Shown here piece after piece: positions 1-64,000 of a stretch of 64,000 bases of DNA. Positions within the stretch are counted from its first letter, which is position 1; each line of letters opens with the position of its first letter. Below the pieces are notes generated by a model. The model did no database searches. It saw only the letters and a program-made list of their open reading frames with translations, and was not told the DNA's origin. The translations under genes and the position numbers were made by a program. The stretch is from Polytrichum commune (Eukaryota > Streptophyta > Polytrichopsida > Polytrichales > Polytrichaceae): positions 30,752,001-30,816,000 of the forward strand of contig OX485803.1 of assembly GCA_950295325.1 (NCBI GenBank). The letters run 5' to 3'.

Positions 1-430
1 TCCTTGTTGAAACTCTTCAAACAATGTTCATGTTTCTTGGTGCTAAAACCAACATTATTTTGGTCTTATTTATTTATTTATTTAAGGATAAAATTAACTC
101 AATTTCATGTGGGACCAACTCATGAACTCCTTCTTTCGAATAGGGGGCAAACCTTTTATCAAAATTTGTGGATAATTTTGTTGATGGTTTGTCTCATGGT
201 GCACAATTGCTTGCATGGAAATTAGCTATATGAAGGGGCATGTAGGCCTCAAAAACTGCATTATGTGGGCATACCAATTCCATTAGACTGCGTGCTAAGT
301 TGAAGACAACAATCAAATCGGCGTCAATGAAATTAGTATTAAAAGTAAACACTCAAGGGATTTCAAGGATCCTTTCTTGTAATATTATTATAACAAAATA
401 AGTCAATGCTCATCCTGGTCTATATGAATC
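1..430. other. AT-rich DNA, nothing recognised
   Basis: A short T/TTA-rich run at 57-85. No gene, repeat pair or RNA was recognised. Confidence 0.4.
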
Positions 431-433
431 TAA

Positions 434-1587
434 GGGCCACTTCGCACACGAGCCAAGAGCCGTGACCACGAAATTGTGAGAGCCCAAAAGAAAGTGTCCA
501 AAGGTTGTCCCAAGGCACCTCTAAAATCATGTAGTGTGGTCACAGACCCTAAAGTGTACAGTAATCTCCCGCTTAAGTACGCACTTTGAACCATAGTCGT
601 TGGTGCGCACTTACTTGGTAGGTGCGTATTTTACTTGTATCGTTTTTTAGACCTTCTGATTTGATGAATCGTAACGAGAACGGATGAAACCTAAGGCAAT
701 CAACTTGACCGAAGCTTGGTGATGTGAAACCATAGCAAAGTTGAGCGAGTTGAATGTGCCGAGGAAGCATGCGTTGGGTCCAGAGTATGAAGTCAATGAA
801 GGCGCCAACCGGAAAGTCTGGGACAATCGGGAGAACATATTGCAGCGAATCATTTGTTGCAAGAGCCTATCGAGACATTTGTTGAATCTCAAAGTGCTAC
901 CGACTTCACAGGCTTTGGAGCTCTACACAACACTATCCTCGACATCGACGACCAATTGCTTTGCTCCGATGTCCAAACAGAAGATATCAAACATATGTAT
1001 GATGAATTGCGACGATCGTTTGAGATGTTTCAGCGAAACATTAACAAACTGACATTGAATGTCAAACATAAAAAATTCATGCATTCATGGAATATGATTA
1101 TACATGACATGTTCAAACAATAAAATATGAACCATGATTTTTGTTCAAAAAAATTGCGCACTTAACCGGGATATGTACTTAAATGGGTGCGTACTTAAGC
1201 GGGAGATTACTGTAATGTGAAATCATATGAAACTAGGCCCTCAACCAAATGCTATTCCAATGAATTTCTATTCATGGAGGTCCTCACACATGATAAAATA
1301 GAATTAATCAACAATTGTGAGCGTTTGGAGGGCCATGGTTTTCCAATGTCTTGTTAGGCCTACCCCCAAGAGGTGGTTTTTGAAAATATTCCAAGTGACC
1401 ATGAAATATGATCCATACGATGCCATGTAGGAATCCATGTAGACTTTACATCATATTGCATTCACAAACTCCATTGGTCCCTCAAGCGTAGTGTGAAGTG
1501 AACTTGGACCGACTCCGCCTTTTCCACCAATGAGTGTGCTTGAAGTGCAATGGTCATGGGCTCTCAGTCTCGTGTGTGAAGTGGCCC
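434..1587. mobile_element. Harbinger-like MITE (TIR GGGCCACTTCGCACACGAG), split by a nested pogo element
   Basis: The left TIR GGGCCACTTCGCACACGAGC and the inverted right end CTCGTGTGTGAAGTGGCCC are flanked by TAA on both sides (431-433, 1588-1590). GGGCC ends plus a 3-bp TAA duplication fit the PIF/Harbinger superfamily. Without the 654-bp insertion it is 500 bp, like the copies at 12586 and 27976. No coding capacity. Confidence 0.85.
559..1212 (+). mobile_element. pogo-like (Tc1/mariner) element, internally deleted, nested in a Harbinger-like MITE
   Basis: Perfect TIRs: CAGTAATCTCCCGCTTAAGT at 559 and its complement ending at 1212, flanked by TA (557-558, 1213-1214). Inside, a plus-strand frame reads MKPKAINLTEAW, stop, CETIAKLSELNVPRKHAL and EVNEGANRKVWDNRENILQR (684-846), a damaged pogo/CENP-B-type helix-turn-helix. 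A second frame from 854 (MLQEPIETFVESQSATDFTG onward, ending at 1123) may be the transposase C-terminus. The DDE catalytic core is missing. Confidence 0.85.
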
Positions 1588-1590
1588 TAA

Positions 1591-3726
1591 ATGACTAAAG
1601 CATCAAGTCATGATAAAGCTTGTTTGTCATTGATCAAATTTATATGTATGGGGGTGCCCAAAGATAAGAACCACAAGGTTTTCTTCTATGGTAGAAAACC
1701 GGAAAACGGTGAAAATAAGTCGATTTGTCTAGAAAGAGTGGCTTCAAATTTGTGCAATAATTTTTCAAAATGGAGTAGAAGAAATGATGAGGAGTGCAAG
1801 TTGTTTTGTAACTTTACTTCTTGCAAATAATTAATTACATTTTCCGAAAGAGGCAAGTAAGGTCAAACCCCCTACTTGTACAATAGAGGCTCTCTCATTC
1901 GAGCATCAAAGTATCCTACTCCACACACAAAATGCACACAAATGGTTAACTTAATGGCACCCAAAAGTGATCCCAACTGGTGTGAAACATGATTGATATG
2001 GCCAATCACTACATTTGGCCTCCCACTACATTCTTTTTGGGCTACCACTTTTACAATTAGCCATTTTGGATTTGCACAAGAATCATTCTACTTCTAGTCT
2101 AGTGCACCAATAGTGGTCATTCAACGTTTTCCGTTTTTCTATCCTATACAATGGACTTGAAAGGATCTTATTTTTTTGTAAAAAAAATAATTTGTGAAAC
2201 ATAGAAGGTGCGTGGCCACATGGCTAGTTTTTTTCCGTCACGTAGAGAGAAGATTTTTCAGTAGGGAATTGAATTGTCAACCACTCCATTTGGCATTGGG
2301 TACCTCTCCGCTATCATCCAATAGTTTAAAGTCATCTCAGACCATACTTGAAATGTTTTTAAGAATGCACGGATATAGTTTAATCCGTTAAAGGGCCCAT
2401 ACATATTTATGTAGGTATCCAATGATCCATAAAAACCTCATGTCACTGAGGCAATGTGAATGGAGGGTGTGTGGTCGTGGGCAGACCACATCCAAGCCAT
2501 ACATTCACAAGTCCCCATCCTATGGTCTACGAAATTGCTCAAGTAGCCGAAAAAAAATTCCAACATATGAAATTTTGGCAGATGAAAAGTCAATGATTGC
2601 AAGATGAAGGGCTTGATTGTTCATCCCATTGTGTGAAAGCATTTGTGTAAGATTTTGAAGGTTCCCTACATGTTCCCTTAGTTCCCAATGGAGTTCCCCT
2701 TAGTGACGCGGATAAGAACCCACAACAAGTAAGGTAATAAGATCTTACTTGGTCTAAAATATTGTATTATATATTTAGAACAACTTATTATAGAGAAGAC
2801 ATGAAAATAAGTATCTAAATGACCTAAAATTTTCAAAGGTCAAAATTTGAGTGTAAGTCAACTCAAGGGTGGATCTACATAAAGACATGTGTGCTCTATG
2901 TTCAAAACACATGTGTATTGTTTTTCGTACTCAACATAAATTAATGAATGGGAGACATTTCATGGCATGAAATAAGGGAATAGAACACAATGGAATACCT
3001 TCAAAAGCGAACTCTATTGAGGTGTGTAGGGCAATATTATGACATAAATGGATTTACTAACAAAACTGTATAATGTGAACTATACATTGTAGGGATGACG
3101 TAAAATACAAATTGAACTTGAAGACTTAAAGTTTATGACATGGCACCATGACATTTGGAACAAATATTAGGCTTACATAATATGATAATTACACTAAAGA
3201 TTGTATTTAGTGTCACTTACTATTCAAAATTACGTGATGTTATAACTATCTATTGTATATCTCATGTTTTTGTTAACAAAGATCAAATTGGTTGTTTGGG
3301 CATTATAAAACAATAACATTCTTCACATGATAAAGAAAACTATATTGATTGTAAAAAGATAAAGCAATATGTACTACCAAATACTAAGTGACACTAAATA
3401 TCATATCTAGTGGATCATGTATATTTGTCTGACAAACAAGCATGGGGACACATTATATGAAGGGCATATATCAAAGGTGAACAACATAGAGTATATGGTG
3501 TTGTATTTGGCATGAAGAGAACTCTCCATGCCCGACATAATAGACCTACAACTTATAAGTTGATATATGCTAAGCTCTTTAGGCAAACCCTTGAAGTAAT
3601 ATATCACCTATAGAGAAATCACAACCGTGTGTATTTCACGACACCATTTATGCTATCTAGTGTCACTTGGTGAATAGTGTCACTTACCCTAATATGAAGC
3701 TTATGTAAGGGTACACTAGTGGTCAA
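1591..3726. other. intergenic DNA around SINE copy 1
   Basis: No coding signal. TGACACTAAATATCATATCT at 3390 and CACCATTTATGCTATCTAGT at 3641 are solo ends of the CACCATTTATGG MITE family. Confidence 0.4.
2163..2345 (-). mobile_element. SINE, tRNA-like, minus strand (copy 1)
   Basis: It matches the two better copies at 8761 and 40898. ACTTGAAA occurs on both sides (2155-2162, 2346-2353). The T/A-rich run at 2168-2190 is the tail in minus orientation. The element's GGTTCAATTCC box is slightly altered (AATTGAATTG on the plus strand). Confidence 0.7.
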
Positions 3727-3729
3727 TAA

Positions 3730-4863
3730 GGGGCGGTTTACACTATGGACCATGAAGTTGGACCAGGGCTCTGCAAGGCAGCTGATTGGTTGTTGAAGTT
3801 CTCCCGGGACAACTTCGGTTTACACTAAGGAAAAAATGGCAGAGGGACCATGGAGGTTGAGGTCCCCAAAATATAAATTTTAAGGCCTAATAAATGCACT
3901 GACATGGTCCAACGGGTTTTGCGTTGAGAGAGGCAAGAGAGGTGGTCCGGTAGGAAAAGGCAAGGGCCCATGTCAGAGAAATACCATTTCAATAAATTTT
4001 TAATGAATCTACCTTTTAAGCACCTTAATTATACCATAGCCCATGAGACATACCAGCACTACCTTGCCCTACCCCTTAAACCGGCTCACACGTGTTTCAC
4101 CAAACAACGCGGGACATCTAGAACTCAAGAATTCAAGTGCAGATTTGTTTTTTTGGTCTACCAAATGTAATGTTTGGAATTTTGGGGCTTGTAATATACC
4201 GTTGGAAAGGTCTTCAAAATACCTTTCCAACGGTATATTACACACCCCAATATTATTACAAAATGAAGTTGAAAAAGAAAAAAGAAAAATCTGTAGTGGT
4301 TTAGTGATTGTAGATCAGGGTAGTCAAAAGAAGTGCAATGGGAAATCTTCTAACATTAATTATCAAAGAATTGAAAATTAGTGTTGAGCAAGGTAGGGTG
4401 GTAACAACATTAAATATAATCAAACACTAAATATCCTATTTAGTGTAGTGACAACACAAGGTACATGTCACATGTAAATTACATTGAGCATGTACAAATT
4501 AAATTGCTCATTTTATTTTATTTAAAAAAATTGTTGTGAGAAGATTTGCAAGCCACATCTTCGACACATTTAACAAGAAGTGAAGACAAGTGAAGCCCAA
4601 GAGAAGACAAGGAATGATCAAACTTTTTTTTTCTTTCAAAATTGCCCTTTTTGGGCATGTATTAAAAAAATCAGCACCTTCACTTTTTGGTGTGTGGTCA
4701 TTCCTCTTGGTCCACATTCGGTTTACACCTAGTGAGGGGCCCATGAACCATGAAAAATAATATTTTAGTAAATCGGACCATGGAAGTCGTCCCATGAAGT
4801 CATCCCACGCAAAATAGGCCTCTTACGTGGGACGACTTCATGGTCCATAGTGTAAACCGCCCC
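3730..4863. mobile_element. 1.13 kb TIR element (TIR GGGGCGGTTTACACTATGGA), Harbinger-like
   Basis: The left end GGGGCGGTTTACACTATGGA continues for about 30 bases in perfect inverted match with the right end (..TCCATAGTGTAAACCGCCCC). TAA flanks both sides (3727-3729, 4864-4866). Subterminal repeats of GGTTTACAC occur near 3820 and 4720. No transposase frame is readable, so it is non-autonomous. Confidence 0.85.
4191..4241. repeat. perfect 21-bp hairpin inside the 1.13 kb TIR element
   Basis: GTAATATACCGTTGGAAAGGT (4191-4211) pairs exactly with 4221-4241 around a 9-base loop CTTCAAAAT. It is not a TIR and has no obvious terminator context. It could be a nested palindromic insertion or a small-RNA precursor. 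Confidence 0.85.
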
Positions 4864-4866
4864 TAA

Positions 4867-7800
4867 GATTGACATGGTGCAACCACATGACACTTGTCAT
4901 TCGCATGCTCAATAATATCTTCATGTAAAGTAAAATCTATCATCTTAAGCAGCCCAATGTGCTACACAAAATATCACAATGTAAATACTTTCACACTTCA
5001 AAAAGTCACAAATCTTGACAAGCAATGTCATGCTGACAATTAATGAACGTGACACTACTAGACCTCTAGGCATCTAATTTAGGCCCTTAATGAATAGTGT
5101 ACATGACACTAAATAGCATAAACCGTGAATCTCAAGCATGTCACTATACATGATTTTTATGCACCACGTGTGGCTAAGGGCTATTTGTGTGAGGGCTATT
5201 TACCTCCATGACATAATTTTAAAGCTCCCTATAATTAGTTAATTCTTTTAAATGACTTATTTTATTGTAACCTATCATTACTTATATTGTAGATGTTATT
5301 GCATTTTTTGGTATTCCATATTCCTTATAATTAGATAATAATATTCAAAGTATACACATTGGAAATATGATGCAAAAAAACATGGCAACAAAAACACATC
5401 ATTTAGGCATACAATTGCAAAACCATACAAGTGCAACACTGTAGAATACAACTCTAACAACATGAAGCAAATTATTCCAAGAGTATAACATGAATGGAAA
5501 TTGCAACAAGAATATTAAGCATGTTTTTAAAACTAAGTACAAGTTTGCATATATATTGTTTGATAATACATTACCATCATGCATCACAAAAGAAGGCTTA
5601 GGGTGGAAACTCCACAAGAGCAAAAGTGTGTTCATAAACATAAAAACCCTTCCATGGTAGTCTAGCCACAATGTGTTGTCAACCTATATACTAGTTTGGT
5701 GACAAACTTGGGCAATTGCTTTGCATCATTCCTATCTAGAGCGTATACATCATTTGTAGAATTGTAACTCTTAGTTGTAGTGGATGTAACGCAATCTACA
5801 TCGATTCATTAGCTATATGTGTATTCATGCTTAAATTTGTATTGGCCATGATGTTTTCTAAAATATTTCAACATCACTTCTATGTGGGGACTTTTAGGAT
5901 TTCACTATCCAAATTCCAATGTATGGGCTAGGAGGTCAACCAATTGTCTTAGAATGCCAAATTGTTTACCATTGCACCTCTGCAAGGCTTGCACCCTACC
6001 CACCCACGAGTGAATTGGAGATGACAAAATGATCAAGGGAGAGGAAAATACACTATGAGCAACAACGCGAGCAAGTGATCCTTGCTTCTTTGATGGATTT
6101 CAAGAGCATGTTGTCATGTGCTTGTCTAAGATTTGTGCTTCACTCACTTTGCTCTTTGCTCTTTGCTCCCTTTTGTTTCATAAATCCTAAACAAAAAACA
6201 TAAGTTTCAAACAAAAACAAAAACAAAAACAAAAACAAAAAAAACACAAGTCACGTTCCCAAACCATGTCCCTAGAAATCAACTATGTTCACATCACATG
6301 TGCACATATCTAGTAGGTAATGGAGTGATTGGGTAAAAAAGTTATTGCATAGAGTCACACCGGAAGATATGGACCTCACGTATTGGGCCATGGATGTCAG
6401 TTTGACACATGTGTGAGGTCACAATAGCTCAAACAACTCTAGAGGAAAAGTGGTCATCATTTTGTGATGGCCTTTTGACACAATTGAGATTTGTGTCATT
6501 TGGAAGTGTGTGTGCAACACTACAATCCTAGTAGTGAATTGACCAGTGTGAAAAGTGTCATGAGGTGCTCCACTTGTGGCTACACAATGTTTGGCATGTA
6601 CCACACCATCTATGATGTTTAGTGCCACGCATATTATTTGTGAAGGGCCTAAAGTAGGTGCCTTCAGGTCTAGAAGTGTCACATCCATTGATTGTACCTA
6701 TTTGTTAAATTTAGTATAAACTTTATTTACATCATGGCATTTAGCATGGCATATTGCAATGCTTAAGATGAGAGTTTTGCATTCCAATATGCAAGAAAAT
6801 AATGTGACATCAATGACAACTTCCACAAAACGACAAGGCAAAAAGAGGTAAACGTAGAGATATTAATAAGCACACATGTCATGGGGTTGCACTAATAGCC
6901 AACCTTGTTTATCATTAGTGTAACCTAGGATAGGCCTCATAATAGAATGAATGACACTATTAGTTAGGTTACACTAATATCTTCAACATTGTAGTTACAA
7001 TTGTAGTCCACATGCACGTAGTTATAATTGCTAGCATTATTAGTCTAATGCTCAATGGTTAGAAAAACACACTACTAGGTTTCCAAGGTTTTTTTTTCAA
7101 ATTGGTATTTTCAATCAAATACAATATTTCTTATAACAATATTTTTAATATTGATTTCAAAATTACGTACTACAATGTGTGAGTTGAGTTCAAACATGTT
7201 GTCAGATAGGTTAATCACATGTGGTGTGGGCGTTAGAGCTATCTAAAGCCTTAATTAATCGAAGAAGACATTCGAGTACAATCACCATTCACCATGCTTT
7301 GGTCATTGGTTTTTTGTTCTCAAATCTCTAGATGTCTGAGTATTATGGTGCTTTTGAGGCTAAGGGGTGGATAGCTGGGGTTTTCATATATCAAATGGAT
7401 AGAAGTCTTTCAAAAAAAAAAATGTTTTGAAGAACCTCATCTTCATGGTTATTGTTGACCAAGGGGTCTCCCAATCCATTTGGTGTTCTTGATCCATTCA
7501 ACTACTTTAGTGGTCATTGAGTACTATGGTTGATTCAAGGCACATGGGCACAAAAGCTCTAGCCAATCACTCTTACCACAAGGACCAAATTAACATGGAG
7601 TGTGGTCGTTTGTCATTTACAATAAGGACATTTGAAGATGGTAGGTAGATTTGACTGAAAAGTGCAAAATGACCATATAACATGAGACCATGAACATGTT
7701 TGTGATGTTTAGAGGTCACCATGTAAAGGAGATGGGTAGAACCAATGCCAAGATGCAAAGGACATATTGTACAATTGAATCTATTGAAAAAGTTTGGCTT

Positions 7801-8746
7801 GGCATGCCATTCGTTAAAAGATATTAATAGCTATTGCAAATGCTAGAAGTCCAAATAGCAATCTCATTCCTACTACTTGCATGTGTCAAACTTTTAGGCA
7901 CAATATTCACAAGTGATAGTAGTGGGGGATACATTGACAATGAGTAGACGATATATTGATTGTATTTTTTAATATTTTTATAGACATCAAGGATAGACTG
8001 AAGAGCTCAAAACATGCAAAAGAGTATGATTGTGGACATGTCATGTACAATTTGCTAAAACAATTTCATACTTGACAAGAAACATACCAAAAAAATTTGG
8101 ATATGAAGAGTTAGTGCAACAAAGGAGTATAAAAACATGTTATGTTGATCATGTAAATGGCATTATTTATTAAAAAAAACGACGATGAATATGTACAACT
8201 TTGAGACAATATGGGAACTTGCACCTTGCAGTTTTAGAGGGTTCGAACTAATCTATCATGCACAACTCTAGCCTAGCTAACTCCAATAGCCACGAGAAGA
8301 CAAATCTACAAAACATATCTATCTTGCAAATATACTTTGAAATGCCATCAAAATTTTAAATTACAAGTAACCTCATAATTCAAAATCCGTCATTGGGACA
8401 AAAATTGGATCTTAGAGAATGGTTGCCATTTTTATTTTATTTTCTCAAAGTTAGATGTGTTTATTATGGATTGATTGTTTGGTGCTTACAATATAACCAA
8501 ATGAGGGTGAACCTTCTAGGTTTTACTACTCTCCTTAACTCATGTTTGAATGACAATGCTCACCTTTACCGGATGACATGTGGTAAGTTCAAGAAGCTTG
8601 AAGATGATTTGTTGATGATGCTTGTTGAGAGCATGAGGAGGGGAGAAATGGAGTCGGACTCATAGATAATGGACTCAATTATAGCAAGATTTTTTTTTAA
8701 AAAAGGTGAGGATTAAGTTCTCCAGAGTTAAGTACCACTGTGAAAT
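4867..8746. other. intergenic AT-rich DNA
   Basis: Holds one MITE copy (6604-6991) and an (AAAAC)n tract at about 6205-6250. Short AGTGTCAC-type fragments near 5100-5160. No gene recognised. Confidence 0.4.
6604..6991. mobile_element. diverged copy of the CACCATTTATGG MITE
   Basis: The left end reads CACCATCTATGATGTTTAGT and the right end ..ACACTAATATCTTCAACATTG followed by TA. The interior shares GAGCCTAAA-like and AAGATGATAGTTTTGCAT-like stretches with the copy at 9003. Boundaries are approximate. Confidence 0.5.
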
Positions 8747-8760
8747 ATGATTTCCAACAC

Positions 8761-8918
8761 TTTTTTATTTATTTTAAAACATAGGAGGCACTTGACCACC
8801 TGGCTAGTTTCCGTTAAGTAGAGAGAAGATTTCACTACCAGGAATTGAACCGCCAACCACTCCATTTGGTTTGGGTACCTCTCCATTATCATCCGGTAGT
8901 TTAGGGTCATCTCCGACC
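8761..8918 (-). mobile_element. SINE, tRNA-like, minus strand (copy 2), 14-bp target duplication
   Basis: ATGATTTYCAACAC is repeated at 8747-8760 and 8919-8932 with one mismatch. A T-rich run (8761-8777) abuts the left duplication, which is an A-rich tail read in minus orientation. The complement of a pol III B box (GGAATTGAACC) lies mid-element. Variable long duplications, an A tail and pol III boxes are SINE hallmarks. Confidence 0.8.
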
Positions 8919-9002
8919 ATGATTTTCAACACATGAAAGGATGTTTTTGATGATAATTGCTCTTCAACTGCAATCTCTTGATGTAATATGCATCATGCAC
9001 TA

Positions 9003-9508
9003 CACCATTTATGGTATTTAGTGTCACATACACTATTTTCAAAGAGCCTAAACTAGATCCCCAAAGATCTCAAAGTGTCATGTTCGCTAGTTGCAAATAC
9101 AATATTATTCATCAACATGCGTAGCTTTTTAAGTATAGCACTTTGGGATGGCTAAGATGATAGTTTTGCGTTGGAGTATGCAAGGGGAAGATCTTAATGA
9201 GTATACTAATGTCAAATGTCACATGTGTTACATTTAGTATGGAAGAGGAAGATATTCTTGAGCATACTAATGCCAAGTGTCATTTTTGTGCACTTTAGTC
9301 AAGATTTGATCATTGTGTAACATAAACATACACCTCATAACACTATTGAACATACTCCTGACAAGATATTAGTAAGTGCAATTGAATGCCAAGTGTCATG
9401 AGGTGGCACTAATGGTGATGTTGTTCATCATCAATGTAACCTAGCATATGCCTCAAAATAGAGTAAGTGAAACTATTTTGCATGTGACACTAGATGCCAT
9501 AAATGTTG
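9003..9508. mobile_element. TA-flanked MITE (TIR CAYCATTTATGGYATYTAG)
   Basis: The left CACCATTTATGGTATTTAGT and the inverted right CAACATTTATGGCATCTAGT extend through GTGTCACAT. TA lies on both sides (9001-9002, 9509-9510), suggesting the Tc1/mariner superfamily. Fragments of this end occur widely in the first 16 kb. Confidence 0.7.
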
Positions 9509-9510
9509 TA

Positions 9511-11906
9511 GTTTAAGTTAACCTCTAACTTCCCGTGCCCAAAAAACCTAAAACCTAACCCCCAAATTACAATTATTTGGTGATGTTGGACATGCAATCT
9601 TAGAAGGAATGGGCATTTTCACTACACATAGATTGGACAACCCTAGACTCATGAATATGTAGGAATATTTTTAGCCCTTAAATATTTGCATGTGGAATAT
9701 TTCATATATAAGTGCAAGAGGATAGCAGCGCAGAACACTTGGACAAAAACGTATGCTTAACTTTGTTTCATTGAATGGATGATGGGATTACATCCATTGT
9801 GAATGAATCCAAGTTGTTATGTAAGTTCTATAAACTACCTCATGGTTGGTTTTTATGTTTGTAATTCTCACACGTTGTGATTCTTTGGGAGGTCTTGCAA
9901 TGCCAAGGTGTTGTGGATGCATGCATTCATCTTTTGGCCACAACACATCTTTGTCCAATGTTTTGGTCGATCTCAACTATTCATAGATAACAAAGAGTTG
10001 ATTAACTCAAGTTGCAAAGTTTCAGTATAATCGAATACAATTATAGTTTTAGATAGCCTTGCATTTTGTATTGTCTGAATTAGATTATGCCGAAGAGTGG
10101 ATGCATCAATTTTCAGGGTGTAGTGCCAATATGTGAATTCAAACGCTTGTTATATGTTGGATGGGGAAGGGGTAATTGGTGGTTGGTTTTGGGTTGGGGC
10201 TCTTAATATGCAAAGTATGTTAAGTCTAAAAGCCATCCATTAGCAAGGTGTTCCATTGCATGTGCAAATGAGTAGCCATTATTATGTTGTTGAGCCTGGA
10301 CGTATATTGTGGATGGTACCTATCTTTACAACAATGAACACTCGGGTAAATTTGTTGGCTTGTAGTGTTTGAGCAATGAAATGGATAGCTTTACTGTGTC
10401 CAACTACTCTTACCCGTTGATGTGTTGGTTAGAGCATGTAAATAGGAGATGTGGCTATGTGTATCTATCAATACTTGGGCATTCCAATGGGGTTTAAGTG
10501 GGTTAAACCAAAAATAAAAATAAAAATAAAATAAAATCTATGGTTGCCCGTATATTATGCATATCAAAATTTTAGACTTTGGATGATATGTGCATCAGAT
10601 GTTCCCAATGATTTTTAAGCAGAGTTGGATAAAGATGAGAAGTATTAGTAGAATGCTTCGTACGTTTTCATGTTGGGATTGATCCATATTTTTAGATGTC
10701 GGTTGGGTTAAGCTTGCCCAAGGTCAGGGTTCATCTTATTGCCTGCTTGGTATTTTCTTTTCTTTTGGTTTATTGTGTTTTCTTAGTTTTTTCCTGCATT
10801 TTCAAACACTAGGAATGCCTTTTACATATCATGCATTTCCTTGCAATAGCCACAAAAGCAAAGAACACAGAAAACACATTATAATGACTATAGAGAGGGC
10901 AACAAACCAAAAAATAGTACGTATCTATAGGAACCAAAGAAAAAGGGAAAAGAAAAGGAAAAAGTGAAGGAAAAAAAATCTATAATATTTCCCCTTTAAA
11001 CACCCAAGAGTGCATGTTGATGACTTCACAAAGATGGCACCCTCAAAAGTTGTAGTAGCCTATGAGCAAAGAGGCTCGTCATTTATTCTTGCTCCCCATG
11101 ATCCAACGTTCATGCTACTACAACAAAGGTAGGCATACGTGATGTTTAAAAGAAACATGTCTTTGGGCATGCTCGCATAGTTTTTTGGGTGATGTTTTGT
11201 AGCACTTGCAAAGGGGGAGAGTGAGAACATTGACTGTTGTATAGAACCCATTGTCTTTAGTTTAAGCCAAATTTAACATCCATATTGGGGTCAAATACTC
11301 AAAATTAGTCTCTTGAATTTAAATTGAGATGAACCAACAACAAACCTCCATGGGACATGTTTATAGTAGCACCCCCATGGTAGGTGTTGAGAAATGAAAT
11401 CCCAATGTTTATGCATTGGCAAAGCTCAACTTGGGCAATTGTGTTTTTGACATTTCTTGGGTATGAAGTGGAGCAATTTAGTAAACTCATTACTAAACCA
11501 GAAAACAACCAACACAATTGAAAAATTTACCGGAGCACCGTGGCATACTCAACACTAATTTCTTCATTTTTTCAAGCAACAATACTACATGTCACAACAT
11601 TATTGATCATAGCCGTTGTCAATTTGATGTGCCAATTATATTATAATTGACATGCAAAGTATTGGACCTACTAGATTCTGAAGGTGATGAGAGTGAAGGC
11701 CTCTTGGAAACAAGAGGAATAGATGCTCTTTGTCTTGGAGGAAGCAAAGCTTTAGTGAAGCATGCATTGGCCCAATTTCCAAATATTTTTGGGCATATAT
11801 CTTTCTAGTACATGTCCTTAGATCCACACCTTACCTTACATATTTGCTAAGTAATGTCCCAATGGAGTCACTTGAATGACAAATCGTGATGGGGCAAGAA
11901 ATCTTA
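9511..11906. other. intergenic DNA
   Basis: AAAATAAAA repeats at about 10510-10540 and an A/G-rich run at 10930-10985. No family was recognised and no frame looks coding. Confidence 0.35.
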
Positions 11907-12275
11907 AGGTAAGCATGCCTAATCGAACACATCAATAATTCAAACACTTGTATTTGAGTGGTACGTGGCAGGGTGTGCATCTAAGAATTGACACCAAAAA
12001 GACATGTGTTTTAAAAAGATCGGACTACATGCTCAAAAATCGCTAGTCTTTTTAGGGTCAATAGTCCAAATGACTAGAGGAACCTATATGACCACTTAAC
12101 GAACACAAGAATCTTCACTTTGATAACGGATAAGATATATATATGATCAACAAAGACTTGAGGCAATTGGCTATGGACACGATTTGGATTTGGTAATCAT
12201 CTTGCACTAATTACATGTTTCATATCTTACAAGATGTGGGTGAGAGAGAAAATTAACCATCTAAGGCACATCTAA
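11907..12275. mobile_element. Stowaway-like MITE (AGGTAGATGGG family), old copy
   Basis: It starts AGGTAAGCATGCCTAATCGA after TA and contains the family interior (ACACTTGTATTTGAGTGGTA, GACATGTGTTTTAAAAAGAT). The right end ACCATCTAAGGCACATCT is degraded. Confidence 0.55.
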
Positions 12276-12585
12276 GTTACCTTGCTTACCAAAATCTGAA
12301 TGGGACCCAAACATTGAGGTTACTATCATGACCTACATTGATTATCCCAATTAGCGCATGTCACTATTTGGAATTACGCAGTGTTATGACTATTTATTGA
12401 GAATGTAAAATTATACCAAGAAAAGTCATTTATGTTCTATAATGTCCGAACAACCTATTGAACTTTCATTAGTGAAATTGAACTCATAAGTAAGACATTA
12501 TTGCAATGTGTGTAAGCTACCTAGTATTTGTTCATGTGCAATATTGTAGGTAGGTGGGTATCATATCTTCCTAACCTACTAGTAA

Positions 12586-13084
12586 GGGACACTTCGCACA
12601 CAAGCCAAGAGCCATGACCATGAGATTGTGAGAGCCCAAAGGAAGTGCCCAAAGCTTGTCCCAAGTCACTTCCAAAATCATGTAATATGGTCACAAACCC
12701 TCAAGTGTAGTGTCAAGTCATATGTGATTGGGTCCTCAACCAAATGCTATTTCAATGAAATTTTCTTCATATGGGGTCCTCACACATGATAAAATATAAT
12801 AAATCAACATTTGTGACGATTCAAAGTGCATTGGTCTCCCGCTTTTGTATTAGACCTGCCTCCAAAAGGTAGTTTTTGAAAATAATCCAAGTGACCATGA
12901 AACATAATCCATTGCATGCCATGTAGGAATCCATGTAGACTTTACATCCATCTTGCATTCACATACTCTGTTGGTCCCTCAAGCGTAGTGTGAAGCGAAC
13001 TTGGACCAGCTCCGCCTTTTCCACCAATGAGAGTGCTTGAAGTGTACTGGTCACGGGCCCTCAGTCTCGTGTGTGAAGTGGCCC
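12586..13084. mobile_element. Harbinger-like MITE, uninterrupted copy (GGGCCACTTC family)
   Basis: It starts GGGACACTTCGCACACAAGC and ends in GTGTGTGAAGTGGCCC, with TAA on both sides (12583-12585, 13085-13087). At 499 bp it gives the empty-site version of the copy at 434-1587: the sequence GTGTAGTGTCAAGTC is unbroken where that copy holds the pogo element. Confidence 0.88.
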
Positions 13085-13212
13085 TAAATTAAGCAACACA
13101 TGTCTTATGTAATGGCCAGGATCCATGATCATTTTGAGTGGTAACTTTTAGAAGCTCAATTTTTAACGTTGAAGGTCCAAGAGGCCCATTCCAGGCCTCA
13201 TGTGTCATATGA

Positions 13213-13629
13213 GAGCGTCCCCACCAGACCGGGCATAGGGCATGCCAACGCCAAAAATGGGGCATCCCGGGTTCTTAGGTGGCGGTACCGGCATAAATTG
13301 AGCCCCACCAATGTCCGGTCCGGCATAATTTAGAACCGGCCCGGGTATAGTAAGGGCCTTCCCCCGCCATAAATGGTTCATATGGCGGCCCTCCTCCGGC
13401 CCGCCAAGAGATTACTTTAATATCATATACTCCGATATCCTACTTTATCCCATGTCAGATAATAGGTGTCGTTGTCTTATTGATTGCTTCCTAATTATAC
13501 CGGGGGTATGCCTAGGCTTTGGTGGGCTCTGACTCAAGATGAGCTGCCCCGCCCAAGATGGAGGGCTCCCCAAAGGTATAAAATATTATATACTCTATTT
13601 GGCGTGTACCCGGTCTGGTGGGGACGCTC
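13213..13629. mobile_element. GC-rich MITE (TIR GAGCGTCCCCACCAGACCGG), 3-bp duplication TGA
   Basis: The left end GAGCGTCCCCACCAGACCGG and the right end CCGGTCTGGTGGGGACGCTC are perfect inverted repeats. TGA flanks both ends (13210-13212, 13630-13632). A GAGC start and a 3-bp duplication resemble PIF/Harbinger MITEs. The interior has many GGCC, GCCGG and CGG motifs, unlike the AT-rich surroundings. No ORF. Confidence 0.85.
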
Positions 13630-14475
13630 TGAGGGAGTATAAGATTGTGTTTTGATGTTATTAGTTAAAAGCGTCATAAGTAATATCATCCAAAATTAGG
13701 TTAGATATCACATGCACTATTCCAATCAAAGTGTACATGCATGTAGAATGTGTTATAGAGAGATTTGATTTCATATAAGTTACCTAGTCTCAAAGACATA
13801 CTATGTATATCTAATAATGACTTTTTGTGCATTTGATGTCTATTTTCACTTCCTCTTTTCAATAGGTTCAGCTTAACATGGATTAAATCTCAGATACCGA
13901 ACAATATGTTATTTGAAAATTGTTGGGGGTCCGTAACAATACTCAACGTACAACTCTCGTTCTGTGGGTCCTCGTAATATAACAATGAGATGTTTGAAGA
14001 GTTGCGCATGGAGACTAAGATTGAACTCCCAACATCTCACTACTATATTATGAGGGCCCATGTCGATGAGTAATGTTATGTTCGTATGAATGGTTGTGTG
14101 TCATGTACAATAACACCATCGATCCCTTTAAGGATTAACACCCTCGGTCCTTCATGGGTATGGAGCTTGTGCAAGCAACTTTGCCTCCACTATTAATTAC
14201 ACGTTACAAATATACTCAACACTACATATGCAATTTAGTGTGACCCACGCTATTCATCATCGAGCCACACTAAATGTCTTGCAACCATTGGTTGGCGACT
14301 AGCGAGGGTGTCATGTGACGATTCGTGCTACATGACAAGTCATGAGGATCGCTCTAATAAACATGTCACACCCGATTTTAATGTCAAACTAATCAGGTGT
14401 TCGATCAAGAAGAGTGACCACATAACAAGACCCACACATTTTTACTTATCAAGAGGACTAAGGTAAGAGGACCTA

Positions 14476-15330
14476 ATGTGGTCACTCATCTTAAACGGAG
14501 ACCTATACTTTATTGGTGTGCAACATGAGGTATCCCTACTATGTGTAAACACACCCCAAAGCATCTCAAAGTGCAGTACGTTTCTGGGCGATGCATTACG
14601 TTTCTCCAACGCATCCGATTCGTCGGAATCCATCCTCGGGTCCTTACGTTTGGTAACAGAGGAGGGAACGTGCAGTACAAACGCCCGTTGCTCAACCACC
14701 ACCTCGCGCTGGTGCCCTTATTCCCCATAATGCACTCCCCCTCACGCGTTACACTCTCACTCAATTGCGACTCACCTCCATTAATGAACGTGGCGGAAGC
14801 ATTGAGGCACTCGGGTGCCCTGGGAACACGCCATCCCCTATACCGTAACGGTTTGGTCACGAGGTCCAATTAAGGTCATCGGGTGCACAAGAAGTAATCG
14901 CTCGTACTCACAAGTGGAAGCTCACGTGATCCCCCCACCCATGTCCCGGCTGACACGAGAGCCGGGAGCTAGGGGGCATATTTTAGTGACGCCCCGTCCC
15001 CAAATTTGAGGGGAATAGGGGCTTCTCATGTCAGCGGGCCACTCCACTGCATGAGCTTCGTGGTGGGCCGAGTAGTAAACCCTCACAACAACATTCCTTC
15101 GGCCTTCTATATAATCCCAAGCCGGTATTTAGTAGTTTCCGCCCTTTTCCGCCCTTTTTCCTTGTGGGCTTCAAGGATCTCAAATCCTCATTGGATCATG
15201 GCCGAGGATTTGACTCTTAATTTGGAATCAAGCCTCACTACGGTGATGCCTCCTTGGTACGGAGAGAAAAAGCGTAGCCACTTGCATATCGCATACCGTA
15301 TAGTTGCATGCAACCAATCGACGTAGGGTG
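14476..15330. other. GC-richer block of unknown origin
   Basis: Composition differs from both flanks: more CG dinucleotides and no long A/T runs. Short frames on both strands (14541-14873, 15006-15326 plus; 14510-14869 minus) resemble no family I know. GACGCCCCGTCCCC near 14990 and TATATAATCCCAAGCC near 15109 could be LTR-type promoter or terminator pieces, but no paired LTR was found. Confidence 0.35.
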
Positions 15331-15385
15331 TACTAAGTTCTCTCTTAATCACCACTAAATTGGGGGGGGGGGGAGCCAACAACTC

Positions 15386-15932
15386 CACGAAATATGATGT
15401 TTCGTGTCACCTACTATTTGCGTTTACGCGATTCTATGTACACTAAATAGGTAGATTAGTGTTGGAAACACTAACAGTCGACGAAGACGCTAAATGTAAA
15501 TTGTCTCTATAGTGTTAGAACACTAAATGTCAACTCTAACACTATTTGTACCAAGTAGTAACTTTAAATATTTACATGAGTGCATTTACTGTTAGATGAT
15601 ATTTTGTAAATCTTGGAATGAAGAATTGAAGGAAGAAGAATATGAGAACCTCGTAAAAGGTATAATTTGTTCAAACCCTATTCAAACACTAATTGTAATA
15701 TCAGTTGAAAATTAATGTTTTAGGTAACTATTGCATCTAACACTAATCTACCTATTTAGTGTAGTTTTTATTGTTATTGATGTGAGTCTTTACCAAGTAA
15801 AAGTTGGTGATGTTCGAGAATGTCCAAACAACCAATTTAACGTTGGTTGGTGAAGTATGAGGTATACGGTAAATATAGATATAGTGTTGCATGATTCCAA
15901 ATGGTGAGTGACACTAAGTATCGTGGTTAGTG
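15386..15932. mobile_element. diverged copy of the CACCATTTATGG MITE, longer
   Basis: The left CACGAAATATGATGTTTCGT GTCAC and the right GTGACACTAAGTATCGTGGTTAGTG ends are inverted, with TA to the right. The interior has short palindromes of AGTGTTAGAACACTAAAT type. Boundaries are approximate. Confidence 0.5.
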
Positions 15933-15947
15933 TAGGTATGGATGGAG

Positions 15948-16143
15948 TGGTTGAGTTTGAGAAATTACCGGTTGGAATGCAAGGCTTCGGGGGAATTACC
16001 GATCGTTTTTTTAGAGGATTTTAGAAAATGTACCTTGAATATTATGTAAAGGAAAACACCGAAAGATGTCAACGTGGAAGTAGTTGGACTTGGGGAACAC
16101 GAGGATCTCGACCGATTGTGTCCCAAAATCTCCCGGGACATGG
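15948..16143 (-). mobile_element. degraded hAT-type MITE copy
   Basis: The interior GTTGAGTTTGAGAAATTACC and ACACGAGGATCTCGACCGAT match the family. The left terminus is missing and the right is ATCTCCCGGGACATG. Further pieces lie at 16275-16400 (GTGTCCAGGGAGATGTTGAC) and 16640-16680 (CAACCGGTTCATCTGTAACT). Confidence 0.55.
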
Positions 16144-17293
16144 CTCTTAATTGAGGGGAGTGTGAGCTTCATTGTGATTAGTAGTAGTACCTTGTAAGTA
16201 ATGAAGCTCCAATACTGTTAGAGAGTATTCTTTGGCGCTTGGCTTTTTAGACTTTCTGTCTCAAAAACAGAAGGTGTCCAGGGAGATGTTGACATCTTTT
16301 GGCGGTTATTTATAGTAAATTGAAGAGTATTCTGAAGGTGGATCAGTAATTTTTCTGAAGTCTTTGAATTTGACCCGGTTAGGTTAGTTTTTGTCTAGGT
16401 CGCTTGTCCACTGGATTCTAGTGAAAATGTAGATTCGCTGGAATCTTAAGGGCGAGCGGTCTAAATGGAAACTAATTTTTATTTCTCTTGCCCTGATCAC
16501 ATTAAACTTTCCATCCGGTTCCAACCGTGAAATTGTTGGTTATTATGTTGAGAAACAGAAGTTGGCCCATCACTTTTCACACTATTATAGCCAGAGATGT
16601 TGACGGATGGTGTAAGAAGTGGTTGGTGTGATCAGCCCCTCAAACTCAACCGGTTCATCTGTAACTAGCTGCCGGTTAGTGCTAAAATATATATATATAT
16701 ATATTAAAATAAAATAAACTACCGTAGAGCCTTTGCTTCATGCTTCAATTTTTAATAAATAACATTGATTGGAATCTTTTTGTGACATGGCAGTCTTAAT
16801 TGTTTGAAATCCACTTGAATGCCATGTGGAATTTGTAGTTCTGCATCCAAAAAGATAAACCGTGAAGCATCTTAGGGTACATGTGCATCCATCTTCGTGT
16901 CAATGCCATCTACTTCTTTAAAGATAACCGTAGATAGACTCGGCGAATTGGGGGACTATAATGTGGATTTTCCCATTTTGAGTATGTTGGAGAGCTTCTT
17001 TGAGTTCACGCGTTGACATGATTAATCTTTGTATAGTTTAGAACCTTCTTAATTCTTTATGACTTATATGCACAAAACTTATCTAGGCACTTTTTGCTCC
17101 TCAACTAAAACCAAACTCAGGAATGGAGCGCAAAAGTTCCTCAAGGTTTATAACATTGGCCTTTAGAAAACTAAGCAAATGGAGTTTTCATCCCAATTTC
17201 TTAAGTCACTAACATTGTGTTATGAAAATAGATCATATGAGAGATTTCTTCCAAGAGTGGAGTTATAGTCCCCTCTTTTGATGACTCTTATGA

Positions 17294-17853
17294 CAAGGCA
17301 CGGGGAGAACCAATCGTTAGTTACAGATGAACCATTCGAGTTTCAAGACGTTAGGAAAATTACCAATCATTTTAGAGAATGTTTTAGAATGTACCTCAAA
17401 ATAATGAAGAAAAATCAGAATGTAAACAATTAATCAAGAAGCCAATGTAGCCAACATGTAACATGTAACCAATTGGGTATTTATTTTTATCTCGGGCCAA
17501 AGGGCCAACAAGCCAATGCCAAATGCATTAAAAACCAAGGAAGACGCGACCACTTCGAGGGGAGCAGAGCCCTTCGGACACGCCACACCACAATGTAAAA
17601 AGTAACAAGGAATCAAGAACCAGAACCCCACCAAAGACAACCCGTGAAACTGCCACCCAAGGACCACCCCCACCCAACCAGCCAAGGACAACCCCCAAAC
17701 CATCAAGCGAACTACATAAAACCTACAGAACTACCCTACGTTTTGTCTTTTCCATTTCCAAATGACAACTAAATCGTTCCTTCTAGTGACCGGTTGGGAC
17801 TTGGAAACACTAGGATCTCAATCAATCATGCCCCAAAATCTCGCCAGAGATTG
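17294..17853 (-). mobile_element. hAT-type MITE with a ~330-bp internal insertion
   Basis: The left part (17294-17420) has CACGGGGAGAACC and ACCAATCATTTTAGAG. The right part (17770-17853) has GGACTTGGAAACACTAGGAT and CCCCAAAATCTCGCCAGAG. Between them are about 330 bases that are C/A-rich on the plus strand and absent from other copies. Boundaries are approximate. Confidence 0.5.
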
Positions 17854-18443
17854 CTTCAAAGTTACCTCTAGTGTGTGCTAATGTGTGAGTTCCAAATCAT
17901 AAAGCACGGCTTGCCACTTGAAGGTTGCAATTGGTGTGCTTATATTTGAGAATAAGGTTTGGAGACTTGCAAGGCATTCCCAAAAGTCAACACAAAAGAA
18001 CCGAAAAGTGCACCCTCAGGGGGCCCATAATTGGTCATCCAGGTTGAAAGAAGAACTTGAAGGAGCTTTAAGCGATTTGCTAGTATTTTAGTACTACCTA
18101 ATATTATCAAAGGATGGGAGAAGATAGCATGATATCTCAAACATGCTGACATCGTTGAATATACATATAGTGTTCATGCATGGTTAACACATGATGAACT
18201 ATGTAGAGTAGAGTAGAGACGCCCATAGCCAATCACTTTAGAGATTTTGTGCCAAATGTGGAGAAGTGTAAGGGGGTGCAAGAAGATAGAGACAAGGAGG
18301 ATTGCAAGAAAAATCGGAATTTTATTCCTTAGATTGAAATTACTATGAATTTTTGAAGTCAAAAGTTTGCATGAATTCCTCCTCGCTTTAGCACTCAAAA
18401 CATGGACATATGGGTGGTTGAAATAAGGTTCCACGTTTCACGG

Positions 18444-18595
18444 TTTCTAAGGCCAGTTTCGATGTCGGTCGCTCGCTCGCTCACTCGCCCACCATATTTC
18501 AGTGGAAATGTAGATTCCACATGGTGGCATCTGCAATTCCACTATAATTTGGTCGGCAAAGCGGGTTACATGGAAACTAACCCTAACTCTCCAAC
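18444..18595. repeat. copy of the GTTTCCATG / GGAAATGTAGATTCCAC repeat
   Basis: It contains CCAGTTTCGATGTCGGTCGC, CCCACCATATTTCAGTGG, AAATGTAGATTCCACATGG and TACATGGAAACTAACCC, parallel to 38841-38927 but longer. A GCTCGCTCGCTC microsatellite lies at 18470. Confidence 0.45.
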
Positions 18596-19271
18596 TTTGG
18601 TTATGATATCACTACAGAATTGATAGTGCCATGACACATGTCCCCGGTTTCAAGTGCCGAAGTGAGGAGGAATTCGTCTCAAGATGAGCGGTTATGGCAA
18701 ACTCTTGACATTGGTTTTGGCTTCAAAAACTCATAGTAATTTCAATTTAAGAAACAAAATTACAAAAAAAATACATTCCTCCTTATTTTTGTCTTCCTAC
18801 ACGGGAAAAAATTGCACTACCTTATACTTATCCACATTTGGCACACAAAATCTTTTAAGTGACCGGTTATGAGCACTTTGCTCTAGTGAGCATGCAACCC
18901 ACATGAAAACTAACTCTTAAAAACCATGAAGCGTGAAACCTTACTTTAACCACACGCAAAAACGAATTACCAAAATTAATCCAGCGTGATCGAGATTATG
19001 GCACCCTATAGATTCCCGACGGGGGTTAAAATAGGTGGTTCGACTCTAGAAGGACGCATTCTAAATCACACAGTGACTTGATCACCGACACTGTGACTGT
19101 GTGGTACGTGACAACTTAAAAGTTAAACATTCTCGATCACTTGAATCATAAACACTCGACAAGTTCCTTCTTGTAAGTTATTACTGCAGTTGACTTCCCA
19201 CTTTACTGAAGACACACGGAAAGGATCTTCGCATGAGGAATCGATAAGATAACTTCTTGACATGCACCCTA

Positions 19272-19293
19272 GCTAGCTATATATATAGCTAGC
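19272..19293. repeat. 22-bp perfect palindrome GCTAGCTATATATATAGCTAGC type
   Basis: GCTAGCTATAT at 19272 is followed directly by its inverted copy through 19293. No repeat-family context was seen. Confidence 0.7.
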
Positions 19294-19655
19294 CTGCCAC
19301 AAGATGAAAGAAGTTAAGAAGTTGATCATCTTTGATGATCCTTTTGGTGAACTTGCCATCACTTTCTCAATGTCAACCCCGTGTCATCATTTTTAAATCC
19401 GATTCTACATTCCCGCTTTGACTATTACGTATTTATATTTATATATACACATCCACCAATCGGAATCATCACTCCTAGCTCGGAGGCTCAAGTCGGTCAC
19501 TCTCAAGCCAAGGCCCACAAAACCCTTTTTTCCTTCATTAAGTTTGGACTTCGACGGCCGTGGTATCTTTAGAAAGCCTTCTCTAGCTTCCACTATATAA
19601 ATAAGGACCCTCGACTTGTCCGGTTCATTAAGCCGCTCCATTGAGCGAGGGGAAT

Positions 19656-20543
19656 TATTGTATACAAGCGTACTTCTCATCCATCCAATGTCTAAACTTC
19701 ACTCCTTAAGTTATATAGGTTTGTTGGTGTTTCATCTCAATTGATCTCGAGTAGACTACTCCAGGGTCTTTATAATCAACTTTTGTGTCAAGTAAAGTAG
19801 TAATAGGACCCTCTAAGTTGCATGTTATTTCAGGGTTTTTATGTTGGATAAATGGAGATTATTTTGTAAAGTCATGAAATCGTTATTGTAACTTCAAGTG
19901 ACCTCTAAGTGAATGTTAAAGACCTCATATTATTTTAATGAGGTTAAATTAGGATGATTCAACAACAATTTTGTGGGGTACATGTTTTTAACCCCCCCCC
20001 CTTGGTAGGTGACGGAAAACAAAAACATGATCTTATCCCGAGTTCTCTTTCAACACATGGTATTACGATTTACAAAAACAGTGTTGTTTTGAGTCCAAAT
20101 TGATACATTATTATACCCATCTATGCTAACATGTTACTGAGTCACACTAAGGATGCAAATTACTATGTTGACCTACAATTCTAGGATACTGAAACGAAAT
20201 CAATCTCACCTACTAACATGTGTAAACACGTGGACTTGTGTGACTGCTTTTGTTATGTAGATATATTAGGGTAACCAAAATTAGCAACGGTAATCTTCTT
20301 TCTTAATTTATGCAAATACAATATTTCATATGTATATATTGTAATTTTTTGATAGATAATGAGAACTCGTTGTCTTAGAAAATTACGCTTCTTGTCACCC
20401 ACATAGAACAACTTGGACTCTTCTTTTTCGACAACAATCTAATATCATCTAGTTGAAACTAAAAATACACAATAAGTATGAGAATGTTGAAATCGTTTAG
20501 AGGTTAAACATGGATAGATGAGAGGTATGCTCGTATGCAACCA
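19656..20543. mobile_element. ~0.9 kb TIR element (TIR TATACRAGCGTACTTCTCAT)
   Basis: The left TTGTATACAAGCGTACTTCT.. CATCCATCC is mirrored by GGATAGATGAGAGGTATGCT CGTATGCAA on the right. Poly-C at 19991-19999. No transposase frame is readable. Confidence 0.6.
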
Positions 20544-22439
20544 TTCCATCTCGCTCAATTCCGAATCTTTGGGTGAAGCTTCCATGAAGTGTACGCACTC
20601 CTAGTCCTACTTAAATCTTGGAGGCATTGAAGAAGAGGAAGCAAGGCAACTTCGTGAGGACATGGTCAAGAGGGGAATTGTACTTGGTTGAACTAGGCAC
20701 AATATCCCATGATCCCCCTTTCATAATTACTTACAATAGTTATATGACATATTATATATTAAACATACTATGTGAGCACCAAGCTTGCCAATGTATGGCC
20801 ACATACCACATGTGACATGTGATGTGTGTCTCCTCCGTTCCGATCGAGGCACAAGATGCGGACGCCCATGCTCATACCATCCTTGGCTTGGCTATGGCCG
20901 GGAAATTCTAGATTATTGGGTGTTGAGCTAGGTAGGATTTGTTATAGCATAGCATAGCATCGCATCCCCGTGTCTAATCACCACCATACAAGCCCTAAAC
21001 AAGTTCTATTGAATAGACCCCACATTGTTGCACGGCGGTAGTGAGATGGGGAACCTCGCTAATATAGTATTAAACTAGTGTAAGACTAGTGCTCACTTGC
21101 AAGCTACGTACTTAGCTTACATCTTAAGGCTCAAGAGGCCCAAAAGTAGTTGTAGAGATTTGTATATCGGTCTTGGTGCTTTAACACATGTGTACTAGAC
21201 TTATATCATGGCTAGGGAGAATGACGGCATGGTTAGGGTCTATACACATGATTTTCCTAAAACAAATTCAAGAGTTCAAAGATGGGTGTATAAAGGTGCA
21301 TGGAAAAATCCGCGTATTAGGCCCTCTACGTGGTCCATACCCCATGTGTTCATCGTCACACCTTCATAATGATTGCAATGTACATGGGTTTGTACAATGG
21401 TTGTCATGTGCCTACCTTTGGGCAATTATGTGACGTCACATCATGTCCACACTCTAGCTCCATTCGTTAGAAATTCATTGGACTCACTTATTGGGAGTTG
21501 TTTGGAGTTTCTCAAGTTGAATGGGGCAAATTCGCTCAAATCATGCACAATGTGGAGTCATAATCTAGGCAACACTCTACACAAGGGAGAGATTGCAATC
21601 GTCCTATTCGATTTTGAACTTTTGCAAGGATGTGATTGAAGGCATGATTTGTATTTGTATTTTTTATAATATCAACATTTTGAGTGAGGATGTTGCATTG
21701 AGGTTCAAGCTTGCCACAATACATTACGGGCTTAGGGTTGTTGCAACTCCACGGGAGTGTAGGAGTGTTGTTATTCCTTGGAGGATTAGGTTTTGAGCGT
21801 GTTCATTGTTTTTGGTGTGTTCTTACATTCTTGTCATGCATTTTTGGTGACTAGGTGCACAACGACCAAGGTTGCCAAGTGATTCCACTAGGTATGGGTG
21901 CAAATCAAAACAAATAGAGTGGTGGAAATTATTTGGGATGTGATGAGTAAATCTGTGTGGATGACGAAATCAATGTGTGGCTGGGAGCCATGTTTCCAAT
22001 TGTGATGAATATGCTTCCTATTTACATGTTCGTACAATATTGAAAATGAACATGGCTTGTATCAAGTGAGGATGGTATTCCTCTATAATTGAATTTATTG
22101 TGCCATAGACTATATTGATTCCAACAACACAACGTGCATTGAAAATGATCACATTCAATGAACTATTGCATCTAGAAGGTGGCACTCCACAAGATTTTTA
22201 TAGAGCTCGATCACAATGATGTAAGTTTCAAAACATGTTCTAGTCAATCCGAATCTTTCAAGGCATGTCATCTTAGTAGAAAAAGGCTTAGGAGATGGTG
22301 TAGACATGGAAGTTGGAACCTTCCTAATGATTGTCTTCTTGCTTATTGGGAGGATCCCTCTAGGCCCCCTCTAGGACACATTGATGTTAAAGTCACTTCT
22401 ATGTCCTCTCCAAGTTGGTTGTTTAATGAATGTTAGTTA
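20544..22439. other. intergenic DNA
   Basis: A short CATAG repeat near 20945. A frame at 22179-22436 (85 codons) has no recognised domain. Nothing else supported. Confidence 0.35.
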
Positions 22440-23194
22440 GAAGATGCCATAGACACATTAGTCCTAGACATGAGTGATTAAGAGAGCCTAGAGGAAAGGC
22501 GCTATGGAGAGTAACCTTGCTCCAACACACAACCCAACACCAGGAAACTACCATGAGCATGATTGAAGATGCAACATGCATCGCAACAACATAACAACTC
22601 ATAAAACTTGAAACACACAAACAATTAAGCAAATCGCCAACAACTACAGTAAACCATCAAACAAGATTGAGAGAAGAAACTCAACACATAAGAAGAAAAG
22701 ACAATCCAAATTGCCATGATACTGGATTGAACACAAAATGAAAATCTACACAACAACATGCCAAGGAGATAAGGAACCAAGTTGTGGCCCAAAGAAGCTT
22801 GCATCAAAACTCCACCTACAACAAGATGATACATTGGAGAGGAGATCCAAACAACATACAAGATGCCGAAATGAGAAGGCATAAAGCACCAATACGATTG
22901 CGTTTTTCACAACATGTTTTACTTCAATAGTGCTATCAACACTAAACATCAATACCAAACAATATTTCATCCTAACTCTCACCAAGAGATCCACCAACAA
23001 GCACCAATCCATGTAAAGACAAATCCCCGCACTCGTGAGCAAACCCAACCAAGTCTTAGTGCTTCTTCCCTAACCTCCTATCAATACCATCAATTTGCTC
23101 ACAAGTACTCATCCGCAAATAGGTAGACCCTCACTAATGTGAGCAAACCCAGCTGTCCCCTCATTACATCTCCCATAACCCCAATCGATACCAC
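22440..23194 (+). other. C/A-rich stretch left of the hAT insertion, possible 5' end of the LINE
   Basis: The compositional bias matches 24805-27900, and the hAT element splits the two parts. A frame at 22914-23126 reads through a polar Gln/His/Ser-rich stretch that could be an ORF1 remnant. I recognise no domain. The assignment rests on composition and position. Confidence 0.3.
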
Positions 23195-24796
23195 CAGTGT
23201 TCAAGATTGAAGCCCTCATATGAGTTTCATTTTGAAGGGCTCTAAAATTTGAGCCCTTCGGTTGAAGGGCTAGTTCAAATTCAAGACGTCAATTCAGTAA
23301 TATAGAAATAAAATATAAAAAACTCATATTAAACTTATGCATGATTTATATGGTGCATGCTTCCAATACAATGTGAAGAATTAAGAATCAACCATCTAAC
23401 TCCACCTCTTCTAGTGATAGTGCCCTACGCTTGTTGGTTCTTGTGCCAATTTTCCAAGATTCAAAAATACTATCCCAATCCATGAATTCAACTCCTAACC
23501 CATTTAGACTAACCCTCATTAAAGCATCTAGTGTGTCAAGGTTGAGTGTAGTTCTCCTTTCACTCTTAACCCAATTTTGCTTTGAAAAACCACGCTCACA
23601 AACAACAGTGCTAGTTGGGATCACAAGTATGGCTTGCCATAGCGACATCATAGTTGGCCAATTAATCATGAACTCCCGGTCATTGCCACAAAAAACCCAA
23701 GCTTCTTGCATACTTCGGCGTTCACAAACGGAACATAACATCTCCACGAATTCTAGCAATTCCGCATTGCATTGATTAACAAGGTCATCGCTCCAACGGA
23801 AATGTGTCACCAACCGGTTCAACCATTGTTCCGTTAATGTCCCTCTGTCCAATTCATCTACGGGATAGTGCTTCGGGCTAAAAAGCCGGGCCGCATTGAA
23901 AATGGACAAGTCAGGAAATCGATCATTGAGTGAATCGATGATTTTCTGCACATGCTGCCTCCCCAACATGATGCATGCCTCCAATGAGCCTCCTACGTCA
24001 CACTCGGGCATGGAATCATAATGCAAGATATGCATTTTTTCACACCCAAAACTATCAACATACAATATTTGCCCATTGGGTACCACCTCGCGGAGAAACT
24101 TTCCTAGGTGTTTGGTTGTCAGGCCAAAACTTACACCCAGATAGTGTCTACGAAACAAGCTTATTGTTACATCAATCGTAGAAGCTATGCTAGTGATATC
24201 TACAAGATCAAACTGAAACTTGCGATTGACCTTATTCAACTCTGATAATATATCAGCTAGCATGTGAATGAAAAATTGGAACTGAAGAGAAGTTAGATCC
24301 TTGTACCATGTGGGTTCTTCAACCTCCCAAATTTCTAAAATTACAGGCATACAAAATACCAATCTCTCCATGACCAAGCCACAGGATAACCATCTCACCG
24401 AATGGATCTGTAAAGTTGCACGGGATTTCAAATCAGCACTGATTTCACATTGATTGAATCACATCACACTACAACACTGACTCAATGCTTACCAAAGAAA
24501 GGGTTGGATTCCAATCTTTTGCAAGACCTAAAAAGTTGAATTCCAAGTCAGATCGATGTTGAATGAATCATTTGCTAGGTGTTGAGGTTGTCACTGTAGT
24601 GACCTCCTCGTTGCTGTAACGACCTCCTCGTCACTGTAGCGCTACAGTGTTGACGGGTGTAAAAAATTTGAAGACGTCAAGTGAAGTTTTCATTTTGAGT
24701 TTGGGGTTGCATTTTGAAGGGTTGTTTTGAGAGAGGTATATTTTGAAGGGCCAAATCGCGTTTGAAGGGCATTGAAGACTTCAATCTTGAACACTG
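23195..24796 (-). mobile_element. hAT transposon, 1.6 kb, with perfect 8-bp target duplication GATACCAC
   Basis: The left end CAGTGTTCAAGATTGAAG at 23195 is mirrored by CTTCAATCTTGAACACTG ending at 24796. GATACCAC occurs directly on both sides (23187-23194 and 24797-24804). Subterminal GAAGGGC motifs repeat at both ends, as is common in hAT elements. It sits in the C/A-rich LINE-like stretch, so it arrived later. The intact open frame and TSD suggest a fairly recent insertion. Confidence 0.92.
23388..24449 (-). pseudogene. hAT transposase, C-terminal part (about 350 aa), internally truncated
   Basis: One open frame on the minus strand reads from SADLKSRATLQIHSVRWLSC to SLEEVELDG. The RWLS motif and the C-terminal stretch WQAILVIPTSTVVCERGFSK..VKSERRTTLNLDTLDALMRVSL match the hAT dimerization (hATC) region of the ZNF862/KIAA1586-like hAT group. 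The N-terminal BED zinc finger and the first catalytic region are absent: a TGA stops the frame just upstream, and only about 350 bp separate it from the TIR. The readable frame begins with a non-ATG codon, so I treat it as a remnant. hAT transposases cut and paste DNA with 8-bp target duplications, which this element shows. Confidence 0.85.
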
Positions 24797-24804
24797 GATA
24801 CCAC

Positions 24805-26550
24805 AAACATCCCTACAAATACTTCCTCACAAAGGGATATATCTCCACTTATTTTTACATCCATTTAGACTCAATAGACACAACACTCCCCCCCCCCCCC
24901 TTTAACAAGTCACCACTACACATCGATTGACATAAAAGCCCATTCTACCCTGCTCTCACACACCTGCTCTCACACCTCACCAAAAAACCAAACATGGAAA
25001 ATTTCCTCAATTAACTTGCCACGCTCAATATCATAACCCTGCTTCAAATTTAAGACATCACTAATTCCCACATCCTCACTCCCAAAATATATCATACCGA
25101 GTGAAAGAAAACACACACACACACACACCTAAAATAATTATTAAAAAAAAAAAAAAACACACTATTCCCCACACAACAAGGGTTTGGGTCGTTTAACCCC
25201 CCTCCACCACCACCCATAACACAACACCACAACAAACCACACAAACACAAACACTAGGCACTTCCATACCACAAATCACAAAATTAAATCCACATACCAA
25301 ACCAAACCTTAAAAATAAAAAATAAAAATATTACTCATAAAAGAAGAAGAAGAAGAAGAAGAAGAAGAAGAAGAACTTACACATAGATTTCACTGCCATT
25401 GGCTATCCCCCTTGCATGGCTTCTCAAAATGGATAACCTAATCTCACCTTCTAAACCCCAATAACATATTATATGACTGCAACCTAATACGCATCACAAA
25501 ATGTCACAAAACATAAGACAATCAACCATTACAAAAAAAATACTAGAAAGCCTAAAAACCAAGCAATCACAAGATAAAAAAATAGTTTGCCCTGGCCTTG
25601 CAATCCCCCACCTTACCCTACAAACCCAAGAATGTAACTTGAAGAAAGACATCATCACAACCCCACCAACAATACAAATACACCCCCCTTTGCCCAAATC
25701 CATGACCACGAAGGATATTTCCTATCAACCATCCCACTCAAAGATTAACATGGCTATGGGAAAGATATTCACCATATCGCCCCACAACATGCCACATTCT
25801 CTCCCCTCCTATCCAAGACTTTGCTTTAGAAATACTCCTACTAATCAACTGATACATCAAATCACTACCATAATGGGAACCCAATGTCATCCCTATAATC
25901 CACAACTACTGCACATTACCACCAACAATTCTAGACAACCTCGTACAAACTTCCAACTAACACACTTGTACATCTCTAGCCCACTAACATGCCGTACAAG
26001 ATTCTCACAATACCACTCCCCACATGAAAGAGATGTAACCTTCGGATCGATAAAACTAGCCTTCTCCACTGAATGGAAGGACAAGGATTTGCTCATATCA
26101 TGGACCTTGCTCTCCTCTCAAAAACCATCCAATGGGCACGTCTTGCAATACACGCCAATGAGAACTCCCATACCATACTTACCATCACCCATATTGATTA
26201 GTTAGACAACACAATTAATCCCATTCAACAAGCAAAAGCTACCCCAATAATAACCATCCCTCCTCTTACCATGCGATACCCCCCATCCCCTAGTCTCCCC
26301 ACATACTACCAAAACAAAGAACCCCCATCTCACCTCTATTTTAATTCTATCTCACAACACACAGTCTATAGAAATATTTGAATTCGTACAAAATAAAAAA
26401 CCCCTCTCTCATTTCTCTTGTCATGCACCACACACCCATACACGTTACGCCCACGTATACCAATGCTACACACCAAAATCCCCAAAGCATGGCATATGGC
26501 CCATCCACCCCCACCAACATCCTTCCACTAGCTTCCCACTCTCCCAATCC
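24805..26550 (+). pseudogene. possible upstream part of the degraded LINE (RT-to-RNase H linker)
   Basis: The DNA is strongly C/A-rich on the plus strand like the RNase H part. An open frame 25501-26205 contains FGSIKLAFSTEWKDKDLLIS, which looks like protein rather than chance, but I cannot match it to a named domain. No reverse-transcriptase FADD/YADD box was found. The first 700 bp hold (CA)n near 25110, poly-A near 25140, GAA repeats at 25343-25375 and poly-C near 24890. The RT may be deleted or too damaged to read. Confidence 0.4.
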
Positions 26551-26985
26551 TACTACACTGATGGCTTACTTACAAACCTGGATGTAGAAGGCCATAGTAA
26601 CATTGCATGAGTTGGAATATACAATGCACTCTCACAAATTTACATAGCCACCCGTCTACATGGCTACCCAAATATCCTTTAAGCATAAATGTACTCAATA
26701 GTACTCAATGTAGAACAAACCAAAGTCCGCACCATGAACATATTTATATTCATATACAATCTAAATAGCATATACCTAATCCTCAACCACATTAGAAACC
26801 CATCCTCCCAATACAATCACTCAACATAGCCCACATCATAAATATTATACAAAACTCCCACCATAACACCACCATCCATAAAGTCATGGCCTACACAAAC
26901 ATTATTGGCAATGACAAAGTTCACAAATTGGCCCAAAAAGGAACCAAAGGGACTCCACATCTTGGACATCGCCTTCCACCCCATT
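26551..26985 (+). pseudogene. RNase H domain of a degraded LINE
   Basis: Frame 1 from 26551 reads YYTDGLLTNLDVEGHSNIA, stop, VGIYNALSQIYIATRLHGY, PNIL, stop, A, stop, MYSIVLNVEQ, then IFIFIYNLNSIYLILNHI. After a +2 shift near 26820 it reads TIHKVMAYTNIIGNDKVHKL then AQKGTKG. The pattern TDG, A(E)MYSI, F(TD)NLNSIYLI and K.AHT..IGND..DKLA is that of retroelement type I RNase H. The Glu codon has become a stop and the third Asp a Tyr, so it is catalytically dead. It lies upstream of a zinc knuckle and a nuclease-like domain on the same strand. Confidence 0.8.
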
Positions 26986-27099
26986 GAAAATTGAACCCCA
27001 TATTGGCCATCATCCCCCCCCCCCCTCCATACAACATGATGGCTCAATCTGCAACTTCAAAATATATATCAACAATGAGTACGAAAGCGCACTCATTTC

Positions 27100-27863
27100 C
27101 CACACAAAAAAAACACAACACCAAATGTAAACAAATGGCTCTCCAACACAAACATCCACCTAAAATAATCCAACCTATTATAGGATGCCCCTTGGATCAC
27201 AAATGCACAAATCACGCAAGTCCTAGAATTATGCTATGGTAGATATCTTGGTAACTACCAAAGGAAACATATCATCAAACAAAATATACCTCCAACATGC
27301 AACCTATGCCCTTCCCAACAAAATGATATGTGTCTCCACCTAGTATCGTGTTGCAATAACAAACACATAAATAACCTAATGATCAACTGACATACCAAAG
27401 CGGTTCATACACTAGCAAACACGTTGATAGCCCACCCCACAACAAGATGCTTCACACTAATCAATGTTGAGAAAACTCATAACCACACCCCCGAAGACAC
27501 CATTCCTTCATGGTTACTCCCATGTACAAGTTACTTACCGATATGTAATTGTCGAGCCCATCTCAGACGAGATATATTATGCCTACTTGGTACCTACCAA
27601 TTGCTATACCACCCTTTACACCCAACCCAAACCCAAATATCAAAGTACAAATTCTTGAATTCACATATTGTAATGATAGATTCACCACAGAAGCCGCAAA
27701 TCAAAAAACAAATAAATATGCCATTCTTAATCCAATCCTATCCCAACTAGGATGGGCCATACTGCCCGCGGGGATAAGGGGCACTACACACACTACCTCC
27801 ATTAAAAACCTCCAAAATTTACACATCCGCAACCCCCCTCCCCCCTGCAAATCCACAAACTAA
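27100..27863 (+). pseudogene. LINE C-terminus: CCHC zinc knuckle followed by PD-(D/E)XK (RLE-like) nuclease domain
   Basis: Frame 27424 and its upstream extension contain CNLCPSQQNDMCLHLVSCC (27298-27354), a C-x2-C-x9-H-x4-C knuckle, then HTKAVHTLANTLIAHPTTRC and RAHLRRDILCLLG (from 27553). After a frameshift near 27600, frame 27549 reads PNIKVQILEFTYCNDRFTTE, AANQKTNKYAILNPILSQLG, W, then RGTTHTTSIKNLQNL. R(P)DI, LEFTYC and K.NKY fit the restriction-like endonuclease of R2/Dualen-type LINEs. The link to that clade is inference. At least one stop and one frameshift are present. Confidence 0.65.
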
Positions 27864-27975
27864 TGGCAAATTCCTTACAAATTGCTATACATTATCTACC
27901 ACACATCATCCTTAACTACAGAAAATTAGAAAAAGAAACCAAGCCCCAATCTTATTGGATTGAACCATTGTCTAA

Positions 27976-28472
27976 GGGCCACTCCACACACGAGCCAAGA
28001 GACATGACCATGAAAAGATGAGAACCCAAAAGAAAGTGTCCAAAGGCCATCCCAACACACCTTCAAAATCAAGTAGTCTGGTCATAGACCCTCAAGTGTA
28101 GTGTGAAGTCATATGTCACCTGGCCCTCAACCAAATGCTAATTCAATGAATTTCTATTCATGTGGGTCCTCAACCATGATAAAATAAAATAAATCAATGG
28201 TTGTGAGTGTTCGGAGTGCCATGGTCTTCCGGTTTGTGTTAGGCCTACCTCCAAGAGGTAGTTTTTGAAAATAGTCGAAGTGACCACGAAACATGATCCA
28301 TTTGATGCCATGTAGGAATCCATGTAGACTTTACATCCATCTTGCATTCACATACTCCGCTGGTCCCTCAAGCATAGTGTGAAGCGAACTTGGGCCGGCT
28401 CTGCCTTTTCCACCAATGAAAGCGCTTGAAGTGTAATGGTCACGGGCTCTCAGTGTCGTGTGTGAAGTGGCC
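27976..28472. mobile_element. Harbinger-like MITE, third copy (GGGCCACTTC family)
   Basis: It starts GGGCCACTCCACACACGAGC after TAA (27973-27975) and ends in GTGTGTGAAGTGGCC, with one terminal base missing and TAT following. It is inserted at the 3' edge of the LINE relic, so it is younger than that element. Confidence 0.85.
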
Positions 28473-30372
28473 TATCACCAACACGATAAATAGACATCGA
28501 CACTACAAAACTAACAACAACCAATAGTCCACCTATGAAAATAGAAACTAAGCCACCTCCGCATCCCATGTTCACACGACCATGAAAAATAGAAGGTGAA
28601 CGGACATCATACGTCAACATAGAAATATTGATGTTCCTTTTTCTTTTTTTCTTCATTAGTCCTAGACAAAAATCAAAATGCACATGCACCAATTTAGGTA
28701 GGGAATCATGCCACTAACAAAGAACAATTCACAAGCAAAGACAATCCCAATTGGGGAAAACAACAAATTGTAGTCTTCTAACTCATAGCTTAGATTGGAG
28801 CTTGTGTTCTAAACGGGTTAAAGAGCGCGCTGTGTAGGAGGAGGAATTGGGCAAAGTTAGAGGGCTTTATAGGTTGTGGTTTGTTATAAAGTGTGATGCC
28901 TCTTTATCAGTGGGAAGCTATATTGAGGCACCTTTGTCTAATCGTATAATCTATAAATTGTATGGATTGTGGATGCCTGGGTTTCAACATGATAGCAAAG
29001 ACTAGTTGTATATTGGAACATTTCATCACTTGTGATTCATAGAACTTACAACTTAGAGAGGGAAGTGACTATGGATGAATGCATTTGTGCCATTTAAAAA
29101 ACAAATATTGGTTGATTCTTCACTCAAACTTGAACAAAGTCATCCAATTTGGAATCAATTTGTGGGTGTTGGCATCCCCCAACTTGTGTGTTGTTTCCAA
29201 CGTGGAGATGTACATTGGGACATTAATGTGTTTGGTGATGAGGATGATGGTAGGATGGTGGTAGGGTTGTAAGGCATGGGACAACATGTAGGAAGGGATA
29301 ACCTATTTGGTAGTGTGCACTTGATGATTGATGATATATAGCACTTGGGCAACATGTATAAAAAGATATCAAGTGCCAATTTGCGAGGAGGGTTGTGTTG
29401 CACTAGCAATACAATCATCATTTGAGAGGTAGTATGGTTTTGAAGGTGCATCCACGCATTCTAAAAGTAGTGGTATCTTGGCAAAATAAATAAAAATCAT
29501 ATAAATGGTCACACTCAATACCACAATAGTTGACACTTGGTGTCTGGATATGAAAGTGCTATAGAGGATGGAGGGGCTCCAAGGGCGACTATTGGTGCCA
29601 TCCTTTGTAATGCGTGTAGCATACAAAGAGTTTATGAGAGTAGTGTCATAATAGCTCATCGGCAACCACTCCTCTTTAGTAAGATCATACCAATAGTGAC
29701 AAAGTTTTATTTATCGAAAGCTAATGAGCTCCTATGTTGTCTACCAATCCCAAAGTGGAAAAGATGGGATTTCCAATGTCCCATACACTTAATGTTCAAA
29801 CATCTATGTGGACCATCATTTGGTTAGAGATCATGCAAAGTGAGTAAGAAAACCAAGGCATAGGACATTTAGGACACTGAAGATTCACATCCACTATAGA
29901 AGCAATTTTATGAACAAAGTGCATAAGGAAACGTCACATGTGGTATTGTCGCAATTGAGGCAATGTAGGGATATCACTATGAGAAAATGTGTCCATTCCA
30001 ACCATCCATTTCAACATGTCCATGGCAACTCATGGTGAGAAAAATGTATGAATAAATAATTTTGGTTGTCGACAAGTGGTTTTTGGTTGCAAATTTGGGA
30101 GAATTGGCAATGAAAATGATTTATTTATGCATTTCCCCACTATGAGTTGCAATGGTCAAGTTGTAATGAATGGTTTGAATGGGAAGGGAAAAAAAAAAAA
30201 AAAAAAAAAAAAACTCCTAGTGTGTGCTGGAAAATTTGCAACAAGGAGGTACATGGCATTATTGCCAATGCCTTATGAACGTAGTTGATGTTTGTTGGGA
30301 TGGCTTTTGTTGGTTTGTCATGTATGTTCTACATGCAAAATTGGGGAGATTCCACATTTGATATGCAAATGT

Positions 30373-30445
30373 TATTAGAATCAAATGTTATGCAAAGCCC
30401 ATAACATTTGATTCTAATGTTACGGGCTTTGCATAACATTAGAGT
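30373..30445. repeat. two overlapping palindromes
   Basis: ATTAGAATCAAATGTTAT and its inverted copy ATAACATTTGATTCTAAT enclose GCAAAGCCC. The second arm is then followed by CGGGCTTTGCATAACATTAG, which pairs with TTATGCAAAGCCC. The same bases can form either of two hairpins. Confidence 0.75.
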
Positions 30446-31282
30446 TGGCATTGTGTTTGAGCTATGAACTCATAGGCCACAAAGTTAAAGGATGTCAAGT
30501 TTGTTGACTTGGGTTGCATAAGGGTAGGTAGTCCAACCAAGATTAGCGGCAATGTATCGTTTGTTTTGCCAAAGAGGAGTAGACAATAGTGTAGGCCATT
30601 GACATATAATGTTGGTTCCGTCGAAGCATGCTCCAACAAGCACAACTTTATTTGCATCATGTGTGTGATAACTTGTGGCACGTCAGTGTTCATGTGTTTT
30701 TCTTTATGTCGGTGTTGGTTTTAACAACATTTATCTAAACCCTCAAGGGTCCAAGAGGCCCCTTGTGGGTACAAAGGTGTCATATGGAGGGGTGTGGAGG
30801 AGTTTAAGTTTACTTCTTGATAAATGTAGCTAAAAGTGTCAAAGGTGTCATGTGTAAGGTTTATCTCATTTATTGCATCTTTTAGTATGATTGGAGAACA
30901 AATAGATGGATAGATAGATAGATAGATAGATTTGAGCTTATATGAACAACCTAGACTCAAATACCTACCATGTATATTTCATCACCATTGTCACATATGA
31001 TTTGATTTTCACGTCCTCTTTTGATGGGTTGTGCTAAAGAGGGAGTCAATTTCATAGACTAAGTAAAATACCAGGCCCAAACTTGTTGGGGTTCATACAA
31101 ATTATCACATATATGCTATAAACACAACACAAGACCTTTAATGGTTACCTTAACCCCCAAATGACCAAATGTAGAGCAAAGTAGAATCTGCAACAATTTT
31201 CACGTTTTGTTTGGGAACGTTAAAGTGGGTGTTACTTCAGAACTTTGCTCAAATCATCCTCGTGAATAAGATGTAGTATGAA

Positions 31283-31362
31283 TGTTGGACCATGAACGTC
31301 GGACCATGGGAAAAGGCCATCTTCCATGGTCCGACTTCACGGTCCATGGTGTAAACCGGCCC
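31283..31362. mobile_element. fragment of the GGGGCGGTTTACAC TIR family
   Basis: GACTTCACGGTCCATGGTGTAAACCGGCCC matches the right end of the 3730-4863 element, preceded by GGACCATG repeats (GTTGGACCATGAACGTCGGA). It may be a short copy whose other end is lost. Confidence 0.5.
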
Positions 31363-34300
31363 AGAGATGAAATCTGCGCACATGAGCCAATCGGCCGCAG
31401 TGTTAATTGCTGGCCTCGAATTGGGTCACAACGCACATGACCCTCCTGGCGACGAGTGTCCTTGCAATTTTCTGACTCCCCCTGCATGCTGTGCACATTT
31501 TAAACTAAACTTTCATAGCATCTCTCTCATCAGGTTCTTCTTTGAAGTTATGTTATTGTGTGTGGTGTATTGCTCTGAGCAGATTTCCTGCTCCAATGTA
31601 CATGTGCATCGAACTGACAACTTCCACTTTCAATATCGATCGATAAATTGTTTGATTAACTTACATCCGATTGACAGCAACTGATTGCACTGGCTTGCAG
31701 GAGGGATCACTCACTCTTCACACATTCCACCTTCACAATTTTTTCTTACACATGCACGTGACCGCCTTACACTAGTAGTGGAATGAAAATGAAAATGATC
31801 TGAGAGTTCAGGAAGCCAACAGGCTTATGGGACTAACAAGTACACCGAGGTAGCGTCAAGAAGGCCAATTACCCTAGAGTAGCGGAGTGCAGTGGCCTCT
31901 CTGTAAGATAGAGACTACTATCGACTTGATGGTCCAGTTGGGAGAAAGGCTCGAGACTCTACCTAGTACCACGATCTGAAGTAAGAAAAGGAAACCGGTC
32001 AATTAATGGAGTTGTGGACACGACATTTGCACACAAAGTGTGCCTCGTTTTCAACTGCATTTTCGTGACATGATTCGCATAGTAAGCCCAAATGGCCTTA
32101 GAATGCACTTCCTGTTTGACAAGACGTTCGTTAGAACATGCCTTGATTGGCAAGGGTCGCATATTTCACTTGACTATTGCCGATCGAGTCGTGTCCTAAT
32201 GATTGCCCTTGTCAAAGGAGAAGTGCGTTCTAGAACCATGTGTTCCTACTAGTGCTAGGGTGGGATTTACATTAGGGTTTGGTCCAAGAAACTTGGGGTC
32301 GTAAACAACCCTTTATGGATCTTCCAAACTTTGGGCTCAGTATTGGACCATGAGCTTGAAGATTGGTTACTTGAACTAGGAGGAGTATTTTCGTGAGTGT
32401 TAATGCCACTGAGGCTTGGCAGGAAAGTGATGCCACAATAGCGCCACTTCCACGTTTCATACCTTGGACCTAAACCTTATGTAAACTCCTTGGGACCACA
32501 ATTAAGTTTTCGAGCTATACGATTTCTCAATTTTGGGAGTTTATCCGGTCTTGAATTCAAGTATGAACCCTCCCTTAGGTAACTATGAGAAACAACTTAA
32601 TATGAGCGCACCATGCATTACCATGCATGGGTTAGGGTTTTGCGGTGGCATTGCCATTCAAGTCGCACTCACCCATCTTCATTGCTAGGATAAGGAAATC
32701 AAACATACTATTTGCAAGAAATGTAACATTAGGGATTGGTAATTCTTATAAAATTATACTCATACACTATGGGGATCGTACGCTCTTGCTACAAGTTCTT
32801 GGTCACACTAGATTGTTATAGAATTCAAGTATAAACTCTACACCTACTAGTTGCACAAAGACCAAGCACTAGTGGTAAGATCACACAATCCCCTTAGTGA
32901 CATTAGTGTCTTTTTTTAATGGTTGATGCACACAGATTGATAAGATTGCAAAATCATCACTTCTATGTATTATCCTTCTTATTTCTTGTGCTTCTCAAAT
33001 CTAATGGAGTGACCCTATCAATTGATGAAGCGTGCTAACATATTGCTCTTTAAAGAGTTGTTGGATAGCACAAGCCCCCTCCCCACAAAATACGAACCCA
33101 TAAGCTTGAGTTGGGCCGAAATCTTCCACTGCCACATGAACACATTAATTTAGAAGGTGCAAAAACATTGAACTAAGTAGTTCTAAGAAATGGATCTCAC
33201 ATTCAAAATAGTATTGTAGACATCAAAACAGGTTGGTGAGACTTAATCAAGATGAATAACTTGCAAACTACACATATCAAATTTCATTTGAAGATGGTAG
33301 GGTTATTGGGTACTTTTCACAACAAGAACGCATGGGTCCATTTGACAAGAACCCATTTTACAAAATTTAGTCACTCTACACAAAATGGATCAATTTGACA
33401 AACACATCACAAATCCTAGATTACATGTGTAAAGGGGTTGTGTCAAATGTACCCATACTTGGTTATCATGAAGTGCTTGGCCACTCATAAGCTACACCAA
33501 ATACTTTAAAGCACTTAAGAACAAACACGTTCTCCTTCATGTTTGGTGCCGACTTCCAATAGACATTCATTTGCCACTTGTTATTATTATGTTGCACCTT
33601 CCTAATTCCATTTCCTTTGTCCCAAATTGTTGGAGGTCAACAAGCGGTATTATTTATATATTATTTATATATTTTGTATGTCTTTGTGGAGTGGAACCTT
33701 GACCAATTCGACTACGGTGCCGACACGCACAATGGTCGAAGATACAATAGATTTTCACACGAACCCGAGTGAATTTGAACTCGGGATCTTCTTGTGGTAC
33801 CAAAGTTTGAGCCGTACTTAGAGTGGCACTATCAACCCTTCGCTCCTAGGATACGGGTGTTTTGTACATCACTATGTATTTTGGCACAAATGGAAAACTC
33901 AATTGCAAGAAAGGAACCAAAGTACAACCATCTTAGAAGAATCAGCGCAAACTGAGGAGAAATCAAGATATAATATCCATTTGGGGCCTAACCTTCCACG
34001 TGACCACTTAGTTGTTTTTTTTCATTCATGATGGACCGAAACTGACCAAATTCATTCATTAAAACCCAAGTTCGGGGTCATCATAACCCAATTAACCAAT
34101 GCTTGATCTTATCATCCAGAAGTCCCACGTAAGGTATGTGGGTGTTGGTTGTTCTTAGTCCCATGTCTAACTGCATAGCACTTAAATATAGGCGTCCAAA
34201 TTATTCCTATGTTGGAATTAGACATATCTATCTCATTGCACTTTTGATAAAAAAACAGAAAGCCCCATTCCATGCACCATAGTGCATTATGAGAAGAAAT

Positions 34301-35147
34301 GGGTTGCTTGAACTACTAGGAATAATTGTGCATTTAATCAAGATATATGGGTAAGTGAGAGGATGGATCCATCTTGTCGTTTGGGGCAATTTTTGGGTGT
34401 ATGGTAGAATCACCTAGCAAAATGTTCTTCAGTGGATCACCAACTATCACGAATACAAGGAAAGTTTTTGTGATAAGTTTGACAAGCCATGAAATGTCCA
34501 AGATACTATATCACTTTGTCATATAGATAGGCTTACTTATTAGATGCCATGTCATCCTTTCAAAATTGGATTTTGAATGTTGACTCTTTCAATTAGGAGT
34601 GTCATAATATTCTTCAATGAGATCACCAAGTTCATTTTCAAGGTAGTCATATTAGGTAGTTGTTGACAAATGCTAGAACCAACATGTGTGAATGTTAAAA
34701 TACTCAACATGCAGAAAGAAAAGAAAAAGTAACGCCCGTACTACACTCAACATGCATGTGTAGTATGGAACAAGAGACTAAGTTTTACTAGAAACAAAAT
34801 TTGAACACTAAATGTGGTTGAAGAATAATACAACATTATGTTCTTTTGTTCTCGTTAATGAAGTGGCTCCAACCTCTTTTACTAACCAACCAATACATAC
34901 ACACATACATATGACTTAATGAAAGAAAGTATGTGTCTACGGTGGGTTTTGTCTTTTCAAAGTGCACACACATTTAAGTTTCTAGTAATATCATGAAACT
35001 TACGGCAATTAATTATTCACATATTTTAGGAGTACCATCAATATTTTTCAACTTAAGTACAAGAGAGGAGTTGGGAGGTATTGTTGTGGTGCATACTTGG
35101 CCTTGCAAGGAGTTATACTTTGTGCAAATGTGGTGATATTGACAATT

Positions 35148-35700
35148 CAATGATTCTATTATTTACACTACGCATGCTGTCAAATAGGTTCCATTATAAT
35201 CATATATCTTATTAAATCAATGGATGTCTTCATGTATTGTAGTACATGTCATGGTCATGGTTTCAACATCTCTCTCTCTATCACCAACAACACAATTGGC
35301 AATAGGTGATTTAGTTTTTGAATCAACCATTTTAATTGGAGCTCACTCTATGAAAAAAAGGCCATACACCCTATGTTGCATCATGAAACATCATGATCAA
35401 TTTAAGATAAACATTATAATACAATGATTCTACCACTTACTCTTGGCAAGATGCCAGATGGGTTCTAGAGTACCCATGTAGTTAACCAATGGTTGTTTTC
35501 AAGTATTTTAGTACATGCCATGGTTGGGGTTTCAACATCTTTCTTCTCTCTTTAAGTTATCACCAACAATATATTTGGCAAGAAGTCATTTGTTTTTTGC
35601 GTCAACCATATTATAGAGCCCACCCTCCGAGAGGATGGCTATACACCTTGTATTGCATCATGGACCACCATGATCAATATAAGGGAAACATGATCTCATT
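35148..35700. repeat. diverged tandem duplication of a ~270-bp unit
   Basis: CAATGATTCTA.. starts each copy (about 35149 and 35421). Both then share TAGTACATGYCATGGTYRKG, TCACCAACAA, TTGGCAATAGGTG/TTGGCAAGAAGTC and CACCCTATGTTGCATCATG-like blocks. Many indels, so it is older than the 232-bp array. Confidence 0.6.
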
Positions 35701-36750
35701 CACGTCAGTGCATGAACACCAAAGTTTTTGTGTTGTTTGTTTTTCGAGCATATTATTGACCACCGATTATTTTCACCAAAACATATGTGGTAGATGATTA
35801 GGGCATGTTTACATTGGTGACCATTGACCATGATTGTCGCTTTCTAAATTCTCTCAATGCTTGAGAAATGAGTGGTGGTCCCACTTTGTTTTAACAACGT
35901 TGCTGTTTTAACAAGAGTGATGAGTGGATAGGAAAGTGACATGGGATCCTACATATTCATGATTGGAGAATGTTTGGTGGTTATCTAGATTTTGTGGTGA
36001 GAGAACCCAAATAGGTTGTCTTAGTAGAAAATAAAGGTGACCATGTTTGAATAAAATCGATTTTAGCAACATCTCATTATTTTGGTAATATATTTTAAGC
36101 ATTTTGATTTGATTCTCATTATAAAACATTACGTCCCATGACCAAGTTTACAAAAAAGTGATGTTGATCTCTCTTGGTCATGGTCTTTAGAGTCCCAACC
36201 ATGACCACAAGAAGTCATGAATTGTGTTTTTTCTTTAATAGCCCTCAGTGTGAAAACGTTTTGAGTCATGAATTGGTGCGATGTTTCTACTAGATTATAG
36301 TTCATGGCACCTACAACATGGGATGGGGTTGAAAACGTGCCCCTTGCAAGTTTGTTGTTAGTTTATCCCAATTGGGTCCCATTAGACTACAAATCGTAGT
36401 CTTTAAATTCGATTCATGGACAACTTTGTCTAGAAATACACCCCTTGTCCCCCAACTAAACAATGTTTCTCTATGTTTTCATCCTCCCCCGTGATATGTG
36501 CCACAAAACTTCACCATTTCTATTGGACTTTGCAAAAGGGTCACAATGGGATCACAACATCAATTACATGCGTACGAATAGTATAGATTGGAACTTGGTC
36601 TTGGGCATGGTTATCACATTGCTTCCCTCAAAAAAGTGTAAGCAACTTATAACCTCACTTGTTGATACATTGGGAAATTTCATAATCTAGGTTTCTAGTT
36701 CATAATTGTACATAATGAGAAATGAAATTTCTCCGAGCCAACCCTATATA

Positions 36751-37106
36751 AGGTATGTGGGTGTTATTTGGTTGACTTGTCTTTATTGAGCGCCTATATT
36801 TAGATGGTTTGTGAACAGGTGTGTATCTAAGAACAAACACCATAAATATACATGTTTAACATATACTACTCTACATCAATGATTGATACAATTGGGGGAG
36901 ATCTAAGTAGTTATTTAAGGAATAAACACACGTGCACTTCCGATAACCATAACTAAATAAAAGGAGGTTCAGTTTTCAAAACGAATTTTGTTGGCATTTC
37001 CCCAAAACTTTTAAATGTATTAATGCAACACAAGATTGTAAAACGTGTGTTTGATCCATAGAAGACGAAGAATAAGAAGAGCCAACCAAATAACACTCGT
37101 ACACCT
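36751..37106. mobile_element. Stowaway-like MITE (AGGTATGTGGGTGTT variant), well-preserved TIR
   Basis: The left AGGTATGTGGGTGTTATTTG and the right CAAATAACACTCGTACACCT are inverted over about 27 bases, with TA on both sides (36749-36750, 37107-37108). 356 bp. It shares its interior (CGATAACCATAACTAAATAA) with the element at 59661. Confidence 0.75.
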
Positions 37107-37731
37107 TAAAAGGTGAAGGTGAACCTAGCGATGCACGTGACATGTACTACTCCTAGGGTAGAAGTTATGTAACGATATATTGTAACAGCCATTGATGATT
37201 TTTATTTTTTTGGACGCCCATTCAAAGAATCCATCCCACATGTATCTTTTTCCCCCGATATATATAGAGGTATATACATCCCTCCGGACCCCCATGTGGA
37301 GTATCTACTACAAGGGAAAAAGACAACCCTTCAATTCCTTCAATGAATGCGGCCAAGGTCAACACTAAACTATGGTGAAAAGGACTCAAGATAGCCTAGC
37401 AATTATAAGGGCCCAAATTATTGCCGAATTATAGGTAGTGGGTCTTTCATCGTGCCCCGAGTCTACATGTAATCCCAAGTTTATTGAGTGTCTTACACAT
37501 GATTTCTTTCACTCTCCTTCGAGAGCCCCATCTAATGAGAGCCCATCACACTCACTAAATAGCCTCCCACTCCACTCATTATTAAGAACCAGAAATTGAA
37601 AGGACTGATGTCAAGGCTCACCATAGCATTATAATAAGTGTCCTAGTGCTTCAAAACAATGTCCTAACTTGGTGGGGCCCCTCTTAAGGTATTAAAGTAC
37701 CTTGGGTCCTTTCTCTAACATAGAACAAGTA

Positions 37732-38111
37732 AGGTAGACGTGCTTAATTTGGTTACTTATCTCGATCGGACACCTACTTTTGAGTGGAATGTGATTCAGT
37801 GTGGCTCCAAGAACGGACAACAAAAAGACGTGTGTAGTAAAAAGACATTGGATTTGCATGTTCAAAATAGGGTATTCACTCGAGGTGCAATAGTCAGCAT
37901 ATTTGGGGAGGGCCTGATACGACCAATCCAAAATCTTTACTTTGTTGATGAATAAGACATTCATATGAGCTCCATTAGTTGTGAGGAAAGTGACTCAAGT
38001 CTTCATTTGGATTTGCTAACCATCTCGTACCAATTGCGTGATTCATATTACAGGAGAATTGGGCCAGTTAGAAAAAGAAAAAGAAAGTAACCATCTTAGA
38101 CTCATCTACCT
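37732..38111. mobile_element. Stowaway-like MITE (AGGTAGATGGG family)
   Basis: It starts AGGTAGACGTGCTTAATTTG after TA and ends in ..CTTAGACTCATCTACCT before CA. It has the family interior GACACCTACTTTTGAGTGG and GGCTCCAAGAACGGAC. No transposase. Confidence 0.7.
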
Positions 38112-38840
38112 CATGTGGAAATTTTGAAATACATCCCCAAAAATAATAAAAACTCATGACCACTCTACCATAACACTGAATCTTAGTGTTGGGGTGTCAT
38201 ATTGATTAAAAGGGTCTTTGTGACTTGTCAAGTAGCATTAAGTGTTACTTGACACCCTACATATACTACATAGTCCTATTAGTGTGGGTGAAAAAAATAG
38301 CGTGAAAATGGTTGACATGGGCTACTCTAATTGTCTAGTCGGGGTGGAAATAATGAGGGTGCAAGACTATGGGTCTTTCCTATCAACTTTCCTTCAGAAC
38401 TTCATATCAACATCTTCCTTAAACTAAAACACTCACGTGACATCAAAAGTAGCATAAAACATAATATTTATCCACATCAATATTTCCTAGAAGAAAAAGA
38501 AAAAGAAATCAATGTGACTCACACCACTTTTGAACTAGTGAATTCACTTATATTGAAAGGCGGGCTAACCAAATGTGACCCACACTAATAAGACTAGTTA
38601 GTGCCACCTAGTTATTGCAAGACATTGAATGTGGATCCTTGATGAATAGTGCGAGCCACACTAATTCATGTGTCTTGTGTACCTATTCATGCAGAGCGAG
38701 AAGGATGTCTAGGTACACAAGTTACATGGTAGCCACAAGTTCCACCAACTTATCTCACACTTCTTCAATAACCTTTTGGGCCCTTGATTACAAGCCCGGG
38801 CAACTCTTGGGGCGGTCTTTTCAATTGGTTTACCTAACAA

Positions 38841-38927
38841 GGGTTAGTTTCCATGCATGCCACTTGCCCACCACATTCTACAGGAAATGTAGATGCCACC
38901 ATGTGGAATCCACATGGAAACTAACCC
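38841..38927. mobile_element. very short MITE (TIR GGGTTAGTTTCCATG)
   Basis: GGGTTAGTTTCCATGCATGC at the left is matched by CACATGGAAACTAACCC at the right. The middle contains CCACC.. GGAAATGTAGATGCCACC. About 87 bp. Related longer copies lie at about 16397-16480 and 18444-18595. Confidence 0.6.
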
Positions 38928-39349
38928 TAAGTACGCTAATGGAACTGCTTAGTGCACGTTATTCTTCGGAGTTACACAGTGCAATAACATCTTACTCATG
39001 AGTTCAATTCGGTTTTTACTAACAAAAACACAATAGGTCGTTTGGACATAAATGACTATGCTTGGTGAAATATTACATTCTCATCAAATAGTTATAGCAT
39101 TGCGTAACTCCGAATAGCAACACACACTAATTGGGTTCATTAATTAATGTAGTGTGCTTTCACCTTGATTCTTATTGGTGCATGCATGTTGCATATGAGT
39201 TACAAACTATAGCTATACATCAAAAAGCCCTCCCATGCAGTGGTTGCCAAATACTAGGAGCCTTTGGACCTCGAAATTCGACCACAAACGGTACTCGTAA
39301 GTTCAGCAAGAACATGTGAATGTGAGAATAAGTTTTATTTTATTTTATT

Positions 39350-39690
39350 TTTTTAACGGGTGGGCCTTATGTGGTCACTCATCTTAATCAAAACACCCAC
39401 AATTGAATGGCTAGTATATGGCAATGCTTTATACTTAAGAATGGACACCAAAAAGCCATCATGTATTACGATGAGATTGGACCATGTGCACAAATATATA
39501 ATAACCATTCTACGTTCATTAGTGAACAAAGATGGGAGTGCTTGTATGATATTTTAAAAAGAAAGAGAATCTTCACTTTGGACTCTTATAACTTCTACGT
39601 CTTTAATGGTGTCGCATCCAAAACCATAAATGATAGTCTTTGTGAGTCATAGTTTGGTAATTGGGTGAGAGATTTTCCAACCGATCCAAT
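39350..39690. mobile_element. degraded Stowaway-like MITE copy
   Basis: It contains GTGGTCACTCATCTTAATCA, ACACCCACAATTGAATGGCT and GATTGGACCATGTGCAC, parallel to the family interior, without intact ends. A similar fragment lies at 14460-14515. Confidence 0.45.
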
Positions 39691-40897
39691 GGTCATAAAT
39701 GTGTGTGGAGTTGTTGAATAGCGCCCACAATAGGGTCACATAACCTTATGTTACGCCAAACTTTGCTTTGCACTCATGGCCCCGAGAAGGCCTTGAATGG
39801 TATATGCAATATTTAGGGTAGAAGATTTTCCTTGAAGAGGTGAACTAATCACACTTTGGCAAGGACAATTTTATTGTGCTTATGTTGTGTATATTTGTGG
39901 GGAAAATATATGTGGAGTGCCATATATATATATATAGTACGAGTACTTCCATGTATAGATTACAAAATGTGTCATTTTTCTTGGGGGGGGGGGTTTATAT
40001 ATTGAAAATTAGCTCAACTTATCCATTAACAAAATATCCAATTGTCTCTCACAAATATTCTAGACTGTGTTTTCTGGATGAGAGGAAATTATTGCATCTT
40101 TCATTCATCTAACAAACATGTCATGGAATGGCATGCAACCAATAGATTACTATTTTAAGCTAGTTTGACACTAGGATTAGCTTTAAAGACCCCGAATTAG
40201 TATAGTCCAAGTAATTTGTGATGAGTCGTCCACGTACTTCTAGGGGGTGAAGTTTTTATGTTGGATGAGAGGTACGCTCATTTGCAATAGTTTACTTTGT
40301 CCCATTTTCCAAAGGACTTGATATGCACAAATTCCCCCAAACCCTACACCATGCCATGATTTTGTGTTTGTTCGTTCAACCCCTTAAAGAATTTCGAGTC
40401 CAATTTGGACCTCTCATACATGCAGTATTTTGATATTATGCAACTTGTCATGTCCGGACCTCGGACCAAGACCGAACCTCAGGCCCACCTATCAACATAT
40501 ATGCATTACACCATCCTCCTATTTCATTTCCTTACGGATATGAAACGAGGGATGGCTAACGTACCATCCTTATGTCGGCATAATATCCCCATCATTCTTT
40601 TTCCTTATCTTTTCATGATGATATACAATGTGATGCAACTTTTTGATCGACATCGAATAACTTGTTGTCGTCTTGTAAGGTTATTCTTCTCGACACCCAC
40701 ACAAAATAACTAAAAGGAGAGTATGCTGATAAATTTCATATCATCCAACATAAACATGAAAACACACACATATTGCACAAACATGCTAAAAGCATTTAGA
40801 GGTCAAGCCTCAAGGCTTCCCAAGCAAGAACAAAAGCAAGGGCAGCGAGGGTGCTCAATATGTTAAATCCTTTGCACACTTTGGACTATGTAACTAC

Positions 40898-41057
40898 TAT
40901 ATATATATTTGGGAACACAGGAGACGCTTGACCACCTAGCTAGTTTTTCCATCAAGTAGAGAGACGATTTCGCAGCTGGGAATTGAACCGCCGACCATTC
41001 CGTTCGGTTTGGGTACCTCTCCACTATCATCCAAGTAGTTTAGGGCCATCTCGAACC
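40898..41057 (-). mobile_element. SINE, tRNA-like, minus strand (copy 3)
   Basis: GTAACTAC flanks it (40890-40897, 41058-41065). In minus orientation it begins GGTTCGAGATGGCCCTAAAC, has an A-box-like TGATAGTGGAGAGG (complement of 41016-41029) and a B-box GGTTCAATTCCC (complement of 40978-40989), about 160 bp in total. Spacing between the boxes fits a tRNA-derived promoter. The A box is about 28 bases from the 5' end, further than in a tRNA. Confidence 0.8.
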
Positions 41058-41780
41058 GTAACTACAATAACTTGAAAGGATGTAAAATTGAGCCTCGGTG
41101 GCTCGACGGACTTGACCTTCCGGAAGCCTAATTAACTTACGGAGGATAGCTATAATTAGAAGATTAAAAGGAGATTAAGGTAGGTCCATTAATTAAGTTA
41201 GTAGTACTTGAGTCGGGCTTGCAAAAACTACCCATACTTAATTAACTTGCATGGCAGGGAACGTAGTTACTATGGGTAACTTAGTGTGAGAGAGGGGGAT
41301 AAATATTGTTGCAGCAGAGACGATGGACAGTTGATTGCTGTCCGCTACCTTCCAGAAACTACGGGCGGCAGGAAGTTAATGAAATGCAAGGGATGGATGA
41401 AAAAATATAGAACAATGAATGAACACATGAATGAATGGTACAAATGGTTAAAATGAAATCCCACTTGTTGGATCAGTAATCTGACAGTTCACTTTCTTTT
41501 TGGGTCTAATTAGTGTGGGTTGCCAATTGGAGTTAAGCGTTGGTATAGTATATTACCGAGAGTATCACTTTTTACACCGAAGAATATGTCATAACTTCGT
41601 TGGTAAGAAATGATCATGTCGGTAAAAAGTTATAGCAACATGTAACTCTGGATGGTAACCCACACACTAATTAGACAAAACAGATGTAGTAGCTGGAAAG
41701 GGTTTCGAGTGAAGTCCAGCTACGGAATTGGCGTCCACTTGTTGGGTACACCACAAGGGAGGGGGAGAGAGAGAGGGAAT

Positions 41781-41996
41781 TATTGTATACGAGCGTACTT
41801 CTCATTCATCCAACATAAAACTGCCTTTTAAATAGTATGTAGCCCAAAGGTTATTTTCTTTATGTGGTTTAACATTGGAATTGGTATTAGAAGACTCCGA
41901 ATTAGTCTAATCAAGGTCATTGGAGATGAATCGGCCACGAACCTGTAAGGGGCCAAGTTTTCATGTTGGGTGGATGAGAGGTACGCTCATATACCT
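41781..41996. mobile_element. short MITE of the TATACRAGCGTACTTCTCAT family
   Basis: It starts ATTGTATACGAGCGTACTTC and ends in GGATGAGAGGTACGCTCATA. TIRs of about 30 bp with few mismatches. A further solo end occurs at about 42118-42145 and another at 40258-40285. Confidence 0.65.
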
Positions 41997-42526
41997 CTCA
42001 TTAAAAGCCTTTAAAAGGTTCATTTAACAAAAGTGTTGGCTTTCAAGATCATGAATTAACATGATTCAAGTCATCGGAGATGAATCGGCCACAAACCTAT
42101 AGGGGGTCAGGTTTTTATGTCCGGTGGATGAGAGGTACGCATGTAAGGATAATCCGCTCTTGCCTGTTGGGATGGGACAAAGAGTGGTTTGGCTTCTTAA
42201 CACCTACCAAGGTGGTAACGATAAAAACATGTACACTATAGGTTGGTTGTCGATTCACCCAATTACAATTCTCTAAACTAATTTGGGAACTCTGATCCCG
42301 ATTCAGGGGTTGATTTATTCCATAATAACAATCTTTCGAGCTCCCATAATACACTAATAATATATTGTATTTAGTGTCACCAATCCGATTCTATTGCCTT
42401 GCTCAATACTAATTGGAAACAACCTGTGCAGTGTCACCAACACTACACGCAAACCTGTCATTACATGTCATTCCTTGTATACGTTTTTGGGCATTATAAA
42501 TTTACAAATCTACAATATTAGTCACC

Positions 42527-43222
42527 CACTAAGTGCATTCTCCGTCCATGACAATATGTCATTACAAATTGCTAGAATACGAAGCATACCAAACCTTGTC
42601 TCAATAATTGACATGGACTTCATCCAAATTGTCATCGTCCATCACAACACTTGTACAAATTTTCCATAAAAATGTCAAGTAAGAAAAGTTACCATAGTGA
42701 CATAAAACACCATATGACACTAAATCCAATATTTCGTGGAGTGACAAACGTTTTCACTCACTAAGTGCATTCTCTGTCCATGACAATATGTCATTACAAA
42801 TTGCTAGAATACGAAGCATACCAAACCTTGTCTCAATAAGTGACATGGACTCCATCCAAATTGTCATCATCCATCACAACACTTGTAAAAAAATTCCATA
42901 AAAATGTTGAGTGAGAAAAGTTACCATAGTGACATAAAATACCATATGACACTAGATCCAGTATTTCATGGGGTGATAAGCATTTTCACTCACTAAGTGC
43001 ATTCTCCGTCCATGACAATATGTCATTACAAATTGCTAGAATACGAAGCATACCAAACCTTGTTTCGATAATTGACATGGACTTCATCCAAATTGTCATC
43101 ATCCATCACAACACTTGTACAAATTTTCCATAAAAACGTTGAGTGAGAAAAGTTACCATAGTGACATAAAATACCATATGACACTAAATCCAATAGTTCA
43201 TGTAGTGATAAACATTTTCACC
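42527..43222. repeat. three tandem copies of a 232-bp unit
   Basis: Units start at 42527, 42759 and 42991 with CACTAAGTGCATTCTCYGTC and contain GACAATATGTCATTACAAAT and AAAGTTACCATAGTGACATA. Copies differ only by scattered substitutions, so the array is young. No gene-like content. Confidence 0.92.
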
Positions 43223-43417
43223 CCCCTCCCCTTTTCCGTGAACATCGTCCACCCGGACAAGAGTGGCACGGATGCTTTCAAGCATTCAAGAAGTGTACAT
43301 GAGACAAGGATGTTAGAGGTCTTGAAGAGAGGAGTTTAATGTGGGGAGTAGTGGAGACGCTTCTTACGCTCAACCTAGTGCTAACCCTAAACTAACACTG
43401 AAATCCGTTACTTTAAC

Positions 43418-43645
43418 CAGTGGTCGGGGAGATTGTTTGGGCATAATCAGTTGAGATCCTAGTGTTTGCAAGTCCAACCGGTTACATGTTGACATCCCCC
43501 GGTTTTCCTTTACTAAATTGGAGTATATTCTACAAATTCCTCTAAAATGATGGGTAATTCTCCTGCAGTCTTGAACTTCAACCGGTTATTTCTCCAACTC
43601 AACCAGTTCATCTGTAACTAACTGCCATTTCTCCCCGATCATAGA
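43418..43645 (+). mobile_element. short hAT-type MITE (CAGTGTCCAGGGAGA family)
   Basis: It runs from CAGTGGTCGGGGAGATTG to ..CCATTTCTCCCCGATCATAG. The flanks ACTTTAAC (left) and ACTCTAAC (right) match at seven of eight positions if one base of slack is allowed. Confidence 0.75.
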
Positions 43646-44847
43646 ACTCTAACTTGTCAAATTAGACTTGAAAGTTGAGAGATTAGGTACATTGTAGTGT
43701 CTTTACTTTCTGTAAGAGAAGTAAAATGCTTTTCTCACAGTCATCGGTCTATGTGATTTTCGAAAGCCTCTCTCTCTCTCTATCTAACTATAAATAATAT
43801 GTATGTGTTCTCTTTACGACTGTCATAATTTGGAATGAAATATCCAGACATACCATTTATGTCATTTGTGGTTTTGCTTCAACAAATGACGATATGACTA
43901 GGTCAAGATTCTGAGGGAATTGTATTGAAGAAGTTCGCAGCGAACTTGATGGTTTCTGGGACCAGATCCAAAAGCCCTCAATACGATGGACATGGTGGCA
44001 TCTCCCGAAGTTAAATGTGAAAGGCATTCGGTGACCCAAAGGAAGGAAGGAAGGAGCGCGGCATCAATCAAAAGGCTCATAAGCACTCCTCAACACGGGT
44101 CATCAGTGGGGTTACAATTATTGTACATATATGCCGACCTATCTATGATGGCATAAGGATGTCACCTCCGCTTAACCGCACCCCCTAAAAACCCCATGCC
44201 CGATTGCAAGGAAACAAATTGAGACTCGAGAAAATCATAGACACACCACTTCTAATTTCGGATGTTTCGGAAGGAGATTCCCCCATTCGAGTCTCCGCAA
44301 AACTAAATTTACACCAAAGGGTTTGTGAGTTTGTCATTCGGTTTGCTTTTCGTGCTCTCAAACTTCTACGGATAAGATTCAAACAATGAAACTACTTGTG
44401 TTGCGTTAGCGAGATTATGATGATGAAGCATGAACATAAATTGGGTTGGAAATTGAAACTCCCTCGATTTCAATATAATTATTGAAAGCGCATGTTTGTT
44501 GATTCCTTAATTGAATAATGAATACATGGATTGTCCCCATTATATTTGCTATTGAGCGTGGAGTAGTTTATAAAATTTGATGGCTTCGTCCAATCTCTTT
44601 TAGACGCGTGTCTTTGTGGTGTATGTTCTTGATCCTCAGCAAACCACCGCACCGATCAAATGTAGGAGTCCGATTAAGGAAAGTAACTAAATAACCTTAC
44701 TTAGAGGCGATGAGTTAGGGACATTATCTTAAAGGGAGGGATGAATGGGGTATTTGGAGATGGGTTAGGGTGGAAATCGGGACTTTAATACTGACTTGGT
44801 GCCATATTAGAGGATTACTAACAGTTGGATTGGGGTCCCTCTTTGCC

Positions 44848-45221
44848 CAGCTATGAGCGGGGAGAACTGTCTGCTAGTTACAGATGGACCGGTTGAGTAT
44901 GAGAAATAACCAGTTGAAGTTCAAGACTTCATGACAACTACTGAACATTTCAGAGGAATCTATGGAATATACCCCAAAGAGTAACCGAAAGATCACAACA
45001 TGTAACCCGGGGAGGATTTTGGACATAATTGGTCAAAATTCTAGTGTTTCCAAGTCCAACCGCTTGTGATCTTTCAAATTTTCCTTATTAATTTGAGGCA
45101 TATTCTATAGATTCTCTTAAAATGATGGGTAAAATTTTGGAAGTCTTGAACTTCCACCGGTTATTTCTCAAACACAACCGGTTCATCTGTAAGTAGAGGT
45201 CGGTTCTCCCCGTTCATTGGC
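44848..45221. mobile_element. inverted pair of short hAT-type MITEs
   Basis: The left half (44848 to about 44998) reads GAGCGGGGAGAACTGTCTGC inward in minus orientation. The right half (about 45005 to 45221) is plus orientation and ends GGTTCTCCCCGTTCATTG. Outer ends are alike and inverted, so the pair could fold on itself. The inner terminus of each half is lost at the junction near 45000. Confidence 0.65.
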
Positions 45222-46319
45222 ATGCATGCTTGTTAAGTTGCTTGCTCCATCTTCTGCAGCAAAACTGATGGGTACTTAGAGTGACAATTCCCCTTGTCAC
45301 GGAGTGATTTCTCCAGCCATCCCTCCCTCATGTATTGATTCCCCACCTTTTGCATGTAGCCAAATTCCTCTCCCGGAGTAATTTCTTCCCTCATCACTCC
45401 CACATATTGATGCCCCACCTTTTTGCATGTTTTAAGGGGAGGGTGAGAATCGGTTGCATGCTCGTCACTTCATATTCGAGAAATTCCACGTAGATGCCAT
45501 GAATCGCACCATTATGGTACCTCCTCGCCACCTCACCCAAAAGCCCTTCTCCTTGCTTTCCATATCATGCTTCCCCTTGGAATTTGTTTTGGTTTTATTG
45601 TCACGGCGAGATCTCCCAAACCCACAAGACCAATACCCACGTCGAGTTTTGCATCGCCCCAAAAAACCTCGATATTTAGGCTCTACACACACACACACAC
45701 GTGGGCCGATTCCTTCCACACGAAATTTTTCGCGCCGAATGGGAAAACTAGCTAGGACTCAAACCAACAATCCCCAAACACTCGGCCGTCACTAGAAATT
45801 CACAAAGAAAACCATATGAACGCATACCTTACCTACCTACCTACTACTTGCTCTTTTTCGAGCTTTTTCGGGCCCAAGTGAAGGGGGGCGTCGTGTTTCT
45901 CTTCCCACCCGCCTGGGCGACTTGGAAAGTGATCAATCGATTCCGATAATGAGGTCGATGGGGGTGAGCAAAGAAGAAGAAGAACAAAAACAAAAGAAGA
46001 AAAACAAAAGCGATACAAAGTGGTGCCGAGAAATGGGTTTTAAGTTGGCCACCACCACACCACACTCCTCGCTTGCGCACTCGAGCCTTGCAGGGAAGCT
46101 CAGAAACTCTTGAGACTTGGCTAGTGAGGGTGCAATTTTGAGGGCGAGGCATTTAATGGTGGGGAGGGGGTGGGGAAAAACGGAAGATGCCGACGAGTGG
46201 GGGGGGGGAGGAGGGGGGCATGTAAGAAAGAAAGAAAGTAAAGTAAAGTAAAGCAAAGTAGAGTAGAGTAGAGTAGAGTAGAGTAAGGGGAGTTCACAGT
46301 GTTATTCTTCATAAGTTAT
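45222..46319. other. upstream flank of the ARF-like gene
   Basis: Composition shifts from AT-rich to mixed, with (AC)n at 45686-45702, A/G-rich stretches near 45970-46010 and an AGTAA/AGTAG pentamer array at 46230-46285. Several overlapping frames in both directions reflect low complexity rather than genes. Confidence 0.4.
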
Positions 46320-46689
46320 TCATTCATGAGGGTGGCCGAGCTGCAATGTGGCTTCGCCACTTCCCCACCTTTTGCGTGTTTTGGGGGAGGCGAAGAAGAA
46401 CCGGTCGGAGCAAACAGCCCCCCGTCCTCCTCGCCTCACTGATCCCCCCTCTCTTCCTCTTCTCTCTCTTCTTTCTATTCTCCTGCTCCACCTCTGTCCC
46501 TGCTTTGGTCGGAGCGAGCGAGCGAGAGAGCGAGAGAGACACAGAGACTCTCAAGAGAGAAAGATAGACAAGAAAGACACCACTACCTCATTGCACACAG
46601 CACAAGGCTCATACTCTGACGTGCATCGCGATAGCAAGTCAAATGATCTGCAGCTAACTCAGTTCATGGCTCGTGTGGAGGTGGTTGTA

Positions 46690-46720
<31 letters not shown>

Positions 46721-47899
46721 CATCATCATCAGTCGGCCGAACAAAGAAGAGGGGATAGAAGAGAGGAGAGCAGAGGAGAGTGAGAGAGACGCACAGCGAC
46801 AGAAAGGCCGAGTCTTGTGAGGCGTAGGTGTGTGTATTTGGGGGGGGGGGGGGTGGGGGGTTTGATTGAGAGCCAGGGTTGGGTTGCATTGATGATCAGA
46901 GAGGGAGAGGAGGGAGGATAGGGGGAGGGACGTTGACCGTGCTAAAAGTGGGAGTTTTGTGGGTGCAAGGTGCCACCTTTGGCCCCGGGGAGGACGGGAA
47001 GGTGGAGGTTTTGAAATGGCAGGAGGAGGAGTAGCAAGGTAGCTTGGGCGGGGCGGGCGGGTTAGTTGATGCTCTCATCTATCAAGGACCTTGGTGTTTC
47101 GGTGGTTTAGTCGGCAACTCGTTTCTCTGTCAGGGTGCGCGCGTGTGTAGAGGCAGAGACAGTGGCGGAAGGTGCACGTTCGATAAGGTTCGACAGAGAG
47201 AGTGTGGAGGAGGAGGAGGAGTAGAAGCAGTGTTAGTGTTGTTGTCGTTGTCGTTGTTGTTGTTGTTTCCTGTTTGGGATAGGCTTGGAGGGGGCGGTGT
47301 GGAGGCGAGGTGGGCAATTTGCAGCTGTGGAGCTTCGTTGGAGCTTGAATTGAGAAACTTGGGGCTTTCTTGAGGGCTGTCAGGAAGCAAGAGAGCTTGC
47401 AAAGGCGCGACAACAAGGAGCGACGGAGCATTCGGGTGGAGCAATTGCCTTTCTTCTTCTTCTTCTTGTCACTGGAGCGTGGGGGGTTGGTTGCTTCATT
47501 CTGAAGACCTCAAGAGGCAGCTCAGGAGCTGAGTTGGGAGATATTGTGAGTGGCTTGGCTTCCTGTGTGTGTGTGTATCTGGGGGGGCTTACGCATGGTA
47601 CAGCAGAGAGATTGAGCTTGCTTGGTTCGTTCAGTGTGATGAGCTGATGATGGTGGTGGTGGGGCTAAGTGCACTTCTCTGTCGCTGTTTCTTCTGCCCT
47701 CTCTGACCACTTTCTCTCCCCATTCCCCTACACACAAGTACAAAAGGAGGAGGCACTTGGTGTGGATCTCCCTTTCTCGCATGTGTGGCGCATATTCCCA
47801 GAGTTCCCAAGTTCCCAACTTATTCTTGGGTCATTGTCCACACCCCATCCTTCCCCTGTCTTATTGTGCCAGACATCGTCAGGCCATCATCGTCAATAC

Positions 47900-48330
47900 G
47901 AAATGGTCGCACAAACAAGCTCCAGATTCTTCTAAGCCCTACCTCCCTCACACTTTTCTCTTTCCCTATTGTGCTTCAAAGATACCGATGTGCACACAGG
48001 TGTAGTCCATAAACAAGCTCCCCAACATCGTAAGCACTTCCTTCACTCTTCTCGTTTGTAGCATAGATAACTGATGTGCACACAGGTGTTGTCCATAAGC
48101 AAGCTCCACAACATTCTGAGCCCTTCCCTCACTCTTCTCTTTTGCAGCAAAGATAACTGATGTGCACACAGGTGTAGTCCATAAACAAGCTCCACAACAT
48201 TCTAAGCCCTTACCTCACTCTGCTGTTGTGGTAAAGACACTGTTTTGCACACAGGTGTAGTGCACAAAGACAGGTCCATAGGATTCTAAGCCCTTCCTCA
48301 CCCTTCTTTTCTGCAGTGAAGATAAGCGAC
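47900..48330 (+). repeat. tandem ~85-bp repeat carrying splice-acceptor-like ends, in the 5' leader
   Basis: About five imperfect copies with a period of 84-86 bp. Each has a GATGTGCACACAGGTGT-like core (47988, 48073, 48159 and a diverged one near 48245), then ACAAGCTCC, CTAAGCCCTT and a pyrimidine-rich stretch. In three copies that stretch ends in AG: GTTTGTAG at 48061, TTTTGCAG at 48147, TTTCTGCAG at 48316. The first and fourth copies lost the AG. The array looks like a duplicated 3' splice site that could offer alternative acceptors for a leader intron. Confidence 0.75.
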
Positions 48331-48778
48331 GTGTAGGAGGAGTGCTTCCCTTCACTTGCGTCAAGATTGACGACCTATGAACCATCTGGCAGGCTCTTCC
48401 ACATCTGAGGGAGGAGGAACCCCAAGATTGAGTGTTGCCTCCCATGTGGACAGCATCGGTGCATGTCACAAAGGCAAGATCATAGGACTTGGCTCTCCTT
48501 GTATCCCAACCCAGGAGGAGCGACTAGGGATTCTTGCAGTCTTGCACTTCAGTCTAGAGGAATTGGTATCAATTCAATGGGATATATCGTCCAGTCCCCA
48601 ACTCATGGGAGTGCCATGTAGGTAGCGCCTCTTCTTCTTCTCCTTCGTCTGTGTGGAGCTTCTTCTTGGAGGTTCTTTGGGGAGCTTCTTCCGTGTGTTT
48701 TAACATTGGGGATCCTACCCTAGCTCTAGTGTAGAGGCTAGGCTAGGCTTGGTCTGGTCTGTTCAGACATCTTTGGCG

Positions 48779-48829
48779 ATGGTTCTGATCGAGGGAGGAG
48801 CAGAGCTCAACCTACTGCGGCATTGTTGA
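48779..48829 (+). promoter_or_regulatory. upstream ORF of 16 codons just before the ARF-like start
   Basis: ATG at 48779 reads MVLIEGGAELNLLRHC and stops at TGA 48827-48829, 38 bases before the chosen main ATG. It is in a different frame from the main ORF. Upstream ORFs are known to lower translation of plant ARF genes such as ETTIN and MONOPTEROS, so a translational role is reasonable but inferred. Confidence 0.5.
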
Positions 48830-48867
48830 CATCAGAAGCAGTGGAAGGAGGGACTGCTGTGACTTCG

Positions 48868-51800
48868 ATGGACAATGGCCTGCCTAATCCTGCCGCGGTA
48901 AGAATCTCTCGTATACAACTTGCCGGTGTGAAGAGGTCTGGAACTGAGAAATGTGACAAGCGTACCATGCCATCCTTATGCCACCAACGGAAGTATCTCA
49001 ATTATTACATGCCTGGAAGCAAAGTATAGATCAAGAATGCAATAACAGGAAGTTCCAGAGTATGGTGAATCAAGTTGCTTGTCTACAGCTTGGCATCCTT
49101 CAGTGAGCTACGTTTTGTGGAGCTGAAGGCTGTTTCTAATCAAGGAGCATGTTGCTACTGTGTGTTGATTCTCTTCTTGCAGGAGAAAAGGAAGAGGGAA
49201 ACATTTCCTATCGAAGAGGATGTTAAGGATAATGTGAAATTGGCACGGCAATGGTTCGGGTCGCAGAGGGCTGATGATGCCCTAAAGGATGGCTATCAAA
49301 ATGGTGTCTTCCACGGGATTTCTGTAGACAGTTTGTTCCGGATGCAACAGCAGCAGCAACAACAACAGCAGCTACAACAACAACAACATCAACATCAACA
49401 TCAACAACAGCAACAGCAACAGCAGCAGAAGAGTGAGATAATAACAACTCCTACTCTCAACATGCAACAAAGGGTCATGGCTGCGGCGACCTTGCAGGTA
49501 TGAATCAGCACTGCGACAATGCTCTATGTTGATAATGAAACACAGCCACTTAATGGCACATGGCTTGCTATGCCTTTGACAGGTGCCAAGATACAAGTAA
49601 GAGGTTACGAGGCGGAGCTTAGTGAAAGAAAGGCAATAGTGATGATGATCAGTATGAATGATCATCACAATAGCATGGGAATAGGAAGGCAATGTGTTGG
49701 CACTTGGCTTCTAAGACTTCTTCAGGTAGTACTCGTGTCGGGCACTTTTGGCTTATGGAATTTGAGCACATACAATTTGTTGTAGTGCTTGCCACCGATT
49801 TGAAAGCGCTTGGAGGATTAGTATGAGGTCTGATTGCAAATGCTTATCCTGGTCTTTTAGGATAGGAAGGCAAGAACTTAGCAGATGATAACACTTCATT
49901 TTTACCTTGTGATTAAACTTCAGGATTTGCGAGGCATCAACGAGTCCTCGAAGGCATTCTTCCAACCTCAGTTACAACAACACATGAAATATGGGACGCC
50001 GCCGCCTCCTCCTCAACAACAGCCACAACAGCAGCAACTTCCATCTCAAAGTTTGAAACATGCATCAATGCCAGACTCTTCTACTGGTTCACTTCGAGAG
50101 CTCTCACCTTGTCATCCTCCTCAGCAACCCCTGCCTCTAAGAACACCCCCACTTTACTCCGAGGCCGATATACACAACGGTTCTCCAACTTCCTCTTCCT
50201 CTGGCCCTTATGCGAGTTTGCAGAATATGGCAGGCTCCTCCACCTCACATTCAGGGAGTGCATCCATTCAACCTCCGGATGCAGAGAATGACAGCTCCTA
50301 CAGTCTTGTCCATGGAACTCAGAATAGTCTTCTTTCGCAGCCAGTAGGGCAAAGTGTTCTTTTGCAAGCGCAGCAGCAGCCGGCCCAGTACTCGACAAAT
50401 GGGATGCTTGCTCAACAACAAAGAGGACACTCTCCTCATCAGCAGATGGGCATGGCACAACCTGGTGGCCAACAAGGCTCCCAAAATGGTGGGATGCATC
50501 CTCACCAAGGAACTGCCACTGGAGCAAGTAGTAGTCTCCAGAACGACAACAGTCAGGGGTTGGATGCTGACATGGCACGCCAGCAAGGTGCAAAGCTTGG
50601 GCAACAACAACAGCAGCAGCAGCAGCAACAAACAAACCATGCTGTGCAGAGTAGACTGCAAAGTGGTATGCAAAGTGGTATGCAAAGTGGTTTGCAAAAC
50701 GTTCATCACCATCAGCAGCAGCAAAATGGGTATCGGTTGCCGAATGGGCTTTGCCAAAGTGGAAGTATACATGCACAGAACAGCCATGAAATGATGTCTC
50801 ATGTCTTCCAAAATGGCAACATCCATCACCAAAACAGCCATGTGATGCAGAATGGGATGCAAAACATCTCAAGCAGATCCCAGGGTGGAAGTGTGCTTTC
50901 ACAAGGTAATCGCTTCTTCGAGATACTAGTTGTCGTGTCTTTTTTGGTTGTGGTGATCCTGTAACGATTATAAGTTGCATTTGTTTAGGTTCTAATGCAA
51001 ATGGGAATAATTTCTTAGGTAATCCGGATGACCCAAGAATGATGCCATTGGGGATGTCAATTGAATCGTGGTAGATGGAAGAAGACTTTGTGTCTGAAAG
51101 TAGGCACCGATGAAGTGTCTGTTGACTAATGAGAGCTTACTGGCACTTGACTATGCTCCTTGGCATTGATGCATGTACTCAAGGACCTTGATTCTTGAAT
51201 TTTTTTTCTTTTCGTGAAGCTAGAAGAGAAAAAGTGCGTCCTTACACATGCTTAAGAATGCTATGCCAAATTGCAGGTGCCTGATTCAGTAAAGAAAATT
51301 GGTAGTAGAGGTGACGGTGTGACTCAGTTACCTGTTGTTGCTACACCTCACTGAGGCAGCTTGTATGTGTGTATATAACCTGTATTGTTAACAAAGGTGA
51401 AGTGCAAATTGCTTGTCAGGTGACTCTCCAAAGATGGGTGCTGTACCGCTTATCCAAGGCAGCCATGCATTGCCAAACAGGCTGCATCATCAACAAATTG
51501 TGCATTCTTCTCAAAGTGGGCTACCGAATGGAGGGCAGAATGGGACAATGCACCCACAAGGTGGTCATCGGATGCAGGATGGTATCGTTCATCAACATCA
51601 AGTTGTACATCCGCCACAGAACGGGATGGGAATGGGGCCACAACAAACTGCTAATAGTGCTTGTAGTGGAGGAGGTTTCTCTCATCAACAATTAGGTCAA
51701 GGTGGGTCAATGGGCATTCCACAGCAACAAATGAGGCTTCCATCCCCGCTCCGTGAGCTTCAGGTTAGTTCCCCAAGCTCAAAAGATCAGTATTTGATGC

Positions 51801-54800
51801 AGCACAAAAATTCCTTTTCTACTGACTCAATACAGTTATCTTTTATGTCAACAGAACTTTTTCATTGGGAGTTTGTCCTCTATGATTTTCCATTGGTTGT
51901 TTTGCATACAATATCAATAATTTCTCTCCACTTGTGGTGTATGCTCGGAGGTAGTGTGTGAATTTGAACGAAGAGCAAGCTGTTTTGATTCATTGAGGGC
52001 CAAGCTCATTTTATCACCTCTTGGCATGCCAAAATGAGTTTGACCCCTCAATGAACTGACATAGAATGTTCTTCGTTCAAAACTCCAACACTACTTCCCA
52101 GCATGCACCGGTGTTGCATGCAAAACAACCAACTCCCTACCAAGAGTCATGTTGAGTTAGAGGATTAACTCTAATATCCCATCATGATTTACCGTCTATC
52201 TCTTTATGCAAGAAAACTGGACTTCTTGTGAATGAAGCGAAAAGCGATGTCTACGCAGGGTATGCCACAGGGCTCATCAGGAGCTTGGTATCCATCAATG
52301 CGCACGCAGCCCTTGGTTGCGGAGACACAATCCTCGAATGCAATCAATTCGAGGTTTCAGGGACGAGATATGACAAACAACATGGGGAATCCCATGTTGT
52401 CGCCTTGCGTCAACGAGTTCAATTACCAAAGGGGCGTCGCACCAATTTCGCCTCAACTGAACCAAGTTCAAGGTGGAGGGGGATATAGGGACGCACCTCC
52501 CGACCAAGATTTGCACTCTCAATATGAGGGGCAAAGTCCTGTACCTTCTTCCATGGGTAACTTGAAAGGGTATGGCTCACCCTCCACCCACAGCAACAGA
52601 ATGGGTAAGGTCCTTCCAGTACAGACAGATATCCATGGCCGGCGGCTCTTGCAAGCCAACTTCTGCACACCTTCAAGCTCCGGAGGAGACTCGAATCTGA
52701 GCGTTCCTCCTATGGTGGCGAATGGAGGCGTCATGTGCCCTCCAAAGATCACCCGGAGCTACACCAAGGTACTTTGCATCTTACAGTCCTCAGTTGTTAC
52801 AATTTTGGGTGTTTTTTGAAGGGTTATTTGCACTACAAAGGTGGTTGTGGTTGTGGTCGTGGTCGTGGTTAACAACCACAAACAATCTTTTGGTTGTTTT
52901 TTTTAATAAGTACTTGTCTTGTGGATCGGTCTTCTAAATCGTAATTCATCATTGGTTTAGGTCTGGGCTGAGAAAATTAAAGGGATTATTGGCCTTGTTG
53001 GCTTGGGATTGTAATGTTAAAAGTGGTCACCTCCTCAACTTTCTCCCCGGACCTTGGCCTTGAAGTTCTCTAGTGATGCCACATGAGCATGAACAACCAC
53101 CCAAAGGGTGGCTAACCACGTGGAGTAGGGAGGTTGATGGAGTAAGAGGTGGTTGTGGTTGTGGTTAGCATTTATTATGCCTTTTCCATGGAAATAGAAC
53201 CAACGAAAGTAAACCACTATCACCACCACAACCACCCCTAGTGTATGTCCCTCGACATGGGATTTGTGTATGGTGCTCGTATGGATGTCTCAATTTGGCC
53301 ACGCTGGGTGATATCAAGTTTACACTCAATTCAAGTAACTTGTTGTGGTTGGGCCAAGTGATTTTGCCAACGTGTCTCCTGTCATTGATTGGATAGGAGG
53401 AGACACAATTATCACCTATATAATTGATGGCCTTGCCGTAACTTGACCTGCCATCATCTGTTGTAGACACCCAATATACTATCTTGCTGCTACTACAACC
53501 TGTGGCAGGGCTCCTTGGATCCATTACCTAGTTCATAGAGTTGCTCAGCGACATTGGGTTAGGGTTTAGTTGATTTCAGGTGAGGCTTCCAGAATATTCA
53601 GAGGTAGCTATGAGGATCCTTTACAAAGTGAAGAATTTTATGGCTTTGAGTTGTGTATAAAGTATCTTGTCTGTGTCGCGTGAAAAATGCCTACTTGCTG
53701 CCATTGTTTTGGACAGTTCTGATATCCAATCCAATATGCACTTAAAATATGTATTTCCTTGAGTTGTGAAAAGGCTGGAATGCAAGATGGGCTTATTTGA
53801 TGAACTTGGGGAGTTGTTATCTGCTGGATGACAAGATTTGATGGTGAATATCTGATTATCTCTTAATACGGGATATCTGATCTCGGGATGTTTTTGGGGC
53901 TATCAGGTGTACAAGCTGGGTTCAATAACAAGGGCAGTGGACGTGAATCGATTCAGCAACTACGCAGAGTTGAGATGTGGGTTGGCTTCCATGTTTAAAT
54001 TGGAAGGTCAGTTGGATCAGAAGCTTGGGTGGCAGCTGGTGTTCACTGACAATGAAGATGACCTCCTTCTTGTTGGAGACGATCCATGGGAGTAAGTAAT
54101 CTTTATTTTCCTGTTTCTTTGAAATATGACTATTCTCACGGCTTTTGGTTTTGCTTGTTCTATTGATTGTTGATTAGCATTGAGGGGACTTGAAAAAAAT
54201 GTGGGCGGCTCCTTCATTCCATTTATCTCATTGTATCATGCAAATATAAAAATAACAACATTCAAGGAAAGTACCTTTCTTAACATGGAGCGCCATGGAA
54301 AAGAAGGTGATGGTTGGAATAATGGTTTGGGTAGGGCTCTGTGAAAACACCTTGGAAGATTCACTGAGATCTTGGGAGTTGTGTGCATAGAAATCTCCTC
54401 ATGCATTTATCCGCTCAGTTAATTATGACAAGGTGGCTGTTCAGAGAGTGGTAGTGTAATGAACAAAAAGTTCCTCTGGGATGACATAATTTGGTATTGT
54501 GAGGCATACTTTTGATGGAGACGTAAATTAGACAAGATTGGTGGGCGTCATTTTGATTCAACTGCACAGCAAACTGACATTATAAGATAGTACAACTGGA
54601 AAACCTGCACGGAGTCTGTTGCCTTCAGCAGAATACCGTCTGCCAGGTGGTGGAAGTGAATTTGAGATAAGATTGACATCAGTTTACGAAATTCTATTGA
54701 TTAATCATTGAACTGAAAATGTGGTTGCTTGGGAATGTCAAGACGCATGTCAGAGCAAGGGACAAACTTGCCGATTCCAGGAAATCAATTTTGCAATGGA

Positions 54801-55919
54801 ATTGCCACGAAGCTTAGGCCGGTGTTCCTTCAATAGATGTTTCCTTGCCTATATTAGTTTTCATCCCACCATGCAGTTGGAGTGGTTGTATATATTAGTG
54901 GTTGTTATCTGTAAAAGTGGTAGGGAGTTTCACCCCACTTTTGACATTTTATAGATTCTCGAGATGTGTTCCAATTGGTACCAGAACCCCCAATTTTGGT
55001 GAGATGAAGTGGAAGTGTTTGACTTTGACCTAGAGATGGTTTTATAAGAATGAACTCGCCGTCAAACTTTTGAGAGCACCATTTTAGGGGCCTTCAAAAG
55101 TTTGACATGTGACTCATTTCATTTTTATACAAGTTGTCTTTTGGCCAAAGTTTTACGCCTCTCCTTCATTTTACCAAACCTGGATGTTTTGGTGACACTT
55201 ATTGCTCCTTAAACAGTATAAATGGTCAAAAGTGGGGTGAAACTCCCCACCAAAACATGGTTTTTGGAGAAAACTTTAAGGATAACTATATTATCGCTGG
55301 GCTTTTCTTTATTTTCCAGGAATACTTCCCATCAGTGAGGCACTGATGTCGAGTTTAAGGTAGATGGGTCTTACATGGTCACTTTTTCCAATTAGCCCAC
55401 TTCTCCTAGGCTATGAAACTCGTGATTTGCATGAGATGGTTTATTAGCAAATCCAAATTGGGACTGTAGCCACTTTTCTCATATTTTTTGAGGCTGATAT
55501 GAATATCTCATTCATTGTCAAAGTGAAGATTCTCGTGCTCATTAAAAGGTCATATAGGTGCCCCCAATTTTGTTGACTATTGAACCCATAGTGGTTACCA
55601 TATTTTGATCCGTACTCCAGCCTCTTTTAAAGACATGTCTTGTTGGTTTCCATTCTTGGAGCCACACCTAACCACCTACCACTCAAATATAGGTGTTTGA
55701 TTAAGGCGAATAAGCAAATTAGGGACATGTACCTTGCTTGCTAATATATCTCCCTTCTAATATATTTTTCTTATGATATATTCTTGCAGGGAATTTGTCC
55801 GAAATGTGCGGGGCATTCGTATCCTAACGCCTGCTGAGGTGTACTTCTACACTCACGAGGATAAGTGTGGCTCGGCCTACAATTCCATTGGAGGTAACTG
55901 TGCTCCAAAACAACCCTAA
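48868..55919 (+). CDS. ARF-family protein with Gln-rich middle region and PB1 domain but no B3 DNA-binding domain (ncARF-like), 8 exons
   Basis: Exons by GT-AG sites with matching phase: 48868-48897, 49183-49497, 49924-50905, 50989-51018, 51420-51763, 52259-52768, 53907-54091, 55790-55919. They join to 841 codons plus TAA. Residues 12-15 are KRKR, a possible nuclear signal. Residues 34-64 ([13 protein letters not shown] to SLFRM) and 103-130 ([16 protein letters not shown]) resemble the activator (class A) ARF middle region. Residues 65-98 are a Gln/His run, and Gln/Asn/Gly/His-rich sequence extends to about 730. Residues 735-820 are a PB1 domain with the basic-face lysine (YTK, 737) and the acidic motif [18 protein letters not shown] (784-801). 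PB1 mediates ARF-ARF and ARF-Aux/IAA assembly in the nucleus. I found no B3, dimerization or ancillary domain in the 5 kb upstream, and the reading frame upstream of exon 1 closes at TAG 48739. The start ATG 48868 is the only ATG in that open stretch. Upstream exons outside my reading remain possible. Confidence 0.85.
50989..51018 (+). other. 30-nt cassette-like exon of the ARF-like gene
   Basis: The exon lies between acceptor TTGTTTAG and donor GTAATCC and adds ten residues (SNANGNNFL plus a Gly junction). It enters and leaves in phase 1, so including or skipping it keeps the frame. If its donor is not used, the frame continues to TAG at 51072-51074 and gives a protein lacking the PB1 domain. 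The donor GTAATC is weak, and so is the GTAATC of the preceding exon. Confidence 0.55.
51890..52135. mobile_element. fold-back MITE in intron 5 of the ARF-like gene
   Basis: The two halves are long imperfect inverted repeats: TTGGTTGTTTTGCATACAA and GGTGTATGCTCGGAGGTAG on the left pair with the reverse complement of CTACTTCCCAGCATGCACC and TTGCATGCAAAACAACCAA on the right. The inner arms (TTCATTGAGGG.. CTCATTTT) also pair around a short loop at about 52012-52030. There is no coding capacity. Boundaries are approximate and no target duplication was identified. Confidence 0.7.
52837..53245. repeat. GGTGGTTGTGGTT-rich inverted repeat in intron 6
   Basis: GGTGGTTGTGGTTGTGG near 52839 recurs in direct orientation near 53146 and inverted near 53228-53245 (ACCACCACAACCACCCC). 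This may be a degraded TIR element or a simple-sequence expansion in the intron. I saw no target duplication. Confidence 0.4.
53907..55919 (+). CDS. PB1-domain-coding last two exons of the ARF-like gene (53907-54091 and 55790-55919)
   Basis: These exons are the most diagnostic part of the gene. The first starts in phase 0 after a TATCAG acceptor and reads [20 protein letters not shown], then [30 protein letters not shown]. It ends in GTAAGT after two bases of a Glu codon, and the second exon (after TTCTTGCAG) completes it and continues [19 protein letters not shown]. This is the canonical ARF/IAA PB1 fold order, with the intron between DDPW and EEF. The tail after the domain is short, about 21 residues ([22 protein letters not shown]), where many activator ARFs have a longer one. 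The last intron is 1.7 kb and carries two MITEs. Confidence 0.95.
54919..55251. mobile_element. MITE in the last intron of the ARF-like gene (TIR GGTRGGGAGTTTCACC)
   Basis: The left end GGTAGGGAGTTTCACCCCAC at 54919 is matched by the inverted right end GTGGGGTGAAACTCCCCACC ending at 55251, giving about 27 bp of nearly perfect TIR. An inner palindrome (GTCAAACTTTTGAGAGCACC and its inverted partner) lies near 55060-55107. There is no ORF. Target duplication was not resolved. Confidence 0.75.
55358..55734. mobile_element. Stowaway-like MITE (AGGTAGATGGGTCTT family) in the last ARF intron
   Basis: It starts AGGTAGATGGGTCTTA after TA and ends in ..GACATGTACCT before TG, where TA is expected. About 377 bp. 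It is one of at least nine copies of the most abundant family in the window and lies only 55 bp upstream of the last exon. Confidence 0.7.
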
Positions 55920-57375
55920 GCACAGACTGGGGCAGATGCCTGTAGATTGCCTTTGTTTGCTTCAACTCAGGCCGATGATGGACTAGAACCCTCCCTCACA
56001 CATGATACTGTAAAGGCAATGTTCATCAAGACTTGGGCTACCAGAAGGGTTGATTGAACTCATGTTGTTGAGGGAGGTACGGAATCGGCACTGTGAATTT
56101 ATTGCTCAAATTCACTCTAGAATTGTTCTGGATCCCCGAAGTTCTGGGAGACTCCCCTAGCACTGACTGACATATACAGTGGATACTACATTCATTTGTC
56201 AGACAAATATGCGAAGGTGGTGTGGGATTAGCAATTTTGGACTTGTGAGATAAGTCAGACATGAAACTGTCTTTAGTTTTCATGAATGAAGTAGAAGAGG
56301 GGTGAAGTGAAATGTGTACACATATGAAGAAATCCGGGTTCTTTAATTATCCTTCCGCGGCAGTCATTTTTTTTCCGTCAACCAGTTCCACCTGGCTGAT
56401 GTAGAGAGTTTATTGGGAGGCTACCATCTTGCTGTCTGTAGCGAGTCTTTGTAATTCTTTTAATGGATAAATGAAAGAGAAGGATGCCCCAGTATGTTCT
56501 GCTGTGGATCTGCAGCTTGCATCTTGAAGATGAATGTCTTAGTAGCTTGGTTTATTATTTTGTCAAACCCTAAACCCTAAGCCCTAACCATTTAATCTGT
56601 TCTGCATCTTGGACTGAGGTTGAAGGTTGGAAGTCTGGAAACAAAATCATTGTCAAGTATGGTTATTAACAATGACAACAAAGCTGTCATGTGTATGCCT
56701 GGTGTTTTGATGTAAGCCAAGGAGCTCCATATCAACAATTTCAACTTTCATTCCTTTAAGACCCTTTGTAGTAGAATATAGCGTACTGTGGGTTGAAATG
56801 ATGTATCCTGTGCGTAACAGATGTGAACCGCGGAGGTGCCAAAACTTATATATTTGGGATGAGGTTGGACATTTTGAGGGCTGATAAATAAACCTCTGAG
56901 GAACAGAAATACTTATCAAAGCCCTTATTGTATACCTATGTTTACCTCTGCTTGGTCGTTTTCTTGTGTTCTTTCTGATTTGCTTGATTCTTGCTTCCAG
57001 TACTGTAGAGGGCGCTCTATTTCGTCTCTACCAGTGTTGGAATGTAATTTCCACATAGGATTCAAGAGCATCTCAACCAACAACACGTGGGAAAACTTGA
57101 GGAAAATCTAATTTTTTTTCTTGTCGGAATAGAGAGCCCTCTTTGGTACTCTTTATTGGACGCTCTTGTGGTTGGGTTCATTTTCGTGGCTCATCCTGTT
57201 CAGTCCTGCAATGTTTGTGTTGTACTTTGTTCCTCTACGAGCAGACTGGTGAACTTAGGTGTTGGGAAAATGAATAGGAGCTCAGATTGACCATTTCATA
57301 ATTCAGGATCACGCATTTATTAGTCCCAAGGCAAACTCTCATGTATTTCCTTCCATAGAACTCTCCACCTCCTTG
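55920..57375. other. 3' UTR and downstream flank of the ARF-like gene
   Basis: No coding exon is recognised. The polyadenylation site cannot be placed. Two telomere-type heptamers and a variant occur at about 56567-56590 (CCCTAAACCCTAAGCCCTAA). Normal, unpaired sequence otherwise. Confidence 0.4.
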
Positions 57376-57383
57376 TTTCAGCA

Positions 57384-57585
57384 CAATGAACGGGGAGAAC
57401 CAACTGCCAGTTGCAAGATGCACCGGTTGAAGTTCAAGACTTCAGGAAAATGACTCCTCATTTTAGAGGAATCTATAGAATATACCTCAAATTGATAAAG
57501 AAAATCTGAAAGATCACAACATCTAACTGGTTGGCCAAACAAAATACAGTAAGACCAATTATGCCCAAAAATCTCCCTGGACACT
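57384..57585 (-). mobile_element. short hAT-type MITE, perfect 8-bp target duplication TTTCAGCA
   Basis: The ends CAATGAACGGGGAGAACC and ..ATCTCCCTGGACACTG are weak inverted repeats (CAATGAACGGGGAGA against CAGTGTCCAGGGAGA). TTTCAGCA flanks both sides (57376-57383, 57586-57593). The interior has repeated CCGGTT boxes. 202 bp, no ORF. Confidence 0.88.
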
Positions 57586-58170
57586 GTTTCAGCATGGCAT
57601 GCTGCCTTGTGGAATTCTGTGTTTTGTTTAGACCAAGGATTGTTAGCAATAGGTTTCAAAACTTGAACCAATGTTGAACTGGTATAAAGGAATGCATGGT
57701 ACCAACAATCCACATCAAATAATGGTACAAAAGAACCTACCTGTGGGTATCAAAATCTTAATACCAACCACTTAAATATAGTTCTTTGGCGGGTATGTCA
57801 AGGTGAGAGAATCTTTGTATAGCTGAGTTATTGTTTGGGCTGGTACCAGTGATACTAGAGCAATTTACTTGGGTGTGAAGGTATACAGAGCTTGGTATAT
57901 AGAACCAAATGGTATCGAAAACAAAAATATCATCAAATGCACATACCTTGATGGTGTCAAAAACTATGAGATCTTCACTATAGACACTTGAATGGTATCA
58001 TAAAAAGATGATAACATTCCAACATTGGTTTTAAGCTATTATTGAAATAGGTGGATTGTGCGATATTGAAGAAATTATTCAGGACTAATCTCATTCAAGA
58101 GTTTGTGTTTTCTAGTCATTGTAGAAAATGATACAAAAGCTGTTGTTACCCCATGTTTGCGGGACTTGAA

Positions 58171-58540
58171 AGGTACACAACCCTCCGTCACCTTTCTTAA
58201 TATGACACCTATATTTGAGTGGTATGTGGTCAGGTGTGGCTCCAAGAATGGATACCAAATAGGTCTGTGTTTAAAAGAGATTGGACTAGGTACTCAAAAC
58301 CTGATAACCATTCTTGGTTCAATACTCAATATCATCTTCGGAACGTATATGATCATTTAACGAGCACGAGAATCCTCACTTTCATAATGAATAAGATATT
58401 CACATGAGCTCCGGAAATTACAACGAAAGTGGCTACAACCTCATTTTAGATCTGCTAATCATCTTCTGCTCACTGCGTGTTTCATATCCTAGGAGAAGTG
58501 GGTTAGCTGGAAAACGTAACCATTGAAGACCCATACACCT
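58171..58540. mobile_element. Stowaway-like MITE (AGGTAGATGGG family)
   Basis: It starts AGGTACACAACCCTCCGTCA and ends in ..AGACCCATACACCT before TA. The interior matches the copy at 37732 in the same orientation. Confidence 0.65.
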
Positions 58541-58666
58541 TAGCAGGTTTCGTGTATTGCACTCCAAAAGCTTGTGAGTTCCAATCTGTTCCATGTGCAG
58601 AAAGAGAGTGGGAGAAGCATGGTCCATTGGCTAATTTGAGCCACGCTTTGCATTCACGCATGTCTT

Positions 58667-58899
58667 TAATGAATGGGGAGAATCGATGACCAGTTCCAGA
58701 TGAACCGGTTGAGTTTGAGAAATAACCAGTTGAGGTTCAAGACTTCAGGAGAATTACCCATCATTTTCAAGGAATCTATGGAATATACCTCAAATTTGTA
58801 AAGAAAAAACCGAAAGATCATACCATGTACATGTAATTGGTTGGACTGGGAGCCACTGGGATTTCAACCGATTATGCTCGAAAATCTCCCTGGACACTG
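58667..58899 (-). mobile_element. short hAT-type MITE, CATGTSTT duplication
   Basis: Same family as 57384. The flanks CATGTCTT (58659-58666) and CATGTGTT (58900-58907) match at seven of eight positions. Confidence 0.82.
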
Positions 58900-59081
58900 C
58901 ATGTGTTTCAACAATATCCTATTATTGGCATGCATGACCAACCTCTAGCCTTTGCAACATGCTGAACGAGTCCTCACAATAAGAATCATTGTACACTATG
59001 TTTCACTTTACCGATTATGTAGCCTTATGCAAATGTCCTAGGGTGCACATGAGGAGAATAAATGTTCATAGCCTAAGAGTA

Positions 59082-59435
59082 AGGTAGATGGGTTTAGGGT
59101 TTAGGGTTTAGGTGTTAAGTGGTTCCTTTTTTCGACTAGCCCACTTCTCATGGGATAAGAAAGAGGCAATTATACGAGATGGTTAGTAAAATCCAAATCA
59201 ATGAAATTCTTAATTCATTATCAAAGTGAAGACTCTCGTGCTCATTAAATGGTCATATAGGCCCCTCCAATTATATTGCCTACAAAGTTTAGAATGGTTA
59301 TCATATTCCGAACAAGTAATCCAATCTTTTTTAAACATGTGTTTTTGGTATTCATTTTTGAACCACACCTAACCACATGCCACTCAAATATAGGTGTCCC
59401 ATTAAGATCGATAACCGAATTAAGCACGTCCATCT
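59082..59435. mobile_element. Stowaway-like MITE (AGGTAGATGGG family) with telomere-type heptamers in its TIR
   Basis: TA flanks both ends (59080-59081, 59436-59437). Just inside the left end, GGGTTTAGGGTTTAGGGTTTAGG (three TTTAGGG units, 59091-59113) interrupts the usual GGGTCTTA sequence. Orientation is opposite to the copy at 58171. Confidence 0.7.
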
Positions 59436-59841
59436 TAGTACATGAGAAAAGTTGATGAAGTGTTTGTCAAAACAAAGGAATTCTGAGAGCCTCTTCACCC
59501 ATTGGTAATCTACCTCAACGACAACTAATTAGGCACGTGGCATCTAGTTTTGTTCCCATGGATTTGTGGAATTAGGAGAAAATTAGTTTCTTTCCACATG
59601 ATTGCGTATTAACATCCTACTTGAGGCGGACTTTAAGAAATCCCGCCTCAGCATTGTGTAAGGTAGATGGGTCTTGAGTGGCTCATTTTCTTAATCAGAC
59701 CTTATATTTGATTGGTGTGTGGTTCGGTGACAACCAAAGAGCAAACATCATAAAGACATGTGTTTAAAAAAGATTGAAGTGCATCTTCAAATAGTAATAA
59801 CTACTTTACACTCAATAGTGAACACAATTGGGAGGAACTAC

Positions 59842-60397
59842 GACAATCTCCCGCTTAAGTACGCACCCGTTTAAGTACGCATCCCAGTTAAGTGCGCAAT
59901 TTTTTTGACAAAAATCAGGGTTCATAGTTTATTGTATGAACATGTCATGCATAGTCATTTGCCGCGAATGCATGAATTTTTTACACTTGACATTCATTGG
60001 TAGTTTGTTAATGTTTTGCTGAAACGTCTCAAATGATTGTCACAATTCATCATACGCATGTCCAACTTCCGATTAGGGTTTTGGCATCATTAGACATTAA
60101 TGCCGTTCGTTGCAATATGTTCTCCCGATTGTCCCAGACTTTCCGAATGGCACCTTCACTGACTTCATACTCCTGCCCCATCGCCCACTTGCTCGACGCG
60201 TTCGGCTTGCTCAACTTTGCAATGATTTCACATCGTTGGGCTTCGGTCAAGCAGGTTGCTTCAAGTTTCATGTGTTTCCCATTGTGATTCATTGAATCAG
60301 AGGGTTTAGAAAGCGATATGAGTAACGTACGTTCCTACCAACTAAGTGCGCACCAACAACTCCAGTTCAAAGTGCGTACTTAAGCGGGAGATTACTA
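59842..60397 (-). mobile_element. second pogo-like element, internally deleted, nested in a Stowaway-like MITE
   Basis: The ends CGACAATCTCCCGCTTAAGT and ..CTTAAGCGGGAGATTACTA are flanked by TA (59840-59841, 60398-60399). It sits inside the AGGTAGATGGG element 59661-60593. The minus strand carries an undamaged 80-residue frame (60050-60292) with the DNA-binding helix-turn-helix but no catalytic domain. Confidence 0.85.
60050..60292 (-). CDS. pogo-type HTH-only ORF (80 aa)
   Basis: It starts MNHNGKHMKLEATCLTEAQR and continues CEIIAKLSKPNASSKWAMGQ, then EYEVSEGAIRKVWDNRENIL. This is the psq/CENP-B N-terminal HTH of pogo/Tigger transposases: LT..QR.EI..L, then EY.VSEG.IRKVW.NRE.I. In full transposases it binds the TIRs. 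Here it has no DDE domain, and about 16 unrelated residues follow before the stop. It could encode a DNA-binding-only peptide able to compete at TIRs, but expression is unknown. Confidence 0.6.
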   Translation of the reverse strand: MNHNGKHMKLEATCLTEAQRCEIIAKLSKPNASSKWAMGQEYEVSEGAIRKVWDNRENILQRTALMSNDAKTLIGSWTCV

Positions 60398-60876
60398 TAT
60401 CTATCCAATTAAATAATCAACAAACATGCACTCCCGATAACCATAACTAAATAAGGAAAATTCCGATTTCCAATCCGATTTTTGCAAATGTTTCATCATA
60501 GATTCGCTAATGCACCACAAGTATGGTTGCGTAAATCTAATTGGTAGAAGTTGGAGAAACATGGCAAATGAACCAAATAACACCCACATATCTTAAGCAC
60601 AACAAGCTTACCGGCCTCTGTAGGTACAGCTCTTGATGGGTGTTAGTTTGTAAGGACCATGACAACAGAGTAAACCTAATTCGATCGTGCCAGTTGACAG
60701 TTTTCCACACGTATGCATGGTGTGGAGACGTCATGGACAATAACCTGGTCCCCATTTTTGGAGAGTACGGTTGAATCAACAAGCATGGTCTAAGCTTAGA
60801 TTGGAAGTGCTACATGGCCACCGCCCTTCTTTCTCATGATATTTTAATACACAAGGTGTGGCCCTAGATTCCTAGT

Positions 60877-61101
60877 CAATGAATGGGAGAACCAGCTGCG
60901 AGTTACAGATGAACCGATAGAGTTTGAGAGATAACTGGTTGACCTTCAAAACTTTAGGAAAATCATCAATCACTTTGGAGGAATTCATAGAATATTCCCC
61001 AATTTAATAGAGAAAAACTGAAAGATGTCAACCTGGAACCGGTTGGACTTGGAAACACTAGGATCTCGACCGAGTATGCCCCAAAATCTCCTTGGACACT
61101 G
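60877..61101 (-). mobile_element. short hAT-type MITE (CAATGAACGGGGAGA family)
   Basis: It runs from CAATGAATGGGAGAACCAGC to ..ATCTCCTTGGACACTG. The interior matches the family (AGATGTCAACCTGGAACCGG). The flanks do not match, so the duplication has decayed or an end has moved. Confidence 0.75.
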
Positions 61102-61269
61102 GACCCATTTGGGCCGTTGGGTTGAATCAGAGATTTTCTTATCTGGTTAGCAATCGTGAACCACATAGATTGTCGATTTAAAGTTTCACAATTGATGAGA
61201 GGCAAAAGTTATAGGAGGTTTCGGTGTAGATTCTATCATTTTTCTTTTCTTAAAGTGATTGGGGCATGA

Positions 61270-61479
61270 TTGTTTAGGCCCTCTTGATTTTGCTAGAAAT
61301 TGAACCTTGAATGTTTACTAATAAATATCTTTTGAGCATATAGTCCAATCTCATCCTAACACACGATGTCCCTTTTTTTTCTTTGTTTGCCTCTCCATTC
61401 TTAAATGTAAGTCTTGCCATATACAACTCAAATATAGGTGTCCAATGAAGAATAGCGACCACATAAGGCGCACATGCCT
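61270..61479. mobile_element. truncated Stowaway-like MITE (AGGTAGATGGG family)
   Basis: The right end GCGCACATGCCT plus TA is present, and the interior (CAACTCAAATATAGGTGTCC) matches the family in reverse orientation. The left end is not recognised. Confidence 0.45.
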
Positions 61480-62465
61480 TAGTCCATAACATTTGATGTC
61501 TAGACCCCTTTCAAAGAACCTACAGTGTGAAGAAGTAGCTCAAAGTTGACCCCCCACACACAAGATACCTTCAAAAAATTACGCAAAGAATATGCAACCA
61601 ACCATGTGTGATCGATCCATCACGAGGTTTCTTGATGTTTGAAATATTAGTGATTTGATTAGTTTAGCTTTGTATATGGTGTATTGATTCTCCACCTTCG
61701 TCTCGTTAGAAATGTCCACTGTCTCGGGAAATAAACCTGAACAAAAATTGACATATGCATTTCTTGAGGACCAGTTTGCTCCTCACAGAGGCCTCGGATT
61801 TGATCACTTTTGAATCATTCTAGCTTAGGATACTCATGCATTTTCAACTTCTATACACGACACACGGGGCACCTCGTTTGTTATTGTTACCTCTTTTCAA
61901 GATATTTATATGCAATTGTTTTGGGATTGACACTGGAGTCGACATGTTCGATGATGTCACCACTTCTTCTGATGACTCATAAAATATTCAAGAGAAAACG
62001 TCCGACTTAAAAGAATGAGATCATGGCCGTTTAAAATCTTTGATCTGGTGTCCGTATCCCTGGTCTGGTTGAATTTGTAGATGCTGATGACAAGGTTGAA
62101 ATTTCCAAAGTATGCGTCAAGGTGCAACTTGCAGCAAATTCTTGAAAATGCGTTTGAAGGGATAAAACAGGTGGATATGGATTGAAAATGCTTGGAAGAG
62201 GTTCATGGGAATGGAAAACCCTAGAAACCAAATGGTTTTGTAACGATGATGCTGTCCAGAGAGATCGATGTCTCAAAACGAGCAGTGAAATTGCAACCTT
62301 GTTCTTTGCGCTACCACCTACACTGGGAACTTCTTGGTTGCTGAGTGCAAGCAAATTATATTGAGTTTCCCAATATTCGTGAAATATGCAAACAAGAATA
62401 TGACCACTTATGCACCACTCTCTGTTGACAGTAGTATGGTTGTTAAGAAGTGGCATTGTAAACTA

Positions 62466-63047
62466 AGGTAACTTCTTAAATGGTCTTAAATGGTCACTTC
62501 TTATAAATGGTCACTTCTTATAGAAGGGTCTTAAATGGTCACTTTTTTTGACAAGTCCACTTCTCCTAGGATATGGAAACATATGGTTAACGGTCCACCA
62601 ATAAAAATAGGTACTAAGTTGCCTTTGTCCCCCCATGACCACTTGGACATGGACTTGAGGTTGTGAATGGACATCACATGTCAATGTTTAATGAACACTG
62701 ACGTTGCCTTTTTCTTTTCTTTTTTGAAACACGTGATTAGTATGAGATGGACAACAAATCCAAATCGAGGCCTTAGCCACTTCCCTCAAAAAATTTGGAG
62801 CTCAAACTGAAAATCTTATTCATTATCAAAGCGAAGAATCTCATGGTCATAAAATGGTCATATAGGTCCTCCCAATTATGTTGACTATTGAACCTAGAAT
62901 GGTTCTCATATTTTGAAGACATGGTCCAATCTTTATTAAACACATGTCTTTTTGGTATCTATTCTTGGAGTCACACCAAAACACATATGTACCACTCAAA
63001 TATAGGTGTCCGATTAAGAGAAGAAACCAAATTAAGCACATCTACCT
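62466..63047. mobile_element. Stowaway-like MITE holding a 144-bp insertion
   Basis: It starts AGGTAACTTCTTAAATGGTC after TA (62464-62465) and ends in ..AAGCACATCTACCT before TA (63048-63049). The motif TTAAATGGTCACTT is repeated four times near the left end, a local subterminal expansion. The insertion is at 62582-62725. Confidence 0.7.
62582..62725. mobile_element. 144-bp insertion ending in a T-run, flanked by GAAACA
   Basis: GAAACA occurs at 62576-62581 and 62726-62731, and the uninterrupted family reads ATATGAAACACGTG here. The 3' side is T-rich (CCTTTTTCTTTTCTTTTTT). Related sequence is at about 28500-28660 and inverted near 63420-63500 (GGACATCACATGTCAA.. TTGATGTTCC). It may be a second short retroposon family. 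Confidence 0.5.
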
Positions 63048-63049
63048 TA

Positions 63050-63918
63050 GTTGATGGATGCGAGGATCCCCCCACAAGTTGTAGTAGACGCTCAACCTAC
63101 TAAACCGCAATAGCAACAAGGTAAATATTGGGTGCCTATTACAACCAATGGCAGGGCAACACGTGTCCATTACATGATGTAGTGGCCAAGCCATGGCAAG
63201 ATCACCAATTACATGTGATGAGGTGCATCCTTAAGTATAATAAGGATTGGATAGTTAAGAACATCACTATGTGTGAAGAGTGTATGCATTGGATATGTGA
63301 AGGACATCACCAAAAGCCGAAACGTCCTTGACAATCATGACCATGTGAGCTCATTAGAGGGTGATTAGAGGCCATCACGTTAAATACATGCTATGTTCCC
63401 TCACTCTCCAAATGTTCAAAGAAAACAAAAAGGAACATCAATGTTTAACACAGATGTGCGATGTCCATTCACCAACTCCCACCCATGTCATCATATGTTC
63501 ACCACATTTGTTAATGAGCTGAATCTAACAATGTTGAGTTGTTCACTCACAATATTATATGTGTAAAAACTTAGTTTCTTATAACATACCATACGATAGA
63601 GTCCATCCCCAAAAGGGGAAAGTAATGTGCGGGTGCAAAGGCTCTTCATTCGTGCTTGCTCCCAAGGAAGCCGGCGTTTATATCCATTCTTATAACATAA
63701 AATAACATACACTACGGGGATCATATAGTCATCCCACTGGTCAATGGCACATGATCACATAGTTGACAACAATATGTAAATGAAGTTCAGTTGCTTTGTA
63801 ACATTTCACTAGCAATATGTAACGAGTGTCGGCTATGTCACAAGTGGAACAACCAAGTAATTCTTGTAGTGAGATAGGTTAAAAGATCTTCCCGTCTGAA
63901 CATGGAAGGCCTTCTGTC
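63050..63918. other. intergenic DNA before the window edge
   Basis: An inverted relative of the 62582-62725 insertion lies near 63420-63500. No gene recognised. Confidence 0.35.
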
Positions 63919-64000
63919 CAGTGATCGGGGAGATTGTTTGGGCATAATCGGTTTTCCTTTATTAAATTGGGGTATATTCTATAGATTCATCTAAAATGAT
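63919..64000 (+). mobile_element. short hAT-type MITE, cut by the window edge
   Basis: It begins CAGTGATCGGGGAGATTGTT and continues GGTATATTCTATAGATTCAT as in the 43418 copy. The second half is outside the window. Confidence 0.75.

Follow-up and report, generated by a model that had tools for sequence, protein, structure and literature searches.

Clade-D ARFs, or ncARFs, were described in 2018. According to passages of PMC5873896, these proteins without a DNA-binding domain (DBD) diverged from class A and have been kept in liverworts, mosses and lycophytes, being missing in hornworts. An earlier note on the DNA studied here had named DBD-less ncARFs from liverworts and mosses, which stands for both groups, although their range is wider and takes in the lycophytes as well. 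The same passages report a weaker auxin response in Marchantia ncarf mutants and propose two models of ncARF action, namely protection from Aux/IAA or co-activation. In Physcomitrium, passages of PMC10299833 (2023) describe the PpARFd proteins as activators and report co-activation with class-A ARFs via the PB1 domain. As described there, the PB1 domain of ARFd1 binds ARFa8 and IAA1a and hardly ARFb1; both PB1 faces are needed for full activity, and the middle region (MR) is also needed, PB1 alone giving no rescue. Residue Y643 of PpARFd1 lies just before PB1 and T653 on the DIII positive face, ten residues apart (PMC10299833, in part).

The window analysed here (the whole stretch of 64,000 nucleotides of Polytrichum commune DNA) contains a predicted gene that is very probably a clade-D ARF, of class-A descent and without the B3/dimerisation/ancillary DNA-binding region. 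The gene looks like a fresh example of a kind on record from liverworts, mosses and lycophytes, leaving the family picture unchanged, and it documents, in a genome assembled to chromosome scale, a predicted clade-D ARF whose exon anatomy is clean. It resembles PpARFd1 and ARFd2, as these are described in passages of PMC10299833, in having no DBD, an MR and a PB1 domain; in this comparison, made by description and residue numbers, it differs from Physcomitrium patens in that two clade-D copies are described there and one was found here. By description, in passages of PMC5873896 and PMC10299833, MpncARF is likewise single, DBD-less, provided with PB1 and derived from class A. On the other hand, Marchantia polymorpha is described in part of this literature with one ARF each in classes A, B and C, versus two loci each here. 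With canonical class-A ARFs the gene shares blocks of the MR start (in this genome's copies), the PB1 domain and two PB1 intron positions, but it differs from them in the lack of a DBD (B3 absent) and of the FLFGV motif. The likeness to Aux/IAA proteins lies in PB1; in contrast to the Aux/IAA locus at C4:16.11, which has VGWPPV, the window protein is without GWPP, and it is also without LxLxL.

The predicted gene (48868-55919, plus strand) encodes 841 residues in eight exons (842 codons including the stop), arranged from N to C as a ten-residue leader, a Q-rich MR and a complete PB1 domain (Table 1). All its introns are GT-AG and the frame is unbroken and without an inner stop, in agreement with the earlier note, in which the eight exons joined without a frame error. 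Since the 30-nt exon 4 can be skipped without a frameshift, its inclusion stays predicted. The KRKR cluster noted near the N-terminus is present at residues 12-15. With respect to the start, the frame before exon 1 had been said to close at 48739 with a sole ATG at 48868; it is open back to 48742, and 48868 is the first ATG there. Nine donors between 46001 and 49180, all of the GTRAG type, were tried; those at 48898 and 46222 alone join an ATG-bearing frame to exon 2, the frame from the latter being a low-complexity stretch of 22 residues.

Table 1. Exons of the predicted gene (window positions) and canonical ARF loci of the genome (contig and Mb).
Feature	Position	Strand	Description and basis
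Putative untranslated 5' leader exon	48317..48867	+	inferred from acceptor ending at 48316 and GTRAG site at 47546
Exon 1, coding part	48868..48897	+	ten-residue leader; first in-frame ATG; GT donor at 48898
Exon 2	49183..49497	+	KRKR cluster, class-A-like MR start (FPIEED...), poly-Q tract; from splice sites, frame and class-A MR similarity
Exon 3	49924..50905	+	MR; AAATLQ|DLRG block across its start and YSEADIH inside, both common to class A
Exon 4	50989..51018	+	30 nt, in phase; frame kept whether included or skipped
Exon 5	51420..51763	+	MR
Exon 6	52259..52768	+	last part of the MR, running into PB1 as far as RSYTK; both class-A loci have their donor behind the same K codon
Exon 7	53907..54091	+	first part of PB1 with both charged faces, up to GDDPW; canonical ARF PB1-exon HMM, E 6.7e-26; AtARF5/AtARF7 PB1 match
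Exon 8	55790..55919	+	end of PB1, short tail, stop; canonical ARF PB1-exon HMM, E 7.4e-7
Class A loci	C5:17.05 and C7:1.65 Mb		MR with FLFGV
Class B loci	C2:34.67 and C6:28.83		KLFGFDL in C2:34.67
Class C loci	C5:22.43 and C6:27.98		by elimination

The putative 5' leader carries seven ATGs upstream of 48868, the longest uORF having 82 codons from 48377. These upstream ATGs make initiation at 48868 uncertain; the uORFs may control translation of the gene, or initiation may differ from the predicted one. A genome search with the 588-base stretch 48310-48897 found no second copy among the best candidates scored, and gain of the leader by exon capture was discarded on this ground.

The absence of a DBD claimed in the earlier note was borne out by a Pfam scan of the protein, by genome scans for B3 and ARF_AD and by HMMs of DBD blocks. 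At E <= 1, the window protein matched a single Pfam family, AUX_IAA (PB1), with an E value of 4.1e-7. The genome (408 Mb, 64 contigs) was scanned with the ARF_AD (PF06507) and B3 (PF02362) profiles at E <= 0.001, stretches reading N being able to conceal a match in these scans. ARF_AD gave 10 matches from 15 candidates, at six loci, and none on C1, the contig of the window. B3 gave 114 matches from 138 candidates, those nearest to the window on C1 being at 5.58 and 50.84 Mb; at the same threshold neither profile matched anywhere in the window or in the 20 Mb to either side of it on C1. B3 matches were also present at all six ARF_AD loci, which indicates that the scan is able to see split ARF DBDs.

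The DBD-block HMMs were built from exons common to the genome's own ARFs and searched against the window in six frames. Ten DBD blocks were seen, of which eight were modelled, the two omitted corresponding to 2213-2386 and 3250-3327 of A_C5_17; three rows of block b6 and one of PB1b extend beyond the exon end into intron letters. Models built without class A recovered both class-A loci in 8/8 blocks (16/16 tests, E 7.7e-9 or better), a control that is flattered because class A had guided the choice of block borders. Class-A models recovered class B in 16/16 tests and class C in 12/16, with misses in blocks b7 and b10. In the window, the search upstream in all frames for B3 and ancillary domains that the earlier note had suggested was run on six frames, and no DBD block matched at E < 0.02, the all-class models reaching at best E 0.022 and the class-A models E 0.16. 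Among the four best matches listed for each model, the window pieces had at most 25 residues; the best of those listed were at 63449-63511 (E 0.022), past the 3' end of the gene, and at 37823-37900 on the minus strand (E 0.038). The PB1 models of the same run matched exons 7 and 8 (Table 1). As to the upstream assembly gap that the earlier note had named as speaking against its reading, the window (C1:30752001-30816000) contains no N and lies in the interior of C1, which extends to at least 74.8 Mb; the missing DBD is therefore not an effect of a window edge or a gap. Misassembly or hidden DBD exons were rejected on the genome scans together with the block HMMs.

To the C-terminal side of the leader, the start of the MR (residues 11-235 of 841) was compared with the MR of the canonical copies, the class-A rows being open frames from the first MR exon in which some intron letters are possible. 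Against class-A C5:17.05 the score was 127 (Z 12.7, 0/500 shuffles as high), and 77 with Q runs masked (Z 7.9, again 0/500). Against class-A C7:1.65 it was 76 (Z 4.3, 0/500), falling with Q masked to a non-significant 41 (Z 1.3, 61/500 shuffles as high). The B and C copies gave Z values of -0.8 to 0.9 raw and of -0.9 to 1.9 masked, the top masked score being that of one class-C copy (Z 1.9, 27/500), above that of the second class-A copy (Z 1.3). The claim of a class-A-like MR held, though with strong similarity to one class-A copy only (raw Z 12.7 vs 4.3), so that most of the evidence for a class-A kinship of the MR comes from C5:17.05. The blocks common to the window and class-A MR are MAAATLQDLRG/MAAAALRDIRN and YSEADIH; in the first of them the window has an intron at the AAATLQ|DLRG site, whereas the class-A copies read through it. 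The FLFGV motif of both class-A copies was not found in the window protein. Its MR holds 127 Q in 722 residues (0.176), versus fractions of 0.089 and 0.117 in the class-A MR part measured.

Splice models of the class-A loci place the end of the last DBD exon at ..KR[SP]RG...G, at a phase-1 intron, and the start of the MR exon immediately ahead of EED in C7 and five residues further upstream in C5. In the window, exon 2 is entered in phase 0, and homology to the class-A MR sets in at IEED, some ten residues past the start of that exon. Since this homology begins beside the class-A DBD-end intron, the whole block of DBD exons is missing, the protein begins with a different leader, and the cut lies at or near the intron of the DBD/MR border. 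A descent of the KRKR cluster from the class-A KR[SP]R patch is doubtful, since the patch lies across the intron from the cluster and the phase of the intron differs.

The earlier note had also described a complete PB1 domain keeping both charged faces, and this agrees with our data. In a PDB search with the PB1 domain, in which six distinct sequences were found in all, the best matches were ARF5 (E 1.1e-27 and 7.5e-27) and then ARF7 (6.9e-25), both of which we take to be class A; the IAA chains in this search were far weaker (3.8e-7 and worse). Residues K737 and D785, E787 and D789 are present, and these presumably form the two charged faces, which fits the A substitutions in 4nj6. The PB1 donors, one after the K codon and one within the E codon that follows DDPW, match those of both class-A loci to the codon, and this speaks against a retrocopy. 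The window protein has Y735 and T745; the residue at the T745 site is S in one class-A copy, G in the other and G also in AtARF5/7. By residue numbers, Y735 and T745 are ten apart as are Y643 and T653 in PpARFd1, assuming that Y643 is the Y of an RSYTK-like motif in that partly available description. For the window PB1, identities of 52 and 54% were measured with the class-A copies, of 53 and 54% with class B, and of 57 and 56% with AtARF5/7. The two class-A copies are 66% identical to each other in PB1, more than either is to the window, so that the split seems to have preceded the duplication of class A.

PB1 trees of 9 rows and 94-95 columns were made in two versions, both without bryophyte ncARF rows. 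In the first, the two C rows overran the PB1 exon, an E was absent from the A_C5_17 and B_C2_34 rows and A_C7_1 had one surplus residue; the second was made from corrected, shorter rows. The AtARF7 row was taken from 4nj6, in which three face positions are occupied by A, presumably through engineering. The window fell next to, but outside, the group that moss A forms with AtARF5/7, with weak support (79/85 in the first tree, 62/82 in the second), and the node joining A and the window was also weak (71/60 and 75/74). This placement agrees with a clade-D ARF but is no proof of one. Constraining the window with class B was not rejected (p-AU 0.27 and 0.24), nor was constraining it with either class-A copy (p-AU 0.12 and 0.10 in the first tree, 0.25 and 0.10 in the second).

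These results bear on whether the gene might instead be a lineage-specific truncation of the genome's own class-A ARF, independent of the bryophyte and lycophyte ncARF clade and similar to it in architecture by convergence. Such an origin would account for the class-A kinship of MR and PB1, and grouping with either class-A copy is compatible with the trees (p-AU 0.10-0.25), but it is very unlikely given that the PB1 identities to the class-A copies lie well under that between the copies themselves and that the Y/T pair has the spacing seen in PpARFd1. A remnant of a canonical ARF, non-functional or misassembled and with its DBD exons elsewhere, would be in line with the low-complexity MR, and the gene is known from genomic DNA alone; this explanation is extremely improbable against a window free of N, an 842-codon frame in eight exons with GT-AG introns and no inner stop, intact PB1 face residues, and a contig C1 with no B3 match between 5.58 and 50.84 Mb and no ARF_AD match.

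As a clade-D ARF, the protein would enter the nucleus, perhaps via the KRKR cluster. The positive and negative PB1 faces would, to judge from the family, dock it onto DNA-bound class-A ARFs, and the docked protein could add a second Q-rich activation region at auxin-responsive promoters. At low auxin, Aux/IAA would join the same PB1 chains, to be removed as auxin rises. The earlier note had left bridging and titration side by side; by analogy, the published Physcomitrium work favours co-activation. The protein might alternatively act mainly as a decoy that titrates Aux/IAA off class-A ARFs, its MR being dispensable, a reading that concerns the mechanism and not the family. Its PB1 has both faces, as a decoy would need, protection from Aux/IAA is among the two models proposed in passages of PMC5873896, and ARFd1 binds IAA1a according to passages of PMC10299833. 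We nevertheless regard a decoy as unlikely, if Physcomitrium is a guide, for in the same passages PB1 alone failed to rescue the auxin response and the MR was needed. A further, quite doubtful idea, drawn from one sequence and two published residue numbers, is that a T on the positive (DIII) PB1 face (T745; T653 in PpARFd1) together with the loss of FLFGV forms a clade-D signature that could bias pairing to class-A over class-B ARFs. If so, clade D would be a specialised adaptor and not a class-A ARF merely minus its DBD.

The ARF loci found in the genome comprise two of class A, two of class B, two of class C and one of class D, the six canonical loci forming three pairs by mutual similarity; the class names of these six are our assumption, from characteristic motifs and elimination. 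Above the cut-off at least one Aux/IAA locus was present, at C4:16.11 Mb, with VGWPPVKSF. Searches for a second ncARF, each among the best candidates scored, gave, with exon-3 DNA, no more than two short side matches, 36 and 30 bases long, the query itself only with the 54-residue start of exon 2, and with PB1, apart from both exons in the window, four canonical ARFs and a weak hit (E 0.235). These locus numbers would fit a duplication of the genome followed by the loss of a D copy. Given that a single D copy was found, with A, B and C each present twice, a one-knockout test of clade-D function would be possible in this lineage.

Repeats were also observed in and around the gene. Intron 5 contains a MITE-like element (51868-52175, inverted repeat arms 51963-51999 / 52045-52081) of an abundant family, with at least 83 matches from 40 scored of 3127 first-look candidates, and a 76% copy lies upstream in the class-A locus C7:1.65. 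Intron 7 holds, within 54918-55736, inverted-repeat DNA (arms 54918-54953 / 55217-55252) and stretches that also occur on the 3' side of the class-C locus C5:22.43. Elsewhere in the window, a 356-residue open frame on the minus strand (23391-24458) has a Pfam match (E 2.9e-6) to the dimerisation domain of hAT transposases.
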